Source of the DNA: Bryobacterales bacterium
GTDB lineage: Bacteria; Acidobacteriota; Terriglobia; Bryobacterales; UBA6623
DNA length: 64,000 bases
Assembly (NCBI GenBank): GCA_028819255.1
Contig: JAPPMB010000015.1
Location: 62,001-126,000, forward strand
Direction of reading: 5' to 3'
Position numbers and translations under genes: made by a program. Numbering within the stretch: the stretch's first letter is position 1; each line of letters begins with the position of its first letter. The notes beneath the pieces were generated by a model, which was given only the letters and a program-made list of their open reading frames with translations, did no database searches and was not told the origin of the DNA. Shown here one piece after another: positions 1 to 64,000 of this stretch.

Positions 1-1342
1 AAACACCTGGAGCCCCGCGATAGGGGCGCCATCCTGAAGGTACTCCATCGATCCCCTGGACTCCCGTAGGTGCCCGGGTGCCACCCGATAGAACGTGTGC
101 CTGTCCAAGGGCGGTGCGAAGTGCCCTTCGCAATACCGCGGCTTCGATGTGGCGTGGCAGCGGGACCGGAGCTGCTCAAGAGAAAGCTGCTTCCGAGCAC
201 GACGGAGACCGACCAGCGGCACGGGAATCCCAATCACTTTCCCCAGGGACCTCGGTAGCCAAGTGACCTCTCTGCGCGAAACCCTTGCAACAAGGGTGTT
301 CGCTGCCTCAAGTACCCGAGTGGCCGACAGCTCGATGGGCAGCCCCCTGGACCTACTTGGTTCCTTCGCTGACTCCGGCGCTACCGCCGCCGAGACGAAG
401 TCGGAAACTGGGTTCGTCGGACGCACGGCGTCCTTGGCCGTCGGCCCGTTCCGCGAGCCCGATTCGACAGGCTCAAGTCTCTCGCTCTCCGAGTCCCGCG
501 CCCTTCCAAGCAGGTTGAGCGACAGGTTCGTCTTTGCGCCCGCGAACTGACTGGATCGCGGATTCCACCAACCGGTACCGGATCGACTTCCAGGAGCTTC
601 CCATTCGGATCGTCGAAGCGATCGAGAGGCCGGAACGATGGTCCTGAAGGAACAGCAGAAGCGGGCGCCCGCGATGGTCCGAAGCTCTGTCGCCGAGTCG
701 GCGGGACGGCGGGCCGAAGACGAGGGGGCGCGAAAGCACAATCCGGGGTCGAGACCAAGGGCGTTCCCCTCAAGGCGTAGGAGCATGCCGAAGTACAAGC
801 GGTCCGTCTTCGATATCTGCGGCAAGCACGCCCGCTGCGCCGAATGGGCCGAGTTTGTACCCGGCATGCAGAACAAGGTGATGAGCTTCGAGGTCGTTGA
901 CGAGGACGAGTGGCGGGCAAGGCTGAATGGGATGTTGTTCCCGGGGCCGGCGTGAAGAGCCCCGGAGAGTGAAGGCCACTCGGACCGCTCCCCCGAAACA
1001 TGATCGGACGGAGTCATGTCCGAGTACGCGGTCGTCCATCTGTTGCTAGACCGGCAGCCGATGCCTGGCGACCATGTCCGGGTACCGATGCCGGTCTACG
1101 AGCGCCCATCCGGCATGGAAGGTGGGGGACAGGCTGCGGCGCCAAAGTCCACCTCACGGGAGTTGCTCTGGGGGGCGCCAACATCCCGTCCAAGTCTAGG
1201 TCTTCACCGATGCTAAACCGTTCCGCAGCGTCAAGGATTCGTTGGCAGGACTGTGAACCGGGGCTCGTGCTGCTTTCCAAACGCAACTCTCGCATAATGG
1301 ATTCATGACTTCCCGGGTCTCGCCGGGCTCCGCGCGGCGCGT

Positions 1343-4300
1343 ATGCAGGCACGGTTGGATCGCATTCGCCTCTTGAACGAGGCGCTCTCGGAACGCATTC
1401 TCGTGCTGGACGGCGCGATGGGCACCCAGCTGCAGGACGCGCGACTGACTGCCGAGGATTTTGGCGGAGCCGCGCTGGAGGGCTGCAACGAGAACCTGGT
1501 GCTCACCCGGCCCGACGTCGTGAGCGCAATCCATGCCCGTTACTGCGAGGCAGGCGCTGACATCATCGAGACCAACACGTTCGGCGCGATGGACATCGTG
1601 CTGGCCGAATACGGGCTGGAGGATCAGGTCGCAAGGATCAATCTTGAGGCGGGACGGCTCGCGCGGGAGGCGGCCGACGCACACTCGAGACCGGGACGCC
1701 CTGTATTCGTCGCTGGTGCGATGGGGCCGTCCACGAAGTCGATCAGCGTCACCGGCGGCATCACCTTCGAACAGCTGATCTCCACCTACCGGGAGCAGAC
1801 CCTCGCGCTGGCGGAGCATTCGGACCTGCTGCTGCTCGAGACGTGCCAGGACACGCGCAACGTCAAGGCCGCCCTGATCGGCGTGGGACACGCGCTGCGG
1901 GAGTTCGGTCTCCGGCTGCCGGTCGTCGTCTCCGGCACCATCGAGCCCATGGGGACCATGCTCGCCGGCCAGAACGCTGAGGCCTTGGCCGTGTCGCTTG
2001 AGCATGTCGAGGCGCTGGGAATCGGGCTCAATTGCGCGACCGGCCCCGAATACATGACCGACCATCTGCGGACAATCCACGAGACGTCTGCGGCGCTCGT
2101 GTCGTGCTATCCCAACGCGGGACTCCCCGACGAGGACGGCAACTACGGCGAGACTCCGGACTCCCTCGCCGCGATCCTGGAAAGATTCGCTCGCAACGGT
2201 TGGCTGAACATCGTCGGCGGATGTTGCGGAACGACGCCGGATCATATCCGCGCCATCGCCCAGATGGCCGACTCCTACAGCCCCCGCCGGCACGTGCCTG
2301 CCCGACGCACGAGATTCAGCGGCATCGACGTCGTTGAAGCGGCCGAGGACAACCGCCCGCTCCTGGTGGGCGAGCGGACGAATGTCGTCGGCTCCCGTCG
2401 CTTCAAGCGCCTGATCGCGACGGAAAAGCATGAACAGGCTTCGGAGATCGGGCGGGCCCAGATGAAGGGGGGCGCCCAGATCCTGGACGTCAATCTTGAG
2501 AATCCCGACCGCGACGAGGTCTCGGACATCGACGCCTTCTACCCGCTGCTGATCCGCAAGGTGAAGGCGCCGATCATGATCGACTCCACCGATCCGGTCG
2601 CGGTGGAACGAGCCTTGACCTACAGCCAGGGGAAGGCGATCGTCAACTCGATCAACTTCGAGGACGGCGAGGAGAAGTTCGAGCGCGTGGCGCCGTTGCT
2701 GTGGCGCTACGGCGCGGCCGTGATCGTGGGCGCGATCGACGAGGATCCCGAGCAGGCGCAGGCCATCACAAGGGAGCGCAAGCTCGCGATCTCCCAGCGG
2801 GCGCTCGCCCTGTTGACGGGCAAGTGGCGCTATCCCGAGGAAAACATCATCTTCGACCCGCTGGTTTTCCCGTGCGGCACGGGTGACGCCAACTATGTCG
2901 GCAGCGCCGTGGAGACCATCGAATCTCTGCGACTCATCAAGGACCGCATGCCCCGAGTCAAGACGCTGCTTGGCGTCAGCAACGTCAGTTTCGGTCTGCC
3001 GCCGGCGGCCCGGGAGGTTGTGAACGCCGTCTTTCTGCACCATGCGACGAAAGCGGGACTGGATCTGGCGATTGTCAACACCCAGAATCTGCGGCGGTAC
3101 GCGGCCCTGTCGGCAGAAGAAAGGGACCTGGCCGAGGGTCTGCTCTACAACTACCCGATCGACGGCCTTGAAGCGCCCAGGGACCACAGGGCGCAGACCG
3201 CGGAGCAGCGTGTTGCGCTCAACAAGCGGCACATCGCTCGGGTCACGAAACACTTTCGGGGCGTGGTCCGCAGGCGCCGCTCCGATGCAGCCGATCTGCC
3301 GATCGACGAGCGCTTGGCGAACTGCATCGTCGAAGGGACCAAGGAAGGCCTGTTCGCCGATCTGGATCGAAAGCTGGCGGAGGGCGTACCTCCCTTGGAC
3401 ATCGTCAACGGCCCGCTGATGGCCGGCATGAAGGAGGTCGGCCGGCTGTTCAACGACAACGAGCTCATCGTGGCGGAAGTGCTGCAGTCGGCCGAGTCGA
3501 TGAAGGCGGCGGTCGACCACCTCGAGCCTCACATGGACAGGTTGGAGGACTCGAACAAGGGCAAGGTGATTCTTGCGACCGTCAAGGGCGACGTGCATGA
3601 CATCGGCAAGAACCTGGTCGACATCATCTTCACCAACAACGGCTACGAGGTGCTCAACCTCGGCATCAAGGTTCCGCCGGAGGAGTTGATCCGGGCGAGC
3701 CGCGAGAACACACCCGACGTGCTCGGTCTTTCCGGGCTCCTTGTCAAGAGCGCGCAGCAGATGGTGGTGACTGCGCAGGACCTAAGGGCTGCGGGTGTGG
3801 GTGTGCCCCTGCTGGTCGGAGGCGCCGCCCTGAGTGCGAACTTCACCCGCAAGAGGATCGCCCCGTCGTACGGCAAGCTGACCTGCTACGCCAAGGACGC
3901 CATGACCGGGCTCTCGCTCCTCGAACGCATCATGGATCCGTCGAGGCGGCCGGACCTCGACAAGGAGCACGCTCCGCTCTCGACGCGCCAGGCAACCAGC
4001 GACGGAGTCGGCCCTAGTGGCCCGGCGAAGAGAAGCTCGAGGGCCCGCATCGACGTTGCCCCGCTGCAGTGCCCCTATTTCGACCGCGTACTTGCCGATG
4101 TGCCGCAGCTGCGAGACCTCTGGCGCTACATCAACCCGGCGATGCTGTACTCGCGCCACCTTGGATTCCGGGGCAACTTCAGAAGGGCGCTGGCGGAGCA
4201 GGACAGCAAGGCGCTTGCCCTCAAGACGGCCATGCAGGACATCATGGCGGAAGCAGAAACCTACCTCAAGGTTCGTGCGGTTTGGAGATTTCTCGAAGCC

Positions 4301-4849
4301 GAGAGCGGAGGGAACTCAATCAGGCTGTATGAACCCTCCGCAGGCATGATTCTGCATGAGTACACGTTCCCGCGCCAACCGCGACCCGACGGCCTGAGCC
4401 TTGCTGACTACGTCCTGCCCCCCGGGGCTCACAGGGACTCGGTCGCGCTGATGTGCGTCACAGCGGGCGAGGGGATCCGGGATCGAGCCGAGACCTACAA
4501 GGCGAAGGGGGAGTACTTGAAGTCTCACGCCGTCCAGGCCCTGGCCATCGAGACGGCGGAAGCCTGCGCAGAGTGGCTTCACCGGCGCATTCGGGAAGAC
4601 TGGGGCTTTCCCGATCCCGAAGAGATGGCGATGGCGGATCGGCTGCGGTCCAGGTACAGGGGCCTGCGGTACAGCTTCGGGTACGCGGCGTGCCCTGACC
4701 TCGACGACCAGAGAGCGCTCTTCGAGCTGCTGCGCCCGGAAGACATCGGCGTGACCTTGACGGAAGGCTCGATGATGGATCCCGAGGCAAGCGTCAGCGC
4801 TGTGGCGTTCCACCATCCGGACTGCATCTACTTCGATGCGACCGTGTGA
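1343..4849 (+). CDS. metH: Cobalamin-dependent methionine synthase, full length
   Basis: 1168-aa ORF; N-terminal LVLDGAMGTQLQ and GGCCGTTPDHI (homocysteine-binding domain), pterin-binding domain (VGERTNVVGSRRFKRLI), B12 motif DVHDIGKN, C-terminal reactivation domain. Confidence 0.97.
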   Translation: MQARLDRIRLLNEALSERILVLDGAMGTQLQDARLTAEDFGGAALEGCNENLVLTRPDVVSAIHARYCEAGADIIETNTFGAMDIVLAEYGLEDQVARINLEAGRLAREAADAHSRPGRPVFVAGAMGPSTKSISVTGGITFEQLISTYREQTLALAEHSDLLLLETCQDTRNVKAALIGVGHALREFGLRLPVVVSGTIEPMGTMLAGQNAEALAVSLEHVEALGIGLNCATGPEYMTDHLRTIHETSAALVSCYPNAGLPDEDGNYGETPDSLAAILERFARNGWLNIVGGCCGTTPDHIRAIAQMADSYSPRRHVPARRTRFSGIDVVEAAEDNRPLLVGERTNVVGSRRFKRLIATEKHEQASEIGRAQMKGGAQILDVNLENPDRDEVSDIDAFYPLLIRKVKAPIMIDSTDPVAVERALTYSQGKAIVNSINFEDGEEKFERVAPLLWRYGAAVIVGAIDEDPEQAQAITRERKLAISQRALALLTGKWRYPEENIIFDPLVFPCGTGDANYVGSAVETIESLRLIKDRMPRVKTLLGVSNVSFGLPPAAREVVNAVFLHHATKAGLDLAIVNTQNLRRYAALSAEERDLAEGLLYNYPIDGLEAPRDHRAQTAEQRVALNKRHIARVTKHFRGVVRRRRSDAADLPIDERLANCIVEGTKEGLFADLDRKLAEGVPPLDIVNGPLMAGMKEVGRLFNDNELIVAEVLQSAESMKAAVDHLEPHMDRLEDSNKGKVILATVKGDVHDIGKNLVDIIFTNNGYEVLNLGIKVPPEELIRASRENTPDVLGLSGLLVKSAQQMVVTAQDLRAAGVGVPLLVGGAALSANFTRKRIAPSYGKLTCYAKDAMTGLSLLERIMDPSRRPDLDKEHAPLSTRQATSDGVGPSGPAKRSSRARIDVAPLQCPYFDRVLADVPQLRDLWRYINPAMLYSRHLGFRGNFRRALAEQDSKALALKTAMQDIMAEAETYLKVRAVWRFLEAESGGNSIRLYEPSAGMILHEYTFPRQPRPDGLSLADYVLPPGAHRDSVALMCVTAGEGIRDRAETYKAKGEYLKSHAVQALAIETAEACAEWLHRRIREDWGFPDPEEMAMADRLRSRYRGLRYSFGYAACPDLDDQRALFELLRPEDIGVTLTEGSMMDPEASVSAVAFHHPDCIYFDATV

Positions 4850-4903
4850 CGACCGTGTTGGCGGGAAGTCGCGGCCGACGGGGGCGAAGTCCCAGAAATG
4901 GGG

Positions 4904-6076
4904 CTACGCGGGAGGCGGACTCCAGATCGTCGCACCGATGTATCGCTCCGGGCCGGACGCTTCGTCGGTGAAGTAGTAGACGGCCACGACCTTTCCGTCG
5001 GGACGCTGGACGGCGCGGACGTAGCCGATGTCTCGGCTTGCTCCATCGTCTCGCAGCGTGATGTGGTCGCCCCAGGTCCTGCCGCCGTCGCTACTGAGCG
5101 TGGCGCGGATGCTGAAGGGCTCCGCCCGATAGCCGTAGATCAGGCAGATCCTCCCGTCTTCGAGCTGGATCATTGCCGGGGGATTGCCGACGCCGGTGTC
5201 CGGCACCGCCTCGTTCAGGTATGTCCAGGTGGCGCCGTTGTCCGTCGAGAGGTAGGTTCCGATCCAGCGCCTGACCTCGTCCCGCATGCGGACCGTCACC
5301 AGAATGTCCGTCTCGGAAAGGCGTACCGAGGCGGGCATGATGGAGAACTCCTCCGGTTCCGGACCGATCCAGGACAGGAATTCCCATGTCTTTCCGGCGT
5401 CGGTAGTTCGCACGCAGAGGGGCCGGCCCTCGCGCTCGTTGGTCTTGGCCGCGGTGATGAACAGCGTGCAGGTATCCTTGCCGTCCACGATGTAGTCGGT
5501 CCGAGGCGCGATGCCGGGCGAATCGAAGTTCGGCAGGCGGAACGGGCCGTCCCAGGTCTTCCCCCGGTCGTACGAGTAGAAGACCCTGCCGGTTCCGGCA
5601 TGAATGCTGTTGGTGCGGACGGTCAGGGCCAGATCGGGATGGGTGAAGTCGATGCCGCCTTCGCTCTCTCGCATCGGCGGGATCGTCACGCCGGGCCGGG
5701 TGACGCCGTGCAGGTATCCGCCCTCGGTGATCAGGTACCCGCTCTCGCCGGGATCCTCAAGCGCCCAGGTCTCGCCGCCGTCCAGGCTCCTGGCCAGCAT
5801 TGGGATCTCCGGCTTCTCACGGTCGATGTGGTGGCTGAGGCCCTGGTCCTTGTACCAGCCCTTTCCAAAGCCAACTAGGATCTCATCGCCCCAGCTCCAG
5901 ATCCCGTGATTGGCGGGCCACCCACCGAACATCCCCTCTTCGAAGTAGACCTTCACATGGCGGGGTTCGCCGCCTGCGGCCTGTGTTCCGACTGGTGATT
6001 CCGGACCGCCGGGCGAGGAGCACCCGACCAGGCATGCGACCAGCGCACAAACAACGATGTTCTTCCGTGAACTCAT
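4904..6076 (-). CDS. Secreted/lipoprotein sialidase-like BNR-repeat protein
   Basis: Lipoprotein-type signal (ALVACLVGCSSPG); five Asp-box-like motifs (SLDGGETW, SYDRGKTW, TTDAGKTW, STDNGATW, SSDGGRTW). Confidence 0.85.
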   Translation of the reverse strand: MSSRKNIVVCALVACLVGCSSPGGPESPVGTQAAGGEPRHVKVYFEEGMFGGWPANHGIWSWGDEILVGFGKGWYKDQGLSHHIDREKPEIPMLARSLDGGETWALEDPGESGYLITEGGYLHGVTRPGVTIPPMRESEGGIDFTHPDLALTVRTNSIHAGTGRVFYSYDRGKTWDGPFRLPNFDSPGIAPRTDYIVDGKDTCTLFITAAKTNEREGRPLCVRTTDAGKTWEFLSWIGPEPEEFSIMPASVRLSETDILVTVRMRDEVRRWIGTYLSTDNGATWTYLNEAVPDTGVGNPPAMIQLEDGRICLIYGYRAEPFSIRATLSSDGGRTWGDHITLRDDGASRDIGYVRAVQRPDGKVVAVYYFTDEASGPERYIGATIWSPPPA

Positions 6077-6404
6077 TCAGTTTCCTGTCTTTCCTTAGGC
6101 CGGAGCCCTCATGGATCCGTGACTACTGACTACAGGAATCATATCTCACGGCGGGAGCGCCCGGTGGTAACGGAGGCGCGGTCGTGTGCCCGGCACCCGC
6201 CTCGCCCATCGCGGTCAAGCTCGTCTTCGAGACTCTGAGTGTGCGTGGCCGAGGATGGCCGCCCCGGAACGTGGTCCGTGCGAACCGCACGCATTAGTCC
6301 GGCTGGGACGCGCATGTTCCTCGCGCCGATCCACGGCGAGGGGACGGAAGTGTGAGCCGGAATCGACAACCCCGGAGGATTGTCGTGCAGCCTGCAATTT
6401 GCTC

Positions 6405-6803
6405 TCATGCCGATTCGGTCTGCCGATGTGCACGTGCCTTGATCCTGCGGGCGACACGGGTCTCCTCATGGTCGAAGGCGGGCTGGTACAGCTTGACCTC
6501 CTCGGAGCTCATGCCTGCCGCGCGGCATAGTGGCCGCCATTGCTCGTCGATGATTGAGGTCATTAGCGAGAGCTCATTTGCCGCTGCGTCCCGTGCCATT
6601 CCGAAGAAGGGACTCGCCTCAACGGCGGTCTCGAGGGAGGCCGTGTTGCCGCTGAGCTCGCTGATGCCCGTCTCCAGTTGCCGCCGCCGAAACGGCTGCG
6701 GATTGATGTCGAAGGCCGGGGCGAGAACCCATCGGCCCTCGCCGACATGGAGAAGTCCGTGGTTCTTCAGGTGGTCATCCGTATTCGAGACCAGATGGGC
6801 CCG
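6405..6803 (-). pseudogene. HipA-like kinase, C-terminal remnant
   Basis: Minus-strand translation reads HLVSNTDDHLKNHGLLHVGEGRWVLAPAFDINPQPF...ISELSGNTASLETAVEASPFFG, typical of the HipA C-terminal domain; the expected upstream kinase sequence is missing. The 5' boundary is approximate. Confidence 0.7.
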
Positions 6804-7632
6804 GGACTGTGGCCGTCTCGTTGGAGGAGTCTCTGAGAAGGCTCCACCAAGGCGAGAGTCCGCAAGGATTGCTAGCCGGTCGAGCCCGATTTCAATCCGA
6901 GCGAGAACGAGGGCGATAAGCGGCAGGTCCTCCCAGTGGCCCGAGCGGCCGTCCCGCGTGACGGTTCCAACCGAGGCGGCGGCCCGCCCGCCGCCTCGGG
7001 CGCAAAACGTCAGGCCAGCTGGAGCATAGCCTCGAGCACCAGCTCGCCACTCGTGCCAATGCGTGTCAGCGGGTCCGGCTCATAGATGCCGCTGTGGTCG
7101 GCGGTGCCTTCCTTTGCAGTTCGGTCGTGAGTAGACCCAGGATTTCGAACATCGATATCACTTGTAACGATTTCGGGGCAGTCTTGCCTGGAGCCGTAGT
7201 GGGCCGGACACTGCTGAGCAGACGGCGGATCAGTGGGCGGACGGAGCGTTGGGACGCTCTACACGGTGACACCGGGATTCGCCGCTCCAGAGGGGTGCCA
7301 GTCGTGTTCCGCCAACCGAAGCAAGGATGGAAGTCCTTGCCAATGCACGGGTCTTTCGGGGGCGTCCATCGACAGGCTGGTTCACCATGTGCGGAAGTAA
7401 GGTCCGCCCATGTTGGTCGGTGATCGGATCCTCGCCCTTTCTCTCCGGGAGCGAGACTAGCCACCAGCTGCGAGGCTGACACGGCAATTCCAATTGTCGC
7501 TAGAAATATGGCGGGAGTCACGAGTTTCCTCGCGGTGGCGAACAGTGCTGCGGAGTGCCCTTGCAATGGTGCTTTGAGGCTAGAGGCCGTCTCCAAGGGC
7601 GCAATGCTGCGCCCGAGGCATGCGGGACACGC

Positions 7633-8145
7633 TCACTGGAGCTTGGGCATCGGACCGATGGCGGAAATGATGGAGTTGTCCAGGAGCCACCTGTCGATTG
7701 CCTTGTAAACCTCGATCACGTCCTGATAGGTATGGCCGTGGGCATACATCCACTCTTCAAAGGGCCGCTCGCCGAGGGCGATGCGCCGACACGCATCGTC
7801 AATGTCCTTGACCGACAAGCCGTGTGCATCTGGTGCGTCGCTGGTGGGGATGATCCCATCCTGGACGAGCGCCACAAGTTCGCTGCGGTGGTCACTCACG
7901 AGCTTGTCAACGTGGTCCCTGACCTCGGTCGCCAGGTCCTTCGGGAATCGACGCATTTCCATGCCGGAATCGATGTTGTGCCTTATGCGCGGGATTCCGC
8001 CAGCGACTAGCCAGCTTCTCAGGTCGTCGACTGAACTGCCGACCCGGCCGAAGCGGTCGTGTCGCAGCGTCCACAGGGCGTACCGGAACATCTCACTGAA
8101 GAACTGCTTCCAGTCATCTCGCTCGAGGTTCTCGATTAGTGCCAC
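7633..8145 (-). CDS. Hypothetical protein (170 aa)
   Basis: Protein-like composition (MALIENLERDDWKQFFSEMFRYALWTLRHDRFGRVGSS...); no family recognised. Confidence 0.6.
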   Translation of the reverse strand: MALIENLERDDWKQFFSEMFRYALWTLRHDRFGRVGSSVDDLRSWLVAGGIPRIRHNIDSGMEMRRFPKDLATEVRDHVDKLVSDHRSELVALVQDGIIPTSDAPDAHGLSVKDIDDACRRIALGERPFEEWMYAHGHTYQDVIEVYKAIDRWLLDNSIISAIGPMPKLQ

Positions 8146-8654
8146 GCGACTCTACTGCCCTCGACTAGTCTATCGGGGACGCGAGGCCGTCGGTCGAAAG
8201 AGCATCTTGCAGTGACGGACAAGACCGGGATGGTGCGGAGTTCGACCGCTACCCGAGACTCGCGGATCGCCGCAGATGCCCGTTCCCGAGCGGGCGATTG
8301 CACGGGTAAGGCATTGACTGCTGGGTGGTGGCCGCGACGTACCGAGTCTGTTCATTGAGAGGCTCGCGGAACTATCTGGCCGCCTTCGCAATTACCCATC
8401 CCGACTGGAATCCACGTTCCGCAGGCGATGGCAGGCACGGGACGCATGCGGACCCACTTGTTGCTGAGCACACAGAGGTAGCAGTCCCGGTTGCTGCGCA
8501 CCGGCCGAAAGCTGGCTTGGCTGTTCCCTTCCATTGAGGACCTGAGCGGTACTACGTGGGGGAACTCGTTGAGCGTGCAGCCGAGATCTGGCCGCTCATC
8601 ACCTGCCGACTGGCGGCGACGACGCTGTCGGGGCCGAGGCGGCCCGGCAGCCGG

Positions 8655-8820
8655 CGGAGATGTTTCTCACACAGGTCCAAATGCGGGTGCTCAGGCACTT
8701 TGCCACCGGCCGCGGCCAGCACGCGCTGGGCGTCGTTCGTCTGACAGTGCGGACCATGGCGATCCCCTGGCTGCTTCCTGTACCGCGAGAACGCACCAAT
8801 GCTTGGCTAACGGGGGATCC
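8655..8820 (+). pseudogene. Possible IS4-type transposase C-terminal remnant
   Basis: Frame of ORF 8660..8863 reads MFLTQVQMRVLRHFATGRGQHALGVVRLTVRTMAI, resembling the MRVLRRFA...LAVRTLAILGG region of IS4-type transposases; no intact flanking transposase. Confidence 0.3.
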
Positions 8821-8993
8821 TGGAAGGCTGAACCCGATTGACCACGATGGCCGAGGCCTGTGAGCTCACGGACCGCTTCGAACCGCCTCAAGCGGCAAGC
8901 CCCGATCTCGACATATGGGCGAGGGCGGGGACCGTGCATGTGATTCCGTGCCGACCCAGTCCGGGCGGTCCGGGACACTGCTACAATCCGCCA

Positions 8994-11900
8994 ATGAAGA
9001 CTTGGTGCACACTGTTACTGCCTCTCTTGGTAGGAATTGCGTCTGGACAGACAAAGCTTCTTCGATTCCCAGACATTCACGGCGACAGTGTCGCGTTCGT
9101 GTACGCCGGCGACTTGTGGAAGGCGTCGGATCGCGGCGGCCGAGCTGTCCGTCTGACTGCGGATCCCGGACTGGAGCTGTTCCCGAAATTCTCGCCCGAC
9201 GGCCGCTGGATTGCCTTCACCGGCCAGTACGACGGAGACGAGCAGGTGTATGTGGTTCCGGCGGACGGCGGCGAGCCGGTCCAGCTAACCTTCTACCCCG
9301 CTCGCGGCCCTCTTGCTCCACGGTGGGGGTACGAACACCAAGTGTACGGCTGGATGCCGGACAGCTCTGCGGTTGTCTTCCGGTCGTCGAGGTCGTTCTG
9401 GGGAGCCAAGGACGGGAGACTCTACACCGTTCCGGTCGAGGGCGGTTTGCCGCAGCCCCTCGAGATGCCTGTGTCGGGTGCTGGAACCGTATCGCCTGAC
9501 GGCGACCTCGTCGCCTACTCGCCCCTGTTCCGGGACTTTCGGACCTGGAAGCGCTACGCGGGCGGCTGGGCCCAGGACCTGTTCATCTTTGACCGCTCCA
9601 AGGGCTCGGCCATGCAGATCACGGACCATGTCCGTACCGACCGCGACCCGATGTGGATCGGAAGTGACGTCGTCTTCGCATCCGACCGGGACGGCACACT
9701 CAACCTGTACCACTACGACCGGCAACGGAAGCGGACCAAGCAACTGACGCATGAAACGAGATGGGACGTGCGCTGGCCGTCGTCGGATGGCTCCGGTCGC
9801 ATCGTCTATGAACTGAACGGTGAGCTCAGCATCTACGACTTCGAGGCGGCACGCTCACGCTCGATCAGCATCGACGTGCCCAGCGACGGAGGCTCCCGGC
9901 GACCCAGGCGGGTTTCCGCAGCAAGCAACGTGGAGGGCTACGCGCTGAGTCCCAAGGGTCGCCGGGCCGTCTTCGCCGCCCGAGGCGACATCTTCACCGT
10001 CCCTGCGGAGAAGGGGCCGGTCCGCAATCTGACGCGCTCCTCTGACGCTCACGACCGCCTGCCGAGCTGGTCGCCGGACGGATCGAGAATCGCGTTCGTG
10101 TCCGACCTGTCCGGAGAGGAGCAGGTTCATGTGGTCGCACAGGCCGGCGGTAAGTCGGAGCAGCTGACGGAGGGTGTGCGGGGGAGGCTCTATCGGCCGG
10201 AGTGGTCTCCCGATTCGAAGCGAATCGCATTTTCCGACAAGGAGGGCAAGGTCTATGTCCTCGATGTGGGCAGCAAGGAGGTCAGGGAGATCGCGGACGA
10301 GCCGCGGGGGCGCATCACGGATTACCAGTGGTCTCCGCGAGGCGGATTCCTGGCGTTCACGATCAGCGTGTCGGCCCGCACGAATTCGGTCTTCATTTGG
10401 GACGCTTCCGACAACAGGCTCCACCAGGTGGGCGGCGAGCTCTTCGACGAGCATTCTCCCGTCTGGGGCCGCGACGGCGACTATCTCTACTATTTGAGCG
10501 ATCGGGAGTTCTCACCGCTCATATCGACGACAGAGTGGAACTTCGCAACCAATCGTCAGACGGGCATCTTCGCTCTTGCGTTGCGTCCGGACGTTGCCCA
10601 CCCGTTCCCTCCGGAAAGCGACGAGGCCGAGGTCGCTGACGACACCGATTCGGAAGGCGACAGCCACGAGGACAGCGGCGATGCGGAGGACGACGAGCAC
10701 GGCAACGGCGATGCGGACAAGGACTCCGGGAAAGGTCCGATCGCCATCGACTTCGACGGACTGGCGGATCGCACGGCGAGGGTGCCCATCGCAGCCGACA
10801 ACTACCCGTATGCCAGCCTGGCAGCGATCGAGGGTTCGCTGCTTCTGGTGCGGGGCGAGCCGTTCTACTACGGGCGGGATTCCGATGGCGAGCCCGAGAT
10901 CAAGATCTTCGACCTGAAGGAGCGCGAGTTCAAGAGCGTCACGCAGGGACGCGGCTACGCTTTGTCGCAGGACGGAAAGAAACTGCTCGTGCGGCAGAGG
11001 GGATCGTTCAGGATCCTTGATGCGAAGGCGGATGCCAAGGACCCGAAGACGCTCTCGATGTCCGGCGTTCAGGTCGATCTTGTGCCGGCGGAGGAATGGA
11101 GAACGATCTTCGAGGAGGTCTGGAGGCGCTATCGCGACTTCTTCTACGTTGCCAACATGCACGGTTACGACTGGAAGGCGATCCGGGATCAGTACAGGCC
11201 GTGGCTTGCGCATGTCAGGCACCGCTCGGACCTCAATTATGTGATCGGAGAGATGATCGCGGAACTCAATGTCGGACACGCCTATATCTCGGGTGGGGAC
11301 TACACGGTGCCGTCCCGCCCTAGAGTCGCGCTGATGGGCGCCGACCTCGAGCTTGACGCGGAAAGCGGTCGCTACCGAATCGCCCGGATTCTCCAGGGCC
11401 ACAACGAGGAAGCGGAGTACAGGGCCCCGCTGACGGAGATCGGAGTGGATGCCCGCGAAGGCGACTACGTGCTGGCGATCGACGGGGAAGACCTGGGGGC
11501 CGGCGACAACCCCTACAGGATGCTGAGGCACAAGGCCTCGCGCCCCGTCGAACTGCTCGTGAATGACCGGCCCGATCCGGACGGCGCACGGGAGGTCGCG
11601 TTCAGGCCGATCACAGACGAGTCCAACCTGCGATACCTCGACTGGGTGGAGAGCAACCGCAGAGCCGTGGCGGACGCGACGGACGGGCGTGTCGGATATC
11701 TGCACGTGCCGGACATGAGTTCCAAGGGAATCAGCGAGTTCGTCAAATGGTACTTCCCGCAGTTGCGCAAGGAGGGTCTGGTGGTGGACGTGCGCGGCAA
11801 CGGCGGAGGCAACGTGTCCCAAATGCTCATCGAGCGCCTGAGTCGAAAACTCCTCGGCACTCGCTATTCACGGACGAACTCCGACTTCCGGACCTATCCG

Positions 11901-12293
11901 AATGAAGTGTTTCTCGGACACCTCGTGTGCCTGGTGAGCGAGAATTCGGCCTCCGACGGTGATATTTTCGCGGCCCGGTTCAAGCAGTCCGGCCTCGGCC
12001 CGCTGATCGGCAAGCGGTCCTGGGGAGGGGTGATCGGCATCACCTCCCATGGCCCGCTTGTGGACGGCGGCGACGTCCGCGTTCCCGAGTTCGCCACGAA
12101 CGCGATCGACGGATCCTGGATCATCGAAGGCCATGGAGTCGATCCCGACATCGTCGTGGAGAACGACCCGGCTTCCCTTCTGGAAGGCAGGGACCCACAG
12201 CTAGAGAGGGCGATCGAAGAGGTCTTCCGACGTGTTCGGGAGGATCCAAGACCCTTGCCGACGCGTCCGCCGGATCCGGTCCGCACGCGCTAG
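8994..12293 (+). CDS. Tricorn-protease-like S41 peptidase with N-terminal beta-propeller
   Basis: In-frame ATG at 8994 gives signal peptide MKTWCTLLLPLLVGIASG; TolB/PD40-like repeats (LFPKFSPDGRWIAFTG, LPSWSPDGSRIAFVSD); tricorn C1/PDZ/S41 region (VVDVRGNGGGNVSQMLIERL, NSASDGDIFAARFK). Confidence 0.9.
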   Translation: MKTWCTLLLPLLVGIASGQTKLLRFPDIHGDSVAFVYAGDLWKASDRGGRAVRLTADPGLELFPKFSPDGRWIAFTGQYDGDEQVYVVPADGGEPVQLTFYPARGPLAPRWGYEHQVYGWMPDSSAVVFRSSRSFWGAKDGRLYTVPVEGGLPQPLEMPVSGAGTVSPDGDLVAYSPLFRDFRTWKRYAGGWAQDLFIFDRSKGSAMQITDHVRTDRDPMWIGSDVVFASDRDGTLNLYHYDRQRKRTKQLTHETRWDVRWPSSDGSGRIVYELNGELSIYDFEAARSRSISIDVPSDGGSRRPRRVSAASNVEGYALSPKGRRAVFAARGDIFTVPAEKGPVRNLTRSSDAHDRLPSWSPDGSRIAFVSDLSGEEQVHVVAQAGGKSEQLTEGVRGRLYRPEWSPDSKRIAFSDKEGKVYVLDVGSKEVREIADEPRGRITDYQWSPRGGFLAFTISVSARTNSVFIWDASDNRLHQVGGELFDEHSPVWGRDGDYLYYLSDREFSPLISTTEWNFATNRQTGIFALALRPDVAHPFPPESDEAEVADDTDSEGDSHEDSGDAEDDEHGNGDADKDSGKGPIAIDFDGLADRTARVPIAADNYPYASLAAIEGSLLLVRGEPFYYGRDSDGEPEIKIFDLKEREFKSVTQGRGYALSQDGKKLLVRQRGSFRILDAKADAKDPKTLSMSGVQVDLVPAEEWRTIFEEVWRRYRDFFYVANMHGYDWKAIRDQYRPWLAHVRHRSDLNYVIGEMIAELNVGHAYISGGDYTVPSRPRVALMGADLELDAESGRYRIARILQGHNEEAEYRAPLTEIGVDAREGDYVLAIDGEDLGAGDNPYRMLRHKASRPVELLVNDRPDPDGAREVAFRPITDESNLRYLDWVESNRRAVADATDGRVGYLHVPDMSSKGISEFVKWYFPQLRKEGLVVDVRGNGGGNVSQMLIERLSRKLLGTRYSRTNSDFRTYPNEVFLGHLVCLVSENSASDGDIFAARFKQSGLGPLIGKRSWGGVIGITSHGPLVDGGDVRVPEFATNAIDGSWIIEGHGVDPDIVVENDPASLLEGRDPQLERAIEEVFRRVREDPRPLPTRPPDPVRTR

Positions 12294-12370
12294 CGAGTGC
12301 GCCTGGGGTAGGCCGTCCCGGTCCCTCGGAACGGTAACCAAGTCCCGTATTCGAGTGTCAGTTATAAGTG

Positions 12371-13411
12371 ATGACTACGGACGGCGCTCGCGATCTTGAT
12401 CGAAGAGAATTCCTGGTGGCCTCCGCCTTGGGGGCGCCGGCCCTGGCCGCTTCTGCGGCGACGATGGGACCGCAGCGGAGCCCGGAAACGCTGGTTTCGC
12501 ATTTCTACGACAGCCTGAGTGCCAGGCAGCGCGAGACCGTCGTGCTGCCCTTCGACAGCCCGCTGCGATCCAGGGTCGAGAACAACTGGCACATCACGGA
12601 TGCGAGAGTGGGCCGCTTCTTCAATCGCGACCAGCAGGCTCTGATCCACGACATATTCGTCGATCTTCATGCGCCGGAGTTCCACGAATCGCTCGGTCGG
12701 CACATCGTTGATGACTTCGGGAGCGTAAACAATCTCTCCGTCGCCTTGTTTGGGGAGCCGAATTCCGGAAAGTTCGAGTTCGTCATTACCGGCCGACACT
12801 GCACGGCCCGGTGCGACGGGGATTCCGTGGAGGGTGCGGCGTTCGGGGGACCCATCTTCTACGGGCACGAGGGAGAGAGTTTCTACGAGAGGCCAACGCA
12901 CCCCAATAACGTGTACTGGTTCCAAGCCAAGAAGGCTAACAAGGTCTTTCAGGCTCTCGACGGCCGCCAGCGGAGCCTCGCGCTCCAGCCCCGCGCTCCG
13001 AGAGAGCGAAGCGTCTACACCGTAGAGCCCTCCCCGAACCCGGACGGACTGCCGGTCAGAGACATGTCACCGGACCAGCGGGATCTGGTCAGCGGAACGC
13101 TGGAAGCCCTCTTGTCGCCGTTTCGCGAATCGGACAGGAACGAGGCAATGAAGCTGCTCGATCAGGCGGGCGGAGTGGACAACCTGACCATGGCCTTCTA
13201 TGAGAACGAGGACCTCGGCAACGACGGGGTGTGGGACGTCTGGAAGCTCGAGAGCCCGACCATGGTCTGGTACTTCCGTGGATCCCCGCACGTTCACGTC
13301 TGGGTGAATGTGCAGGAAAACCCGGGGTGGAAGGCTCCGGAAGGCGCGACCCGACGCGGGCTGTTCGGGAGACGCGGCAGGCGCGCCCGGCAGAGCAGGG
13401 CAAGCGCATAG
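12371..13411 (+). CDS. DUF3500 family protein with Tat-like signal
   Basis: RREFLVASALGAPALAAS signal; DUF3500-like body (GRHCTARCDG..GAAFGGPIFYGH, GNDGVWDVWKLESPTMVWYFRGSPHVHVWVNV). GTG at 12368 is an alternative start. Confidence 0.82.
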   Translation: MTTDGARDLDRREFLVASALGAPALAASAATMGPQRSPETLVSHFYDSLSARQRETVVLPFDSPLRSRVENNWHITDARVGRFFNRDQQALIHDIFVDLHAPEFHESLGRHIVDDFGSVNNLSVALFGEPNSGKFEFVITGRHCTARCDGDSVEGAAFGGPIFYGHEGESFYERPTHPNNVYWFQAKKANKVFQALDGRQRSLALQPRAPRERSVYTVEPSPNPDGLPVRDMSPDQRDLVSGTLEALLSPFRESDRNEAMKLLDQAGGVDNLTMAFYENEDLGNDGVWDVWKLESPTMVWYFRGSPHVHVWVNVQENPGWKAPEGATRRGLFGRRGRRARQSRASA

Positions 13412-13868
13412 TTCCGGCGGTCATTCACGGCGACCGCCCGGCATTCGGGTGGATCACCTGCCGGCGCTAGGTGAGTTCCCAGCTTCGGGTCCGCAGTTCC
13501 GCCGCAAGGCCGCTGGCGCTCCAGCGCGGAGCCGCCGTACCCCCTGTATCTCCTATGGTGGTGCCGAACGAGGCGCGGCGGCAGTTCTTCTGGTCCCGCC
13601 CATCCAGGGTCAGGCGCTGGTCGGGTCGTCTCCGCGGTTCAACAGATTGCTCGTGCCGATCGGGGTTTCCTGATGTGAAGTCTTCAGCCGACGGAGGCCG
13701 ATCACAAATTGCAGCTGACGGCTCCGGAGCGATGGGGTGGCGGGCCGGTTCTCACGGAACCCGGGGGGCGATCAGGCGCGCGCTGTGAACACGGCGTGCG
13801 GGGCGCACCTCGATGCTCTCGGGAGCCACGCTGATTCCGCCGGTGACGCTGTCTCGGTGGAGAGCCGT

Positions 13869-15104
13869 TCACAGCACTCGCCACCAGGGAACGGCGAGGA
13901 TTTGCTCTGACATCCACCGCGTCTGGACGCCGCCATGGAGAAGCAGCCCACCGATGAACTGGTCGGCGTATTCCTGCCGGAATGCGCGGAGGCCCCGCGT
14001 GTCGGCATAACTCGGGCTTGTGGCGGCCTTGACCTCGATGGGCAGCAATCGGTCACCGCTCTCGATGACGAAATCGACCTCGAGGTCGGTCGACGTGCGC
14101 CAGAACAGCACCTCCGGGGCGGGAAACTGGCAATCGCGCCATGCCAGCAGGTCGCTGAGGACTAGACTCTCAAGGTGCATCCCCGATGGCGACCCTGATC
14201 CGCTCAGCCATAGCGCAAGCGCTGGATCGCTCCAATAGAGCTTCGGACTCTTAACCAGGCGCTTGGTGCGATTGACAGCGTAAGGCGACAGTCGGACTAG
14301 CTGAAAGGAGGTCTCGAGCAGATTGAGGTAGCGCTGCACGGTGGCTCTCGGGATCCGAGTGTCGCGGCCGAGTCCCGTCTGATTGACGACGGTTCCGAGA
14401 CGAAGGCAGGCGGCGCGCATCAGTCGACGGAAATCGATGAGATTGCCGATTGCCGCCATGGATTGAAGGTCGCGCTCGAGGTACGTGCGGAGGTATCCGT
14501 CGAACCAAAGCGCCCTGGCGTCGCCACTCGAAAGCTCCACTGACGGAACTGGGTAGCCGCCCCGGCGCACTTCGTCCTGCCACTCAATCGGAATCGACTG
14601 CTGGGAATCCACGACATCCGGCCAGACTGGCACAGGATTTGCGAAGAGTACGGACCAGATTCCGGGCGCTCCGAGTCCCAGCCGTTCCCTGCGAGTCAGC
14701 GGCCAGAGCTTGACGTAGGTTGCCCGTCCGGCCAGGGACTCGGAGACGCGACGCATGAGCAGCAGATTGGAGGAGCCTGTGAGGACGAATCGGCCGTTCC
14801 GCCGAGGACGGTCGGCGTCGACCGCGCGCTTGACCGCCAGCATCAGATCGGGCTCGCGCTGGACCTCGTCCAGAATAAGCCGGGGGGCGGTCCGCAAAAG
14901 GTCGTCTGGGGCCATCCGAGCACGTTCGTGCGTTTCGAGGTCGTCGAGCGAGAGATAGGTGCGATCCCTGAGGAATGGCTCGGATTGGACCAGCGTGCTC
15001 TTGCCGGTCTGGCGGGCACCCATCAGTACGACGACGGGCGATGCGCGGAGGGCGCGCTCCAGCAGTCTTGACGCGACCCTGGGGAGATAGCAGAAGCTGC
15101 CCAC
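13869..15104 (-). CDS. AAA ATPase with DUF4143-type C-terminal domain
   Basis: Walker A GARQTGKSTL, Walker B PRLILDEVQ, LTGSSNLLLM, C-terminal EVDFVIESGDRLLPIEVKAA nuclease-like motif. Confidence 0.9.
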   Translation of the reverse strand: MGSFCYLPRVASRLLERALRASPVVVLMGARQTGKSTLVQSEPFLRDRTYLSLDDLETHERARMAPDDLLRTAPRLILDEVQREPDLMLAVKRAVDADRPRRNGRFVLTGSSNLLLMRRVSESLAGRATYVKLWPLTRRERLGLGAPGIWSVLFANPVPVWPDVVDSQQSIPIEWQDEVRRGGYPVPSVELSSGDARALWFDGYLRTYLERDLQSMAAIGNLIDFRRLMRAACLRLGTVVNQTGLGRDTRIPRATVQRYLNLLETSFQLVRLSPYAVNRTKRLVKSPKLYWSDPALALWLSGSGSPSGMHLESLVLSDLLAWRDCQFPAPEVLFWRTSTDLEVDFVIESGDRLLPIEVKAATSPSYADTRGLRAFRQEYADQFIGGLLLHGGVQTRWMSEQILAVPWWRVL

Positions 15105-15607
15105 GGCATGGGCGATTATCGCTCAGGAAATGGGCGATTTGCAACCCTCAACGCTGTTTCGGAGGAAACCGGTCTCTGCGAGACCGGCACCTTCGAACGC
15201 GGCAACCGATTACAGTGGCGGTGGGAAGAAGAGGTCGGCAGGAAGTCGTGGCGTGCGGTTGAGCAACCCGGATCGGACAACCAATCGCCGGTGGCATGCT
15301 CTCCCACTGAGAGCATCGGGCTCACTTCGATCCTGGGGGCAACCCACCTTGACGTGTGCTGGTCGCGCCGAGAGTTGTGTCACGCGAATTCACTTGCGCG
15401 ACGCTTGGCACGGTCAGTACGACACTGCCGCGACGGTGGCCTGTGCCCACTGTAGGCGGCCACGGGGCGCGCCGTGCCGAGTCACGGTGCGCGATGCGGG
15501 GCCGGCTCGATTGGGGGCGAATGCCCGCCCCCGGGATCCACACAGTCTGCCGACCTGGAGCCTTGGCAAGGAGGAGGCATGCATTTCCGGCCCCGTGCCC
15601 GGGAGCG

Positions 15608-17191
15608 TCAACGGACGTTCACGAAGTCAGCCGGGGTAAGGTGATTCTCCGGAGGCTCGAGAAACCACTCCAGCTGTTCCTCGACAGTCAGCCCGCCGGG
15701 AAGCTCCGGGGCTCCCGGATGGGTGCGCGAAAAGATGTCGAGCATCCTGGACTGCATGTCGCGGATCAGCGTCTCATGCTGAGGATCGTCGGCGAGATCC
15801 CGGAACTCGCCCGGGTCGCCGGCCATGTCATAGAGACGCTGATCCCGCCCGGAAGGGCCGTGGCCGGTCTCGTAGCCCAGGCTGAGGTCGGTCTTGCCGG
15901 TGGTGAAGACGTACTTCCAGCGGTCCGTCCTGACCATCGCCTTGTTGTCGTGGAGGTATTCCGAGAAGACTACGTCCCTATGCTCCGCCGTCTCGCCGAG
16001 CAGCAAGCCGAGAAGGCTCCTTCCGTCCAGGCCGTCCATGGCGTCCACGTCTAGGATGTCGAGGATCGTGGGCGCGAGATCGACCATTTCGACAAGCGCC
16101 GGTTCGGCACGAGGTGCCAGCCCCGGGTAGCGGATGACCATCGGGACTCTCACGATCTCCTCCCACATCATGTGCTTCTCGAACCGCCCGTGATGCCCGA
16201 GGAGGTATCCGTGGTCGCTGATGTACACGACGAGCGTCGATTCGGACAAACTCAGCTCATCGAGAGCGTCCAGCATGCGGCCAACGTTGCTGTCCACGTA
16301 CTCCACCGAGTTGTAGTAGGAGGCGACGATGCCCCGCCTGTCCGCTTTGCTGAGACCGCGGAAGATGGCCGGCACCCAGCGGGCATCCTCGGGACTTGTC
16401 TCAGGCAGGTCGATGTCCGACGGAGAGTACTTGGAGGCAAACTCAATCGGGAAGTTGAACGGAGAGTGCGGCTCGTAGAAGCTCAGCCAGACGCACATTC
16501 GCTCGTTCCGGTTCTCCCGCATGAAGTCAATCGCCTGCCGGACGAAGAACGTGCTGAGAAAATCATCGTCGTAGAGTCCTTGGTTCTCGGCATCCCCGGG
16601 ACGCGGGTAGCCCGTGCCTGGCAGTCGGTCCGCGTTGAGCCACTCCCGCGCCGGGACGCGGAAGGGCATCCACAGCGGTTTGTAGGGCACGTCGGCAGGC
16701 GGCTTGCGGGCCGGCTGCTCAGTCAAGAGGGCGTCGTGGTCCCTGGAGTCGATTCGGAAATCGAAGCCGTGCTTCAGATCGGAGTTGAAATGCATCTTGC
16801 CGATCGCAGCAGTCTTGAATCCGAGAGCGCCCAGATGATCGGCGATCGTGACTTGCTCCTCGGCCAGCGGCGTCTGCAGCAGCGTCACTCCGCAGCTGTG
16901 GGGGTACCGTCCGGTGATCAGCGACTGGCGGGACGGCGTGCAGAACGGGCAGTTCACGTATGCCCGGTCGAATCGCACCCCCTGGGACGCGAGACGGTCC
17001 AGATTTGGCGTCCTGATCGCATCGTTGCCATAGGCACCCATTGCGTAGGCGGCGTGATCGTCCGAACTGATCACGAGAACGTTCCTCACGGAAGGGCCGA
17101 CCGAGTCGCCCTCGGGCGAGCAGGCCACAATTGCGAGCCCTATGGCTGACGTCCATGCAGCTGCCACGAGCCGCGCTCTGAGGTTCTTCAT
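15608..17191 (-). CDS. Type I sulfatase (arylsulfatase-like), exported
   Basis: Signal MKNLRARLVAAAWTSAIGLAIVACS; LVISSDDHAAYAMGAYGN; formylglycine motif CTPSRQSLITGR; YISDHGYLLGHHG. Confidence 0.92.
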   Translation of the reverse strand: MKNLRARLVAAAWTSAIGLAIVACSPEGDSVGPSVRNVLVISSDDHAAYAMGAYGNDAIRTPNLDRLASQGVRFDRAYVNCPFCTPSRQSLITGRYPHSCGVTLLQTPLAEEQVTIADHLGALGFKTAAIGKMHFNSDLKHGFDFRIDSRDHDALLTEQPARKPPADVPYKPLWMPFRVPAREWLNADRLPGTGYPRPGDAENQGLYDDDFLSTFFVRQAIDFMRENRNERMCVWLSFYEPHSPFNFPIEFASKYSPSDIDLPETSPEDARWVPAIFRGLSKADRRGIVASYYNSVEYVDSNVGRMLDALDELSLSESTLVVYISDHGYLLGHHGRFEKHMMWEEIVRVPMVIRYPGLAPRAEPALVEMVDLAPTILDILDVDAMDGLDGRSLLGLLLGETAEHRDVVFSEYLHDNKAMVRTDRWKYVFTTGKTDLSLGYETGHGPSGRDQRLYDMAGDPGEFRDLADDPQHETLIRDMQSRMLDIFSRTHPGAPELPGGLTVEEQLEWFLEPPENHLTPADFVNVR

Positions 17192-17548
17192 TGTGGTGTC
17201 CAATTCCCATTCTTGCGGACTTGAGCGAAAGCGCGCGACCGCAAATGTCAATTCTGGTCGGCCGACAGGGCGGTCCCGGAGACCTGGCGGATTCCCGTGC
17301 AACCTCCTGCTTATCGGAGCAGCTTCAGCCCAACCTGTGTGATGCCGGCATCTGGCGCACTGCGGACTTGGCCGAAGAACCAGCCGGTGGCCGCATCGAC
17401 CGACTGGCCGAGGCGCATGTCGCTGAAGAAGTTCGGCTGAGGTTGGATCCAGCTCGTGAGGAGTCCCGACTCGCGGCTGGCCTGGAGCGCTCTGCGGCCG
17501 ATCAGTCGAGGCGGAGTCCTCGCGTCGAGTTGACTGACAGCCGCGTCC

Positions 17549-19273
17549 TTACCTGGCGGGTGGTGCCTCCCTTACCAGCCGAAATCTAGCCTGCTGGGTT
17601 TCCTCGCGCTGGTCGCGGACCACCATGGTGCGCAGTTTCTGGGCAAGGCTTCGCGTTTCGTCAAGCCGGCCGGCCTTGCGGAGCGCGAGCATCAGCTGAT
17701 ACACGGCCTGACGGTTGTCGGGTCCGCTTCTGACCGCACGTTCAAGAATGGGGACCGCTTCCTCGATCCGGTTGGTCTTCATGAAGAGTTTGCCGAGCTC
17801 CACCCAGGCCCAGACGAACGATGGATCGGCGGTGACCGCCCTCTCCAGCGCTTCGCGTGCCTCGTCGAATCCGCTTTCTCCCTGCCCGCCCTCCTGGATC
17901 AGCGCACGACCGAGCATCGTGTTGACGACCGGATTGTGGGGCTCTGCCGCTGCCTGCTCCCTCAGGATCGGGATCGACTCCGCGTGGCGGCCCACTTGCT
18001 GCAGCGTGATGCTGAGACCTATGCGTCCGGGCGACTGGCCGGGGTCCAGTTCTGTGGCTCGCTCGAATTCAGCCTCGGCCTCCTCAAACTTGTTGAGCTG
18101 GGCCAGAAGGATGCCCCGCATGCCGTGCAGTCGCGCGGAGCGTGGAATGTTGATGATGCCGGCTGCCAGGATATCGAGTCCCAGATCGTGGGCCTCCTGC
18201 TCCATGCAGAGATTCGCGAGATCCACATAGTGACGCACCTGCCGCGGATGAAGGGCAACGGCCCGCTTCAGCGTTTCGAGCGCTTCGGGTACTCGCTGAA
18301 GGGAAAGCTGCGCATCCGCCAAGAGACTGAGCACTTCCGATGCCGGTGCCTCAAGGGTCGCGAGAGGATCGATCACCTTGATCGCGTCCGAATAGCGGCC
18401 CGCCTCGAAGAGACTGAGGGCCAAGTTGAATCGCGTAGCGGAATCGGCCGGTTCCAGGTCCGAAAGCTGTCTGAAAACCTGTGCCGCCGCAGGTGCTTCG
18501 CCTTCGTGAAACAGGCACTGCCCGTACTGCCAGAGGACCGGTGTGTTGCGGACCATGGCCGGCTCGGCCTCCGCGAAGTGGCGGATCGCCGCCCCGCAAT
18601 CCTGTCGCTCGAACGCCAGCACACCGAGCATTGCGTGCGCGGTGGGATTCTCCGATTGGATGGAGATCGCCTTCTCCAGCCGGGCCTGGGCAACCGGATC
18701 ACGCTGCTGGAACTCAATCTCCGCTGCGCCCTGCAGGGCCGCCAGATAGTTGGGCGCCTGCCCGAGGGCGCCTCTGTAAGAGGCGAGCGCGTCAACCGGT
18801 CTTCCTGCCCGGGCGAGGGCGATTCCTTGCAGCGTGAGCAGAGAATAATCGCGCGGCGCCCGGTCGAGAAGTTGGGCGAGGATCTCGAGGGCCTCCTCGT
18901 TCCGACCTTGAGACAGGGCCTCGATCGCCGTTTGACGGTCCTGTGATGCCAGCTCTGGAGGCAATGCAAGCCACGTGAGGGCGAGCGTGACACACGCAAT
19001 GGAGCGCCGAAGCCGGTCTGGGGACGGGGAGAACCGCACGATCTCGACTTCCTTCCTTGACGGGAGCAACAGCCTGAAGTCTCCACGCCGCGCGACTGCA
19101 GCGGCCTGGTCCCGGCCGCGCCATGCCGGGACGTCAAGAATCTCCGGCACCGGTGCCAGCATACCGAGAATCGAGCAGGCGTGGAGAACCTTGGGTTCGA
19201 AGGCGATTTCTACAGCGCTGTGCAGCCGTGGCGAGCCTGTCCGGAATCGGCGGTGTTGGCCGTGTTCCCTCAC
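17549..19273 (-). CDS. Exported tetratricopeptide-repeat protein (true start probably internal)
   Basis: Many TPR-like helical pairs (EEALEILAQLLDRAPRDYSLLTLQGIALARAGRPVDAL...); internal signal-like segment RLRRSIACVTLALTWLALPPELASQ. Confidence 0.8.
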   Translation of the reverse strand: MREHGQHRRFRTGSPRLHSAVEIAFEPKVLHACSILGMLAPVPEILDVPAWRGRDQAAAVARRGDFRLLLPSRKEVEIVRFSPSPDRLRRSIACVTLALTWLALPPELASQDRQTAIEALSQGRNEEALEILAQLLDRAPRDYSLLTLQGIALARAGRPVDALASYRGALGQAPNYLAALQGAAEIEFQQRDPVAQARLEKAISIQSENPTAHAMLGVLAFERQDCGAAIRHFAEAEPAMVRNTPVLWQYGQCLFHEGEAPAAAQVFRQLSDLEPADSATRFNLALSLFEAGRYSDAIKVIDPLATLEAPASEVLSLLADAQLSLQRVPEALETLKRAVALHPRQVRHYVDLANLCMEQEAHDLGLDILAAGIINIPRSARLHGMRGILLAQLNKFEEAEAEFERATELDPGQSPGRIGLSITLQQVGRHAESIPILREQAAAEPHNPVVNTMLGRALIQEGGQGESGFDEAREALERAVTADPSFVWAWVELGKLFMKTNRIEEAVPILERAVRSGPDNRQAVYQLMLALRKAGRLDETRSLAQKLRTMVVRDQREETQQARFRLVREAPPAR

Positions 19274-19638
19274 GACCCGGTCCGGGCGGCCATGCTCGCC
19301 TGCATTCTTCTGCTTCGGTCCTTGGGGCTATGGCGCTGCCTTGCCGGGGCCATCCGGCCACCGAATGCCCATAGGAATGATCGCCACGATCGAGATGGAA
19401 TCCGGGGCCCATCGAATTGCGGCTGCGGTTGACCCTCGCGCCGCAGGACTGCTGATCGCCGCGCGAAGCGTCGACTCGCGACGCGAGGCCCTGGGAATGA
19501 CACGGCACACTGTGCAAGGCTTCCGTCGGACCCGGTGGACCGGCGCATGTTGCCCCTGTCAGCCGGGCTGGTCCGTTCAGCTCAGCCGGGCGGAATACCG
19601 CTTCCACAAGCGTCAGGATGGTGCCGCTGCCTGCAGCC

Positions 19639-20151
19639 TCAGTAGACCGGAGTGCCGTATGGGACCGGCGTCTCCACCCGCCTGATCTCGCTCACCCGCG
19701 CAATCTTCCAGTCGCCGCTGATCCTGCTGAGGTAGACCTCCTGGACCTCGTTTCGGTCAGCGTAGACGTACTCCACGCGGACCTCGGCTTCCTCGCCCGC
19801 CTTCTTCGGAGCGTTCATCGCGATGCCCTTGATGTCCCGGTTCCTCTCCCTGAGAAAGTCCGAGAAGCGCTCGGAGCCCATCTCCTCAAGGCTCTGGCGC
19901 AACATCCGCTCCATCTGGCCCGAATAGCAGTCGAGATAGTCGTTCACGACGCCGTCGCGCGCCGCATCGAGCATGGCGTATATGACGTCCCTCGGCTCCA
20001 CCTTCTTCGGCTTCGTGAAGCTGAGCAGCCCCGCATCGCCCCCCGAGCTTCGTGACAATGCGCTGAATGCCCCCTGATTCCAGGCGATGAACGCGAGAAC
20101 GCCCGCAATCAAGGCGACCGTGAGGACTTGCGCTTTCGCGTCGCGGCTCAT
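19639..20151 (-). CDS. Small membrane-anchored protein of unknown function, operon partner of SPFH genes
   Basis: N-terminal TM (AQVLTVALIAGVLAFIAW); C-terminal NTF2/DUF4878-like pattern (VEYVYADRNEVQEVYLSRISGDWKIARV); start overlaps the stop of the preceding hflK-like gene. Confidence 0.75.
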   Translation of the reverse strand: MSRDAKAQVLTVALIAGVLAFIAWNQGAFSALSRSSGGDAGLLSFTKPKKVEPRDVIYAMLDAARDGVVNDYLDCYSGQMERMLRQSLEEMGSERFSDFLRERNRDIKGIAMNAPKKAGEEAEVRVEYVYADRNEVQEVYLSRISGDWKIARVSEIRRVETPVPYGTPVY

Positions 20152-21140
20152 GGTTGCGACGACCGACTCGATGCTCCGCTACGCACAAGCGTGAGGTCGA
20201 GGTTTCCGTTCTCGTCAACGATCGTCTTGCGCAGCCGCGGCAGAACCTCTTCCATCGTCTCGAGGAACAGGCGGCTGCGGGTGACTTCCGGGTTGCGGCG
20301 GTACTCGGCAGCCACGCGCTCGAAACGCGCAGCGTCACCTTGCGCCTGCTGGACTTTTCTCGCCCGATACCCCTGCGAGGCGGACAGCATCTGCTGGGCC
20401 TCACCTCTCGCCCTCGGCAGGATGTCGTTTCCGTAACCCTCAGCCTCATTCACGATCCTGGCAGCGTCCGCGCGCGCGGACGCAACATCCCGAAAGGCAT
20501 CGGCGGCCTCCGCAGGCGGACTCACGGAGCGAATGTTCACTGTCGAGAGGATGACGCCAAGTTCCAGCTGGTCCACTAGTTCCTGGGCCGCCCGACGCAC
20601 CTCCTCCTGAATCGCGATCTTCTCGGTCGTCAAGACATCATCGACGGCACGGGAGGAGATCTGGCGCTCCAGGGACGCCTCGACCGCGTTCGCGACGGCC
20701 TGATCGACGTTTCGCGAGCGGAAGAGGTACGTGCCCGGCCTTGCGATGCTGTACTGCACCACCGCACGAACGTTGAGTATGTTCTGGTCGCCGGTCAAGA
20801 ATTGCGAGAGCACGGGGTCGGCCGGGATGGCGTTCGCCTCATCTGCAACCTCACCCCCGATGAAGGCCCGCTTGAGTTCCCGCACCTTGAGCTTGTCGAC
20901 TTGGCCGATGGGCCAGGGGAAGTGCCAGCCCACGCCAGGCGTCACCTGGTCGTTGGCAAGGGCTCCGAACGTGGTCAGGACGGCTTGCTCTTCGGTCGGG
21001 ACGACGTAGACGCCGGCGAGCAGCCATACGATGACGCCGGCAATGGCGGCGCTACGAGCCGACAGCGAACGGAGCTGAGACCAGACCAGTCCAACGACCG
21101 GCGGCTGCCTGCTCGACGAGGATGAGGCGTGCTGGTGCAT
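20148..21140 (-). CDS. hflK: HflK-like SPFH/Band 7 protein (second HflK in the operon)
   Basis: GVYVVPTEEQAVLTTFGALANDQVTPGVGWHFPWPIGQVDKLKVREL; FRDVASARADAARIVNEAEGYGNDILPRARGEA; LFLETMEEVLPRLRKTIVD. Confidence 0.9.
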   Translation of the reverse strand: MHQHASSSSSRQPPVVGLVWSQLRSLSARSAAIAGVIVWLLAGVYVVPTEEQAVLTTFGALANDQVTPGVGWHFPWPIGQVDKLKVRELKRAFIGGEVADEANAIPADPVLSQFLTGDQNILNVRAVVQYSIARPGTYLFRSRNVDQAVANAVEASLERQISSRAVDDVLTTEKIAIQEEVRRAAQELVDQLELGVILSTVNIRSVSPPAEAADAFRDVASARADAARIVNEAEGYGNDILPRARGEAQQMLSASQGYRARKVQQAQGDAARFERVAAEYRRNPEVTRSRLFLETMEEVLPRLRKTIVDENGNLDLTLVRSGASSRSSQP

Positions 21141-21147
21141 CTGTCGG

Positions 21148-22161
21148 CTATTGGCCCCGAGTCATCAGCCGCAGCAGTTCGGAATCCGCACTGAGGATCA
21201 CGGTCGTCTCCTCGTCCAGGGCCTTCCGGTAAGCCTCGAGGGTGCGCGTGAGCTTGTAGAAGGGCTGATTGCGGGAGTATGCGGCCCCATAGATGCGGGC
21301 CGCTTCGGCGTCCCCCTCGCCCTTCGTTGTCTCCGCCTCCTTGTAGGCGGCAGCCAGGATTTCCTCTCTCTTTCGATCCGCTTCCGCCCGGATCCTAAGA
21401 GCCTGCTCCTCGCCTTCCGCCCGGTACTGCCGCGCGATGCGCTCGCGCTCGGCCCGCATGCGGGCGTAGACGCTCTGCTTGTTCTGTTCGGGCAGGTTGA
21501 GCCTCTTGAGCCGGACATCCACCACGCGGATGCCGTACTCCTGGAGCGCTTCGGTGCCGCTCTCTTTCGCCAGCCTGTCGAGCACCTTTCCGGTCTTGAC
21601 GACGCCAGGTGACACGGAGACGATCTCCTCGAGGTCGAGGCCCGCGATGGTCGCAGCCAGGCCCGACCACACCAGGTCGTGCAGTCGCATCTCGGCCGCC
21701 CGCTCGTTTCCGACGGCCTGAACGAAGGTTTCCGGATCCGCGATCTGCCACATCGCGTAACTGTCGATGCTCAGGTTCTTCTTGTCCTTGGTCAGAAACT
21801 CGGAGCGCGGCGGATTGTAGACGCGCAGCCGGCGGTCGTAGAAGCGGACCTGGTGGACTAGGGGCACCTTGATCTTGAGTCCGGAATCGGTGATCGTGCG
21901 AACCGGCTTTCCGAACTGCGTCACGAGCGCGAATTCGGTCTCGCGGACGGTGAACAGAGCAGACCACGCGAGCACTAGGGCGACGAGAGCCATGAGCCGG
22001 CTGCGGCGGCGGTGCAGGAAGCCGTGCCAGTCGAGCGGTTCGTGCGCCTTGTGCCGGTGCTCGTGATCGTGCGAATGGTCGGCGTGGTGATCGTGCGAAT
22101 GGCTTTGGTCATGGGAATGACCATGGTCGTGATGATGGTGCGTGTGACTGTGGTCGTGCAT
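21148..22161 (-). CDS. hflC: HflC-like SPFH/Band 7 protein with extreme His-rich N-terminus
   Basis: MHDHSHTHHHHDHGHSHDQSHSHDHHADHSHDHEHRHKAHE precedes the TM; HflC-like body (LFTVRETEFALVTQFGKPVRTITDSGLKIKVPLVHQVRFYDRRL; YARMRAERERIARQYRAEGEEQALRIRAEADR). Confidence 0.92.
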   Translation of the reverse strand: MHDHSHTHHHHDHGHSHDQSHSHDHHADHSHDHEHRHKAHEPLDWHGFLHRRRSRLMALVALVLAWSALFTVRETEFALVTQFGKPVRTITDSGLKIKVPLVHQVRFYDRRLRVYNPPRSEFLTKDKKNLSIDSYAMWQIADPETFVQAVGNERAAEMRLHDLVWSGLAATIAGLDLEEIVSVSPGVVKTGKVLDRLAKESGTEALQEYGIRVVDVRLKRLNLPEQNKQSVYARMRAERERIARQYRAEGEEQALRIRAEADRKREEILAAAYKEAETTKGEGDAEAARIYGAAYSRNQPFYKLTRTLEAYRKALDEETTVILSADSELLRLMTRGQ

Positions 22162-22164
22162 GGC

Positions 22165-25100
22165 TTATTCGCCCAGTTCCGGCATTTCGAAAGGCGGGGG
22201 AGGCTGCTGCATCTGAACGCCCGGGGGAGCAGCGAGAACGCCCTCGTCCATTGTCCAAAGGGTCCGGCGCCCGCCGGCAGAGTCAATGACGAGCTTGCGC
22301 CGGCCGGGCAGGATTTCCTCCATCGTTTCCAGGTACAGGCGCGTGGAGGTCGATGCGGGCGCCGCCCGATAGGCGGATTCCATCTGTGTGAAGCGCGCCG
22401 CATCGCCGCCGGCCCGATCCGAGCGGCTCGCCCGGTAGCCCTTGGCCTCCTGGACCAGGGCCTCGCTCTGGCCTCGGGCCAGCGCGACCTGCTCGTTCGC
22501 GTAGCCTTCCGCCTCGTTGATCATGCGGTTCTTCTCCTCGAGCGCGCCTGCAACCTCGCGGAACGCATCCACAACCTCGACCGAGGGGTGCATGTCCTGG
22601 ATGTGGATCTTCAGCACGTGCACGCCCGCGCGATACCCGGCCAAGAGACCGTTCAGGCCTTCGGCTGCCCTTTGCTCGGCCGCCCGACGGCCGGTGGTGA
22701 GAAGCGAGTCCAGCGGAATGGTGTTGACGACGGAGCGCAGGGCCGCCTCCGACGCCGTGCGGAGCACGGCCTCGGGGTCCACCTGCTGAAAGAGATAGTG
22801 GTCCGGACGGTCGATGTTGTAGTGCACGACCGCCGTCATCTCGATCATGTTCTGGTCCCCGGTCAGCATCAGCGTCTCGTCGTCCCGCAACTGGATCCGC
22901 CCGTCCCGGTGCTGGATGTTCCACTCGTAGGCGGGCGGTTCGCTGAAGGAGGTCGAGTCCGAAGTGCGGAATCCGATCTCGATCACCCGGATCTCCCTGG
23001 CCCTGACTCTGGTGAGGCGTTCCACGGGCCAGGGAAGCTTGAGATGAAGGCCGGGTTCCCGATGAGGCATCACCTTGCGCCCGAACCGCTCGATGACGCC
23101 CACCTCTTCCGTGCCGATCGTGAACAACGACGTGGTCATCCAGCCCGCGAGCACCGCAACGGCCGCCGGCTTGGCAAGGCGCCGCCGGTGCTCCACCAGC
23201 CAGGCAAACCCGCCGGCCGGATCGATCCGGCTGAGAATCCCGACGCCTGTGGCCCACAGCTCCTTGATGCCGAGGGAATCCCAAACGCGCCGCTGCACGC
23301 TGGTGTGGCCCGCGGGGCGCTCGACCCGCAGCAGGCGGACCGAGTTGAGCATGACGAAAATCGACGAGATCTGGTGAACGCCCGCGGCGAGAGCGGGCCC
23401 CATCCAGCCCTTCCCGGCGATGTAGACGGCGACGACATTCACGACCCCCGCGAAGAGGATAATGTTCTGCCAGACGGTCGTCACCGCGCGTCGGGACACG
23501 CCGAACAGCTTCGGAAGCTTGGTGAGCCGGGCATTGAGATCGACGACGTCCGCCGCCTCTGCGGCAATGTCCGCCCCGGAACCGGAGATCGCCACCCCAA
23601 CGTCCGCAGCCGCCAGGGCCGGAGCGTCGTTCACGCCGTCGCCGATCATGGCCACCTTGCGGCCCTGGACCTGCAGCTGCTTGATGCGGTCGAGCTTCTG
23701 CTCGGGAAGCAGCTCGGCTTCGACGTGGGAAATCCCCACGACTCTCGCCATGGCGTCCGCCGCCTTCCGGCGGTCCCCTGTGAGAAGGATGACGTTCGCG
23801 ATCCCCAGGTCCTCGATCTCATGGACCACGTCGTGAGCACCGGACTTCGGCGTGTCCCGAAGGAGGATCGCACCCGCGAAGCGGCTCCCCTCCGCTATGA
23901 GGACCGGCGTCGCACCAGCCCTGTCGGCCGCCTCCAGCGAGTCCCGGAAGTCCGTGATGCCGTTCTCTGCGAGAAATGCCTCGTTTCCCGCGCGAACGAC
24001 CTGGCCCCCGTAGACGCATTGGGCGCCCCGCCCCGGAACGATCCGGGCGTCCTGGGGTGTTCCCACAGCGATCCCCTTGTCGGCCGCACTCCGGACGATC
24101 ACCTTGGCTAGGGGATGGTCGGACCCGGCTTCGGCCGTGGCCCCCAAAGCCAGCACCTGCGCTTCGCTGCGGCCCGGGCCGGCCAGGACCTCGACGATCT
24201 CGAACTCGCCGGAGGTCAGCGTTCCAGTCTTGTCGAAGACAACGGTGTCGATTTCGGACGCCTTCTGGACCACCTGGCCGCCACGCGCCAGCAACCCCCG
24301 GCGCGCCAGGCCGCCGATCGCCGCCACCATCGCCGCAGGCGTGGCGAGGATCAACGCGCAGGGGCAGCCGACAATGAGGACTGCCACGGCGCGCCGGACA
24401 CGTTCAGCCGTGTCGGCGCTGCCCGCCAGGAAGTAGACGGCTCCTGCTGCGAGCAGGATCGCGGGAAGGAAGTACCGCGCATACCGGTCGGCGACGCGGA
24501 CCACGGGAGCGGTGCGGTGGTCCCGCGCCTCCTCGACGAGGTGGATCAACCGCGCCAGCGTCGACTCCTCGCCGGCGTGTGTGACCCGGATGTGGAGCAG
24601 ACCGTGGCCGTTGACGGTGCCCGAGAACACCTCCTCGCCCGGAGCCTTGTCCCTTGGAACGGACTCGCCGGTGATGGGGCTTTCGTCGACCGAGGACTCG
24701 CCGCTCCTAACCACGCCGTCCGCCGAGATCCTCTCGCCCGCCCGCACGACGATCAGATCGCCAGGCACCAGATCCTCGACGTGGATCTCGACCTCGCTGC
24801 CGTCCCTCAGGACCCGCGCGTGATGAGGCAGCTGGTCGACGAATCGATGGATGGCGCGCTCGGTCCGGCCGGCGGCCCAGGCTTCCAGCCCCTCTCCGAG
24901 GAGCATGATGAACATGGCCTCGGCAGCCGCAAGGTACTCGCCGATCGCCAGCGCAGCGGTGGCGGCGATCACAATGGCGAGGTCAGCCGAGATCTTCCGC
25001 TCCAGAAGCTCGGAAATGGCGCGGTAGAAGGTCTTGTACCCGGCGAGAATCGCCAGGAAGATCGCAGTGTCGACACCGGCGACCGAATCGAATACACCGA

Positions 25101-25206
25101 ACAGATTGAGGAGCAGCAGAACTCCGACAAAGACGGTGAATCCTACGTACTTGACTTGCTCCCGGCGGTCGCGATTGATCGCGTGGTCCTCGGAGACAAC
25201 GTGCAC
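22165..25206 (-). CDS. P1B-type heavy-metal ATPase fused to C-terminal HflK/SPFH domain
   Basis: 1013-aa uninterrupted ORF; ATPase motifs ESPITGESVP, VGCPCALILATPAA, DKTGTLTSGE, TGDRRKAADAMA, GDGVNDAPALAAADVG; then a new TM and HflK domain (LFTIGTEEVGVIERFGRKVMPHREPGLHLKLPWPVERL...RLYLETMEEILPGRRKLVID). Confidence 0.95.
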   Translation of the reverse strand: MHVVSEDHAINRDRREQVKYVGFTVFVGVLLLLNLFGVFDSVAGVDTAIFLAILAGYKTFYRAISELLERKISADLAIVIAATAALAIGEYLAAAEAMFIMLLGEGLEAWAAGRTERAIHRFVDQLPHHARVLRDGSEVEIHVEDLVPGDLIVVRAGERISADGVVRSGESSVDESPITGESVPRDKAPGEEVFSGTVNGHGLLHIRVTHAGEESTLARLIHLVEEARDHRTAPVVRVADRYARYFLPAILLAAGAVYFLAGSADTAERVRRAVAVLIVGCPCALILATPAAMVAAIGGLARRGLLARGGQVVQKASEIDTVVFDKTGTLTSGEFEIVEVLAGPGRSEAQVLALGATAEAGSDHPLAKVIVRSAADKGIAVGTPQDARIVPGRGAQCVYGGQVVRAGNEAFLAENGITDFRDSLEAADRAGATPVLIAEGSRFAGAILLRDTPKSGAHDVVHEIEDLGIANVILLTGDRRKAADAMARVVGISHVEAELLPEQKLDRIKQLQVQGRKVAMIGDGVNDAPALAAADVGVAISGSGADIAAEAADVVDLNARLTKLPKLFGVSRRAVTTVWQNIILFAGVVNVVAVYIAGKGWMGPALAAGVHQISSIFVMLNSVRLLRVERPAGHTSVQRRVWDSLGIKELWATGVGILSRIDPAGGFAWLVEHRRRLAKPAAVAVLAGWMTTSLFTIGTEEVGVIERFGRKVMPHREPGLHLKLPWPVERLTRVRAREIRVIEIGFRTSDSTSFSEPPAYEWNIQHRDGRIQLRDDETLMLTGDQNMIEMTAVVHYNIDRPDHYLFQQVDPEAVLRTASEAALRSVVNTIPLDSLLTTGRRAAEQRAAEGLNGLLAGYRAGVHVLKIHIQDMHPSVEVVDAFREVAGALEEKNRMINEAEGYANEQVALARGQSEALVQEAKGYRASRSDRAGGDAARFTQMESAYRAAPASTSTRLYLETMEEILPGRRKLVIDSAGGRRTLWTMDEGVLAAPPGVQMQQPPPPFEMPELGE

Positions 25207-25293
25207 AGGTAGACAAACATAGCAAAGAGATCCCCTGAAGGGCGCGGGATGCGCAGGTGCCTGCCACGCGGGTTACAATCGCCGTCTGGACCC

Positions 25294-26913
25294 ATGAAGA
25301 GCTACGCCGCAGGACCCACGATCCCACTGATCGAGCGGACGATCGGCGAGGTATTCGACGACACCGTCGCCACCCACGCTGACAAGGAGGCAATCGTCTC
25401 GAGGCACCAGGGCATTCGCCTGACCTACAGCGGACTTGCGGAGGGCGTTGAGCGCACGGCGGCGGGACTGTGGGGGCTGGGCGTGCGGCCCGGAGACCGC
25501 GTCGGCATGTGGGCGTCCAGTTGTGTCGAATGGATCTTCCTGCAGGTCGCGACCGCCAAGACCGGCGCAATCCTGGTGAATGTCAACCCCGCCTATCGGG
25601 CGCACGACCTTTCCTATATTCTCGACCGCTCCGGAATGAAGGTGATCTTCCTGCACGAGCGTGACGCACGGGTCAACTACGCGGATGTTCTCCGCGAGGC
25701 CTGCGGCCTGGGCCCACATGCGCTCGAGGCGTCCGTGCTTCTCAACACCGGTCAGTGGCAGTCGATGCTGGACGGCGGCGTCCGCCCGGAACCGGGAGTG
25801 CGGGACAAGCACGACGTCGTCAACATCCAGTACACGTCCGGCACCACGGGCAGTCCCAAGGGCGTGCTTCTGACCCACCACAACCTGGTGAACAACGCCT
25901 ACCTTGTGGGCACGGGAATCCAGTGGACCTCCCGCGACAGGCTTTGCCTGCCGGTGCCCCTCTATCACTGTTTCGGCTGCGTGCTGGGTTCGCTCCAGTC
26001 GCTCGTGTTCGGCGCGACACTCGTGCTGCCTTCCGCCCAGTTCGACGGGCAGGCCATGCTGCAGGCCATCGAGGGCGAGCGCTGTACCACGGTCTACGGG
26101 GTGCCGACCATGTTCATCGCGGCACTCGACCACCCCGACTTTCCCTCCACCGACACGACCTCCCTGCGGACAGGGATCATGGCGGGCTCGCCGTGCCCGG
26201 TCGAGCTGATGAAGCGCGTCGTGAGCGAGATGCACTGCCGGGAAATGACGATCGCCTACGGCCAGACCGAGGCCTCACCCGCCATCACGCAAAGCATGTG
26301 CGACGATTCCCTGGAAGTCCGCACCTCCACCGTGGGCCGGGCGATGCCGTGCACGGAGGTGAAGATCGCCGACCAGGAGACCGGCGAGGCGGTCGAGACG
26401 GGCGTCCAGGGCGAGCTGCTGACGCGCGGCTACCTGGTGATGAAGGGGTACGACAAGGATCCCGGGAACACTGCCCGCGCCGTGGACCGGGACGGCTGGC
26501 TGCACACCGGAGATCTGGCGACGATGCGACCGGACGGAAACTTCAGGATCACCGGGCGCGCCAAGGAGATGATCATTCGGGGCGGCGAGAACATCTACCC
26601 GCGTCAAATCGAGGAGTTCCTGCACAAGCATCCCGGGATCGCCGACATCTATGTGGTGGGCGTACCCGACGAGCGGCTGGGGGAGCGCGTTCTTGCCTGG
26701 GTCAAGCCCGGCGGCGAGGCCGGCGACTTGACGGAAGAGAGCGTGAGACGGTTCTGCGAAGGCCGGATCGCCCACTTCAAGATCCCCGACTACATCCGGT
26801 TCGTCGAGAGCTTTCCCATGACGGTGACCGGCAAGGTCCAGAAGTTCGTCATCAGGGAACGGGAAATCCAAATGCGGGGCCTCGAGGATGCGGGAAGCGT
26901 GGAGACCGCCTGA
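25294..26913 (+). CDS. AMP-binding fatty-acyl-CoA synthetase
   Basis: AMP-binding motif YTSGTTGSPKGVLLTHHNLVNN; YGQTEASPAIT; GWLHTGDLATMRPDGNFRITGRAKEMIIRGGENIYPRQIEEFL; VTGKVQKFVIRE. Confidence 0.95.
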   Translation: MKSYAAGPTIPLIERTIGEVFDDTVATHADKEAIVSRHQGIRLTYSGLAEGVERTAAGLWGLGVRPGDRVGMWASSCVEWIFLQVATAKTGAILVNVNPAYRAHDLSYILDRSGMKVIFLHERDARVNYADVLREACGLGPHALEASVLLNTGQWQSMLDGGVRPEPGVRDKHDVVNIQYTSGTTGSPKGVLLTHHNLVNNAYLVGTGIQWTSRDRLCLPVPLYHCFGCVLGSLQSLVFGATLVLPSAQFDGQAMLQAIEGERCTTVYGVPTMFIAALDHPDFPSTDTTSLRTGIMAGSPCPVELMKRVVSEMHCREMTIAYGQTEASPAITQSMCDDSLEVRTSTVGRAMPCTEVKIADQETGEAVETGVQGELLTRGYLVMKGYDKDPGNTARAVDRDGWLHTGDLATMRPDGNFRITGRAKEMIIRGGENIYPRQIEEFLHKHPGIADIYVVGVPDERLGERVLAWVKPGGEAGDLTEESVRRFCEGRIAHFKIPDYIRFVESFPMTVTGKVQKFVIREREIQMRGLEDAGSVETA

Positions 26914-26938
26914 CGTCTGAGCGAGTCGGTGCTTCGCT

Positions 26939-29900
26939 CTATTGCCGCTGAAGTTCGGTCTGGCCGAAGACCCAATTCCGGATCACCTGGTAGCCGGGGG
27001 CGTCGGCCTCGTATCGAACGCCCCCTTGATGCCCGTCCTCTTCTCCCGACTGGATGTTGAGCGGCTTCTGCAGGAACTTGCTCTTCTCGACGTCGTGGAG
27101 ATCGACCCGTTGCTGCATTCTGCGGTAGTTGCCCAGCAGCGCATCCGGCGGGATGTATCCGGCTGCGTCGGGAGGCTCGATGTACAGGGTCGGCACGCGT
27201 CCCGGGACGCCGTGGCACGAGATGCACGCCCGGTTGTCCTTGGAGTCGATGCGGCTCATTTCTGCGAAGACGTAGTCGCGGAAGTGGATCACGTCCGCGA
27301 TCCACTCGTCCGAGTCGCCCAGCGGGCGGATGTCGCCCGACTGCTGCACGGAGGCGTCCTGCCGGATGAGCTCCCTCAGACGCTTGCCGTAGATCTTGTC
27401 GTCGCTGTTGAGGATGTTCTCGATGCGGGTGCGGTACACGGGGCTCGGTTCCCGCTCGAACCAAGCCGCGAGCGCCTTGAGCACTTCGGGGTTTCGCCGC
27501 AGGGCGGTCTTGTTCGCGAGGGCGATAGCCTGCTTGCGCACGTCTTCCGGCGTGTCTTCAGAGAACCACGATGTGAACATCGCGATCAGCCGGTCCTTGG
27601 CCGCGACGATCGGGTCGATCACGTCGATTCCCAAGTCGTCCTTGGTGAACAGCGACCCCGCTGTCTCGCCGGGCTCGAGCTTCACGTAGTCGAGTCCGAT
27701 GATGTAGTTCTTCTCGGCGTCCGGGTTGGCGCCTGTCATCACGAACGTGAACCGGTTTGAGCCCTTCTCGAAGGGATGGACGCCCAGCGAGACCGGCCCC
27801 GGCGCGGTCAGGTCAGGCAGGTAGAAGTCCAGGGGGTCACCGAATGCCTCACCGTTCAGGGAGGGCTGAACGATGCCCATTTCGCGGTCATGGAGAAACG
27901 CCGCGATGACTTCGTATCGGCCTGCCTCCGGGGCCTCGAGTTCGAGCGTCAGACGGTGGCCGGGAAGGCCTTCGCGCCACCATAGGATCGTGTTGCGGCT
28001 GGTGAGGCCGTCCGGCACGAGCTGTTCCGTGGTTCGGCCCCCGGTCAGTTCCAGAACCTTGAGGTCCTCGGCCTCGGTGGCGCCCTCCACCGCCTCCTCG
28101 ATGGTGGGTCCGCCCTCCTGGTAGCGCAGCATCCACTCGGTGGACGGCAGCCAGAACAGCGCGTCTCCGCCAACGTGGTCGAAGGCGGCCCGGCGGTGAA
28201 GCGTGGGATTGGCTCCCAAGATCTTGCCTAGGAGCACCGCCCGTTCGCGGTCGATCGGGGGGCCGCCCGCGGTCGCCGGGGCAGGGCGCCCGAGTGCGAA
28301 CGGGGCCGATGCGATCGGCCTCGGTTCCGGGCGAGGGACCAGCAGTTCGAAGAACTGGCGCTCCGTCTCCGCGTCCTCTTCCGGAAACACCCACCGGACC
28401 CGCGAAAGGAAGCGGACGAGGGCCTCTGCGTCATCCTGGCGGTTGGCGCGCAGGAACTCGTCAAGTTTCGCAAGCAGGGGCTGGATGGTGCCGAGCTCGC
28501 CGGGCAGTCGCAGGGCGCTCGGGTTCGAGAGCGCCTTGGCGGCCGCGGCAACCTGGTCGAGATCGTCGCTGCCCAGCAGTGCCAGGAGGTGCCGCTGCAA
28601 GGGAGGGTAGTTGACGTTCGCCGCGCCCTGCAGGGCGATTGAGCGCCAGGGTGTCCGGCCCTCGTCCTCCCGGTCGCGGTAGACGCTCAACAGGATGTCT
28701 CCGAGCAGCTCGGTCGCTCCGGGCGTCGAGTACCCGAGCTGTCCGGGACCGCCGTCACCTCCGCGCTCCTGGAAGTGGGTCGCCGCAACCGCAACGAGCC
28801 TCTGCTCGAGGAGCTTGCGCTGGTCTCCGGCATCCCTCCGGGCCGAGGACAGCATGCGGTACAGATCCTCGAGCTCGCGGTACTGCTGCGGACGGTTTCC
28901 AGTGCCGGTCTGGTTTGCGATCTGGCCGTTCACGATCAGCATCGAGGCCGTCGAGTACCGAAGCGCGTTCTCGACATGGGTGTTGGACTCGTTTCGCAAC
29001 AGAGCCTCGACCCATGCCTTGCTGATCCGCTGACGCAGCGGGGGGTTCCAGACCCACCAGTGCCACGCCGCCTTGAAGGCGTACGCCCGCACGCCGGGAA
29101 ACGGGTCGTGCATCGCCTGCTGGAGAATGTCCGCCAGCTCGTTGCGGTTCACGCGGGAGCGCGGACCCGTGAGGTCGACCCGCATCACGAGCGCCTGCAG
29201 GATCGACTGGCGGGCACGCGCATCGCCCGCCCTGTAGGCGGCGAACAGGGCCGGCCAGCCTTGGTCGTCGAGAAGAAGCTGGCGCATTGACCAGAACGAC
29301 ACCTCGCGACACGCCTTGACGGGATCGGAAAGCCCGGCGACCAAGGCAGGAATCCCGGCGGGCGCCAGTGCCCCCCCGATTCCCAGATAGCCGAAGTAGC
29401 GGACCTGCGGAACCTCGTCCTCGGTGGCGCCGATCATCAGATCGACGAAATCGTCGCGTCCCGTGGACTGCAACGCCCTTGCCCTCGAGATCCGCTCTAT
29501 CGGCATCTCGTCGGGTCGCGGTTCGAAGTCGCTCCTCTCGAAGGGCTCGGCGTCGCCGGGGAAGAGACGGCTCAGCGCCCGAATCACGTAGGCGTTGGTG
29601 ACAAACCCGGTCTGGGCGGATCGATTCCACAGCCCGTACTCGAACTGGTTCTCCAGCAGCCACTCCACCGCCCGGCCGACGGGTGGGCTGTCGGTGCCGA
29701 AACCGGCCGCCCGCAGGGCGATCAGCGACACGGCTGTCGGAGCGGCATCGCCTTCCTCGGCAATCCGGTTCCAGATGTCCCTGCTCTCGTCGTGGACGCC
29801 CAGATCGAAGCCCCACGATCCGTCGTCCTGCTGCAGCGCCAGCAGCCGCTGGAGGTCGCGGTCGACCTGCCGCTCGAACTTCGGCAGAAGCTCGGCGTAG

Positions 29901-31783
29901 CGCTTGCCCATTTCCGATTGCGGATCCAGGTTGCCGAGCTCCGTCCTGGGAAGCAGGTCGTGGAAGAACTCGATGCGGTGCCCCAGGTCGTCGACCACCT
30001 TGATCTGGAGGTCGCCTGTCGCCACGATCTTCTCGGCCTTCTCCAGGACCCCATCGAGATACCGGTCCTCGCCGCTGTCGCGCCACGCCCGCTCAAGAAT
30101 CTCCGCTGCGAACTTGAAGACCACGTTCGGGCCGAAGTTCGATCCTTTTCCAGCCGCATTGATGCCGCCCGGATCGGCGGTCTGGAGAACGTAGTTCGCC
30201 GTTCGTCTCTGTTGGTAGGAATGGAGCCGCTTGGGCCTGAAGGTGCGCTCGTGCAGCACGACGTTGCGTCCCGCGACCCGGCTGCCCGCCGGCGCATCGC
30301 CCAAGTCGTTGGGGGCGAGCGACGTGTTGACCGCCGCATCGACGAGCTCGTTCGTCGGACGCAGGCTCTCGTACATCGTGTTGACAAGGCGGCGGTGGTT
30401 CTGGATGGTGCCTTCCGGGCGGTAGCCGTGGCGCATCGCGTCGGCGACACCCCACACGCCGCTCTGCGTGTGGCAGCTCATGCAGTTCTCGCCGAACAGG
30501 CTGGAGCCGTCTCGAACGCGCCTGTGCACGGCGATGTTGCGGGGACGGTGAATCAACCAGGCGTCGACCTCGGCAAGGTGGTAGTAGATGGACTGCTTCA
30601 GGGCCTGCTGCGGGGTCTCGAAGGGCGCGGGATCCACCAGGCGGACCTCCAGCTCGTACCCGGGCTGGTTCGCCTCGACCCGCAGATAGTATGTTCCGCC
30701 CGGCTGCAGCCGGCGCGTCACAAACGAGCGGAAGTTGTCGTCCTGCTGGTGGAGCCTCTCGTTCACGTCGCGTCCGTCGTAGTACGTGTAGACGGGCTGC
30801 GCCCCCGGAATGACCTCCGTGTCCGGATGGATGTACGGGACGGCGTTGTTGTTGCCGAAGTCCTCCCTCTTGGCCGCCTCGCGGGGCTTCAGCTCCTCGG
30901 GCGTCGGGACGCCAGGCTTGTACACGCGGATTCGGGCGCTGACCACCGGATCAGGCAGCTGCAGGTTGGCTGTCAGAAGCTTGACGCGGTCACCTCTGAA
31001 CTCAAGGCGATACCAGTCGTCCGGGGAGCTGCCCGAGGCGGCGTTGTCGAAGTACTCCAGCTCGTCCGCCCCTCCCACGACACGCAGGACCTGGTCGGCA
31101 TTGCCGGCCTCGAAGGGAAGGATCACGGCATGCTCGGGCGCGTTGTTGGGTTCGGCCTCAAGAACAATGTCCGCGCCGGCCGTGGACGGGACAGGCCCGA
31201 CATCGACCCAGAGATCGGCTCCGTCGGCTGAGGGCGTGCGGGCAGGGGCCGCAGTCGCCAGCGGAGCCAGCCCCGTATCCCGGTGGTACTGCGGCTTCAT
31301 TGGCTCGCGGCTGACCACGGTCTCGAGGTCGAGTTCATAGCGGCCGCTCACAGGAGCCTTGTAGAGCAGAAACACATCGGGGTCGAGCGCGTGGAGAACC
31401 TTCGTCCAGCCGTTTTCGATGCCGACGACCAGGTCCCCGCGCTCGCCGGCGAAGGCCGAATCAGACCTCGGCGGCCCGGACCAGCGCGCCTCGATTCGGG
31501 CGTTCTCCGGAAGTTGCTCCGGGGCCTCGATCCCGACCTGGATCTGGACCGTCTGGCCCGCATCAAGTTCCCAGGCGTTGGACCAGGCTCCGTCGAGCGT
31601 CACAGTTTCCGCCGAGCCGATGCCCGCGACCAACCAGCAGGGGACGGAGAGAAGGGCGGCCCAGAGTGCGAGGCGACGGTCTGGTCCGGCGCTCTTTGCC
31701 CCGTTCATGTCGAGGGGGGCGTCGGCTGTTGGCGCCTGGGCGGGGGACGGAGGGAACGCGGGATGAAGGTTCCGGATCGACAT
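26939..31783 (-). CDS. Giant exported multidomain di-haem protein with terpenoid-cyclase-like toroid and HEAT-like repeats
   Basis: 1614-aa ORF; N-terminal hydrophobic segment; two CxxCH motifs (GENCMSCHTQ, NRACISCHGV); LLALQQDDGSWGFDLG and AVEWLLENQFEYGLW toroid-like repeats; HEAT-like region (VPQVRYFGYLGIGGALAPAGIPALVAGLSDPVKACREVSFWSMRQL). Confidence 0.9.
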   Translation of the reverse strand: MSIRNLHPAFPPSPAQAPTADAPLDMNGAKSAGPDRRLALWAALLSVPCWLVAGIGSAETVTLDGAWSNAWELDAGQTVQIQVGIEAPEQLPENARIEARWSGPPRSDSAFAGERGDLVVGIENGWTKVLHALDPDVFLLYKAPVSGRYELDLETVVSREPMKPQYHRDTGLAPLATAAPARTPSADGADLWVDVGPVPSTAGADIVLEAEPNNAPEHAVILPFEAGNADQVLRVVGGADELEYFDNAASGSSPDDWYRLEFRGDRVKLLTANLQLPDPVVSARIRVYKPGVPTPEELKPREAAKREDFGNNNAVPYIHPDTEVIPGAQPVYTYYDGRDVNERLHQQDDNFRSFVTRRLQPGGTYYLRVEANQPGYELEVRLVDPAPFETPQQALKQSIYYHLAEVDAWLIHRPRNIAVHRRVRDGSSLFGENCMSCHTQSGVWGVADAMRHGYRPEGTIQNHRRLVNTMYESLRPTNELVDAAVNTSLAPNDLGDAPAGSRVAGRNVVLHERTFRPKRLHSYQQRRTANYVLQTADPGGINAAGKGSNFGPNVVFKFAAEILERAWRDSGEDRYLDGVLEKAEKIVATGDLQIKVVDDLGHRIEFFHDLLPRTELGNLDPQSEMGKRYAELLPKFERQVDRDLQRLLALQQDDGSWGFDLGVHDESRDIWNRIAEEGDAAPTAVSLIALRAAGFGTDSPPVGRAVEWLLENQFEYGLWNRSAQTGFVTNAYVIRALSRLFPGDAEPFERSDFEPRPDEMPIERISRARALQSTGRDDFVDLMIGATEDEVPQVRYFGYLGIGGALAPAGIPALVAGLSDPVKACREVSFWSMRQLLLDDQGWPALFAAYRAGDARARQSILQALVMRVDLTGPRSRVNRNELADILQQAMHDPFPGVRAYAFKAAWHWWVWNPPLRQRISKAWVEALLRNESNTHVENALRYSTASMLIVNGQIANQTGTGNRPQQYRELEDLYRMLSSARRDAGDQRKLLEQRLVAVAATHFQERGGDGGPGQLGYSTPGATELLGDILLSVYRDREDEGRTPWRSIALQGAANVNYPPLQRHLLALLGSDDLDQVAAAAKALSNPSALRLPGELGTIQPLLAKLDEFLRANRQDDAEALVRFLSRVRWVFPEEDAETERQFFELLVPRPEPRPIASAPFALGRPAPATAGGPPIDRERAVLLGKILGANPTLHRRAAFDHVGGDALFWLPSTEWMLRYQEGGPTIEEAVEGATEAEDLKVLELTGGRTTEQLVPDGLTSRNTILWWREGLPGHRLTLELEAPEAGRYEVIAAFLHDREMGIVQPSLNGEAFGDPLDFYLPDLTAPGPVSLGVHPFEKGSNRFTFVMTGANPDAEKNYIIGLDYVKLEPGETAGSLFTKDDLGIDVIDPIVAAKDRLIAMFTSWFSEDTPEDVRKQAIALANKTALRRNPEVLKALAAWFEREPSPVYRTRIENILNSDDKIYGKRLRELIRQDASVQQSGDIRPLGDSDEWIADVIHFRDYVFAEMSRIDSKDNRACISCHGVPGRVPTLYIEPPDAAGYIPPDALLGNYRRMQQRVDLHDVEKSKFLQKPLNIQSGEEDGHQGGVRYEADAPGYQVIRNWVFGQTELQRQ

Positions 31784-32072
31784 GGCTTCTTGCTGTCAGC
31801 AAGGCACCGATCCCGGCTGGCCGACGGCGGCGAATCGCGCAGCCGGATCGGAAACCCGCGACTGCGGCCGGGGGCCCCGGGATGGACCGCTTTCGTTGTC
31901 CATTATATGTGGGAGGCCGATCGACAAGGCCCGTCCCACCTCTCATCCCCGTCGCTTTCCACGGCGCGCGTCGTGCGCAAACCGCACAGGACCTCCGGCG
32001 ACAGCAGAGGGCGGAGGGCCTGTCGGGACAGCCCCGGGTAGGCAGTGTCCGGCCTCACGGGGCCGCCTCGGC

Positions 32073-33047
32073 TCATGTCCGCAGCTTGGCCGCGATGTCG
32101 GCCGCGATCTGACCACCGTGAAAGCGACCGTTCTCAATGAAGATCTCGTTCGTGTGCATGCCCGCGACGATCACTCCTGCGAGGTAGACGCCCGGGCGGT
32201 CGCTCTCGAGCGTGTCCGGGTTCGTCCTAGGCTTCCGGGTGACCTCGTCGAAGACGATGCCGAGCGCCGCCAGAAACTCGATGTCCGGCTGGTATCCCGT
32301 CATTGCGAGCACAAAATCGTTGCGAATGGAGACCGGGCCATCAGGGGTGGCCAGATGCAATGCTTCCGGCTCGATTCTTGTGACGCGAGTCCCCAGGAAG
32401 GCGCGAATCTCACTATTCTTGATCCGGTTAGTGATGTCCGGCATGATCCAGTACTTGATCTTCGGGCTCAGTTCCGGGCGCCTGTGAATCAGCGTGACCC
32501 GCGCTCCTGACCGGAAGCACTCCAGGGCGCAGATGGCCGCGGAATTCTGCCCGCCGATCACAGCGAGGTCGCAATCGTAGAACGGGTGGGCCTCCCGATA
32601 GTAGTGGTGGACCTTGTCGAGATCCTCCCCCGGAACACCCATCGTGACCGGGATGTCGTAGAAGCCTGTGGCGAGCACAACCTTCTTCGCTCGGTAGCGG
32701 CGCGGTCTCCCGGTCCGGTCCGTGGTGGACACGACGAACGCGCCGTCGCCGCCGGCGACGCTGCCAACGTGCTCGTACTGACGGATGTTCAGGCGATAGT
32801 GGCTCGCCACCCGACGGTAGTACTTCAGGGCTTCGCCGCGCGTCGGCTTTTCCCGCACCGCCGTCATCGGGATGTCGCCGATCTCCAGCAGTTCGGGAGT
32901 TGTGAAGAACGTCAGGTTCGTCGGGTACCTGTACAGCGAGTTGACGACGCACCCCTTCTCGATCGTCGTTACGCTGAGACCGGCTCTCTGGACCTCAATG
33001 GCACAGGCCAAGCCTGTGGGGCCGGCACCCACCACGATGACATCCAC
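32073..33047 (-). CDS. ypdA: YpdA-like FAD-dependent (bacillithiol) disulfide reductase
   Basis: VDVIVVGAGPTGLACAIEVQRAGLSVTTIEKGCVVNSLYRYPTNLTFFTTPELLEIGDIPM; AVIGGQNSAAICALECFRSGARVTLIHRRPELSPKIKYWI. Start inferred (GTG at 33047 or TTG at 33074); the longer 799-aa ORF is mostly antisense to the FG-GAP gene. Confidence 0.85.
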   Translation of the reverse strand: MDVIVVGAGPTGLACAIEVQRAGLSVTTIEKGCVVNSLYRYPTNLTFFTTPELLEIGDIPMTAVREKPTRGEALKYYRRVASHYRLNIRQYEHVGSVAGGDGAFVVSTTDRTGRPRRYRAKKVVLATGFYDIPVTMGVPGEDLDKVHHYYREAHPFYDCDLAVIGGQNSAAICALECFRSGARVTLIHRRPELSPKIKYWIMPDITNRIKNSEIRAFLGTRVTRIEPEALHLATPDGPVSIRNDFVLAMTGYQPDIEFLAALGIVFDEVTRKPRTNPDTLESDRPGVYLAGVIVAGMHTNEIFIENGRFHGGQIAADIAAKLRT

Positions 33048-33179
33048 TGATTCGTCAAGATCGCCGGGACGCAACTCCCAGTATAGGAAGAGGCTCTCCG
33101 CTCGAGAGCCAGGGCGGAAACGGCCAGGTGGGACACTATGCGTGGGTCGCCAGTCGACCGCCGCGGGAGGATCAAACCT

Positions 33180-34334
33180 ATGAGATTTCCAATCACACTG
33201 ATGTTGGCCGGTTCGCTGCTGGCACAGGAGGCGATCTGCCAGGGCGCCGACTGGAAGCGCCATGTGGTCGCCACCGGCTTTGTCTGCCAGACCGCCGTGG
33301 CTGCGGACTTCACAGGAGACGGCAAGCCCGACGTGATCGCCGATGCCCACGGCGAGACTCACCTGTATGTCGCCCCAGACTGGGACAAGGTGGTCATCGA
33401 CGGAAAGTGGCCGTTCCGCCCGGGAGAGCGCAACACGATCCACAGCGAAGTGATGGATGTGGATGGCGACGGCGATCCGGATTACGTGGGTGCGGTCTAC
33501 TCGCCGGGCCCGGTGTTCTGGCTCGAGCGGCCGGACGACCCACTCAGGGACCGCTGGACGATGCGGATCGTCGACAGCGAGGTGAACGGAACCCATGGAC
33601 TGGTCAAGGGGGACATCGACGGGGACGGAAGGACGGATCTGGCAGGGAACAGCGCCCAGCCCAAGGATCCCTATCCCAACTCCCTGGTCTGGTGGCGCGT
33701 GCCGGACAAGCCGCGATCGGCCGAGGAATGGATTCGATACGTGTTCGCCGACCAGGACGCACCCGGCTTGAGCCACTACCTCGGCGTCGGAGACCTCGAC
33801 GGGGACGGAAAGCAGGATGTGGTCTCCGCCGGCAAGGACGCCGTGACCGGGGGAGGGAATTGGTTCGCCTGGTGGAAGCAGCCTGCGGACGGGTCGACTC
33901 CCTGGCTCAAGAGGACTCTTGCGGTGAATGAGACGGGCGCAACGAACGCTCTGCCGGCTGACCTGAACGGCGACGGCAAGATGGACATCTTCGCCACGCG
34001 GGGACACGGCAAGGGCGTCCTCTGGTTCGAAGGCCCTCACTTCGCTCTGCATGAGATCGACCCGAGTCTGGAGGGTCCCCACGACTTGGACATCGGAGAC
34101 ATCGACGGTGACGGAGACACAGACGGCGTCACGTGCGGCAAGGACAGCTATGTCGTTGCATGGTACGAGAACGACGGTCGTGGCAGCTTCAGCAAGCACG
34201 TAATCCACGACGACCAGGCGGCCTACGACATCCGTTTGGTCGACATGGATGTTGACGGAGATCCGGATGTGCTGGTCGCCGGCCAGAATTCCCGGAACGT
34301 CGTTTGGTTTGAGAACCCGCTGGGGACTCCCTGA
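33180..34334 (+). CDS. Secreted FG-GAP/VCBS-repeat beta-propeller protein
   Basis: Signal MRFPITLMLAGSLLAQEAICQ; repeated DxDGDGxxD-type motifs (DVDGDGDPDYVG, DIDGDGRTDLAG, DLDGDGKQDVVS, DLNGDGKMDIFA, DIDGDGDTDGVT, DVDGDPDVLV). Confidence 0.9.
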   Translation: MRFPITLMLAGSLLAQEAICQGADWKRHVVATGFVCQTAVAADFTGDGKPDVIADAHGETHLYVAPDWDKVVIDGKWPFRPGERNTIHSEVMDVDGDGDPDYVGAVYSPGPVFWLERPDDPLRDRWTMRIVDSEVNGTHGLVKGDIDGDGRTDLAGNSAQPKDPYPNSLVWWRVPDKPRSAEEWIRYVFADQDAPGLSHYLGVGDLDGDGKQDVVSAGKDAVTGGGNWFAWWKQPADGSTPWLKRTLAVNETGATNALPADLNGDGKMDIFATRGHGKGVLWFEGPHFALHEIDPSLEGPHDLDIGDIDGDGDTDGVTCGKDSYVVAWYENDGRGSFSKHVIHDDQAAYDIRLVDMDVDGDPDVLVAGQNSRNVVWFENPLGTP

Positions 34335-34723
34335 ATGTTCGATGGCATGCGGGGAACCTTGCTTGGCCACATCGGACTGACCGCACCGCTTCGGAACGAA
34401 AGCGGGCCTTGGTTCTGAAACCGCACGATCGGACGAACGCCGGGAGTTCGACGCCGCATTTCCAGAGGTCACCGAGTGCAGGCAAGACGCGATGGCGATG
34501 CAAGTGGGGATGGGGCTGACGGCCGCCGGATCAGGGCGGCCACCGTTCTGTCGCTTCCTCCTCGATCAGCCCATTCAGCTCAAACCTGACGCCCCGAACG
34601 CTGAGATCCCTAGGGCCACGACGGGGTCAACGAGATGGTGAGGACACGTAGGCCCCAGTTCGCGGGGGTCGACGATTCCCGAACCAGGTCCCGACAGGGA
34701 AGGAGCATCGATCCGGTGTCACC

Positions 34724-35190
34724 CTACGATTCGGCTTGGTCCGGGAGCAGCTGCGTGGCCAAAGCGTTGATCCTGGCTGCGATTCCGCACCGGACAAGCT
34801 CTGCGGGGATCTCCTTCGAGACCTTGACCTGCCCGCTATTCGGAAAGAGGTCGCGAATCTCTCCCGCTGTGGACTCGGCTTCTGAGCACAGGTCTGCAAG
34901 TCTCTCGTGACGGTCATCCTTCGGTTCAAACCGCGGGATGGGAACCCTGCGCCAGGGGTAAAGTTCGAAATCGCGTCCGCAGTCCCTCGACTCACGAAAA
35001 GCCCGATCCAAGCAAGGTGCGTTCAACAGTGTTATTGGATAGCCAGCTTCCTGCTCGCTGCTTGCAACATGCCAGTATAAGCCGTTGTCCACAACGCCAG
35101 ACCTAGGAACATTTCGCGCTGCCCTCATAATGTCACCGGCTTTCGGATACAGAACCATTAGTTTTTTAGGACTGGATAGGCGGCCTGAAT
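34724..35190 (-). pseudogene. C-terminal remnant of a type II N6-adenine DNA methyltransferase
   Basis: Frame reads ..ILWSIYFHSGRLSSPKKLMVLYPKAGDIMRAARNVPRSGVVDNGLYWHVASSEQEAGYPITLLNAPCLDRAFRESRDCGRDFELYPWRRVPIPRFEPKDDRHERLADLC; no catalytic NPPY/NPPF region in frame upstream. Confidence 0.55.
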
Positions 35191-35199
35191 GGAAATAGA

Positions 35200-37119
35200 T
35201 TGACCATAAGATTCGTATGCCTGCAGCCGGGCGTGCCCTGCGAAGTAATTATCCCGCTCGAGAGCTACATCTCTGGACGTCAAAGCGTCGACTGGCGGGC
35301 GCGTCGGCTGCTATGGCTGGAGATTCATGGCCGGCTTCGCCCGGACGTCTCGACCGACGCAGCTCGGTCGGAGTTGCAGGTCCTGTGGCCGGGGATTCTC
35401 GAGAGGTCGATTCCGCTGGACGCGAGAGGCGATCGCGAGACGCGGTTCCGATCCCAGACCATCGGGATCCAATCGGCGGCGCGAGGTTCGTCTCGCTATC
35501 AGGGCACCTTTGCGAACCCGCTGTTCGTGCTCGCAATGAGCGTCTGTCTCTTGCTGCTGATCATCTCGTTCAACATCGCCAGTTTGATCCTTGCTCACGC
35601 CGCGTCAATGCGGCGCGAGACAGCACTTCGGATAGCCATAGGTGCCGGGCGCGCCCGGATTCTCCGAATTTCGGCCTTCGAGGGCCTGCTCGTGGTTGCG
35701 GCCGGCGCCACGCTCGGTTTCGGCCTTTCGCTGACCGCCAGCCGTGCGTTACTGGCGTTTTGGGATAGTGGGCCAGGCCGAATCGCTCTCGATCTCCGAA
35801 CCGATTTGCGTCTGTTCGCATTCATAGTGTCCGCGGCACTGCTGTCCGCGTTGGCCGCCGGATTGGTGCCAGCGCTACGAGCCGCCTCGACCGCGCCAGA
35901 TCCTCGGATCCGTGCAGCGGACGATCGCTCGGCCGGAGGTCGGTCTCGCGTCGGAGCGGTTCTATTGAGCGCCCAGATCGCTTTCTCGCTTTGCTCATTG
36001 AGCGTCGCGGTGCTTCTTGGCCGAACGCTTTCCAATCTCCGCGATCAACCGCGAGATTTCGCCCGGGAAGGAGTAGTGACGTTTTCTCTGGCACCAGTCG
36101 CGGATAGCTACGGCGATCGGGATCTGAACGCGTATTACCAGCAGCTTCTGGCGGAAATCGAGGCGATCCCCGGTGTTGTGGCGGCGGCGCTTGCCAGCGA
36201 CCCACCGATGGGGGTATGGCCGACACCGTCCGAAGTGGGGGCGGCCTCGCCGAACGCCGCTGAGGGCGTGACGGCCACGTCTGGGTGCGTCTCGCCCGGG
36301 TTGTTCCCGGTGCTCAGAACCCCGTTGCTGGCCGGGAGGCTTTTCGAAGCCAGTGACCGGACTGGCTCCGAAGGGGCTGCGATCGTCAACCGAGCGCTTG
36401 CCAGGGATCTGTTCGGGGGAGCTTCTGCGCTCGGCCAGCGGATCGGGTTCGGTTTGGAACCAGGTGTACACGACCGACGGGTGGTCGGCGTGATCCAAGA
36501 CCGCGGCTATCGGGGGCTTAGACGGTCCGACGTACCGGCTGTCTACGTCCCGTGCGATCAGCGCGGACTGACTTGGGCGGAAGGCTTCCTGACCCTCGTC
36601 GTGAGAGCCGAAGGACTGGACAGCGACATGGTCGCGCCAGTCTCGCAGCGGATCGAAGCCTTGGGGGTCGAGGTTCCGGTTGGGATCACAAGGCTGCGCA
36701 TGCGCGCCGAGCGGGCGCGTGTGCGCGAGAGGGCGCTTGCGACGGTCTCCACGGCGATTGCCGTGATCGCCTTGGTCCTTGCCGGAATCGGAATGTTCTC
36801 GCTCGCAGCTCATACAGTCCGCAACGAGAGGCGGTCCATCGGAGTCCGGATGGCTGTCGGAGCAGACCGGAGGAGAATACTCGCCTGGGTACTGGAGCGA
36901 ACGGTCCGGGTAGCCGTAGCTGGCATAGCCGTGGGATTGCCGCTTTCCATCCTTGCCGGCAGATTCTTGGAGTCCATGCTCTTCGGAGTCTCGTCTGTGG
37001 ACCCGTGGACCCTTGCCGGAGCCGGAACGGCGTTGGGCGCTATCTCGGCGCTGGCCGCCCTGGCCGGCGCGCTCCAGGCCTCTTTCGTGCAGCCCATGAC
37101 CGTCGTGCGGGAAGACTAG
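35200..37119 (+). CDS. ADOP-type MacB/FtsX-like permease, 5'-truncated
   Basis: Two FtsX-like domains (CLLLLIISFNIASLILAHAASMRRETALRIAIGAGRARI; LVLAGIGMFSLAAHTVRNERRSIGVRMAVGADRRRILAWVLE); lacks the N-terminal FTVPSALTIALGIGATTAVFS-type TM present in the next gene. Confidence 0.8.
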   Translation: MTIRFVCLQPGVPCEVIIPLESYISGRQSVDWRARRLLWLEIHGRLRPDVSTDAARSELQVLWPGILERSIPLDARGDRETRFRSQTIGIQSAARGSSRYQGTFANPLFVLAMSVCLLLLIISFNIASLILAHAASMRRETALRIAIGAGRARILRISAFEGLLVVAAGATLGFGLSLTASRALLAFWDSGPGRIALDLRTDLRLFAFIVSAALLSALAAGLVPALRAASTAPDPRIRAADDRSAGGRSRVGAVLLSAQIAFSLCSLSVAVLLGRTLSNLRDQPRDFAREGVVTFSLAPVADSYGDRDLNAYYQQLLAEIEAIPGVVAAALASDPPMGVWPTPSEVGAASPNAAEGVTATSGCVSPGLFPVLRTPLLAGRLFEASDRTGSEGAAIVNRALARDLFGGASALGQRIGFGLEPGVHDRRVVGVIQDRGYRGLRRSDVPAVYVPCDQRGLTWAEGFLTLVVRAEGLDSDMVAPVSQRIEALGVEVPVGITRLRMRAERARVRERALATVSTAIAVIALVLAGIGMFSLAAHTVRNERRSIGVRMAVGADRRRILAWVLERTVRVAVAGIAVGLPLSILAGRFLESMLFGVSSVDPWTLAGAGTALGAISALAALAGALQASFVQPMTVVRED

Positions 37120-37639
37120 CTACGGGGGACTTCTCCAGCGTCGGACGCGACGTATTGCGCCAACGATTAGGGCTCCAAACCCACGAGCTAGGGCGGCGAG
37201 TCGCGCCCGATGGACGTCGCTGAAGGAGCTTCCCTACGGCGCGGCGAGGATCACTGGTGGACGGCCTGCTCCGGGCCCCGCTGGCGGGACGTAGGGAAGA
37301 GCGCCGGGCTAGACAATTGCGGACCAAGCAGAACCTTCCGGGCAACCGCTCATCGACTGAGAGAGGCCGTTTGGCGGTGTCGATGTCCCGCCTGTGAGAT
37401 CGCCACTGGGATGGCCGCGAGGCGCTGATAGCCTGAGGCCAACTAAGTCTCCCGATTTGTGGTGGTTGTGGTCCTATCGCTCAGCGAGAGCAGCCCGGAG
37501 AGTTTGAACAGGTGGTTCTGCTGGCGTTCCCGCATCTAGGTGAGTCGGCTTCCAGCGTCGAGCTGCGCGAGGGTCGCGAGAGGGCCTCGGAGCGAAGCGA
37601 TTGGCCCTCGATCGTGCGGCTGCGCTATTGGGGGAGGTG

Positions 37640-40126
37640 ATGACAGCGTCGCGTGTGGCAAATCAGTCCGCGGCGCCGTCGTCGCGAAGCTGGGCCCAAC
37701 ATTTCGCTTGCGCTTGGCGGTCCCTGGCGAAGGCACCGGCGTTCACGGTCCCGTCGGCACTGACGATCGCGCTCGGGATCGGCGCGACGACCGCCGTCTT
37801 CAGCTTGGTCTATGCGGTGCTGCTGAGACCCTTTCCATATCCGGATGCAGACCGAATGGTGCGCGTGTTCACTGTGGCGGAGAAGGAGCAGGGCGCCGAG
37901 CGCAACTGCTCGCTGCTGGACATCGAGGAGTACAACCGACGCTCGCGCACGGTTGAGAACGTGGGAGGTTACGTGGTCTCCGATTTGCAGATCACCGGCG
38001 AGGGCGGAGCCGAGCCGGTGGTGGTTGCGCGGCTGAACCAAGAGGTGCTCCGCGCCGTCGGCGTGCGGCCGGTGCTGGGACGCTTGTTCACGGCGGAAGA
38101 GGACCGCAAGGGCGGTCCGGTCAACAAGGCGCTGCTGAGCCACGGTCTTTGGCAGGCTCGCTACGGCGGATCGCGGGACGTGCTCGGACGCATGATTCAC
38201 CTGCCTTCGGGTGGGCACGAGGTCATCGGCGTCATGCCCGCCGGCTACGGCTATCCCGACCGCGCCACCGTGTGGGCGACGATGGAGAGCTGGTATGCGC
38301 TGGGTTTGGAGCGGTACAGCACCAAGCAGCGCGACCAGCGATGGTATGCGACGGTGGCCCGATTAGCGCCTGATGTGACGCTTGAGCAGGCCCAACAGGA
38401 GATGTCGGATGTCGCGCGGCAGTTGGCCGACGAGTTCCCCTCGACCAACGCCGGCGTGGACGTGCGCTTGGTGCGTCTGCGGGATGCCGAAGTCGGCGCT
38501 GTGGAGCCCTATCTTTACCTTCTCGCGGGAGGCGTCGGCCTCCTCTTGTTGATCTGTATCTTCAACGTGGCCAACCTGCTGCTGGTGCGCCTGCTGGCTC
38601 GCGAAAAGCAGTACGTCCTCCAGGCGGCCTTGGGCGCCGGACGCATCGAGTTGGCGAAGGGGCTGTTGGCCGAGAGCCTTCTGCTGGCCCTAGCCGGAGG
38701 CGCTGGCGGAGCGCTGATTGCATGGGTTTCGGTGACTGGCTTCCAGACGCTCTTGCCGGATTCGCTTCCGGCTTGGATGCACATCGAGGTCGACCTTTAC
38801 GTGCTCGCGTTCTGCTTCGCAGCCACGCTGGCGGCCGGGATCGTGCTCGGGTTCGCCCCAGCGATCATCGGCTCACGCGTCAATCTGGCCGATGCCCTGA
38901 AAGAAGGTGCTCGCGGAAGCTCAGCGGGATCGCGGGGACGTTCGGCGTTAGTGGTCGCCGAGGTCGCCCTGTCGCTGCTTTTGCTCCTCGGTGCCGGATT
39001 GCTGATGAAGACGTTCTTGCAGATGCAGCAGGCCGACCATGGATTCGAGGCCGAAAACCTTCTCATCGCAAATGTGCGCAACAACTCGTTTTCGAAGGCG
39101 GACAGAGCCGAGCGAGCCGCGCTGCTGGCAAGCTATCACCAGCGCATCCTCGACCGATTGCAGGCGATCCCTGGAGTGCGCAGCGCGGCCGTGACCAATC
39201 GCCTGCCGTATGAGGGACGTGATCTGCGCAACGGGCGGTTGCGCGTACAGGGGCGAGCGGAAGAGGAGACGCAGTTTCTCCTGCCCGTGGCTGGCGCAGA
39301 CGTTTCGTGGGACTACTTCCAGACAATGGGCATCCCGCTGCTCGCGGGCCGTTTCTTCGAGCCGACGGACAGCAGCGGCGGGGCGCCAGTTGTGATCGTG
39401 AACGAGGTCGGGGCGGAGGCGCTGTTCGGCGGCGAGAACCCGATCGGTCGAATGGTCCAGTGGGGCGATACCGTCGGCCCCAGCAATCCTTACTGTCGAG
39501 TCGTCGGCATAGTCGCGGACGTGAGGCACAGCGGCGTGGAGCGGGACGCGATCGAGCTGTACTACCCCTACACTCAGTGGCCGGTGAGCGGAGGGTACTA
39601 CGCCCTGCGAACGAGCCTCGACCGAGCGGCGGTAGCGGAATCGATCCGCACCGTGGTGCGCGAAAGCGATCCCAACGGAGTCATTGTGTCGATCAAGACC
39701 ATGAGCGAGCGCATCAATGAGGCGCTTTGGCAGCAGCGGCTTTGGGGGGTACTCTTTACGGCCTTCGCCTGTCTGGCGATGCTGCTGGCTGCGGTGGGCG
39801 TTTACGGCTTGCTGAGTTACAGCGTCTCGCAGAGACGGCGGGACATCGGCATTCTGCTCGCGCTCGGGGCCGCCCCATCCGGCGTGCGAGCGATGGTCGT
39901 CCGCCAAGGCATGGTGCTCGTGGGCGCGGGCTTGGCGCTAGGGCTCCTGCTTTCGGTCGGCGGGTCGAGGCTGATCGCACATCTGCTGGTCGACGTGGCT
40001 ATGTACGATGGGTCGACCTACGCTGCCGTGATGGCGGTTTTGGTATTGGCGGGCTTGGCGGCGTCGGTTTGGCCCGCGATTCGGGCCTCGCGGCTGGATC
40101 CGGCGCACGCCCTGAGGATCGACTGA
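37640..40126 (+). CDS. ADOP-type MacB/FtsX-like permease, full length
   Basis: ATG at 37640 with GGGGGAGG just upstream; APAFTVPSALTIALGIGATTAVFSLVYAVLLRPFPYPDADRMV; paired FtsX domains; no ATPase gene adjacent. Confidence 0.92.
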   Translation: MTASRVANQSAAPSSRSWAQHFACAWRSLAKAPAFTVPSALTIALGIGATTAVFSLVYAVLLRPFPYPDADRMVRVFTVAEKEQGAERNCSLLDIEEYNRRSRTVENVGGYVVSDLQITGEGGAEPVVVARLNQEVLRAVGVRPVLGRLFTAEEDRKGGPVNKALLSHGLWQARYGGSRDVLGRMIHLPSGGHEVIGVMPAGYGYPDRATVWATMESWYALGLERYSTKQRDQRWYATVARLAPDVTLEQAQQEMSDVARQLADEFPSTNAGVDVRLVRLRDAEVGAVEPYLYLLAGGVGLLLLICIFNVANLLLVRLLAREKQYVLQAALGAGRIELAKGLLAESLLLALAGGAGGALIAWVSVTGFQTLLPDSLPAWMHIEVDLYVLAFCFAATLAAGIVLGFAPAIIGSRVNLADALKEGARGSSAGSRGRSALVVAEVALSLLLLLGAGLLMKTFLQMQQADHGFEAENLLIANVRNNSFSKADRAERAALLASYHQRILDRLQAIPGVRSAAVTNRLPYEGRDLRNGRLRVQGRAEEETQFLLPVAGADVSWDYFQTMGIPLLAGRFFEPTDSSGGAPVVIVNEVGAEALFGGENPIGRMVQWGDTVGPSNPYCRVVGIVADVRHSGVERDAIELYYPYTQWPVSGGYYALRTSLDRAAVAESIRTVVRESDPNGVIVSIKTMSERINEALWQQRLWGVLFTAFACLAMLLAAVGVYGLLSYSVSQRRRDIGILLALGAAPSGVRAMVVRQGMVLVGAGLALGLLLSVGGSRLIAHLLVDVAMYDGSTYAAVMAVLVLAGLAASVWPAIRASRLDPAHALRID

Positions 40127-40128
40127 GC

Positions 40129-40545
40129 ATGCGCGCGCTGCTGCTCATCGCGGCGCTTGCCTGTGCGGCCTGCCATCAGACTGAGGTGCGGCCGGCCTCC
40201 GAGTGGCCGGCGGCTGATCCAGCGCTCCTCGGTGCGGTGAACCTTGAGGCGGGCTGCATTGCGGATTTCGATCCGGAGATCGACTATTTCCCGCACAAGA
40301 CCGAGTTTCGCCGCTCGGCGCAGTTGGAGGTTCGCTACCACGGCTTCTACAAGGAGGTCTTGTTTACGCCGGCGGTGGATAACAAGGAGGTGCTCCGCTC
40401 AGCGCTCGCTCAATGCGGCGCGCCGGCACCTCCGGGCTTCCCGCCCGCGCGAGTGATCCAGATTCCGATTCGGCGCTTCACCACAGGCAGCTCAAGCATC
40501 TTCTCCGCCGTCACCTTGCTCGGAATCGAAGTCGTGTTAAGGATC
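40129..40545 (+). pseudogene. Truncated BtuF-like periplasmic metal/cobalamin-binding lipoprotein
   Basis: Lipoprotein signal MRALLLIAALACAACHQ; CIADFDPEIDYFPHKTEFRRSAQLEVRYHGFYKEVLFTP...LAQCGAPAPPGFPPARVIQIPIRRFTTGSSSIFSAVTLLGIEVV matches the N-terminal part of BtuF-like binding proteins; the rest is missing. Confidence 0.6.
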
Positions 40546-40795
40546 ATGCGAGATCGTCGGGCGAGAGCGTCTCGAACTCCTCGCCAATCGCTTGCAGGAC
40601 CCGGCGGTTCTCGTCGGAAAGGTCGGACAGCCGGCCGAACCCGGCCATCCTTTGCGCCTTCCGCTCGCTCGCAAACAGGCGTAGCCTCTCCTCGACTGCT
40701 TCTGTGAAGAATCGCCTCAAGGTCATACCACGGCTCGCAGCAGCCGCCTTTGCCTGCCGATAAGTGGCATCTGGAAGCTCGAAGGTTGTCTTCAT
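40544..40795 (-). CDS. RHH/VapB-like antitoxin (orphan)
   Basis: 83 aa: MKTTFELPDATYRQAKAAAASRGMTLRRFFTEAVEERLRLFASE, ribbon-helix-helix-like; no toxin ORF immediately downstream. Confidence 0.65.
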   Translation of the reverse strand: MKTTFELPDATYRQAKAAAASRGMTLRRFFTEAVEERLRLFASERKAQRMAGFGRLSDLSDENRRVLQAIGEEFETLSPDDLA

Positions 40796-41195
40796 ACGCC
40801 CATATTTTCACAATTTCGGATCCAAGTTCAGGCATTCACCGTCACGGATAAGGAACTCGCCTGCGGCAACATGATTCGGCAGCCAGGTTCTCCTGTCCAT
40901 CGGAAGTTCGGACAGGCGGCCCGCCCGTCAGCGAGTGCCGCGCGTCACGGGAGACCGGACCATCGTCTGCCCGCAGTTTCTTGCCCGATGGCCACCGCGA
41001 CTCCAATTGCGGACACAGTCCGCTCGGGCAACCCACACCATCCCGAGCAGACAACCCGTTGAAGAGCGCTCATCGTTTGCAATCCATGTCATTCTCGGAA
41101 TCGGTTGGAGCGAGTCTCGATGAATCACAGTTTGACCGATTGCTTTCGCGGTGCCCTACCATGGGGCAGCGTGCCGGATGGCACCTGAGTCCCTT

Positions 41196-43442
41196 ATGAA
41201 GTACCTAGTCTCCCCATTGATGTTCGTTTGCATGATCGCGTCAGGCGAACCGCTGGAATGCGACTTTACCGACTACCGCCCGTCGGAGGGCCTGCGGGCG
41301 GAGGCCTTGGACGGTGATGTGGCGTTTGAATGGGTGGGTTCCACCGGTGTCGGCCCGAACAGGACCCAGGCCGGCCAGCTTCGTGCGACATTCGGCCTGG
41401 ACAGTGGCCAGCCGGTGATCCGGCAGCTTGCCGTCCTGTCCAGAGCCGGACACTGGGCTCCTCTTGTCCGCGACGCCCGGCCGGAGTTTCATGTCGCGGA
41501 GGGCAGGCGGAGAATCTCCTATCAGCAACTCCGGCCGATGGAGGCCCTCGGCCGGGACGCTACACCCGAAGTCGTGGCAAAGGAGAAATGGAAGGTCTTC
41601 TGGGACGCGCCGTTGAATGTTCCCGGCCTCGAGGATGTGAATCCGGGCATGCCCAGAAAGCCGGGTGAAGTGACCCGGAGCGACGTCGCGTACGCGGTCA
41701 AGTCCTGCCGGGTGCGCAGCGAGGGCGCCCGGCTTGAGATCTCGTTCGACGGCCTGCGGCTGGGATCGTTCTCGGGCCGCCTCCGCTTCACGGTCTACGA
41801 GGGCTCGAATCTGGTTCGCCAGGAGGCCGTCGCGGCAACCTCCGAGCCATCGGTCGCCTACGTCTACCGGGCCGGGCTCAGCGGGCTGAAGAGCCAGGAC
41901 TACCGGAGCATGCGCTGGCGCGACATTGCCCGGGACTGGCAGCGCTACCAGTTCGGGGGAGGCGTCAATGACGGCCCCGTTCCCCTGCGTGCGCGAAACC
42001 GAATCCTGCTGCTTGAACAGGAGCGCGGTGCGCTCGCCGTGTTTCCGCCGTCGCACAAGTTCTTCTTTGCCCGCGAGATCGAGATGAATCTAGGCTACGT
42101 GTGGTACCGGCAGGGTCCGGAAGGGGTGTTCGGCGTTGGCGTTCGCCAAGGTGAGAGGGAGGAGATGTTCCGCCCGTGGGGCGCGTCACAGGAGATCTGG
42201 GAGAAGCGCGTCCGGCAGTCGCGACGCTTCGCGGAAGGCAATTTCGCGCTCTACAACGCTCCGGCCGGGACTCTGCAGCGTATGGCCGTCTACTACTATC
42301 TCGGACCCCGGGACACAGAATCCACGCTTGATGAGGTCCTCGCTTACACGAACGGCGACAAGTACAAGCCGCTGGCGGGCCATCAGGTGGCAGTCAGCCA
42401 CTTTCACACGCACTTCGCCGAGCAGCTGGTCGACCTGGGATCGCTCGATGCGCGGCCACCGTGGGTGTCGGCGTTCAAGGGGCTGGGCATCAATATCGCA
42501 ATGATGTCGGACTTCCACGGCGACGGCCACCCGGACGATGAGGGCGAAATCCGGTTCCGGGAGCTCGGGGAGTACTTTGAGGCCTGTCGGCGTCACTCGG
42601 ACAAGGACTTTCTGCTGATGCCGGGCGAGGAGCCGAACGTCCACTTCGGAGGTCACTACACGCTTGTGTTCCCAAGGCCCGTCTACTGGTCCAAGGTGCG
42701 TGTGCCCGATGCCGAATTCCAGTCCAGCCACCCGATGTACGGCAAGGTCTATCGCGTCGGTTCGGCCGGCGAAATGCTTTCGATGGTGGAAATGGAGCAG
42801 GGCCTGCTCTGGCAGGCCCACCCGCGCACCAAGGGATCGACGTTCTATCCCGACGTGGTGCGTGAGGAACCGCACTTCATCAGCGACCGCTATCTCGGCG
42901 GGGCCTTTCAGACGCTTCCGGCGGACCTGTCTGAGCCGAGAATCTGTCAGGAGCGGTGCTTCGGCCTCCTAGACGACATGAACAACTGGGCCGGGCCGAA
43001 GTACATGATCGCCGAGGGCGACACCTACACGAAGTACCCCGAAGACGAGATCTATCCCCAGCTGATCGTCAACTACGTGAAGCTTGACCGGTTGCCCGCG
43101 TTCGACGAGGACTGGAGCCCCGTTACCGAGGCGATGAGGCGGGGCGACTTCTTCGTGTCGACCGGGGAGGTCCTGATTCCGTCGCACTCCATCGAAGGGT
43201 TCGAGGAGCGCAAGACGATGGTGGCCGAGGTGGAGTGGACCTTCCCGCTGGAGTTTGTCGAGCTGGTCTGGGGCGACGGGAAGACGACGGGCACGCAAGT
43301 GCTGCCAACGACTGATCGCGGCTCCTTTGGCCGAACCACCTTCCGCATGGAGTTCGACTCCAGCGGCAAGAAGTGGGTCCGCTTCGCGGCCTGGGACTCT
43401 GCCGGGAACGGCGCATTCACACAGCCGGTTCACCTGCGGTGA
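41196..43442 (+). CDS. Secreted PHP-like metal-dependent hydrolase family protein
   Basis: Signal MKYLVSPLMFVCMIASG; metal-site-like motifs HFHTHFAEQ, MMSDFHGDGHPDDEGE, LLMPGEEPNVHFGGHYTL. Confidence 0.75.
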   Translation: MKYLVSPLMFVCMIASGEPLECDFTDYRPSEGLRAEALDGDVAFEWVGSTGVGPNRTQAGQLRATFGLDSGQPVIRQLAVLSRAGHWAPLVRDARPEFHVAEGRRRISYQQLRPMEALGRDATPEVVAKEKWKVFWDAPLNVPGLEDVNPGMPRKPGEVTRSDVAYAVKSCRVRSEGARLEISFDGLRLGSFSGRLRFTVYEGSNLVRQEAVAATSEPSVAYVYRAGLSGLKSQDYRSMRWRDIARDWQRYQFGGGVNDGPVPLRARNRILLLEQERGALAVFPPSHKFFFAREIEMNLGYVWYRQGPEGVFGVGVRQGEREEMFRPWGASQEIWEKRVRQSRRFAEGNFALYNAPAGTLQRMAVYYYLGPRDTESTLDEVLAYTNGDKYKPLAGHQVAVSHFHTHFAEQLVDLGSLDARPPWVSAFKGLGINIAMMSDFHGDGHPDDEGEIRFRELGEYFEACRRHSDKDFLLMPGEEPNVHFGGHYTLVFPRPVYWSKVRVPDAEFQSSHPMYGKVYRVGSAGEMLSMVEMEQGLLWQAHPRTKGSTFYPDVVREEPHFISDRYLGGAFQTLPADLSEPRICQERCFGLLDDMNNWAGPKYMIAEGDTYTKYPEDEIYPQLIVNYVKLDRLPAFDEDWSPVTEAMRRGDFFVSTGEVLIPSHSIEGFEERKTMVAEVEWTFPLEFVELVWGDGKTTGTQVLPTTDRGSFGRTTFRMEFDSSGKKWVRFAAWDSAGNGAFTQPVHLR

Positions 43443-43476
43443 AGCCGGATGCGGCGCATGCACTACGATGGCATTC

Positions 43477-44208
43477 ATGTCTGCTCCTGAACTGTCGACT
43501 TCGTATCTGGCCAAGCTTTGCGAATTCGACACCCCGACGATCTGCAACGTGATCGAACTTTTTGCCGTCCGCCCACAGACCGACGGCTACATGGACGCGC
43601 GAATTGCGGCATGCTTCCCGGAAATGGCGCCGACCTGCGGGTACGCCGCCACGGCGACGTTCCGTTCGGCGCTTGAGCCCAGAGGCAACATCGCATACGG
43701 CTCGCTGGCGGGCCAGATCGCTCGCTTCGAGGAAGTGCCCGGGCCGCCGTTCGTCGTCATCCAGGATCTCGACGTCCCGACAAAGTCGGCGACCTTCGGC
43801 GAGGTCATGGCTGCTTCCTATAAGTCTTTCGGTGTCGCCGGCCTCATCACCAGCGGCGCTGCCCGGGATCTGGACCAGGTGCGTGCAGTCGGCCTGCCGT
43901 GCTTTGCGGACGGCGTGATCTCCTCCCACGGCTTTCCGCGGCTCCTTGACTTCATGGTTCCGGTCCATGTCGGCGGACTCGGGGTCTACCCCGGCGACCT
44001 GCTCCACGCGGACCAGAACGGAGTGACCAACATCCCCGCTGAAATCGCGGGCGAGGTGGCCGACGTCTGCCAGGAATTCTGCGATGCGGAGGCCGTGGTG
44101 ATCGACTACTGCGCCGCCGGCGAGGTGACAAAGGACGGCTACGCGGCCGCGCTCAGGGAGCTCGGCGCGCGTGTGAAGAGGCTCAGAGAGCGCGTCCGGC
44201 GTCCTTAG
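43477..44208 (+). CDS. RraA-like / HMG aldolase family protein
   Basis: LCEFDTPTICNVIELF; GLITSGAARDLDQVRAVGLPCFADGVISSHG; VYPGDLLHADQNGVTNIP. Confidence 0.88.
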   Translation: MSAPELSTSYLAKLCEFDTPTICNVIELFAVRPQTDGYMDARIAACFPEMAPTCGYAATATFRSALEPRGNIAYGSLAGQIARFEEVPGPPFVVIQDLDVPTKSATFGEVMAASYKSFGVAGLITSGAARDLDQVRAVGLPCFADGVISSHGFPRLLDFMVPVHVGGLGVYPGDLLHADQNGVTNIPAEIAGEVADVCQEFCDAEAVVIDYCAAGEVTKDGYAAALRELGARVKRLRERVRRP

Positions 44209-44226
44209 CGCCCCGGACTTCGCCTG

Positions 44227-46788
44227 TCAGCCCTCTGAAGGCTGCTGTCCTGTGGCTTCGGTCACGGCCCCGGATTCCGTGTCGGTGACCCGCACCGTGT
44301 AGGAGCCGGGCTCCCGGACAGTCGGCGTGAATTCGCTCCCAAGGATCCGCAGAGTGTAGACCACTTCGCCATCGGACTCTCTGATGACCTGAACCACCGG
44401 GTCGACGGCTCCCCCGGCATCGATCGGAGGCAGGGAGAACTCGGAGGGCAGACCGCTCTGGTGCTGGTGGATCCGGATGGGCCAGCCCGGATAGGGCTCC
44501 GCCCCCTCGTCGGACGCATTGACCCAGCGGGGCCAGTTCGCAAACTCGATCCCGCGGTCCGCCCGTGTGAACTTGACGATCCCGTAGCCGGGAGCCCGCT
44601 GGTGGAGCGCTGTCGGCTCGATGCCGTTCGCCTGCGGGTTCGACACGGCGTGAATCGTGATCCTGTTCCCGAAGCCGTCGAGGTACTCTCCCGTGTTGCG
44701 GGGCGCGCCCGGCCTGCGGTTGCGACCCTCCTCCTCTGGAAACCAGCGCCTTGGAAAAATGTTGGCGACCGAGGGCACGCAGATTGCGAAGCTGCTGTCG
44801 TTCCAGTCTTCGACTCCGTACTGGATCGTGCTCCCGAGATGCTGGTCGCCGGCAATGTGAACCGCGAGCGCCTTTCGCAGCAGACGCACCGCGCGGTTCC
44901 GCCCGGTCTGCGGCCATCCGTTCGAGTCATGGTCCTGGACCGGCTCCTCGTTCGGCGCGTACTCCCCGGGCGCATTCACCCGCAGCCGCCCCGTCACGGC
45001 ATCGGTTGTCGTTCCCTTGGGAAGCGTGCATACGTTGGCGAAGATGGTTTGGGAGATCGCCGCCTTGAGCCAGACTCCATCCCAGTCCTTCGCCCAGTCC
45101 TCCAGAAACTCCTCCTGCCGCTCGCCCAGCAGGGGAAACGCCGGATTGTCGGAGCTCTTGCGGGCGTCATAGCTCGGATCGCCCGCCCAGCCGTTCACGA
45201 TCCCGGAACGAGGCAGCAGGGCGGTTGCGGAGTCCTTCCACTTGCGGTCCTCGATGATCGCGAAGCTGATGCCTCCGTACAGCCAGTCCGTGTAGTACAC
45301 GGCGATGCCCTGTTCCACAGGCGTCGGGTCGTGTGGGTCCGGCATGCCCGCGGTCTGCGTGGTCTGTACCGCATGCACGAAGCGCTTGTCCATGACGTAG
45401 CCGCCCTGGTCCTGCCCCGGCTTTCCGTAGCCGACAGCCTTCCTCCCGCCCGCACCCCAGATGTTCCCCTGGTACACGTCATGGTCGTCGGGCAGGGCCA
45501 CGGTCGGAATGTCTCGCAGCAGCTCCCCGTATTCCCAGCCGAAGATGTACCACTTGCGCAGGTAGTCCAGAATGGCCATGTCCGTCGGCTCGCGCACGAT
45601 TCCGTACTCACCGACGCGCTCGTAGATGTTGTCGCCGGTGAACGCCATCACGTCGGGCTTGTGGAAGCGCATGTTCCGCACAATGTCGGCGTGCGGGAAC
45701 CCGAGGTCGTTGTTGCCCGTGAATGCCGCGACAACGATCTCGTCCTTGGACTTGGGATCCTTGCGCACGGTCCCTTCCCACGCGTCATCCCCATACACCA
45801 CCCGATAGCGGGTGTCGACGGTGTCGTCCCAGTCCTCGACACGGAATGTCGCGGTTCGGGCGTCGGGATCCAGAGGTGAAGTTGCCACGCGTTTCCAGCC
45901 CCCGTCATTCACTTCCAGAGCCGCCTCCCTCGGGCCGTTGCCGACCGGCGCAATCATCGCGTTCAGCTTGAGGACGCCACGGCTCAGCGTGTGCATTGCG
46001 AACATGATCGGCCCGAAGCTGCGTTCGGGATGGGCCTCGAGCTTCGAGCCCGCCACCTCCCAGTCATCGAACCAGAGGCGCAGCGTGCCGCCGCGGCGCG
46101 TCCCGGGCTTCAGGCTCCAGCCTGTCTCCCGGATCGCCTGCTCTCCCGGAGGGGAATCGGGCACAGTGCCGGAACTCGAGACCAGAGCAACTCCGCCCTC
46201 CAGCCACTTGGAGTCCACGGTCCTTGCAACATCCTGCACGCCGGTGGCCGTCTTGACGCTGAGCTCGACCTCGTATCTCCCGTCAACCGGTTCGGCACTC
46301 AGGGAGACGACCATTTCGCCCTCGAAGGCCCCCGACGCCACCGGGGCAGCGTCTGTGAGCGACCCGATGAAGACCCGGCCGTCCGCCGCGACGCCGCAAT
46401 TCAGACCCAGTCCGCGCACCGCGCTGTCGCGATAGTCGCTGAACGACCCTCGGATGCCGACTCGAAATCCCGCCCAGCCCTCTTCGAGCGGACCCTCGTC
46501 CTCCTCAAGCCGCCCGAGACGCACCCGCATCGAGAGCCGACCGGTGCGCCCGCCGACCTCGTGGGTCAGCAGGAAGACGTTCCTGTCCCCTCCGGGACGG
46601 AAGTTCTCCAAGCGGCCTGCGCGGACCCGCCAGTCCTGAAGCGGGTTGGACCAGTAGTCGGCGCCGATCCAAGGGCGCTCAACGTCCTCAGGCCACTGGC
46701 TCTGAAACGAACTGGATTCGCCGGAACAGCCGAGCAGTGTGAGGATGCAGGCCGCCAGGAGCCCCGGAAGCCGTTTCAGAGAGAGCAT
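44227..46788 (-). CDS. PhoD-like alkaline phosphatase family protein
   Basis: Lipoprotein-like start (LPGLLAACILTLLGCSG); VMAFTGDNIYERVG; VALPDDHDVYQGNIWG; LAVHIAGDQHLGSTIQYG. Confidence 0.88.
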   Translation of the reverse strand: MLSLKRLPGLLAACILTLLGCSGESSSFQSQWPEDVERPWIGADYWSNPLQDWRVRAGRLENFRPGGDRNVFLLTHEVGGRTGRLSMRVRLGRLEEDEGPLEEGWAGFRVGIRGSFSDYRDSAVRGLGLNCGVAADGRVFIGSLTDAAPVASGAFEGEMVVSLSAEPVDGRYEVELSVKTATGVQDVARTVDSKWLEGGVALVSSSGTVPDSPPGEQAIRETGWSLKPGTRRGGTLRLWFDDWEVAGSKLEAHPERSFGPIMFAMHTLSRGVLKLNAMIAPVGNGPREAALEVNDGGWKRVATSPLDPDARTATFRVEDWDDTVDTRYRVVYGDDAWEGTVRKDPKSKDEIVVAAFTGNNDLGFPHADIVRNMRFHKPDVMAFTGDNIYERVGEYGIVREPTDMAILDYLRKWYIFGWEYGELLRDIPTVALPDDHDVYQGNIWGAGGRKAVGYGKPGQDQGGYVMDKRFVHAVQTTQTAGMPDPHDPTPVEQGIAVYYTDWLYGGISFAIIEDRKWKDSATALLPRSGIVNGWAGDPSYDARKSSDNPAFPLLGERQEEFLEDWAKDWDGVWLKAAISQTIFANVCTLPKGTTTDAVTGRLRVNAPGEYAPNEEPVQDHDSNGWPQTGRNRAVRLLRKALAVHIAGDQHLGSTIQYGVEDWNDSSFAICVPSVANIFPRRWFPEEEGRNRRPGAPRNTGEYLDGFGNRITIHAVSNPQANGIEPTALHQRAPGYGIVKFTRADRGIEFANWPRWVNASDEGAEPYPGWPIRIHQHQSGLPSEFSLPPIDAGGAVDPVVQVIRESDGEVVYTLRILGSEFTPTVREPGSYTVRVTDTESGAVTEATGQQPSEG

Positions 46789-46945
46789 AGCCGACCCAAA
46801 ATATCAGAGTGGTCGCGTTCGCGGCGGAACCCGCCAACGGGCTCCGCCGCCGTCGTCCATGCCCCGTCGGCCGTTACCCGCGGCAGCACTGACTCGGGGC
46901 TGCGGAGTCAGGGGAGATTCGCTAGATGTCGGCTCGGCGAAGCCG

Positions 46946-47995
46946 CTACTCTCCGGCCATTTCCGCGTCCCCGGCCATGTCCGCGGGCATTTCCCCGGAC
47001 GAGAGCAGCTTGATCCTGTACAGACCCGTTCGAGCGGTCATGTAGAGGGTGCTGCCGTCGTCGCCCCACGCGACATTGGCCGGCACTTCGTCCGGCTGGA
47101 TCGAACCCAGATGCGTCCCATCCGGCGAGAAGATCCAGACGCCGCCGGGTCCGGTGGCGTAGATGTTGCCCTCCGTGTCGATCTTCAGGCCGTCCGGCAT
47201 TCCGGGGGCCTCCTCCGCTGTGGCGTCATAGAAGACCCTGCCGTTCTCAAACATGCCGTCCGCGTTCACGTCGTAGGCCATCCAGAGCTTCTTGGCGGCG
47301 TCCGAATTGGCGACGTAGGCGGTGGAGCCGTCCGGCGAGAATCCGATGCCGTTCGGCCGGGTCTGGTCCTTGCTGAGAAGATGCAGTTCCCCGGTCTCAT
47401 AGTTCAGGCGGTAGATTCCGTTGTAGTCGAGCTCCCTCGCGGGATCCGCCTCCTGCTCCGGCAGCCCGTACGGAGGATCGGTGAAGTAGAGGCCGCCGTT
47501 GGGATGCCATGCGAGGTCGTTCGGGCTGTTCAGTTTCTTGCCTTCGTAGTTGTCGACCACGACCTCCCATTCGCCCTCAACGAGGCGGGAAATCCGGCGG
47601 TTGCCGTGTTCGCAGGCGAGCAGCCGGCCTTCGCTGTCAAGAATGAGCCCGTTGGAGCCGGCGGGCGTGGTCCTGGGCTCGCCCTTGTACATCCCCTCGT
47701 AGAACACCGAAGCTTCGGCGTCGCCCTCGGACCAGCGGTTGATGTTGTTCGCCGGGATGTCGCTGAACAGAAGTTGCGGAGCGGGTTCCTTGACCCAGAC
47801 GGGGCCTTCGGTGAACCCCATTCCGCCCGCGAGCTTCTCGATCACCGCGTCAGCGGGCACGATGGCGTCGAGGCCGTCGCTGATCCTCAGCACCGTGCCG
47901 GCGCCCGGGTCGGGCGCGACCTCCGGTTCCGGTGGGGCTCCGCATGCCGCGAGCAGCAGCACTGCAAGTGAAAGACATTGGAGTCTGGCGTTCAT
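46946..47995 (-). CDS. SMP-30/gluconolactonase family protein
   Basis: Signal/lipobox (LAVLLLAACGAPP); GGMGFTEGPVWVKEPAPQLLFSDIPANNINRW; GSNGLILDSEGRLLACEHGNRRI; NSPNDLAWHPNGGLYFTDPPYG. Confidence 0.93.
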   Translation of the reverse strand: MNARLQCLSLAVLLLAACGAPPEPEVAPDPGAGTVLRISDGLDAIVPADAVIEKLAGGMGFTEGPVWVKEPAPQLLFSDIPANNINRWSEGDAEASVFYEGMYKGEPRTTPAGSNGLILDSEGRLLACEHGNRRISRLVEGEWEVVVDNYEGKKLNSPNDLAWHPNGGLYFTDPPYGLPEQEADPARELDYNGIYRLNYETGELHLLSKDQTRPNGIGFSPDGSTAYVANSDAAKKLWMAYDVNADGMFENGRVFYDATAEEAPGMPDGLKIDTEGNIYATGPGGVWIFSPDGTHLGSIQPDEVPANVAWGDDGSTLYMTARTGLYRIKLLSSGEMPADMAGDAEMAGE

Positions 47996-48135
47996 CCTTT
48001 ACCTCCTTGGGTGGAGCGACCATCATACCCCGCCGCGCGCGGCGCGTCCTTGACAATTCGGCTCACACTGTGCAATTGTTGCGGTTTCGTTGCCGGAGTC
48101 ATGTCTGAGGCTCGCCCGGTCTACCACCCCTGTGG

Positions 48136-48591
48136 ATGACGGATGCTAGGAAACTGCGGCTCTCGCTTGAGAGTACGCTGGATAGTGTCGAGGCGGCCGA
48201 GCTAATTGTTCAGCGAATGGCAGAGCTCAATGGGTTCGACCCGGATCAGGTGCATCAGATCGGCATGGGCGTTCGTGAGACGATGGCTAATGCCGTAATC
48301 CACGGCAACGGGCTGAGCCCTGACAAGTCGGTCCGGTTCGACGCGTCGATTGACGAGCAGGCTTTTCGCGTCAGGGTGGCGGACGAGGGTAGCGGGTTCG
48401 ACCCGGACAGCGTGGCGGACCCCCTCGACAAGGGGGGCCTGCTGCTCCCGTCGGGACGCGGCCTGTTGATGATGCGAGCGTTCTTCGACGAGGTCGAGAT
48501 CGGTTCGTCCGTGGATTCCGGGACGAGGGTTCGTTTGGTCAAGTACCGCACCAAGGGTGCAGGTGGGACAACTCAGGAGGAAGATCAATGA
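48136..48591 (+). CDS. RsbW-like anti-sigma factor kinase (HATPase_c_2)
   Basis: GMGVRETMANAVIHGNGLSPDKSV; VRVADEGSGFDPDSVADP; LLLPSGRGLLMMRAFFDEV. Confidence 0.93.
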   Translation: MTDARKLRLSLESTLDSVEAAELIVQRMAELNGFDPDQVHQIGMGVRETMANAVIHGNGLSPDKSVRFDASIDEQAFRVRVADEGSGFDPDSVADPLDKGGLLLPSGRGLLMMRAFFDEVEIGSSVDSGTRVRLVKYRTKGAGGTTQEEDQ

Positions 48592-48929
48592 GTTTATCTA
48601 CCGCGATTCGCGATGTTGCAGACGTCAAGGTGGTCGATTTGTCGGGCCGCATCACGCTCGGCGAGGCTTCAGGGCAGCTGCGCTCCACTGTGAAGGAGCT
48701 GCTGGACAGCGGGGCCACCAAGATGCTGCTGAACCTCGGCGACGTCAGCTACATCGACAGTTCCGGTCTTGGCGAGCTGGTGTCCGCCTACACGACGGCG
48801 CGAGGCAGGAGCTGCACCGTCAAGCTGCTCAACGTGCAGTCGAAGGTGCAGGATCTGCTCCAGATCACAAAGTTGTACACCGTGTTCGAGGCCCACACAG
48901 ACGAAGCCACGGCAGTGACGAGCTTCTGA
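48588..48929 (+). CDS. STAS-domain anti-sigma factor antagonist
   Basis: ATGA overlap with the upstream kinase gene; VVDLSGRITLGEASGQLR; KMLLNLGDVSYIDSSGLGELVSAYTTAR. Confidence 0.94.
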   Translation: MSLSTAIRDVADVKVVDLSGRITLGEASGQLRSTVKELLDSGATKMLLNLGDVSYIDSSGLGELVSAYTTARGRSCTVKLLNVQSKVQDLLQITKLYTVFEAHTDEATAVTSF

Positions 48930-49032
48930 TTTCGCGGCGCCGGGCACGTTCCCGGCCCTGCCCGGGCGTTCGACGCCGACGGCGGGTGTGCCTGGGCTTT
49001 CGGCGGGCCGGCCGGCATCTCACGATGCCGGG

Positions 49033-49659
49033 CTACATGAGCAGGGAGAACGTCATCGAGATCTCGAGGTTCTTCAGTGTCCCTTCAACATTCGGGATGT
49101 ACTGTCCGAACGGCTTTCCGGTGACGTGGTTCCTGACGTCGAACCGGATCCCGTAAGGGAAGAAGTTGATCTTCAGCCCGCCGCCGTAGTTGTACCCGAA
49201 TTTCGTGTTGCCGTAGCCTGAGAACGAGGAGATTCCCGGCAGGAAGTACGACGAGAACCCGCCGCCGCCGGTCACAAACGGGCGAAGCCTGGTGTCTGTC
49301 GGCGTCGCGTGCAAGACGAGGTTGTAGTACATGTGGTGGGATCTGACCGCACCGTACTCCTGGGTACCGGAGACTTCAGGTCCCCGCGCGATGTAGCTGA
49401 GTCTCGCGTGCTGGTAGGAGTAGGAGACCTCGTGCCCGAAGAACGCGCGCGAATTGAATGCCATTCGGCCGCCGATCCGGATGCCGTTGCTCAGATTGAA
49501 CTCCTCGGTCTGAGCGGCATTGCCGACTTGGACGATTTCACTGACCGAGTTGTCCCCGAGAGATCCGTATCCGCCGGAAATGCCGAGCTCGGCCGACTGG
49601 GGCTGGGCGGGGGGCGCGAGCAGCATGACAGCAATGCAGGACAGGAAAAAGGTTCTCAT
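49033..49659 (-). CDS. Outer-membrane beta-barrel protein (OmpA/W-like barrel)
   Basis: Signal MRTFFLSCIAVMLLAPPAQPQ; alternating aromatic strands; C-terminal ...LEISMTFSLLM. Confidence 0.7.
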   Translation of the reverse strand: MRTFFLSCIAVMLLAPPAQPQSAELGISGGYGSLGDNSVSEIVQVGNAAQTEEFNLSNGIRIGGRMAFNSRAFFGHEVSYSYQHARLSYIARGPEVSGTQEYGAVRSHHMYYNLVLHATPTDTRLRPFVTGGGGFSSYFLPGISSFSGYGNTKFGYNYGGGLKINFFPYGIRFDVRNHVTGKPFGQYIPNVEGTLKNLEISMTFSLLM

Positions 49660-49903
49660 CAGGCCTCCCTCGAAGTAGATCCATCATAGCCCTGAATACG
49701 CCATCGCCACGTCAGGCTCTCCGTCCGAACCTGCGGTGGCGCAGCCGCAATGGACTCTATCTCCTTTTGACGCGCCAGCCCCGGCAGAAAGTTCCCTCAG
49801 GAAGCAGCGCGTCCCGAGGGGAGGATTGGCCCCGCGTTCCAAGCCTGCAGCGAAGGCCATCGGTTTCTCAGCGTCCGCGGTTGCGATGCGCGGTCCGGGC
49901 TGG

Positions 49904-50284
49904 TCAGTCGTACTGGACGAACTCGATCGTATGGCCGTCCGGATCGCTGCAGAAGGCCTGGCTCATGCCCAGACGCTCGTTTCCTCCGAGGGCGAAGCTG
50001 ATGCCGCATTCCTTCAGACGCGCCTTCACCACTTCAAGGTCGTCGACCTCCATGGCCAGATGATCGGATCGGCTGATCTGCTCGCGGACCCTCCGGCCTG
50101 CGCTCCTGTCCTCAATCAGGTGGATCTGGCGGTCGCCGACAGCGAGCCAGGCGCCGGGGAAGCTGAATGCCGGCCGCTGCTCCTCGGGAAGACCAAGAAC
50201 CTCGCAGAAGAACCGCTTGGAGGCCGACAGGTCCGCCACTGCGAACGAGACGTGATGCATTCGCTTGAGCCCGATTCGGTCCAT
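49904..50284 (-). CDS. VOC/glyoxalase family protein
   Basis: MHHVSFAVADLSASKRFFCEVLGL; DHLAMEVDDLEVVKARL; AFCSDPDGHTIEFVQYD. Confidence 0.9.
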   Translation of the reverse strand: MDRIGLKRMHHVSFAVADLSASKRFFCEVLGLPEEQRPAFSFPGAWLAVGDRQIHLIEDRSAGRRVREQISRSDHLAMEVDDLEVVKARLKECGISFALGGNERLGMSQAFCSDPDGHTIEFVQYD

Positions 50285-50766
50285 ACGGCCCTATTGTACG
50301 GGAGTCCAAGTCACGGAATGACCTCGGCTGGGGCTGCATCAGGATTGACGGTGCGCGAACCGGTCGCATACGCGGATGAGGTCGGGGTCCGCCGGTGTTC
50401 GCCGTGCAACCACTTGACACTGGTCGGTTTTCCCGCTCGCCCTCGCCATGACATCGGCCGCAGCCACCGTCTCTGCCGCATCCCCTCTGGCAGCCGAAGA
50501 ACACCCCTCTTGGCCTTGACAAGAGGGTAGCTTCCGTGTTGGCTATCAAGCAGATTTCCTAGTAAGAAGGCCTGGGGAGGGCGGTCTTCGGGCAGCTCCA
50601 GCCGAACGGTGAGCTGCGTTCCAGGACCTGTGGTGGGATCGTGGTCAACCGTTCGGCCCGCTCGAGCTATGTCGCGCGTTTCCCACTTCCTCGTCAGTGG
50701 CCCCTCGCTGTCCCAGACAGACAGCGGTATGGCGTCCACGCGTCGCCGCCAAGGGCCCGTATGCCG

Positions 50767-51582
50767 TTACTCCGGCCGTTCGACCACGCGCCGTCGCATC
50801 TCTTCGAGTCGGTCCCGATAGGTCTGGCGGTAGCCGGCGGGGTCGAGGCCGAAGGGGACGTGCCCTGCTTCGAAGCCGGCGAGGGTCTGATCGGGATCGT
50901 CTTCGGCAAGGTGGCGCATGGCCGCGAGCTGGCTCTCGAACACGCGAGTCAGGCGGGGATGCTCGGCCAGTAGCCGCTGCAGGACGTACACGCCGAAGGC
51001 GACGTGTCGCGCCTCGTCGCGCTGGATCAGCCGGATGCCGGTCTCGAGGCCAGGGAACCGGCCGCTCCGCTCGAAGATCAAGTGGTAAAGAGGGTAGCTA
51101 GCCTCGGCGCCCACGCCCTCGACGTAGAAGTGATAGAGCATGACGGCCTTCAGCACCGCCTCGGGGCTCTCGTCTTCGAGCAGCGCCCGCATGGTCCGGG
51201 GCAGTCGGATGGAGAACATGTCTCCTTGGAGCTCAGGGTAGGGGATGTCAACTCCGAACCGGCCCGGCAGCGCCTCGACCAACCAGCGCTCGAAGAACTG
51301 CACGTGTCGTGCCTCTTCGTACATTTGCGCGGCGACGAAGACCTCCTCCTCGATCCAGCCGTCCCGGCGGAACCGGAACTGCAGGGGAGCCAACTCGTGC
51401 GTCACGCCGCGTTCGCCGACCCGGAAGGCCGAGACCAGCCGAAGAAGCACGCGGCGTTCGTCGTCAGTTAGCGCCAGCCAGTCGGAGCGCTCTTGGGCGA
51501 AGTCAATGTCGCCGGGGTTCCAAGCGCGCTTATGTGACGCCGTGAACAGCCGTATGGGAAGCGAGTCGTGTTCGAACGGCAT
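50767..51582 (-). CDS. R2-like ligand-binding oxidase (R2lox; Mn/Fe ferritin-like)
   Basis: EEEVFVAAQMYEEARHVQFFERWL; HFYVEGVGAEASYPLYHLI; LIQRDEARHVAFGVYVLQRLL. Confidence 0.87.
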   Translation of the reverse strand: MPFEHDSLPIRLFTASHKRAWNPGDIDFAQERSDWLALTDDERRVLLRLVSAFRVGERGVTHELAPLQFRFRRDGWIEEEVFVAAQMYEEARHVQFFERWLVEALPGRFGVDIPYPELQGDMFSIRLPRTMRALLEDESPEAVLKAVMLYHFYVEGVGAEASYPLYHLIFERSGRFPGLETGIRLIQRDEARHVAFGVYVLQRLLAEHPRLTRVFESQLAAMRHLAEDDPDQTLAGFEAGHVPFGLDPAGYRQTYRDRLEEMRRRVVERPE

Positions 51583-51994
51583 CGGGGTCGTCTTCCATGC
51601 GTCAGACTGTAGCGCAGGTCGGCAGCCCGTTAGCTGTCGTGGTGGCCGTATGCGTGGATGGTCCGCCGCTAGGCCCCCGAACGCACGTCTATCCGGCGCT
51701 CAAGATGAGGTGACCGTTCCGGATCCGTCCTCTCCTGGCTCAGTCGCTCGTTGAATCTCAGGCACGCGCGGTGCTGGCGCCACCTGAAGAGCGGCAAGCG
51801 AGGGGGCCTCCTGATCGACCGGAATCGGAAGGTGTGGGCGGCGGAGCGGAAGGACAGCAAGTTCGTGATGCACGGGAGTGACAACCGTCAGAGTGGGAAA
51901 GACATGGCGCTGGGGTACGCGCAGTTGCAGCGGTTGGAATAGACGTGGCGGAGGCTGAGAAGCCACGAACCCCTCGTATGGAACCCACTCATTG

Positions 51995-52255
51995 GCCCGG
52001 AATTGAACGTTCCAGGACGCGGATGCGCCGACTTTTGCCGTCCGTGAATCAAACGTTTCCGTCCTTATCCACTGTGATACCCGAAATAGAGGGACGAGCC
52101 ACGCTTGCCGGTTCCCCATCACCGCTGAGCCTAGGTTTCCAAGTTCCCGCCAGAACCTCGATCCCGCCATCGTACCCGTTGACTCGAAGGACCTGATATC
52201 CGCCTACGAAGTACACGTTGGCATCATCATCCGAGGCTAGGGATTCGATGTCCTT
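51995..52255 (-). pseudogene. NHL-repeat protein remnant
   Basis: Minus-strand frame reads IESLASDDDANVYFVGGYQVLRVNGYDGGIEVLAGTWKPRLSGDGEPASVARPSISGITVDKDGNV*FTDGKSRRIRVLERSIPGQ*, an NHL-type motif with an in-frame stop. Confidence 0.55.
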
Positions 52256-52280
52256 CCAGAGTCGGCAAGTGTTGTGATGA

Positions 52281-52488
52281 TGCTAGGTTCAAGTGCGGAT
52301 TGTACGTCACCTACCATCAGACGAGCGGGCAGAATCTGCGGCGCTACCTGACCGAGTTCACTGCTCGTCACAACATGCGGAACCTCAACTCTACGAGGCA
52401 CATGGGGTCGTTGTCAGTGAGCCTGAACGGGCGGTGTCTGCCTTGGAATATGCCGGATTATTCTGTTCGAATCCTAGTAGAATCTTGA
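52281..52488 (+). mobile_element. IS1595-family transposase C-terminal fragment (degenerate)
   Basis: Frame reads YVTYHQTSGQNLRRYLTEFTARHNMRNLNSTRHMGSLSVSLNGRCLPW, resembling the HLxRYxxEFxxRHNxR C-terminal motif of IS1595-like transposases; no intact catalytic region nearby. Confidence 0.6.
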
Positions 52489-53001
52489 TTGAACTGAGAT
52501 GACTATGGAACCATATTACTCCCATACTACGGCGGAAAACTGTCTGAAAATCGTAGCAACAGGCAGGGACTCAACTCTCGATCACGGGTGCAAAATGAGT
52601 GAGGTTAAGCACACACAGAGTTAGAATAGTCTGCCCACATTCAGCTACTGGCACCCCTATATGCAGTGTGTCTTCCGTGAATTCCACCTCAATTTCTCCT
52701 TAGATTCTCAGCTCAATAGTTCCCAATCAAACGGATTATGATCAGTAGCTTGAGTTGATTGTCTGCCAAGTGTTCCCATCTTGTACCCCACACTACGAAT
52801 GGAACCGTCGGCACCGCAGCAGCCCGCCTCGGACGATTCAGGCTTGGAGGCACTGACGGCTGACGGCCGCTCAGAGGAACGGCCTCCGGAAAGGGGGCGT
52901 CTGCTCGTCGATGGTCGCGTTGCGGCACAGTGGTTGTGCGGGACGAAACGATAACGGCTGTGCCCGAGCGACCCGCCCCGACGATCGGCGAGCGCGTTTC
53001 T

Positions 53002-53430
53002 TCAGCCTCGTTGACCCGCGAGATCCTCGTCGGCGCATTCCAAACACGCGCTGGCTTGGCAGATGCGGGCACTTTGCACGAGAGCACCTGCGAGGATCAG
53101 GCTGCCAACGGCCGACGTCACGGCCTCGGGCAGCGGCTCGAGCCAACCGGCCAGTGAGGCTGCCCAAAGCGCAGATCCCCCTGCAAAGGTGAGGATCACG
53201 GCCGCGTTCTTGCAGGCCGGGCCCAGGACGAGCATCACCACGCCGAGGAGGACGGTCCCTGCCCAAATGGCTCGCTCGACGCCTTCGGTGAGCGCGAGCG
53301 CGGGTGCCACTGCGACCAGGAATGGTGTGAGCGCGCAGTGCAGGGCGCACCAAGCTGCAGCGCACGCCGCCAGTCGCGATCCGGAAGCCAGATACGCGCT
53401 CGACGGAACGGTCGCGAGAGAGTTCTTCAT
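53002..53430 (-). CDS. MerC-domain inner-membrane protein
   Basis: ATG at 53430: MKNSLATVPSS...ACAAAWCALHCALTPFLVAVAPALA; four hydrophobic segments; CxxxHC motif in TM1 and C-terminal CQASACLEC. Confidence 0.75.
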   Translation of the reverse strand: MKNSLATVPSSAYLASGSRLAACAAAWCALHCALTPFLVAVAPALALTEGVERAIWAGTVLLGVVMLVLGPACKNAAVILTFAGGSALWAASLAGWLEPLPEAVTSAVGSLILAGALVQSARICQASACLECADEDLAGQRG

Positions 53431-53671
53431 GATGAGGCACCGACGGTGGGAGCGTACTGAGAGCAGAGTCCGAACCCCAAACCAATATGGTAATGGATTC
53501 TCATGTCGGTTTGACGCTTGCAGGCGATCGAGACCGCCGCCAAGACCCTCCATCACAAGCCGCGCCCGGAGGTCGACGCCCGGCTGCCAGCAACGGCACC
53601 CGCTGGCCCCCCCAAATGCCGATCGCTGCGTGACGAAACCGGCTGCGGATTTCTACTGGGAAGCGCCCGAA

Positions 53672-54883
53672 CTATGGTTCGTCTTCTTCCGCCATCCAAA
53701 CTGGCAGCGGGTCCTCCAGCGAAGCCCACCCGGAAGCGTCGGAGGACATCTCAGCATCGGTCAGCAGACAGCCGTCGAGCGCTGCCTCGATGGCCTCTTG
53801 CGGCATCTCGATTCCGATGAAGACGAGCTCCTGACGGCGGTCGCCGTAGTCAGGCTCCCATACCCGGCCGACCCACTCGAGCGTCTCCGGGTCGTCGGCG
53901 AACTCTGCTGGGTCCAGCGCGGCGAACCAGTGGCCTCCGGGCTCCAAGGTCAGTGAGTCTCCGGCGATCGAAAGCGCGCCGGCCACCTCATGGCGGGTGG
54001 CTAGCCATACGACCCCCTTCGCCCGCAGCACGCCCTCGAAGCAACCTGCAAAGATCGCCGCCAGCCGCGCCGGATGGAAGGGCCGTCGCCGCCGATAGAC
54101 GAAGCTGCCGATGCCATACTCCTCGGTCTCCGGCGTGTGGCTGCGTTGCAGTTCCTCATGCCAACCCGCCGTTTGCTCGGCGTGTTCGAAATCGAACAGG
54201 TCCGTATCGAAAATCAGGTCGAGCGGAATTCGCCCGTAGGTCGTCTGGGCCAACGTCGCCGTTTGGTTGAACTTGCGCAGGATCCCGGTCAACCGTGCGA
54301 CTTCTCTCCGGCTCATCCTGTCGGTCTTGTTGAGAACGAGGACGTTGGCGAGCTCGACCTGATCGACGAGGAGCTCGGCGATGGAGCGGTCATCGTCGTC
54401 GTCGAGCTCCAGCCCGCGATCGAGGAGGTCTTCACCAGAGCCGAAGTCGCGAAGAAAACAAGGGCCGTCGACGACGGTGACCATCGTGTCCAACCGGGCC
54501 AGCTCGCCCAGATGGACGCCAAGCTCGTCCGACAAGGCGAAGGTGGCCGCGACGGGAAGCGGCTCGGAGATACCGGTAGATTCGATCAGCAGGTAGTCGA
54601 AGCGACGTTCCCGCGCCAGTCGTGCGACCTCGTCGAGCAGGTCTTCACGCAACGTGCAGCAGATGCAGCCGTTGGACATCTCGATCAACCGCTCGTCGAC
54701 GCGGCTGAGCTCGGCGCCGCCGTTGCGAACGAGCTGGGCATCGACGTTGACCTCGCTCATGTCGTTGACGATGACCGCGACGCGGCGGCCTTCGCGGTTG
54801 TGCAGCGCGTGGTTGAGCAACGTCGTCTTGCCGGCGCCGAGGAAGCCGGAGAGCACGGTTACGGGAAGGCGTGGGTCGTTCAA
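53672..54883 (-). CDS. COG0523/CobW-family metallochaperone GTPase (ZigA/YeiR-like)
   Basis: [15 protein letters not shown] (Walker A), [15 protein letters not shown] (CxCC), [19 protein letters not shown] (NKxD). Confidence 0.95.
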
Positions 54884-55461
54884 TTTGATTCCTCCACGGG
54901 CTCAGGATGCGGTTGGCCGTCAATCGCGTCGGCGAGCGCGCGCCAGGCTTGGGGAACCGCCTGGGGCGGCGGTTGCTCGGAAGGCCGCTTCCATTGGCGC
55001 AGGACGGCGCGACGATACTCGAGACCGCACTGCGCGAGCGCCCACTCCTCGTAATCAGCGATGCGCCGAATGGCGGCGACGGTCAAGTCAACCGGTACGC
55101 GGGGCGACGGAGGCGTCTGTGCGGTCGGGATTGTGTCGGGTTTCCAAATCGGCTCTTGGACTGTCTCCGACGGCACCCAAACGGGTTGAAACTGGTAGCG
55201 GTTGAGGTAGACGCCGCCCTTCCGCGGCGTTCCATACAGGAGTCCGAAACCCCAAAGCATCAGGCTGTCGCCGTTGGGCAGCGCAAGCGTGTAGCAGCTC
55301 GACCCCGCTTCTCCTTCGGGCGGCCGCCGCCTGAAAAAGCCCGCTTCGAGCAGGAGATTGCCTTCCGGACGCTCGATGTCCCGGCCCCAGTTCCAGCACT
55401 GCCGGTTCAGCAGTTCCTGCCCCTTGCGTCGGCTGGCGCCGGAGATCGGGCTCACAGCCAT
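54880..55461 (-). CDS. Hypothetical protein (about 194 aa) between FeoB-like and COG0523 genes
   Basis: ATG at 55461 overlaps the end of the upstream ORF; the stop overlaps the start of the COG0523 ORF (4 bp); [50 protein letters not shown]... Confidence 0.75.
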
Positions 55462-57080
55462 GCTCCGCTCCAAGCCAGTAAAGCGCTGAACCCGGCGGCC
55501 GCCACAGCCTGCCGACCCATCAGCCGCAGTGCGAACGCGCGGCCCTGCTCGCGCGCAATCGTCAAGCAGGTGACCAGGCATGGCAGCAGCACGCCGGCCA
55601 GGTAGACGGCCGTCAACAATTGGATGGCACTCAGGCCTGCGGCGACTCCCGGCTCCGTGAGCAGCAGGATGCCGTCCTTGCGCACGCTTGCCAAGACCAC
55701 TGCCAGGGCCGCCTCCGAGGGCAATCGAAAGATGGCCATCGCCGGCTCGACGACGGCCGACGCAGCTTGCAGCGCGCCCAGCCAATGCAGCAAAGAAGCC
55801 GCAGCCGTCATTAGAAAGAAGACCGGGAAGGCCCTCCGAAAGAAATCCCGAACGACGCCCTGCGCCTCAAGCCAGATGGTCCTCGGGCGCGGCCAAGTCA
55901 AGAAGATCCGGCCCTCCGTCAACAGCACATTGAAGGGAGAACGGGCCGCTCGCGGCGCGATGAGCCGGGCGTAGATGAGCGTCGTGGCACCAAGATAAAG
56001 CAGGTAGGGTACGACCAAATCGGGTCGTCCCGCCGCGGCGAAGACCGCCACCGTGGCCCCCAACTGATACGAACAGGCTGAACCGAAAGCGATGGCTGAG
56101 ACGCAGACGCCGCGTGAGCAAGCGGACGACGAACGTGCGCTGATGACGGCCGGCACGTTGCAGCCGAAACCCATCACGACCCGCGCCAACTCCCGGCCCG
56201 TCATGCCGAACGGCTGCAGCCACGGATTCATGGCGTTGGTCAGGCGATCGAGCAGGCCGCTCGTCTTGTACGCACCCATCAGCAGCGCATGGAGCACGAC
56301 AACCGGAGTTGCCCACACCAGCAGCAACGGCCCCATCGTGACGAAGCCGTAGTCGCCGGCAAGGATCGTCGCAAGCGGCTGCGGCCAGCTTGCCAGCAAA
56401 CCCGCCAGCGGCCCCGTTTGGGCGCCGACCCAGGGTTCGATTCGATCCGCGAGACGGGTGGCGATGTCCACCGCGACCCAGGCGGGCGTCACCAAGAGGA
56501 GCAGCGCCCAGAAAGGCCCAAGGGCGGAGCGCTCGAGGAAAAGAGGACGCGGACGGACGATCAGATCGCCGAACCTCAAACCGGCTTCGGCGGGGACCGG
56601 GCCGGGCGCCTCCAGTGCCTGCATCAGCCTTCGACGATCGTTGGCGTCCAGCCGTCGAGCGTCCACCGCGACCGCCGGCAAACCCGTCCGGAGCGCCAGC
56701 TCTCCCAGCCGCGACTCCACCTCCAGCCGGGCGAGTCGGTCCCGAACGGTCACGACCAGTGCGCCGAGCCGGCCCGCTGCGAGCGGCAGCAGGTCGGCCA
56801 AGTCCGCGTCCAGCGTGGTTGCCTGGGCAACCAGCAGGACGGTGTCGTCGCCGCGCAGCCGCTCCAAGGCTAGTCGGGTGGTCTCAACGTCGGAGCTTCG
56901 TTGCAGCCCGGGCGTGTCGATCAGCTCCCAGTCGTCCACTCGGTAGAAGTCGCAGCCGACGGTGGCGCCTCGGAAGTTCGAGGCAGCGATGGGCGCACCC
57001 GCCAGCGATGCGGTCAGTTGCGTCTTGCCGACGTTTTCCTTGCCGAACAGAACCACAGTTCGAACTGGCGTCGCGAGCAC
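55452..57080 (-). CDS. FeoB-like GTPase/permease, shortened (candidate zinc/other divalent metal importer)
   Basis: G1 GKENVGKT, G3 DTPG, Gate motif GFGCNVPAVISAR and AFGSACSYQLGATVAVFAAAG; 542 aa; G4 NxxD replaced by TVRD. Confidence 0.85.
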   Translation of the reverse strand: MLATPVRTVVLFGKENVGKTQLTASLAGAPIAASNFRGATVGCDFYRVDDWELIDTPGLQRSSDVETTRLALERLRGDDTVLLVAQATTLDADLADLLPLAAGRLGALVVTVRDRLARLEVESRLGELALRTGLPAVAVDARRLDANDRRRLMQALEAPGPVPAEAGLRFGDLIVRPRPLFLERSALGPFWALLLLVTPAWVAVDIATRLADRIEPWVGAQTGPLAGLLASWPQPLATILAGDYGFVTMGPLLLVWATPVVVLHALLMGAYKTSGLLDRLTNAMNPWLQPFGMTGRELARVVMGFGCNVPAVISARSSSACSRGVCVSAIAFGSACSYQLGATVAVFAAAGRPDLVVPYLLYLGATTLIYARLIAPRAARSPFNVLLTEGRIFLTWPRPRTIWLEAQGVVRDFFRRAFPVFFLMTAAASLLHWLGALQAASAVVEPAMAIFRLPSEAALAVVLASVRKDGILLLTEPGVAAGLSAIQLLTAVYLAGVLLPCLVTCLTIAREQGRAFALRLMGRQAVAAAGFSALLAWSGAWL

Positions 57081-57092
57081 TTCACGGCCCCG

Positions 57093-58220
57093 TCAACAAG
57101 CGCAATCATCTTGGCAGCACGATAGATCGTCGAGATACATTCCGTGGCGGCGGTACTCCTCCAGCGGCTTCGTGCTCACCCGCAGGCTGCGGGCGATCTG
57201 GTTGGCCACCACGGCAAAGCGTTGGCGGAACTTGTAGATGAAACAGAAGATGACATCGCCTTGGCGCACCTGCGGCCCGACCAGGAAGAGCCCTTTCGTC
57301 ACGGTGGACTCGTCGTTTTCCGTCAGCAGCGGAAAACTGTCATCTCGCCAATCGAACAACGAGCGGACGAGGCTTGCCGAACCGACGAATCCGGAGGCCA
57401 GGATCGGCTTCTCGGCGCAGTCGACGACCTCGCCGTGCTCGAGTGCCAGCTGATAGCCGTCGTCGTTGCGGCGTACGCCGATGACCGTGCAGCCCCCGCG
57501 CAGCGTCACCCGACCCGAGTCAATAGCCGAATTCAGACGTGCGTTCGTAAAGGGCGACAAGAGTTGGCTGGGGTCCGAGCCTCTTCGTTTCCACGGCTCC
57601 TCGCCGTCGAAGACGACGGCTCGTCGACCCGCGGCGGCCAGCGCGATGGCGGCGTCGACGCCGCTCTCGGAGCCGCCGATGATGCATCGCTCGTCGCCGC
57701 TGAGATCGTCCCATGAGGTCACCATGGAGTTGTGCACGCACAGCTCGGCGCCGTGGAAGCCGTTGGTCAACGGGTACTGCATTTCGCCGCCCGCCCAGAC
57801 CACGAACCGCGCGCGGATGTCGCCGCGACTCGTCTCCACCCGAAACCGCCTATACCTACGTTTTGTCGCGACCGAGAGAACGTCGACACCGGTCTCTACC
57901 GGCAAGTCGAAGTGTTCCGCGACCGCTCGCAGATAGCCGGCGTACTCCTCCCCCGTCGGGTGCTCGACGCCGATCGAGTAGGCCGGCGAGGTGTGCAGAC
58001 AGACGGCGTTGAGGTCGAGGGCGCCGAACTGGGTGCTGTTGAACGAAGGCGTGATGAAGCGCATTTGCCGGGGCCAACGCTGGAATGAGGCGCCGACGGC
58101 GAGGCGTTCGAGGATCACAAAGTTCTCGATTCCGAGGTCGCGTAGCGTCACACCAAAGCCGAGGCCGGCGGCGCCGGCGCCGACGACGGCAATGTCGAAT
58201 GAGCGGGCTCCTTTCCTCAT
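57093..58220 (-). CDS. FAD/NAD(P)-binding oxidoreductase with Cys-rich C-terminal tail
   Basis: ATG at 58220: MRKGARSFDIAVVGAGAAGLGFGVTLRDLGIENFVILER; GGSESGVDAAIALAAAGRR; ends LDDLSCCQDDCAC. Confidence 0.87.
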   Translation of the reverse strand: MRKGARSFDIAVVGAGAAGLGFGVTLRDLGIENFVILERLAVGASFQRWPRQMRFITPSFNSTQFGALDLNAVCLHTSPAYSIGVEHPTGEEYAGYLRAVAEHFDLPVETGVDVLSVATKRRYRRFRVETSRGDIRARFVVWAGGEMQYPLTNGFHGAELCVHNSMVTSWDDLSGDERCIIGGSESGVDAAIALAAAGRRAVVFDGEEPWKRRGSDPSQLLSPFTNARLNSAIDSGRVTLRGGCTVIGVRRNDDGYQLALEHGEVVDCAEKPILASGFVGSASLVRSLFDWRDDSFPLLTENDESTVTKGLFLVGPQVRQGDVIFCFIYKFRQRFAVVANQIARSLRVSTKPLEEYRRHGMYLDDLSCCQDDCAC

Positions 58221-58364
58221 CGGCTCACCCGAACCGTTTCGCGTCCGTCGAGGCGTAGCTCGCCATCGCGCGGTCGAGCCCGACACTTGCCTCGAGCGTC
58301 TCGACCACCCCCGGCAGTCGGAACGCGGGTTTCGCCTCCGCGGCGTCGATCGACCGACACGACA

Positions 58365-60800
58365 CTAGAAGAAGCGCACGATGTAGCTGAAGCGAACACC
58401 GCGCCCGATCTCCGGAGCGAGATCCTTGATGAATGACGAGTGGTTGCGATAGAGCTGGTCGCCGATGTTGAACACGTTGGCCGAGAACTGATGAATCGCG
58501 CCGCGCGTCGGGATCGTGTACGACGCCCGCAGGTCGAGGACCGCGTATCCGGCCGTCGGCGTTTCCAGGTCGAATGTCTGGCTCTGCCGGTCCGCCAGCA
58601 CGAGCTCGGGCCGAATGCTGAAGCCTTTGCGCCGGTACTCGATCCCGACGCGGCCCCGCAGGGGGGGGATTCGCGGCAGCGGGGTGCGCGTGACCGTCGC
58701 TCGCGCGTCGACGAGATCCATCCCGAGATTGAGCCGCAAGTCCTGGATCAGGCCGACGCCGAGCCGGGCTTCTGCTCCGGTGAAGCGGCTGTCGCGCTGC
58801 ACGAAGTGGACCACGGGCAGCCCGCCCTCCTCCTCGCCCGTTGCGAACGGGAAGACGAAGTTGCGGAAATCGTAGTAGAAGAGGTTGAACTCGCCGTCGA
58901 CTCTTCCAGCCTGCTGCCTCAGGGACAGGTCGAGGCCGTTGCCGCGCTCGGCATCGAGGCCGGGATCGCCCACCTCGAAGATCAACGTGCCGACGTGCGG
59001 CCCGAGGTTGTAGAGCTCCTCGAGCGCCGGGGCGCGGTAGGAGTGGGAATAGTTGGCGACGAAAGCGCCGCCGCGCCACAGGTCCGCCTGCAAGCCCACA
59101 GCGGCCGAGGCGCCCGTGAAGCGGCGAGGAATCGCGTCCGGGACTGCTTCCTCGTGATGGCCCTCCTCTTCCTCTTCGTGATGGTGTTCTTCGCCTTCTT
59201 CCTCGTGATGGTGCTCTTCGCCTTCTTCTTCGTGAGGGGCATGGCCGTGGGCGCGCTCGGCGAACGCCGGATTGTAACGGGAAGTCTCCAGGCGGCCGCC
59301 GAACTGAAGCTTGACCCGCTCGAAATCGAACTCTTCGAGCGCGAACAGGGCGAACGACTGCTGATCGATGGGCGGCGCGAGCGCTTCTTCGCCCGCCGCC
59401 GAGTAGTCGCGCTCCATGCCCCAAAACCCGAAGCGGCCCGTCAACGGTCCACGTTGGTTCTGTTCAAAGACGCCTCGATAGACGACCTGATCGTTGTCGA
59501 AGCGCGTGCCGATGCGGCGTTGGTCGCCCTCGAATTCGATCTCCTCGTGTTGATACGTCGTGTAGGCCAGCTTCATCACGAAGCTCTCGAGCGCGGGTCC
59601 TAGACCTCGCAGCCCCCAGTTGACCTGATAGGCCAGTTGGCGCATGGCGAGATCGATGCGAAGCTCCTCCTCGTGCTCCTCCTCTTCGTGCTCCTCCTCT
59701 TCGTGCTCGTGCTCCGCGTGCTCGTCCTCTGCTTCCTCCCCCTCGTGATGATGCTCGTCTTCTTCGTGATGATCATGGCTGTGGAACTCGCCAGCGAAGG
59801 GATTCCCGTACTTGGCGTCGTTGGCGCGGACGCCGACACTAACGAAGCCTCGCTCGCCGAACCAGCCAAAGCCGCCATAGCCGTTCTCAGAGCGAGTCCG
59901 GGAATTCTCGATTACTCCGGTGGGCGTGGAGTAGTCTCCGGTGCGAAGGCCATTGCCCCCGCCCCAGACCCGCCAGGGGCCGCGGGCGTAATCAAAGCCA
60001 GCCGCCCCTCCTGCCAAGGCGTTGCCCGTGCCAGCGGAGCCCTGGATGTAGCCCTGCAGGCCGTCCGGATGCGAGACGAAGCCAGCGTGGCCGCTAACGG
60101 CGTTCACGACCCCTCCCATGGCGTTGCTGCCGTAGAGCAAGGTCGCGGGGCCCTTCACCACTTCGATCCTGTCAAACGACAGCGGATTGAACGTCTCGGC
60201 GTGGTCGCCGGAGTTGGACGAGATGGAACCCGTCCGCAGCCCGTCGGCCATGATCAGAACCCGGTCGCCGTCAAAGCCGCGAATGATCGGGCGTGACGAG
60301 CCCGGCCCGAACCCCCGTTGGGCGATGCCCGTGCCCGGCTGATTGCCGAGCACTTCGCCCAGGCCGGCGGCGATGTTCTCCGCGCGAGCCAGCTCGAGCG
60401 GGGTCAGCGAGTGCGTGGATTGGAAGGCCTCGAAGGCGGACTCGGTCCGCCCTGCCGCACTTACAGTGATTTGCGATTTCACCGTCGGAAACGACAGCAG
60501 CAATTGCACCTGAGCCGTCCCTTCGCTAGCGACCTCGATCGTTTCAGAGGCACCCTGCAAGGCGCTTTCGATGTGAGCGTGAAGATGGTAGCGGCCCGGC
60601 CGCAACCCCTTGAACTGAAACTCCCCTTGCCCATCGGCGGTCGTCGAATCCCCCGTTTCGAGGAGGATGACGGTCGCCCCGGCGACGGGCTCACCCGTCT
60701 GTTCGAGCAACACTTGCCCGTCGATGGCGGCGGTTTCCTGGCCGTGGACTGCGGATACCGCGAGCAGCGCTGCCGCGACAGCGCAAAGCATTCGTTTCAT
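58365..60800 (-). CDS. TonB-dependent outer-membrane receptor, ZnuD-like, with His/Glu-rich loops
   Basis: Signal MKRMLCAVAAALLAVSAVHG; carboxypeptidase-like N-domain; plug PGTGIAQRGFGPGSSRPIIRGFDGDRVLIMADGLRTGS; HSHDHHEEDEHHHEGEE and HGHAPHEEEGEEHHHEEEGEEHHH; C-terminal IGRGVRFSYIVRFF. Confidence 0.94.
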   Translation of the reverse strand: MKRMLCAVAAALLAVSAVHGQETAAIDGQVLLEQTGEPVAGATVILLETGDSTTADGQGEFQFKGLRPGRYHLHAHIESALQGASETIEVASEGTAQVQLLLSFPTVKSQITVSAAGRTESAFEAFQSTHSLTPLELARAENIAAGLGEVLGNQPGTGIAQRGFGPGSSRPIIRGFDGDRVLIMADGLRTGSISSNSGDHAETFNPLSFDRIEVVKGPATLLYGSNAMGGVVNAVSGHAGFVSHPDGLQGYIQGSAGTGNALAGGAAGFDYARGPWRVWGGGNGLRTGDYSTPTGVIENSRTRSENGYGGFGWFGERGFVSVGVRANDAKYGNPFAGEFHSHDHHEEDEHHHEGEEAEDEHAEHEHEEEEHEEEEHEEELRIDLAMRQLAYQVNWGLRGLGPALESFVMKLAYTTYQHEEIEFEGDQRRIGTRFDNDQVVYRGVFEQNQRGPLTGRFGFWGMERDYSAAGEEALAPPIDQQSFALFALEEFDFERVKLQFGGRLETSRYNPAFAERAHGHAPHEEEGEEHHHEEEGEEHHHEEEEEGHHEEAVPDAIPRRFTGASAAVGLQADLWRGGAFVANYSHSYRAPALEELYNLGPHVGTLIFEVGDPGLDAERGNGLDLSLRQQAGRVDGEFNLFYYDFRNFVFPFATGEEEGGLPVVHFVQRDSRFTGAEARLGVGLIQDLRLNLGMDLVDARATVTRTPLPRIPPLRGRVGIEYRRKGFSIRPELVLADRQSQTFDLETPTAGYAVLDLRASYTIPTRGAIHQFSANVFNIGDQLYRNHSSFIKDLAPEIGRGVRFSYIVRFF
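59150..59250 (-). repeat. Imperfect in-gene repeat encoding EEEGEEHHH units in the TonB receptor loop
   Basis: Repeated GTGATGGTG(T/C)TCTTCGCCTTCTTCxTC blocks on the + strand. Confidence 0.7.
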
Positions 60801-60884
60801 TGGAAGTCTCCCCTCATCACCCGTTCAAAAACCTACCGTCCGGCTCGCGCAATCACGGAGCCGGTACAAGCAACTGGACGAGGT

Positions 60885-61148
60885 TCAGCGGGGAGGGGCG
60901 CGGCCGCGGTTGTGCTTCGAGAGCAGCCGGCCGGTCGGGCCTTGGTTCGGCGCTGCGGCGGAGCGCGGAGCAGCCGGCGGCGATCGGAGTCGGGCGGAGT
61001 CCGAGACCTGCGGCGCGATGTCCGCGAGGTGGCAGAGCTCGCACTTGCCTTCCTGGCAATCCGGCGGCTCCAAGCTGCAATGGATCTGGGTGTAAGCGAT
61101 CTGCCACAGCCCCAGAGCCAGCAGCAGAAGGAGCAACCGACGCATCAT
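60885..61148 (-). CDS. Small exported Cys-rich protein (87 aa)
   Basis: Signal-like MMRRLLLLLLALGLWQIAYT followed by HCSLEPPDCQEGKCELCHLADIAPQ; immediately upstream of the TonB receptor gene on the same strand. Confidence 0.5.
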   Translation of the reverse strand: MMRRLLLLLLALGLWQIAYTQIHCSLEPPDCQEGKCELCHLADIAPQVSDSARLRSPPAAPRSAAAPNQGPTGRLLSKHNRGRAPPR

Positions 61149-61351
61149 GCGGCAGGCTCCCCGGTCTCTCTAAGCGCCCACTGGCGGCGGAGACGAAGAT
61201 TGACGAGGTCCGCCGTGGCGAATAGACACAGGCAATGCTCGCAGCGGTGCTGTCGGCGGTAGCTGGGTCCAAGGCTCACAGCAGCCATCCTGGTCGCGGC
61301 GGTCAGGGGCGACACTTCCGTCGACTCGCCAAGAACCTTGCCGAATAGCAA
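61145..61351 (-). CDS. Small ORF (68 aa) with RCEHCLC motif
   Basis: 4-bp ATGA overlap with the 87-aa ORF; contains CxxCxC; no family recognised. Confidence 0.35.
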   Translation of the reverse strand: MLFGKVLGESTEVSPLTAATRMAAVSLGPSYRRQHRCEHCLCLFATADLVNLRLRRQWALRETGEPAA

Positions 61352-62100
61352 GGCCGCCGCCGCACACTAGCCCGATGATACCCTCTGGGATTCACTTGGC
61401 TGCGCAGCTTTCCTGCCAGCGGGCGGAATTATCCGGCGAGCGGCCAATATGCGGAGTGCGCGGGCAAGGCGATCCAGGAACGCGGGCCCAGGGCCGGCTC
61501 CAGGCCGCTGGCACCTGCCTGCAAGTGTGTTGCGAGGTCTGCCGCCTGTCCGCAATTGGGCCAAGCAATCTCCGGCTGCTTGGAGCCGGGCACCCGGCAC
61601 AGCCTAGGGCAGCAGAGAGGGGGACGGAACGGTGATGAACCGTCCGTCCCTCCGCTCCTCCGCCATCTTCCTGCCGATCGGCAGTCGAGCGGAGTTGCTT
61701 AGGGAACCTCTTGAATCTGCCGATCAGCGGTCCAAGCAACCGGCACCACCTCAGATTCGGGGCAAATCCCGGAGGGAAGCACTCGCCGTGTATGCGCCAA
61801 GGCCGTTTCGCGCCTCCGCGAAACACACGCGGCCCCGCCAAGGCCCCGTCCGGCATGCGGTTGGCGATCCGGGCGGGATAGCCGGCGCAGGCAGGCCGCA
61901 GCACCTGCTTCCCATTTCCAACTGCGCATCCAGCTTCCGCCGTGCGGTGACGGCACGCAGAACGGCCCCTCGACGATCCTCGCCCAGGTGCGGCGCCTCT
62001 TACTCTTGAACCCGGAATCGTTGAAACTGCCCTTCGGCGTCGCTATGATCAAAGGACGCCTGCAGTAGCCGGACACCCGGAAGCGCGCGAGGAGATTTTC

Positions 62101-62598
62101 ATGGGCCCCCTTGGCATGGGTGAAGTGGTTGTCCTGGTCATACTGGCCTTGCTGATCTTCGGACCCAAGAAACTGCCCGAGCTCGGCAAGACGTTCGGCA
62201 AGGGCATGGCCGAGTTCAAGCGCGCATCCAACGAGCTCAAGTCGACCTTCCAGCGCGAGATGGACAACATCGAGCACGAAACGAGGGACGTCAAGTCTCT
62301 GGCAAGGGACGTGACCAGCGACATCAACACCAGCTACTACGACGACAACGACGACGATTACTACAGCGACTACGACTACGGCGCCGGCTCGACCACGTCG
62401 ACCTCTTCTGCTTCCTCGAGTTCGGCGGACGCCTCCGCCGCGGCGGCAAAGGCGGGTTCTGAGCCCGTCCCCGAGCCGCTCGCCGGCGATGGCGAGGAAG
62501 TGAGTCCCGACACGGCGGCCTCCGCCGGCCAGTCCGACGCCGAGCCCGTTTCCGGCGTGCCGGAGGCCGAAGCGGTTGCGACCACCAACTCAACCTGA
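62101..62598 (+). CDS. tatA: Sec-independent translocase TatA/TatB with acidic Tyr-rich tail
   Basis: MGPLGMGEVVVLVILALLIFGPKKLPELGKTFGKGMAEFKRA; then INTSYYDDNDDDYYSDYDYG low-complexity tail. Confidence 0.93.
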   Translation: MGPLGMGEVVVLVILALLIFGPKKLPELGKTFGKGMAEFKRASNELKSTFQREMDNIEHETRDVKSLARDVTSDINTSYYDDNDDDYYSDYDYGAGSTTSTSSASSSSADASAAAAKAGSEPVPEPLAGDGEEVSPDTAASAGQSDAEPVSGVPEAEAVATTNST

Positions 62599-62658
62599 AG
62601 ACCGTCGCTCGGCATCGCCTGAGTTTGCGCGAGCTCCCGGCAGGAACCATACCGACCA

Positions 62659-63810
62659 ATGAGTTCGGAAGACAAAGATCCGAAGGACGGCACAACCGGG
62701 ACGCCCGGGGAAGGCTCACCGGACTCCTCGTTCTACGACGACCCGTATCACGACGAGTCTGATCACCTGTACGACGATCCCTACGCGAATCCGCCGGAGG
62801 GCGGTTCCGCCGGCGGCTCCGCGTCCTCCGCCGAAGGCGGTGCAGGCGGAAGTGCGGCTGCGGGATCCAAGCCTCCTCCCTCGCCGCCGCCGCCTCCCGA
62901 TCCTGGCGCGGACGACGCGGACGACGAGGACGACATGGCGCGCATGTCGTTTCTCGAGCACCTTGAAGAGCTGCGCACGAGAATCCTCCGGGCCCTCGGC
63001 GGATTGCTCGTCGTCTACGTCCTATGCCTGGCGTTCGCCACGGATCTCCTCTCGTTCGTGCTGGCGCCGTTCTACGCCGCAGTCGAGGGCTTCACGACCA
63101 AGTCGGGCGATCCGATCAAGATCATCAACATCCGCCCGCTCGAGCAGTTCCAGGTCATCTACATCAAGGTGCCGCTGATCACGGCGGTGTTCCTCGGCGC
63201 GCCCTGGCTGATGTACCAGGCGTGGCAGTTCATCGCGCCCGGCCTCTACAGGAAGGAAAAGCGATGGGCGGTGCCGTTCATCTTCATTACGGCGACACTC
63301 TTCATCCTCGGCGGGATGTTCTGCTACTTCGTGGCTCTCCGCGTCACGCTGCAGTTCCTCCTGACGCTCTCTCTCGATCAGGTGGAGCCCTACATCTCAG
63401 TCAGCGAGTACCTCAACCTGTTCATCATCCTTGAGATCGGGCTGGGACTCGTATTCCAGCTGCCGGTCCTGATCTTCTTCTTCACGCTACTGCGGCTTAC
63501 GTCTCCGAGATTCCTCCTCCGCAACGTGCGGTACGCCGTCCTGATCATGTTCGTGGCCGCGGCAATCATCACACCGACCGGCGATCCGCTGACGATGACC
63601 CTTTTCGCCGGGCCGATGATCCTGCTCTATTTCATCGGCATCGGCGCGAGCTGGCTGCTGGTCCTGCGGAGGGAGGGGCGTAGGCTTCCCTGGTTCCGGA
63701 TCCTCCTGACGTTAGGGGTGTTCTTCGCGGTGGTTGCCGGCATCGTCGTCTACCTGCACCTCTACCACGGCTACGAATTCAGTGCCCAGTTTCCCTGGTT
63801 CGGGCGATAG
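62659..63810 (+). CDS. tatC: Sec-independent translocase TatC with N-terminal low-complexity extension
   Basis: MSFLEHLEELRTRILRAL (alternative ATG at 62944); LYRKEKRWAVPFIFITATLFILGGMFCYFVAL; FVAAAIITPTGDPLTMTLFAGPMILLYFIGI. Confidence 0.95.
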   Translation: MSSEDKDPKDGTTGTPGEGSPDSSFYDDPYHDESDHLYDDPYANPPEGGSAGGSASSAEGGAGGSAAAGSKPPPSPPPPPDPGADDADDEDDMARMSFLEHLEELRTRILRALGGLLVVYVLCLAFATDLLSFVLAPFYAAVEGFTTKSGDPIKIINIRPLEQFQVIYIKVPLITAVFLGAPWLMYQAWQFIAPGLYRKEKRWAVPFIFITATLFILGGMFCYFVALRVTLQFLLTLSLDQVEPYISVSEYLNLFIILEIGLGLVFQLPVLIFFFTLLRLTSPRFLLRNVRYAVLIMFVAAAIITPTGDPLTMTLFAGPMILLYFIGIGASWLLVLRREGRRLPWFRILLTLGVFFAVVAGIVVYLHLYHGYEFSAQFPWFGR

Positions 63811-63849
63811 CCGCCCCCCGGCGGGACCGCTGCAGGTCCGGTCGGGCGG

Positions 63850-64000
63850 CTAGACCGCCGCGACCGCGTCGCCCTTCGGAGCGTAGCTTGACGCGACGTA
63901 CGCGTTCAGGATGTCGATGAATTCGGCGACGATTCCCTCTCCGCGTAGGGTTCGGAGAAGTCGGCCGTCCACGTAGACCGGAGCCACCGGCTCCTCGAAC
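63850..64000 (-). CDS. Partial CDS, possibly the C-terminus of IspG (4-hydroxy-3-methylbut-2-enyl-diphosphate synthase)
   Basis: Minus-strand frame: FEEPVAPVYVDGRLLRTLRGEGIVAEFIDILNAYVASSYAPKGDAVAAV*; resembles the IspG tail; runs off the window end. Confidence 0.45.
   Translation of the reverse strand, partial: FEEPVAPVYVDGRLLRTLRGEGIVAEFIDILNAYVASSYAPKGDAVAAV

Follow-up and report, generated by a model that had tools for sequence, protein, structure and literature searches.

A histidine-rich N-terminal tail on the HflC-type partner of a P1B-ATPase–HflK fusion is a candidate cytoplasmic metal antenna

In Escherichia coli, FtsH is surrounded by 24-subunit cages, or by open nautilus shells, built from the SPFH proteins HflK and HflC (PMC12048511). 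Genes of the same HflC/HflK families accompany a P1B ATPase in the hmtA cluster of Pseudomonas aeruginosa (PA2434–PA2439), which is up-regulated on zinc depletion (PMC4542158), a response also seen in the proteome (PMC11761036), and HmtA itself has been reported as a Zn/Cu importer (PMC4542158, PMC10393844). A 2026 study of P. aeruginosa SPFH proteins, among them the three-SPFH operon PaFlo5–7, reported few phenotypes and nowhere uses the word ATPase (PMC13086221). We consider PaFlo5–7 to be probably PA2437–PA2439. In the literature searched, nothing was found on HflK–P-type ATPase fusions or on His-rich SPFH proteins. Here, we describe a four-gene operon, contained in a 64,000-nt stretch of a Bryobacterales genome (the window), in which a P1B ATPase is fused to HflK and the adjacent HflC-type protein opens with a His-rich tail.

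The operon lies on the minus strand, in the order P1B-ATPase–HflK fusion, HflC, a second HflK-type protein (HflK2) and a membrane-anchored NTF2-like protein. The fusion (22165..25206; 1013 aa, GTG start) exceeds curated cut-offs for both of its parts, scoring 558.6 bits with TIGR01525 (cut-off 346) and 208.7 bits with TIGR01933 hflK (cut-off 159.4). The ATPase part (residues 1–627; 23326..25206), delimited by Pfam matches and invariant columns, has a short N terminus, E1-E2 ATPase and HAD domains, a CPx motif (CPC, residues 281–283, 24358–24366, invariant in the family) and DKTGT (residues 325–329), and is a predicted P1B-type metal transporter. Its last transmembrane helix carries an HQISS motif (residues 611–615; 23362..23376), of which H611 and Q612 are invariant in the family. 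Pfam matches only E1-E2_ATPase, Hydrolase and Band_7 in the fusion, with no HMA domain. A linker (residues 628–673; 23188..23325) that is not His-rich here, but is in some relatives, leads into the HflK part (22168..23187), which comprises a TM (about residues 674–691), an SPFH domain and a long helix, as assigned by Pfam, TIGR01933 and the predicted structure. This model, whose modest pLDDT (73.5) confines its use to domain order and which is silent on the tail, shows eight membrane helices in the ATPase part, followed by the linker as a helix, a single TM, the SPFH domain and the long helix. Because the ATPase has eight membrane helices, family topology would put the linker in the cytoplasm and the HflK SPFH domain in the periplasm.

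Downstream of HflC, HflK2 (20148..21140; 330 aa) scores 229.5 bits with TIGR01933, and the fourth gene (19639..20151) encodes a protein of 170 aa in which an N-terminal TM precedes a putative NTF2-like (DUF4878-like) domain. The latter is the fourth gene in most operons, and its assignment is at the level of fold: the model (pLDDT 88.5) matches NTF2-like proteins in Foldseek (best E 1.4e-4), and 21 of 46 homologues have weak DUF4878 matches. Upstream of the fusion, inspection by eye of the family f1 upstream regions (f1 being the window's own family) revealed a conserved extended -10-like element, TGCTATGTT (TGCTATCTT in relatives; 25207..25224, minus strand), with TATGTT at -15 to -10 from the GTG; such an element roughly 10 nt before the start suggests a leaderless mRNA. 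No Zur-type palindrome was noticed by eye upstream of the operon, and the genome has one Fur-family gene. The same genome encodes a single FtsH, away from the operon, and no other close HflC-like protein. No canonical HflC was seen in it, the sole HflC being the His-tailed one.

The HflC-type protein (21148..22161, minus strand; 337 aa) matches TIGR01932 with 224.3 bits (cut-off 134.4) as well as Band_7, and opens with MHDHSHTHHHHDHGHSHDQSHSHDHHADHSHDHEHRHKAH. Its tail (residues 1–40; 22042..22161) contains 20 His, 6 Asp and 5 Ser, a dense run of histidine with acidic and polar neighbours, and precedes a TM at residues 54–72 (21946–22002). The stretch before this TM is net positive, and charge and family topology together indicate that HflC is probably N-in, with its tail in the cytoplasm. 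A first-pass annotation of this DNA had pointed out the 20 histidines directly before the TM of an HflC, predicted them to be cytoplasmic and remarked that the adjacent ATPase lacks an N-terminal HMA domain; these descriptions hold, the cytoplasmic placement as a probable one. Among the open segments of the window the tail is the richest 40-aa His stretch, and its composition is not a matter of chance, as the binomial probability of at least 20 His in 40 residues is about 1e-23 at the His frequency of the operon (2.0%). The runner-up (12 His in 40 aa, at about 59.8 kb) lies inside a TonB-dependent receptor of 811 aa (58365–60800, minus strand), which has two His/Glu-rich loops (HSHDHHEEDEHHHEGEE..., EEGEEHHHEEEGEEHHHEEEEEGHH), is reminiscent of zinc-type receptors and is followed by an FAD-dependent oxidoreductase (57093–58286, minus strand).

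The fusion's TAA stop lies in frame one codon upstream of the HflC ATG at 22161 (TAA GCC ATG), so the HflC open reading frame cannot begin earlier. In family f1 relatives, a G-rich, Shine–Dalgarno-like stretch sits just 5′ of this ATG and the MHD/MHE start is kept. On these sequence grounds we regard the start at 22161 as secure. The length and residue order of the tail vary. Across six close congeners, pN/pS is 0.30 in the tail versus 0.039 in the HflC core, values that are pairwise sums over few independent events; the tail thus appears to be under purifying constraint, looser than that on the core.

To map the tail's occurrence, we tallied distinct HflC cores, calling a tail where the 60 residues preceding the TM contain 8 His or more. 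Thirty of 92 fusion-linked HflCs are tailed, 2 are weak and 60 have no tail; among seven plasmid-borne, P1B-linked HflCs, five are tailed, one is weak and one has none. The tailed plasmid operons come from Burkholderia, Paraburkholderia and four Rhizobium records (one of them weak), and the HflC of a Klebsiella plasmid operon is without a tail. Canonical HflC had been said to begin near its TM with no such extension, and this is borne out: none of 30 canonical Acidobacteriota HflCs is tailed, nor is that of E. coli, which dismisses the tail as a general HflC feature. It is likewise absent from all four HflC paralogues linked to SO_0444 transporters. P1B-linked and control HflCs differ with a Fisher p of 7e-6, a value that ignores kinship among the sequences; the control stretches contain no P1B sequence, the canonical ones spanning only about 1.5 kb on each side. 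The first-pass annotation had also raised conservation in homologous operons, which proves complete within family f1 (all 15 distinct members) and fails for the 60 tailless fusion-linked HflCs. Outside f1, tails occur in all 8 distinct f49 rows and in a few f3-like lineages, and one family accounts for roughly half of the fusion-linked sequences that have a tail. On the HflC tree, tail state changes at least six times. As read from these sequences, the tail is both clustered by descent and recurrent.

The His-rich stretch is not confined to HflC. We surveyed 85 complete operons at four sites (HflC tail, HflK2 tail, ATPase–HflK linker and ATPase N terminus), all predicted to be cytoplasmic, with a threshold of 6 or more His per 25 residues. 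The stretch occupies the HflC tail only in 26 operons, the HflK2 tail only in four (L054, L108, L117 and L118) and the linker only in seven (for example RLHHLGHRYHHFRHDVHHLQHDVLHWLHH in L088); four f49 operons combine the HflC tail with the ATPase N terminus, and one combines the HflC tail with the linker. Two of the HflC tail, HflK2 tail and linker thus coincide in only 1 of the 42 operons that have any stretch. This change of site suggests that the position of a His-rich stretch at the cytoplasmic face counts, whichever protein carries it. The other 43 operons have no stretch at any of the four scored sites, so the element is optional and dispensable; together with the 60 tailless fusion-linked HflCs, this rejects the idea that the tail is obligatory for the fusion ATPase.

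Within Acidobacteriota, the four-gene operon occurs in family f1, in f3, which belongs to the same taxonomic order as f1, and in f22, f30 and f49, and orthologues of the fusion are found in other families. In the ATPase tree, the fusion ATPases fall into a single clade (100/100) that excludes CopA, ZntA and sCoaT; the ATPases from plasmid operons with the hmtA layout make up another (100/100). Membership of the fusion ATPase in the HmtA clade is not supported by this tree, in which the plasmid-operon ATPases stand for the hmtA layout and HmtA itself is not included. In a quick tree of MAG-derived data, in which long branches lead to the plasmid HflCs, the fusion-linked HflCs make up a group (SH-aLRT 93) separate from the 30 canonical sequences; on that tree they are a divergent HflC-like paralogue group, though above the TIGR01932 cut-off. 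No common metal gene flanks the operon in the loci sampled. At two f49 loci (L080 5370–6155 and L085 4611–5399), the operon is directly preceded by the gene of a membrane permease that has a His-rich loop and the HX4DH-like motif HTLIGIDH; the L085 copy has no Pfam match at 1e-3. Bryobacterales-like operons are also present on contigs filed as Cytophagales, Nevskia soli and Acidimicrobiia (L108/L110, L119 and L150), probably misbinned or misnamed MAGs; the L108 and L110 operons look identical.

HflK is also joined to metal carriers of other families. In related Bryobacterales, a Cu/Zn efflux transporter of the SO_0444 type is fused to HflK (L074 4681–7005; NF033936 319 bits, cut-off 300), has a His-rich loop and adjoins HflC and another SPFH gene, and on a plasmid of Aquibium oceanicum a CDF–HflK fusion (L170 5361–6908) adjoins HflC and HflK2. 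Three further loci (L075–L077) have SO_0444–HflK clusters like that of L074, on which the fusion itself was tested, and such a cluster is seemingly missing from the window's genome. Also beside the L170 fusion is a P1B ATPase whose CxxC (HMA-like) domains are separated by His-rich stretches. The His-rich loop of a relative's NicO/RcnA-like membrane protein (L073 2593–3672) matched the HflC tail.

We propose that the SPFH scaffold of a metal ATPase has, in this tail, an optional cytoplasmic metal antenna or buffer, a reading to which we assign a probability of just over one half (about 0.52) and in which we infer the topology, co-assembly, metal binding and buffering. The operon would give rise to a metal-ATPase–SPFH membrane complex, with the P1B ATPase joined through its cytoplasmic C terminus to HflK. 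The fused HflK, HflC and HflK2 would be expected to co-assemble into an HflK/C-like ring or cage with periplasmic SPFH domains, inside or at which, by analogy, the fused ATPase would sit. The HflC N termini would ring the cytoplasmic side near the metal path of the ATPase, presenting many histidines per complex, and the disordered tail would most likely act as a weak, reversible ligand of transition metals of the Zn(II) or Cu type, which it would concentrate and buffer. The same element could equally occupy the HflK2 tail, the linker or the ATPase N terminus. The predicted metal binding of the tail probably serves to hold ions for the pump. The first-pass annotation had suggested a metal donor or sensor supplied in trans; as to the donor, it stands that the tail is genuine, conserved in its family and recurrent on P1B-linked HflC, but an obligatory role falls with the tailless homologues that keep the fusion. 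The evidence is better matched by an accessory role, as antenna, buffer or sensor, than by an obligatory donor.

Transport could be inward: the ATPase would then be an importer, and the tail would catch or store metal at the cytoplasmic exit instead of loading the pump. This is how HmtA, in its zinc-depletion-induced cluster with HflC/HflK-family genes, has been reported to transport, the HflCs of the plasmid hmtA-layout operons bear the tail, and the window also encodes the TonB-dependent receptor with His/Glu-rich loops. We nevertheless consider this acceptor or store role unlikely, as the window's ATPase falls in another P1B clade, with HQxSS rather than HN-x-[GS]T in the last TM, the SO_0444 and CDF partners elsewhere belong to efflux families, and the importer polarity of HmtA needs confirming according to a Pseudomonas review (PMC10393844). 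Rather improbable, in our view, is that the tail is a metal sensor that alters HflK/HflC, for example FtsH access, and thereby pump abundance or activity. HflK/C surrounds and regulates FtsH in E. coli (PMC12048511). The single FtsH of this genome, and its lack of another close HflC-like protein, would suit such a role, but the operon has no direct FtsH link. Metal sensors usually have defined sites, whereas tail length and residue order are variable. That variability, the many tailless homologues and the higher pN/pS in the tail than in the core would also be expected if a low-complexity repeat had expanded, neutrally or under weak selection, without any role in metal handling; yet every f1 member is tailed despite sequence drift, pN/pS is well below 1, and the tail recurs on HflC beside P1B ATPases while no canonical HflC has one, which makes this very unlikely. 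A start-site artefact, with HflC beginning downstream at, for example, MALVAL, as the first-pass annotation had cautioned, has a negligible chance of being correct given the in-frame stop, the Shine–Dalgarno-like stretch, the kept MHD/MHE start and the constraint on the tail.

Alongside the antenna reading of the tail, a larger novelty lies in the theme of HflK fused to metal transporters. Tentatively, HflK/HflC-type SPFH assemblies may have been re-used repeatedly as housings for metal transporters (P1B, SO_0444 and CDF, each joined to HflK); an interchangeable His-rich antenna on the cytoplasmic side, shared by the assembly, would then replace a metal-binding domain on the pump. HflK–transporter fusions and the His tails of their partners suggest a direct, testable function, that of housing and feeding a metal pump, and predict SPFH phenotypes under transition-metal starvation or excess.

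Comparison with described systems highlights what is shared and what is distinct. HflK and HflC of E. coli belong to the same families by curated models, and a ring or cage would be expected here by analogy; in contrast to the E. coli system, where HflC has no His tail, the window has HflK fused to an ATPase, two HflK-type proteins and FtsH encoded elsewhere. The hmtA cluster and the plasmid operons (Burkholderia L173, Paraburkholderia L175, Rhizobium L176 and Klebsiella L177) likewise combine a P1B ATPase with three SPFH proteins, and most of the plasmid operons, laid out HflK-HflC-SPFH-P1B, share the HflC tail. In the hmtA layout, however, the ATPase is a separate last gene of another P1B clade, whereas here it is fused and first; the plasmid-operon HflC is very distant from that of the window, and no 170-aa NTF2-like gene was noted in this layout. 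Because the fusion ATPase lies outside the hmtA-layout clade, the Pseudomonas data carry over only by analogy. With CopA, ZntA and sCoaT (7qbz), the fusion ATPase shares the core fold, a CPC or SPC motif and DKTGT, but it differs in having no N-terminal metal-binding domain, an HQxSS motif, a C-terminal HflK and a clade of its own. The His-rich tails and loops of NicO/RcnA-type proteins, SO_0444 transporters and P1B N termini have the same composition as the HflC tail and lie on or beside a metal carrier; in the window, the stretch is on a scaffold subunit and not on the carrier.
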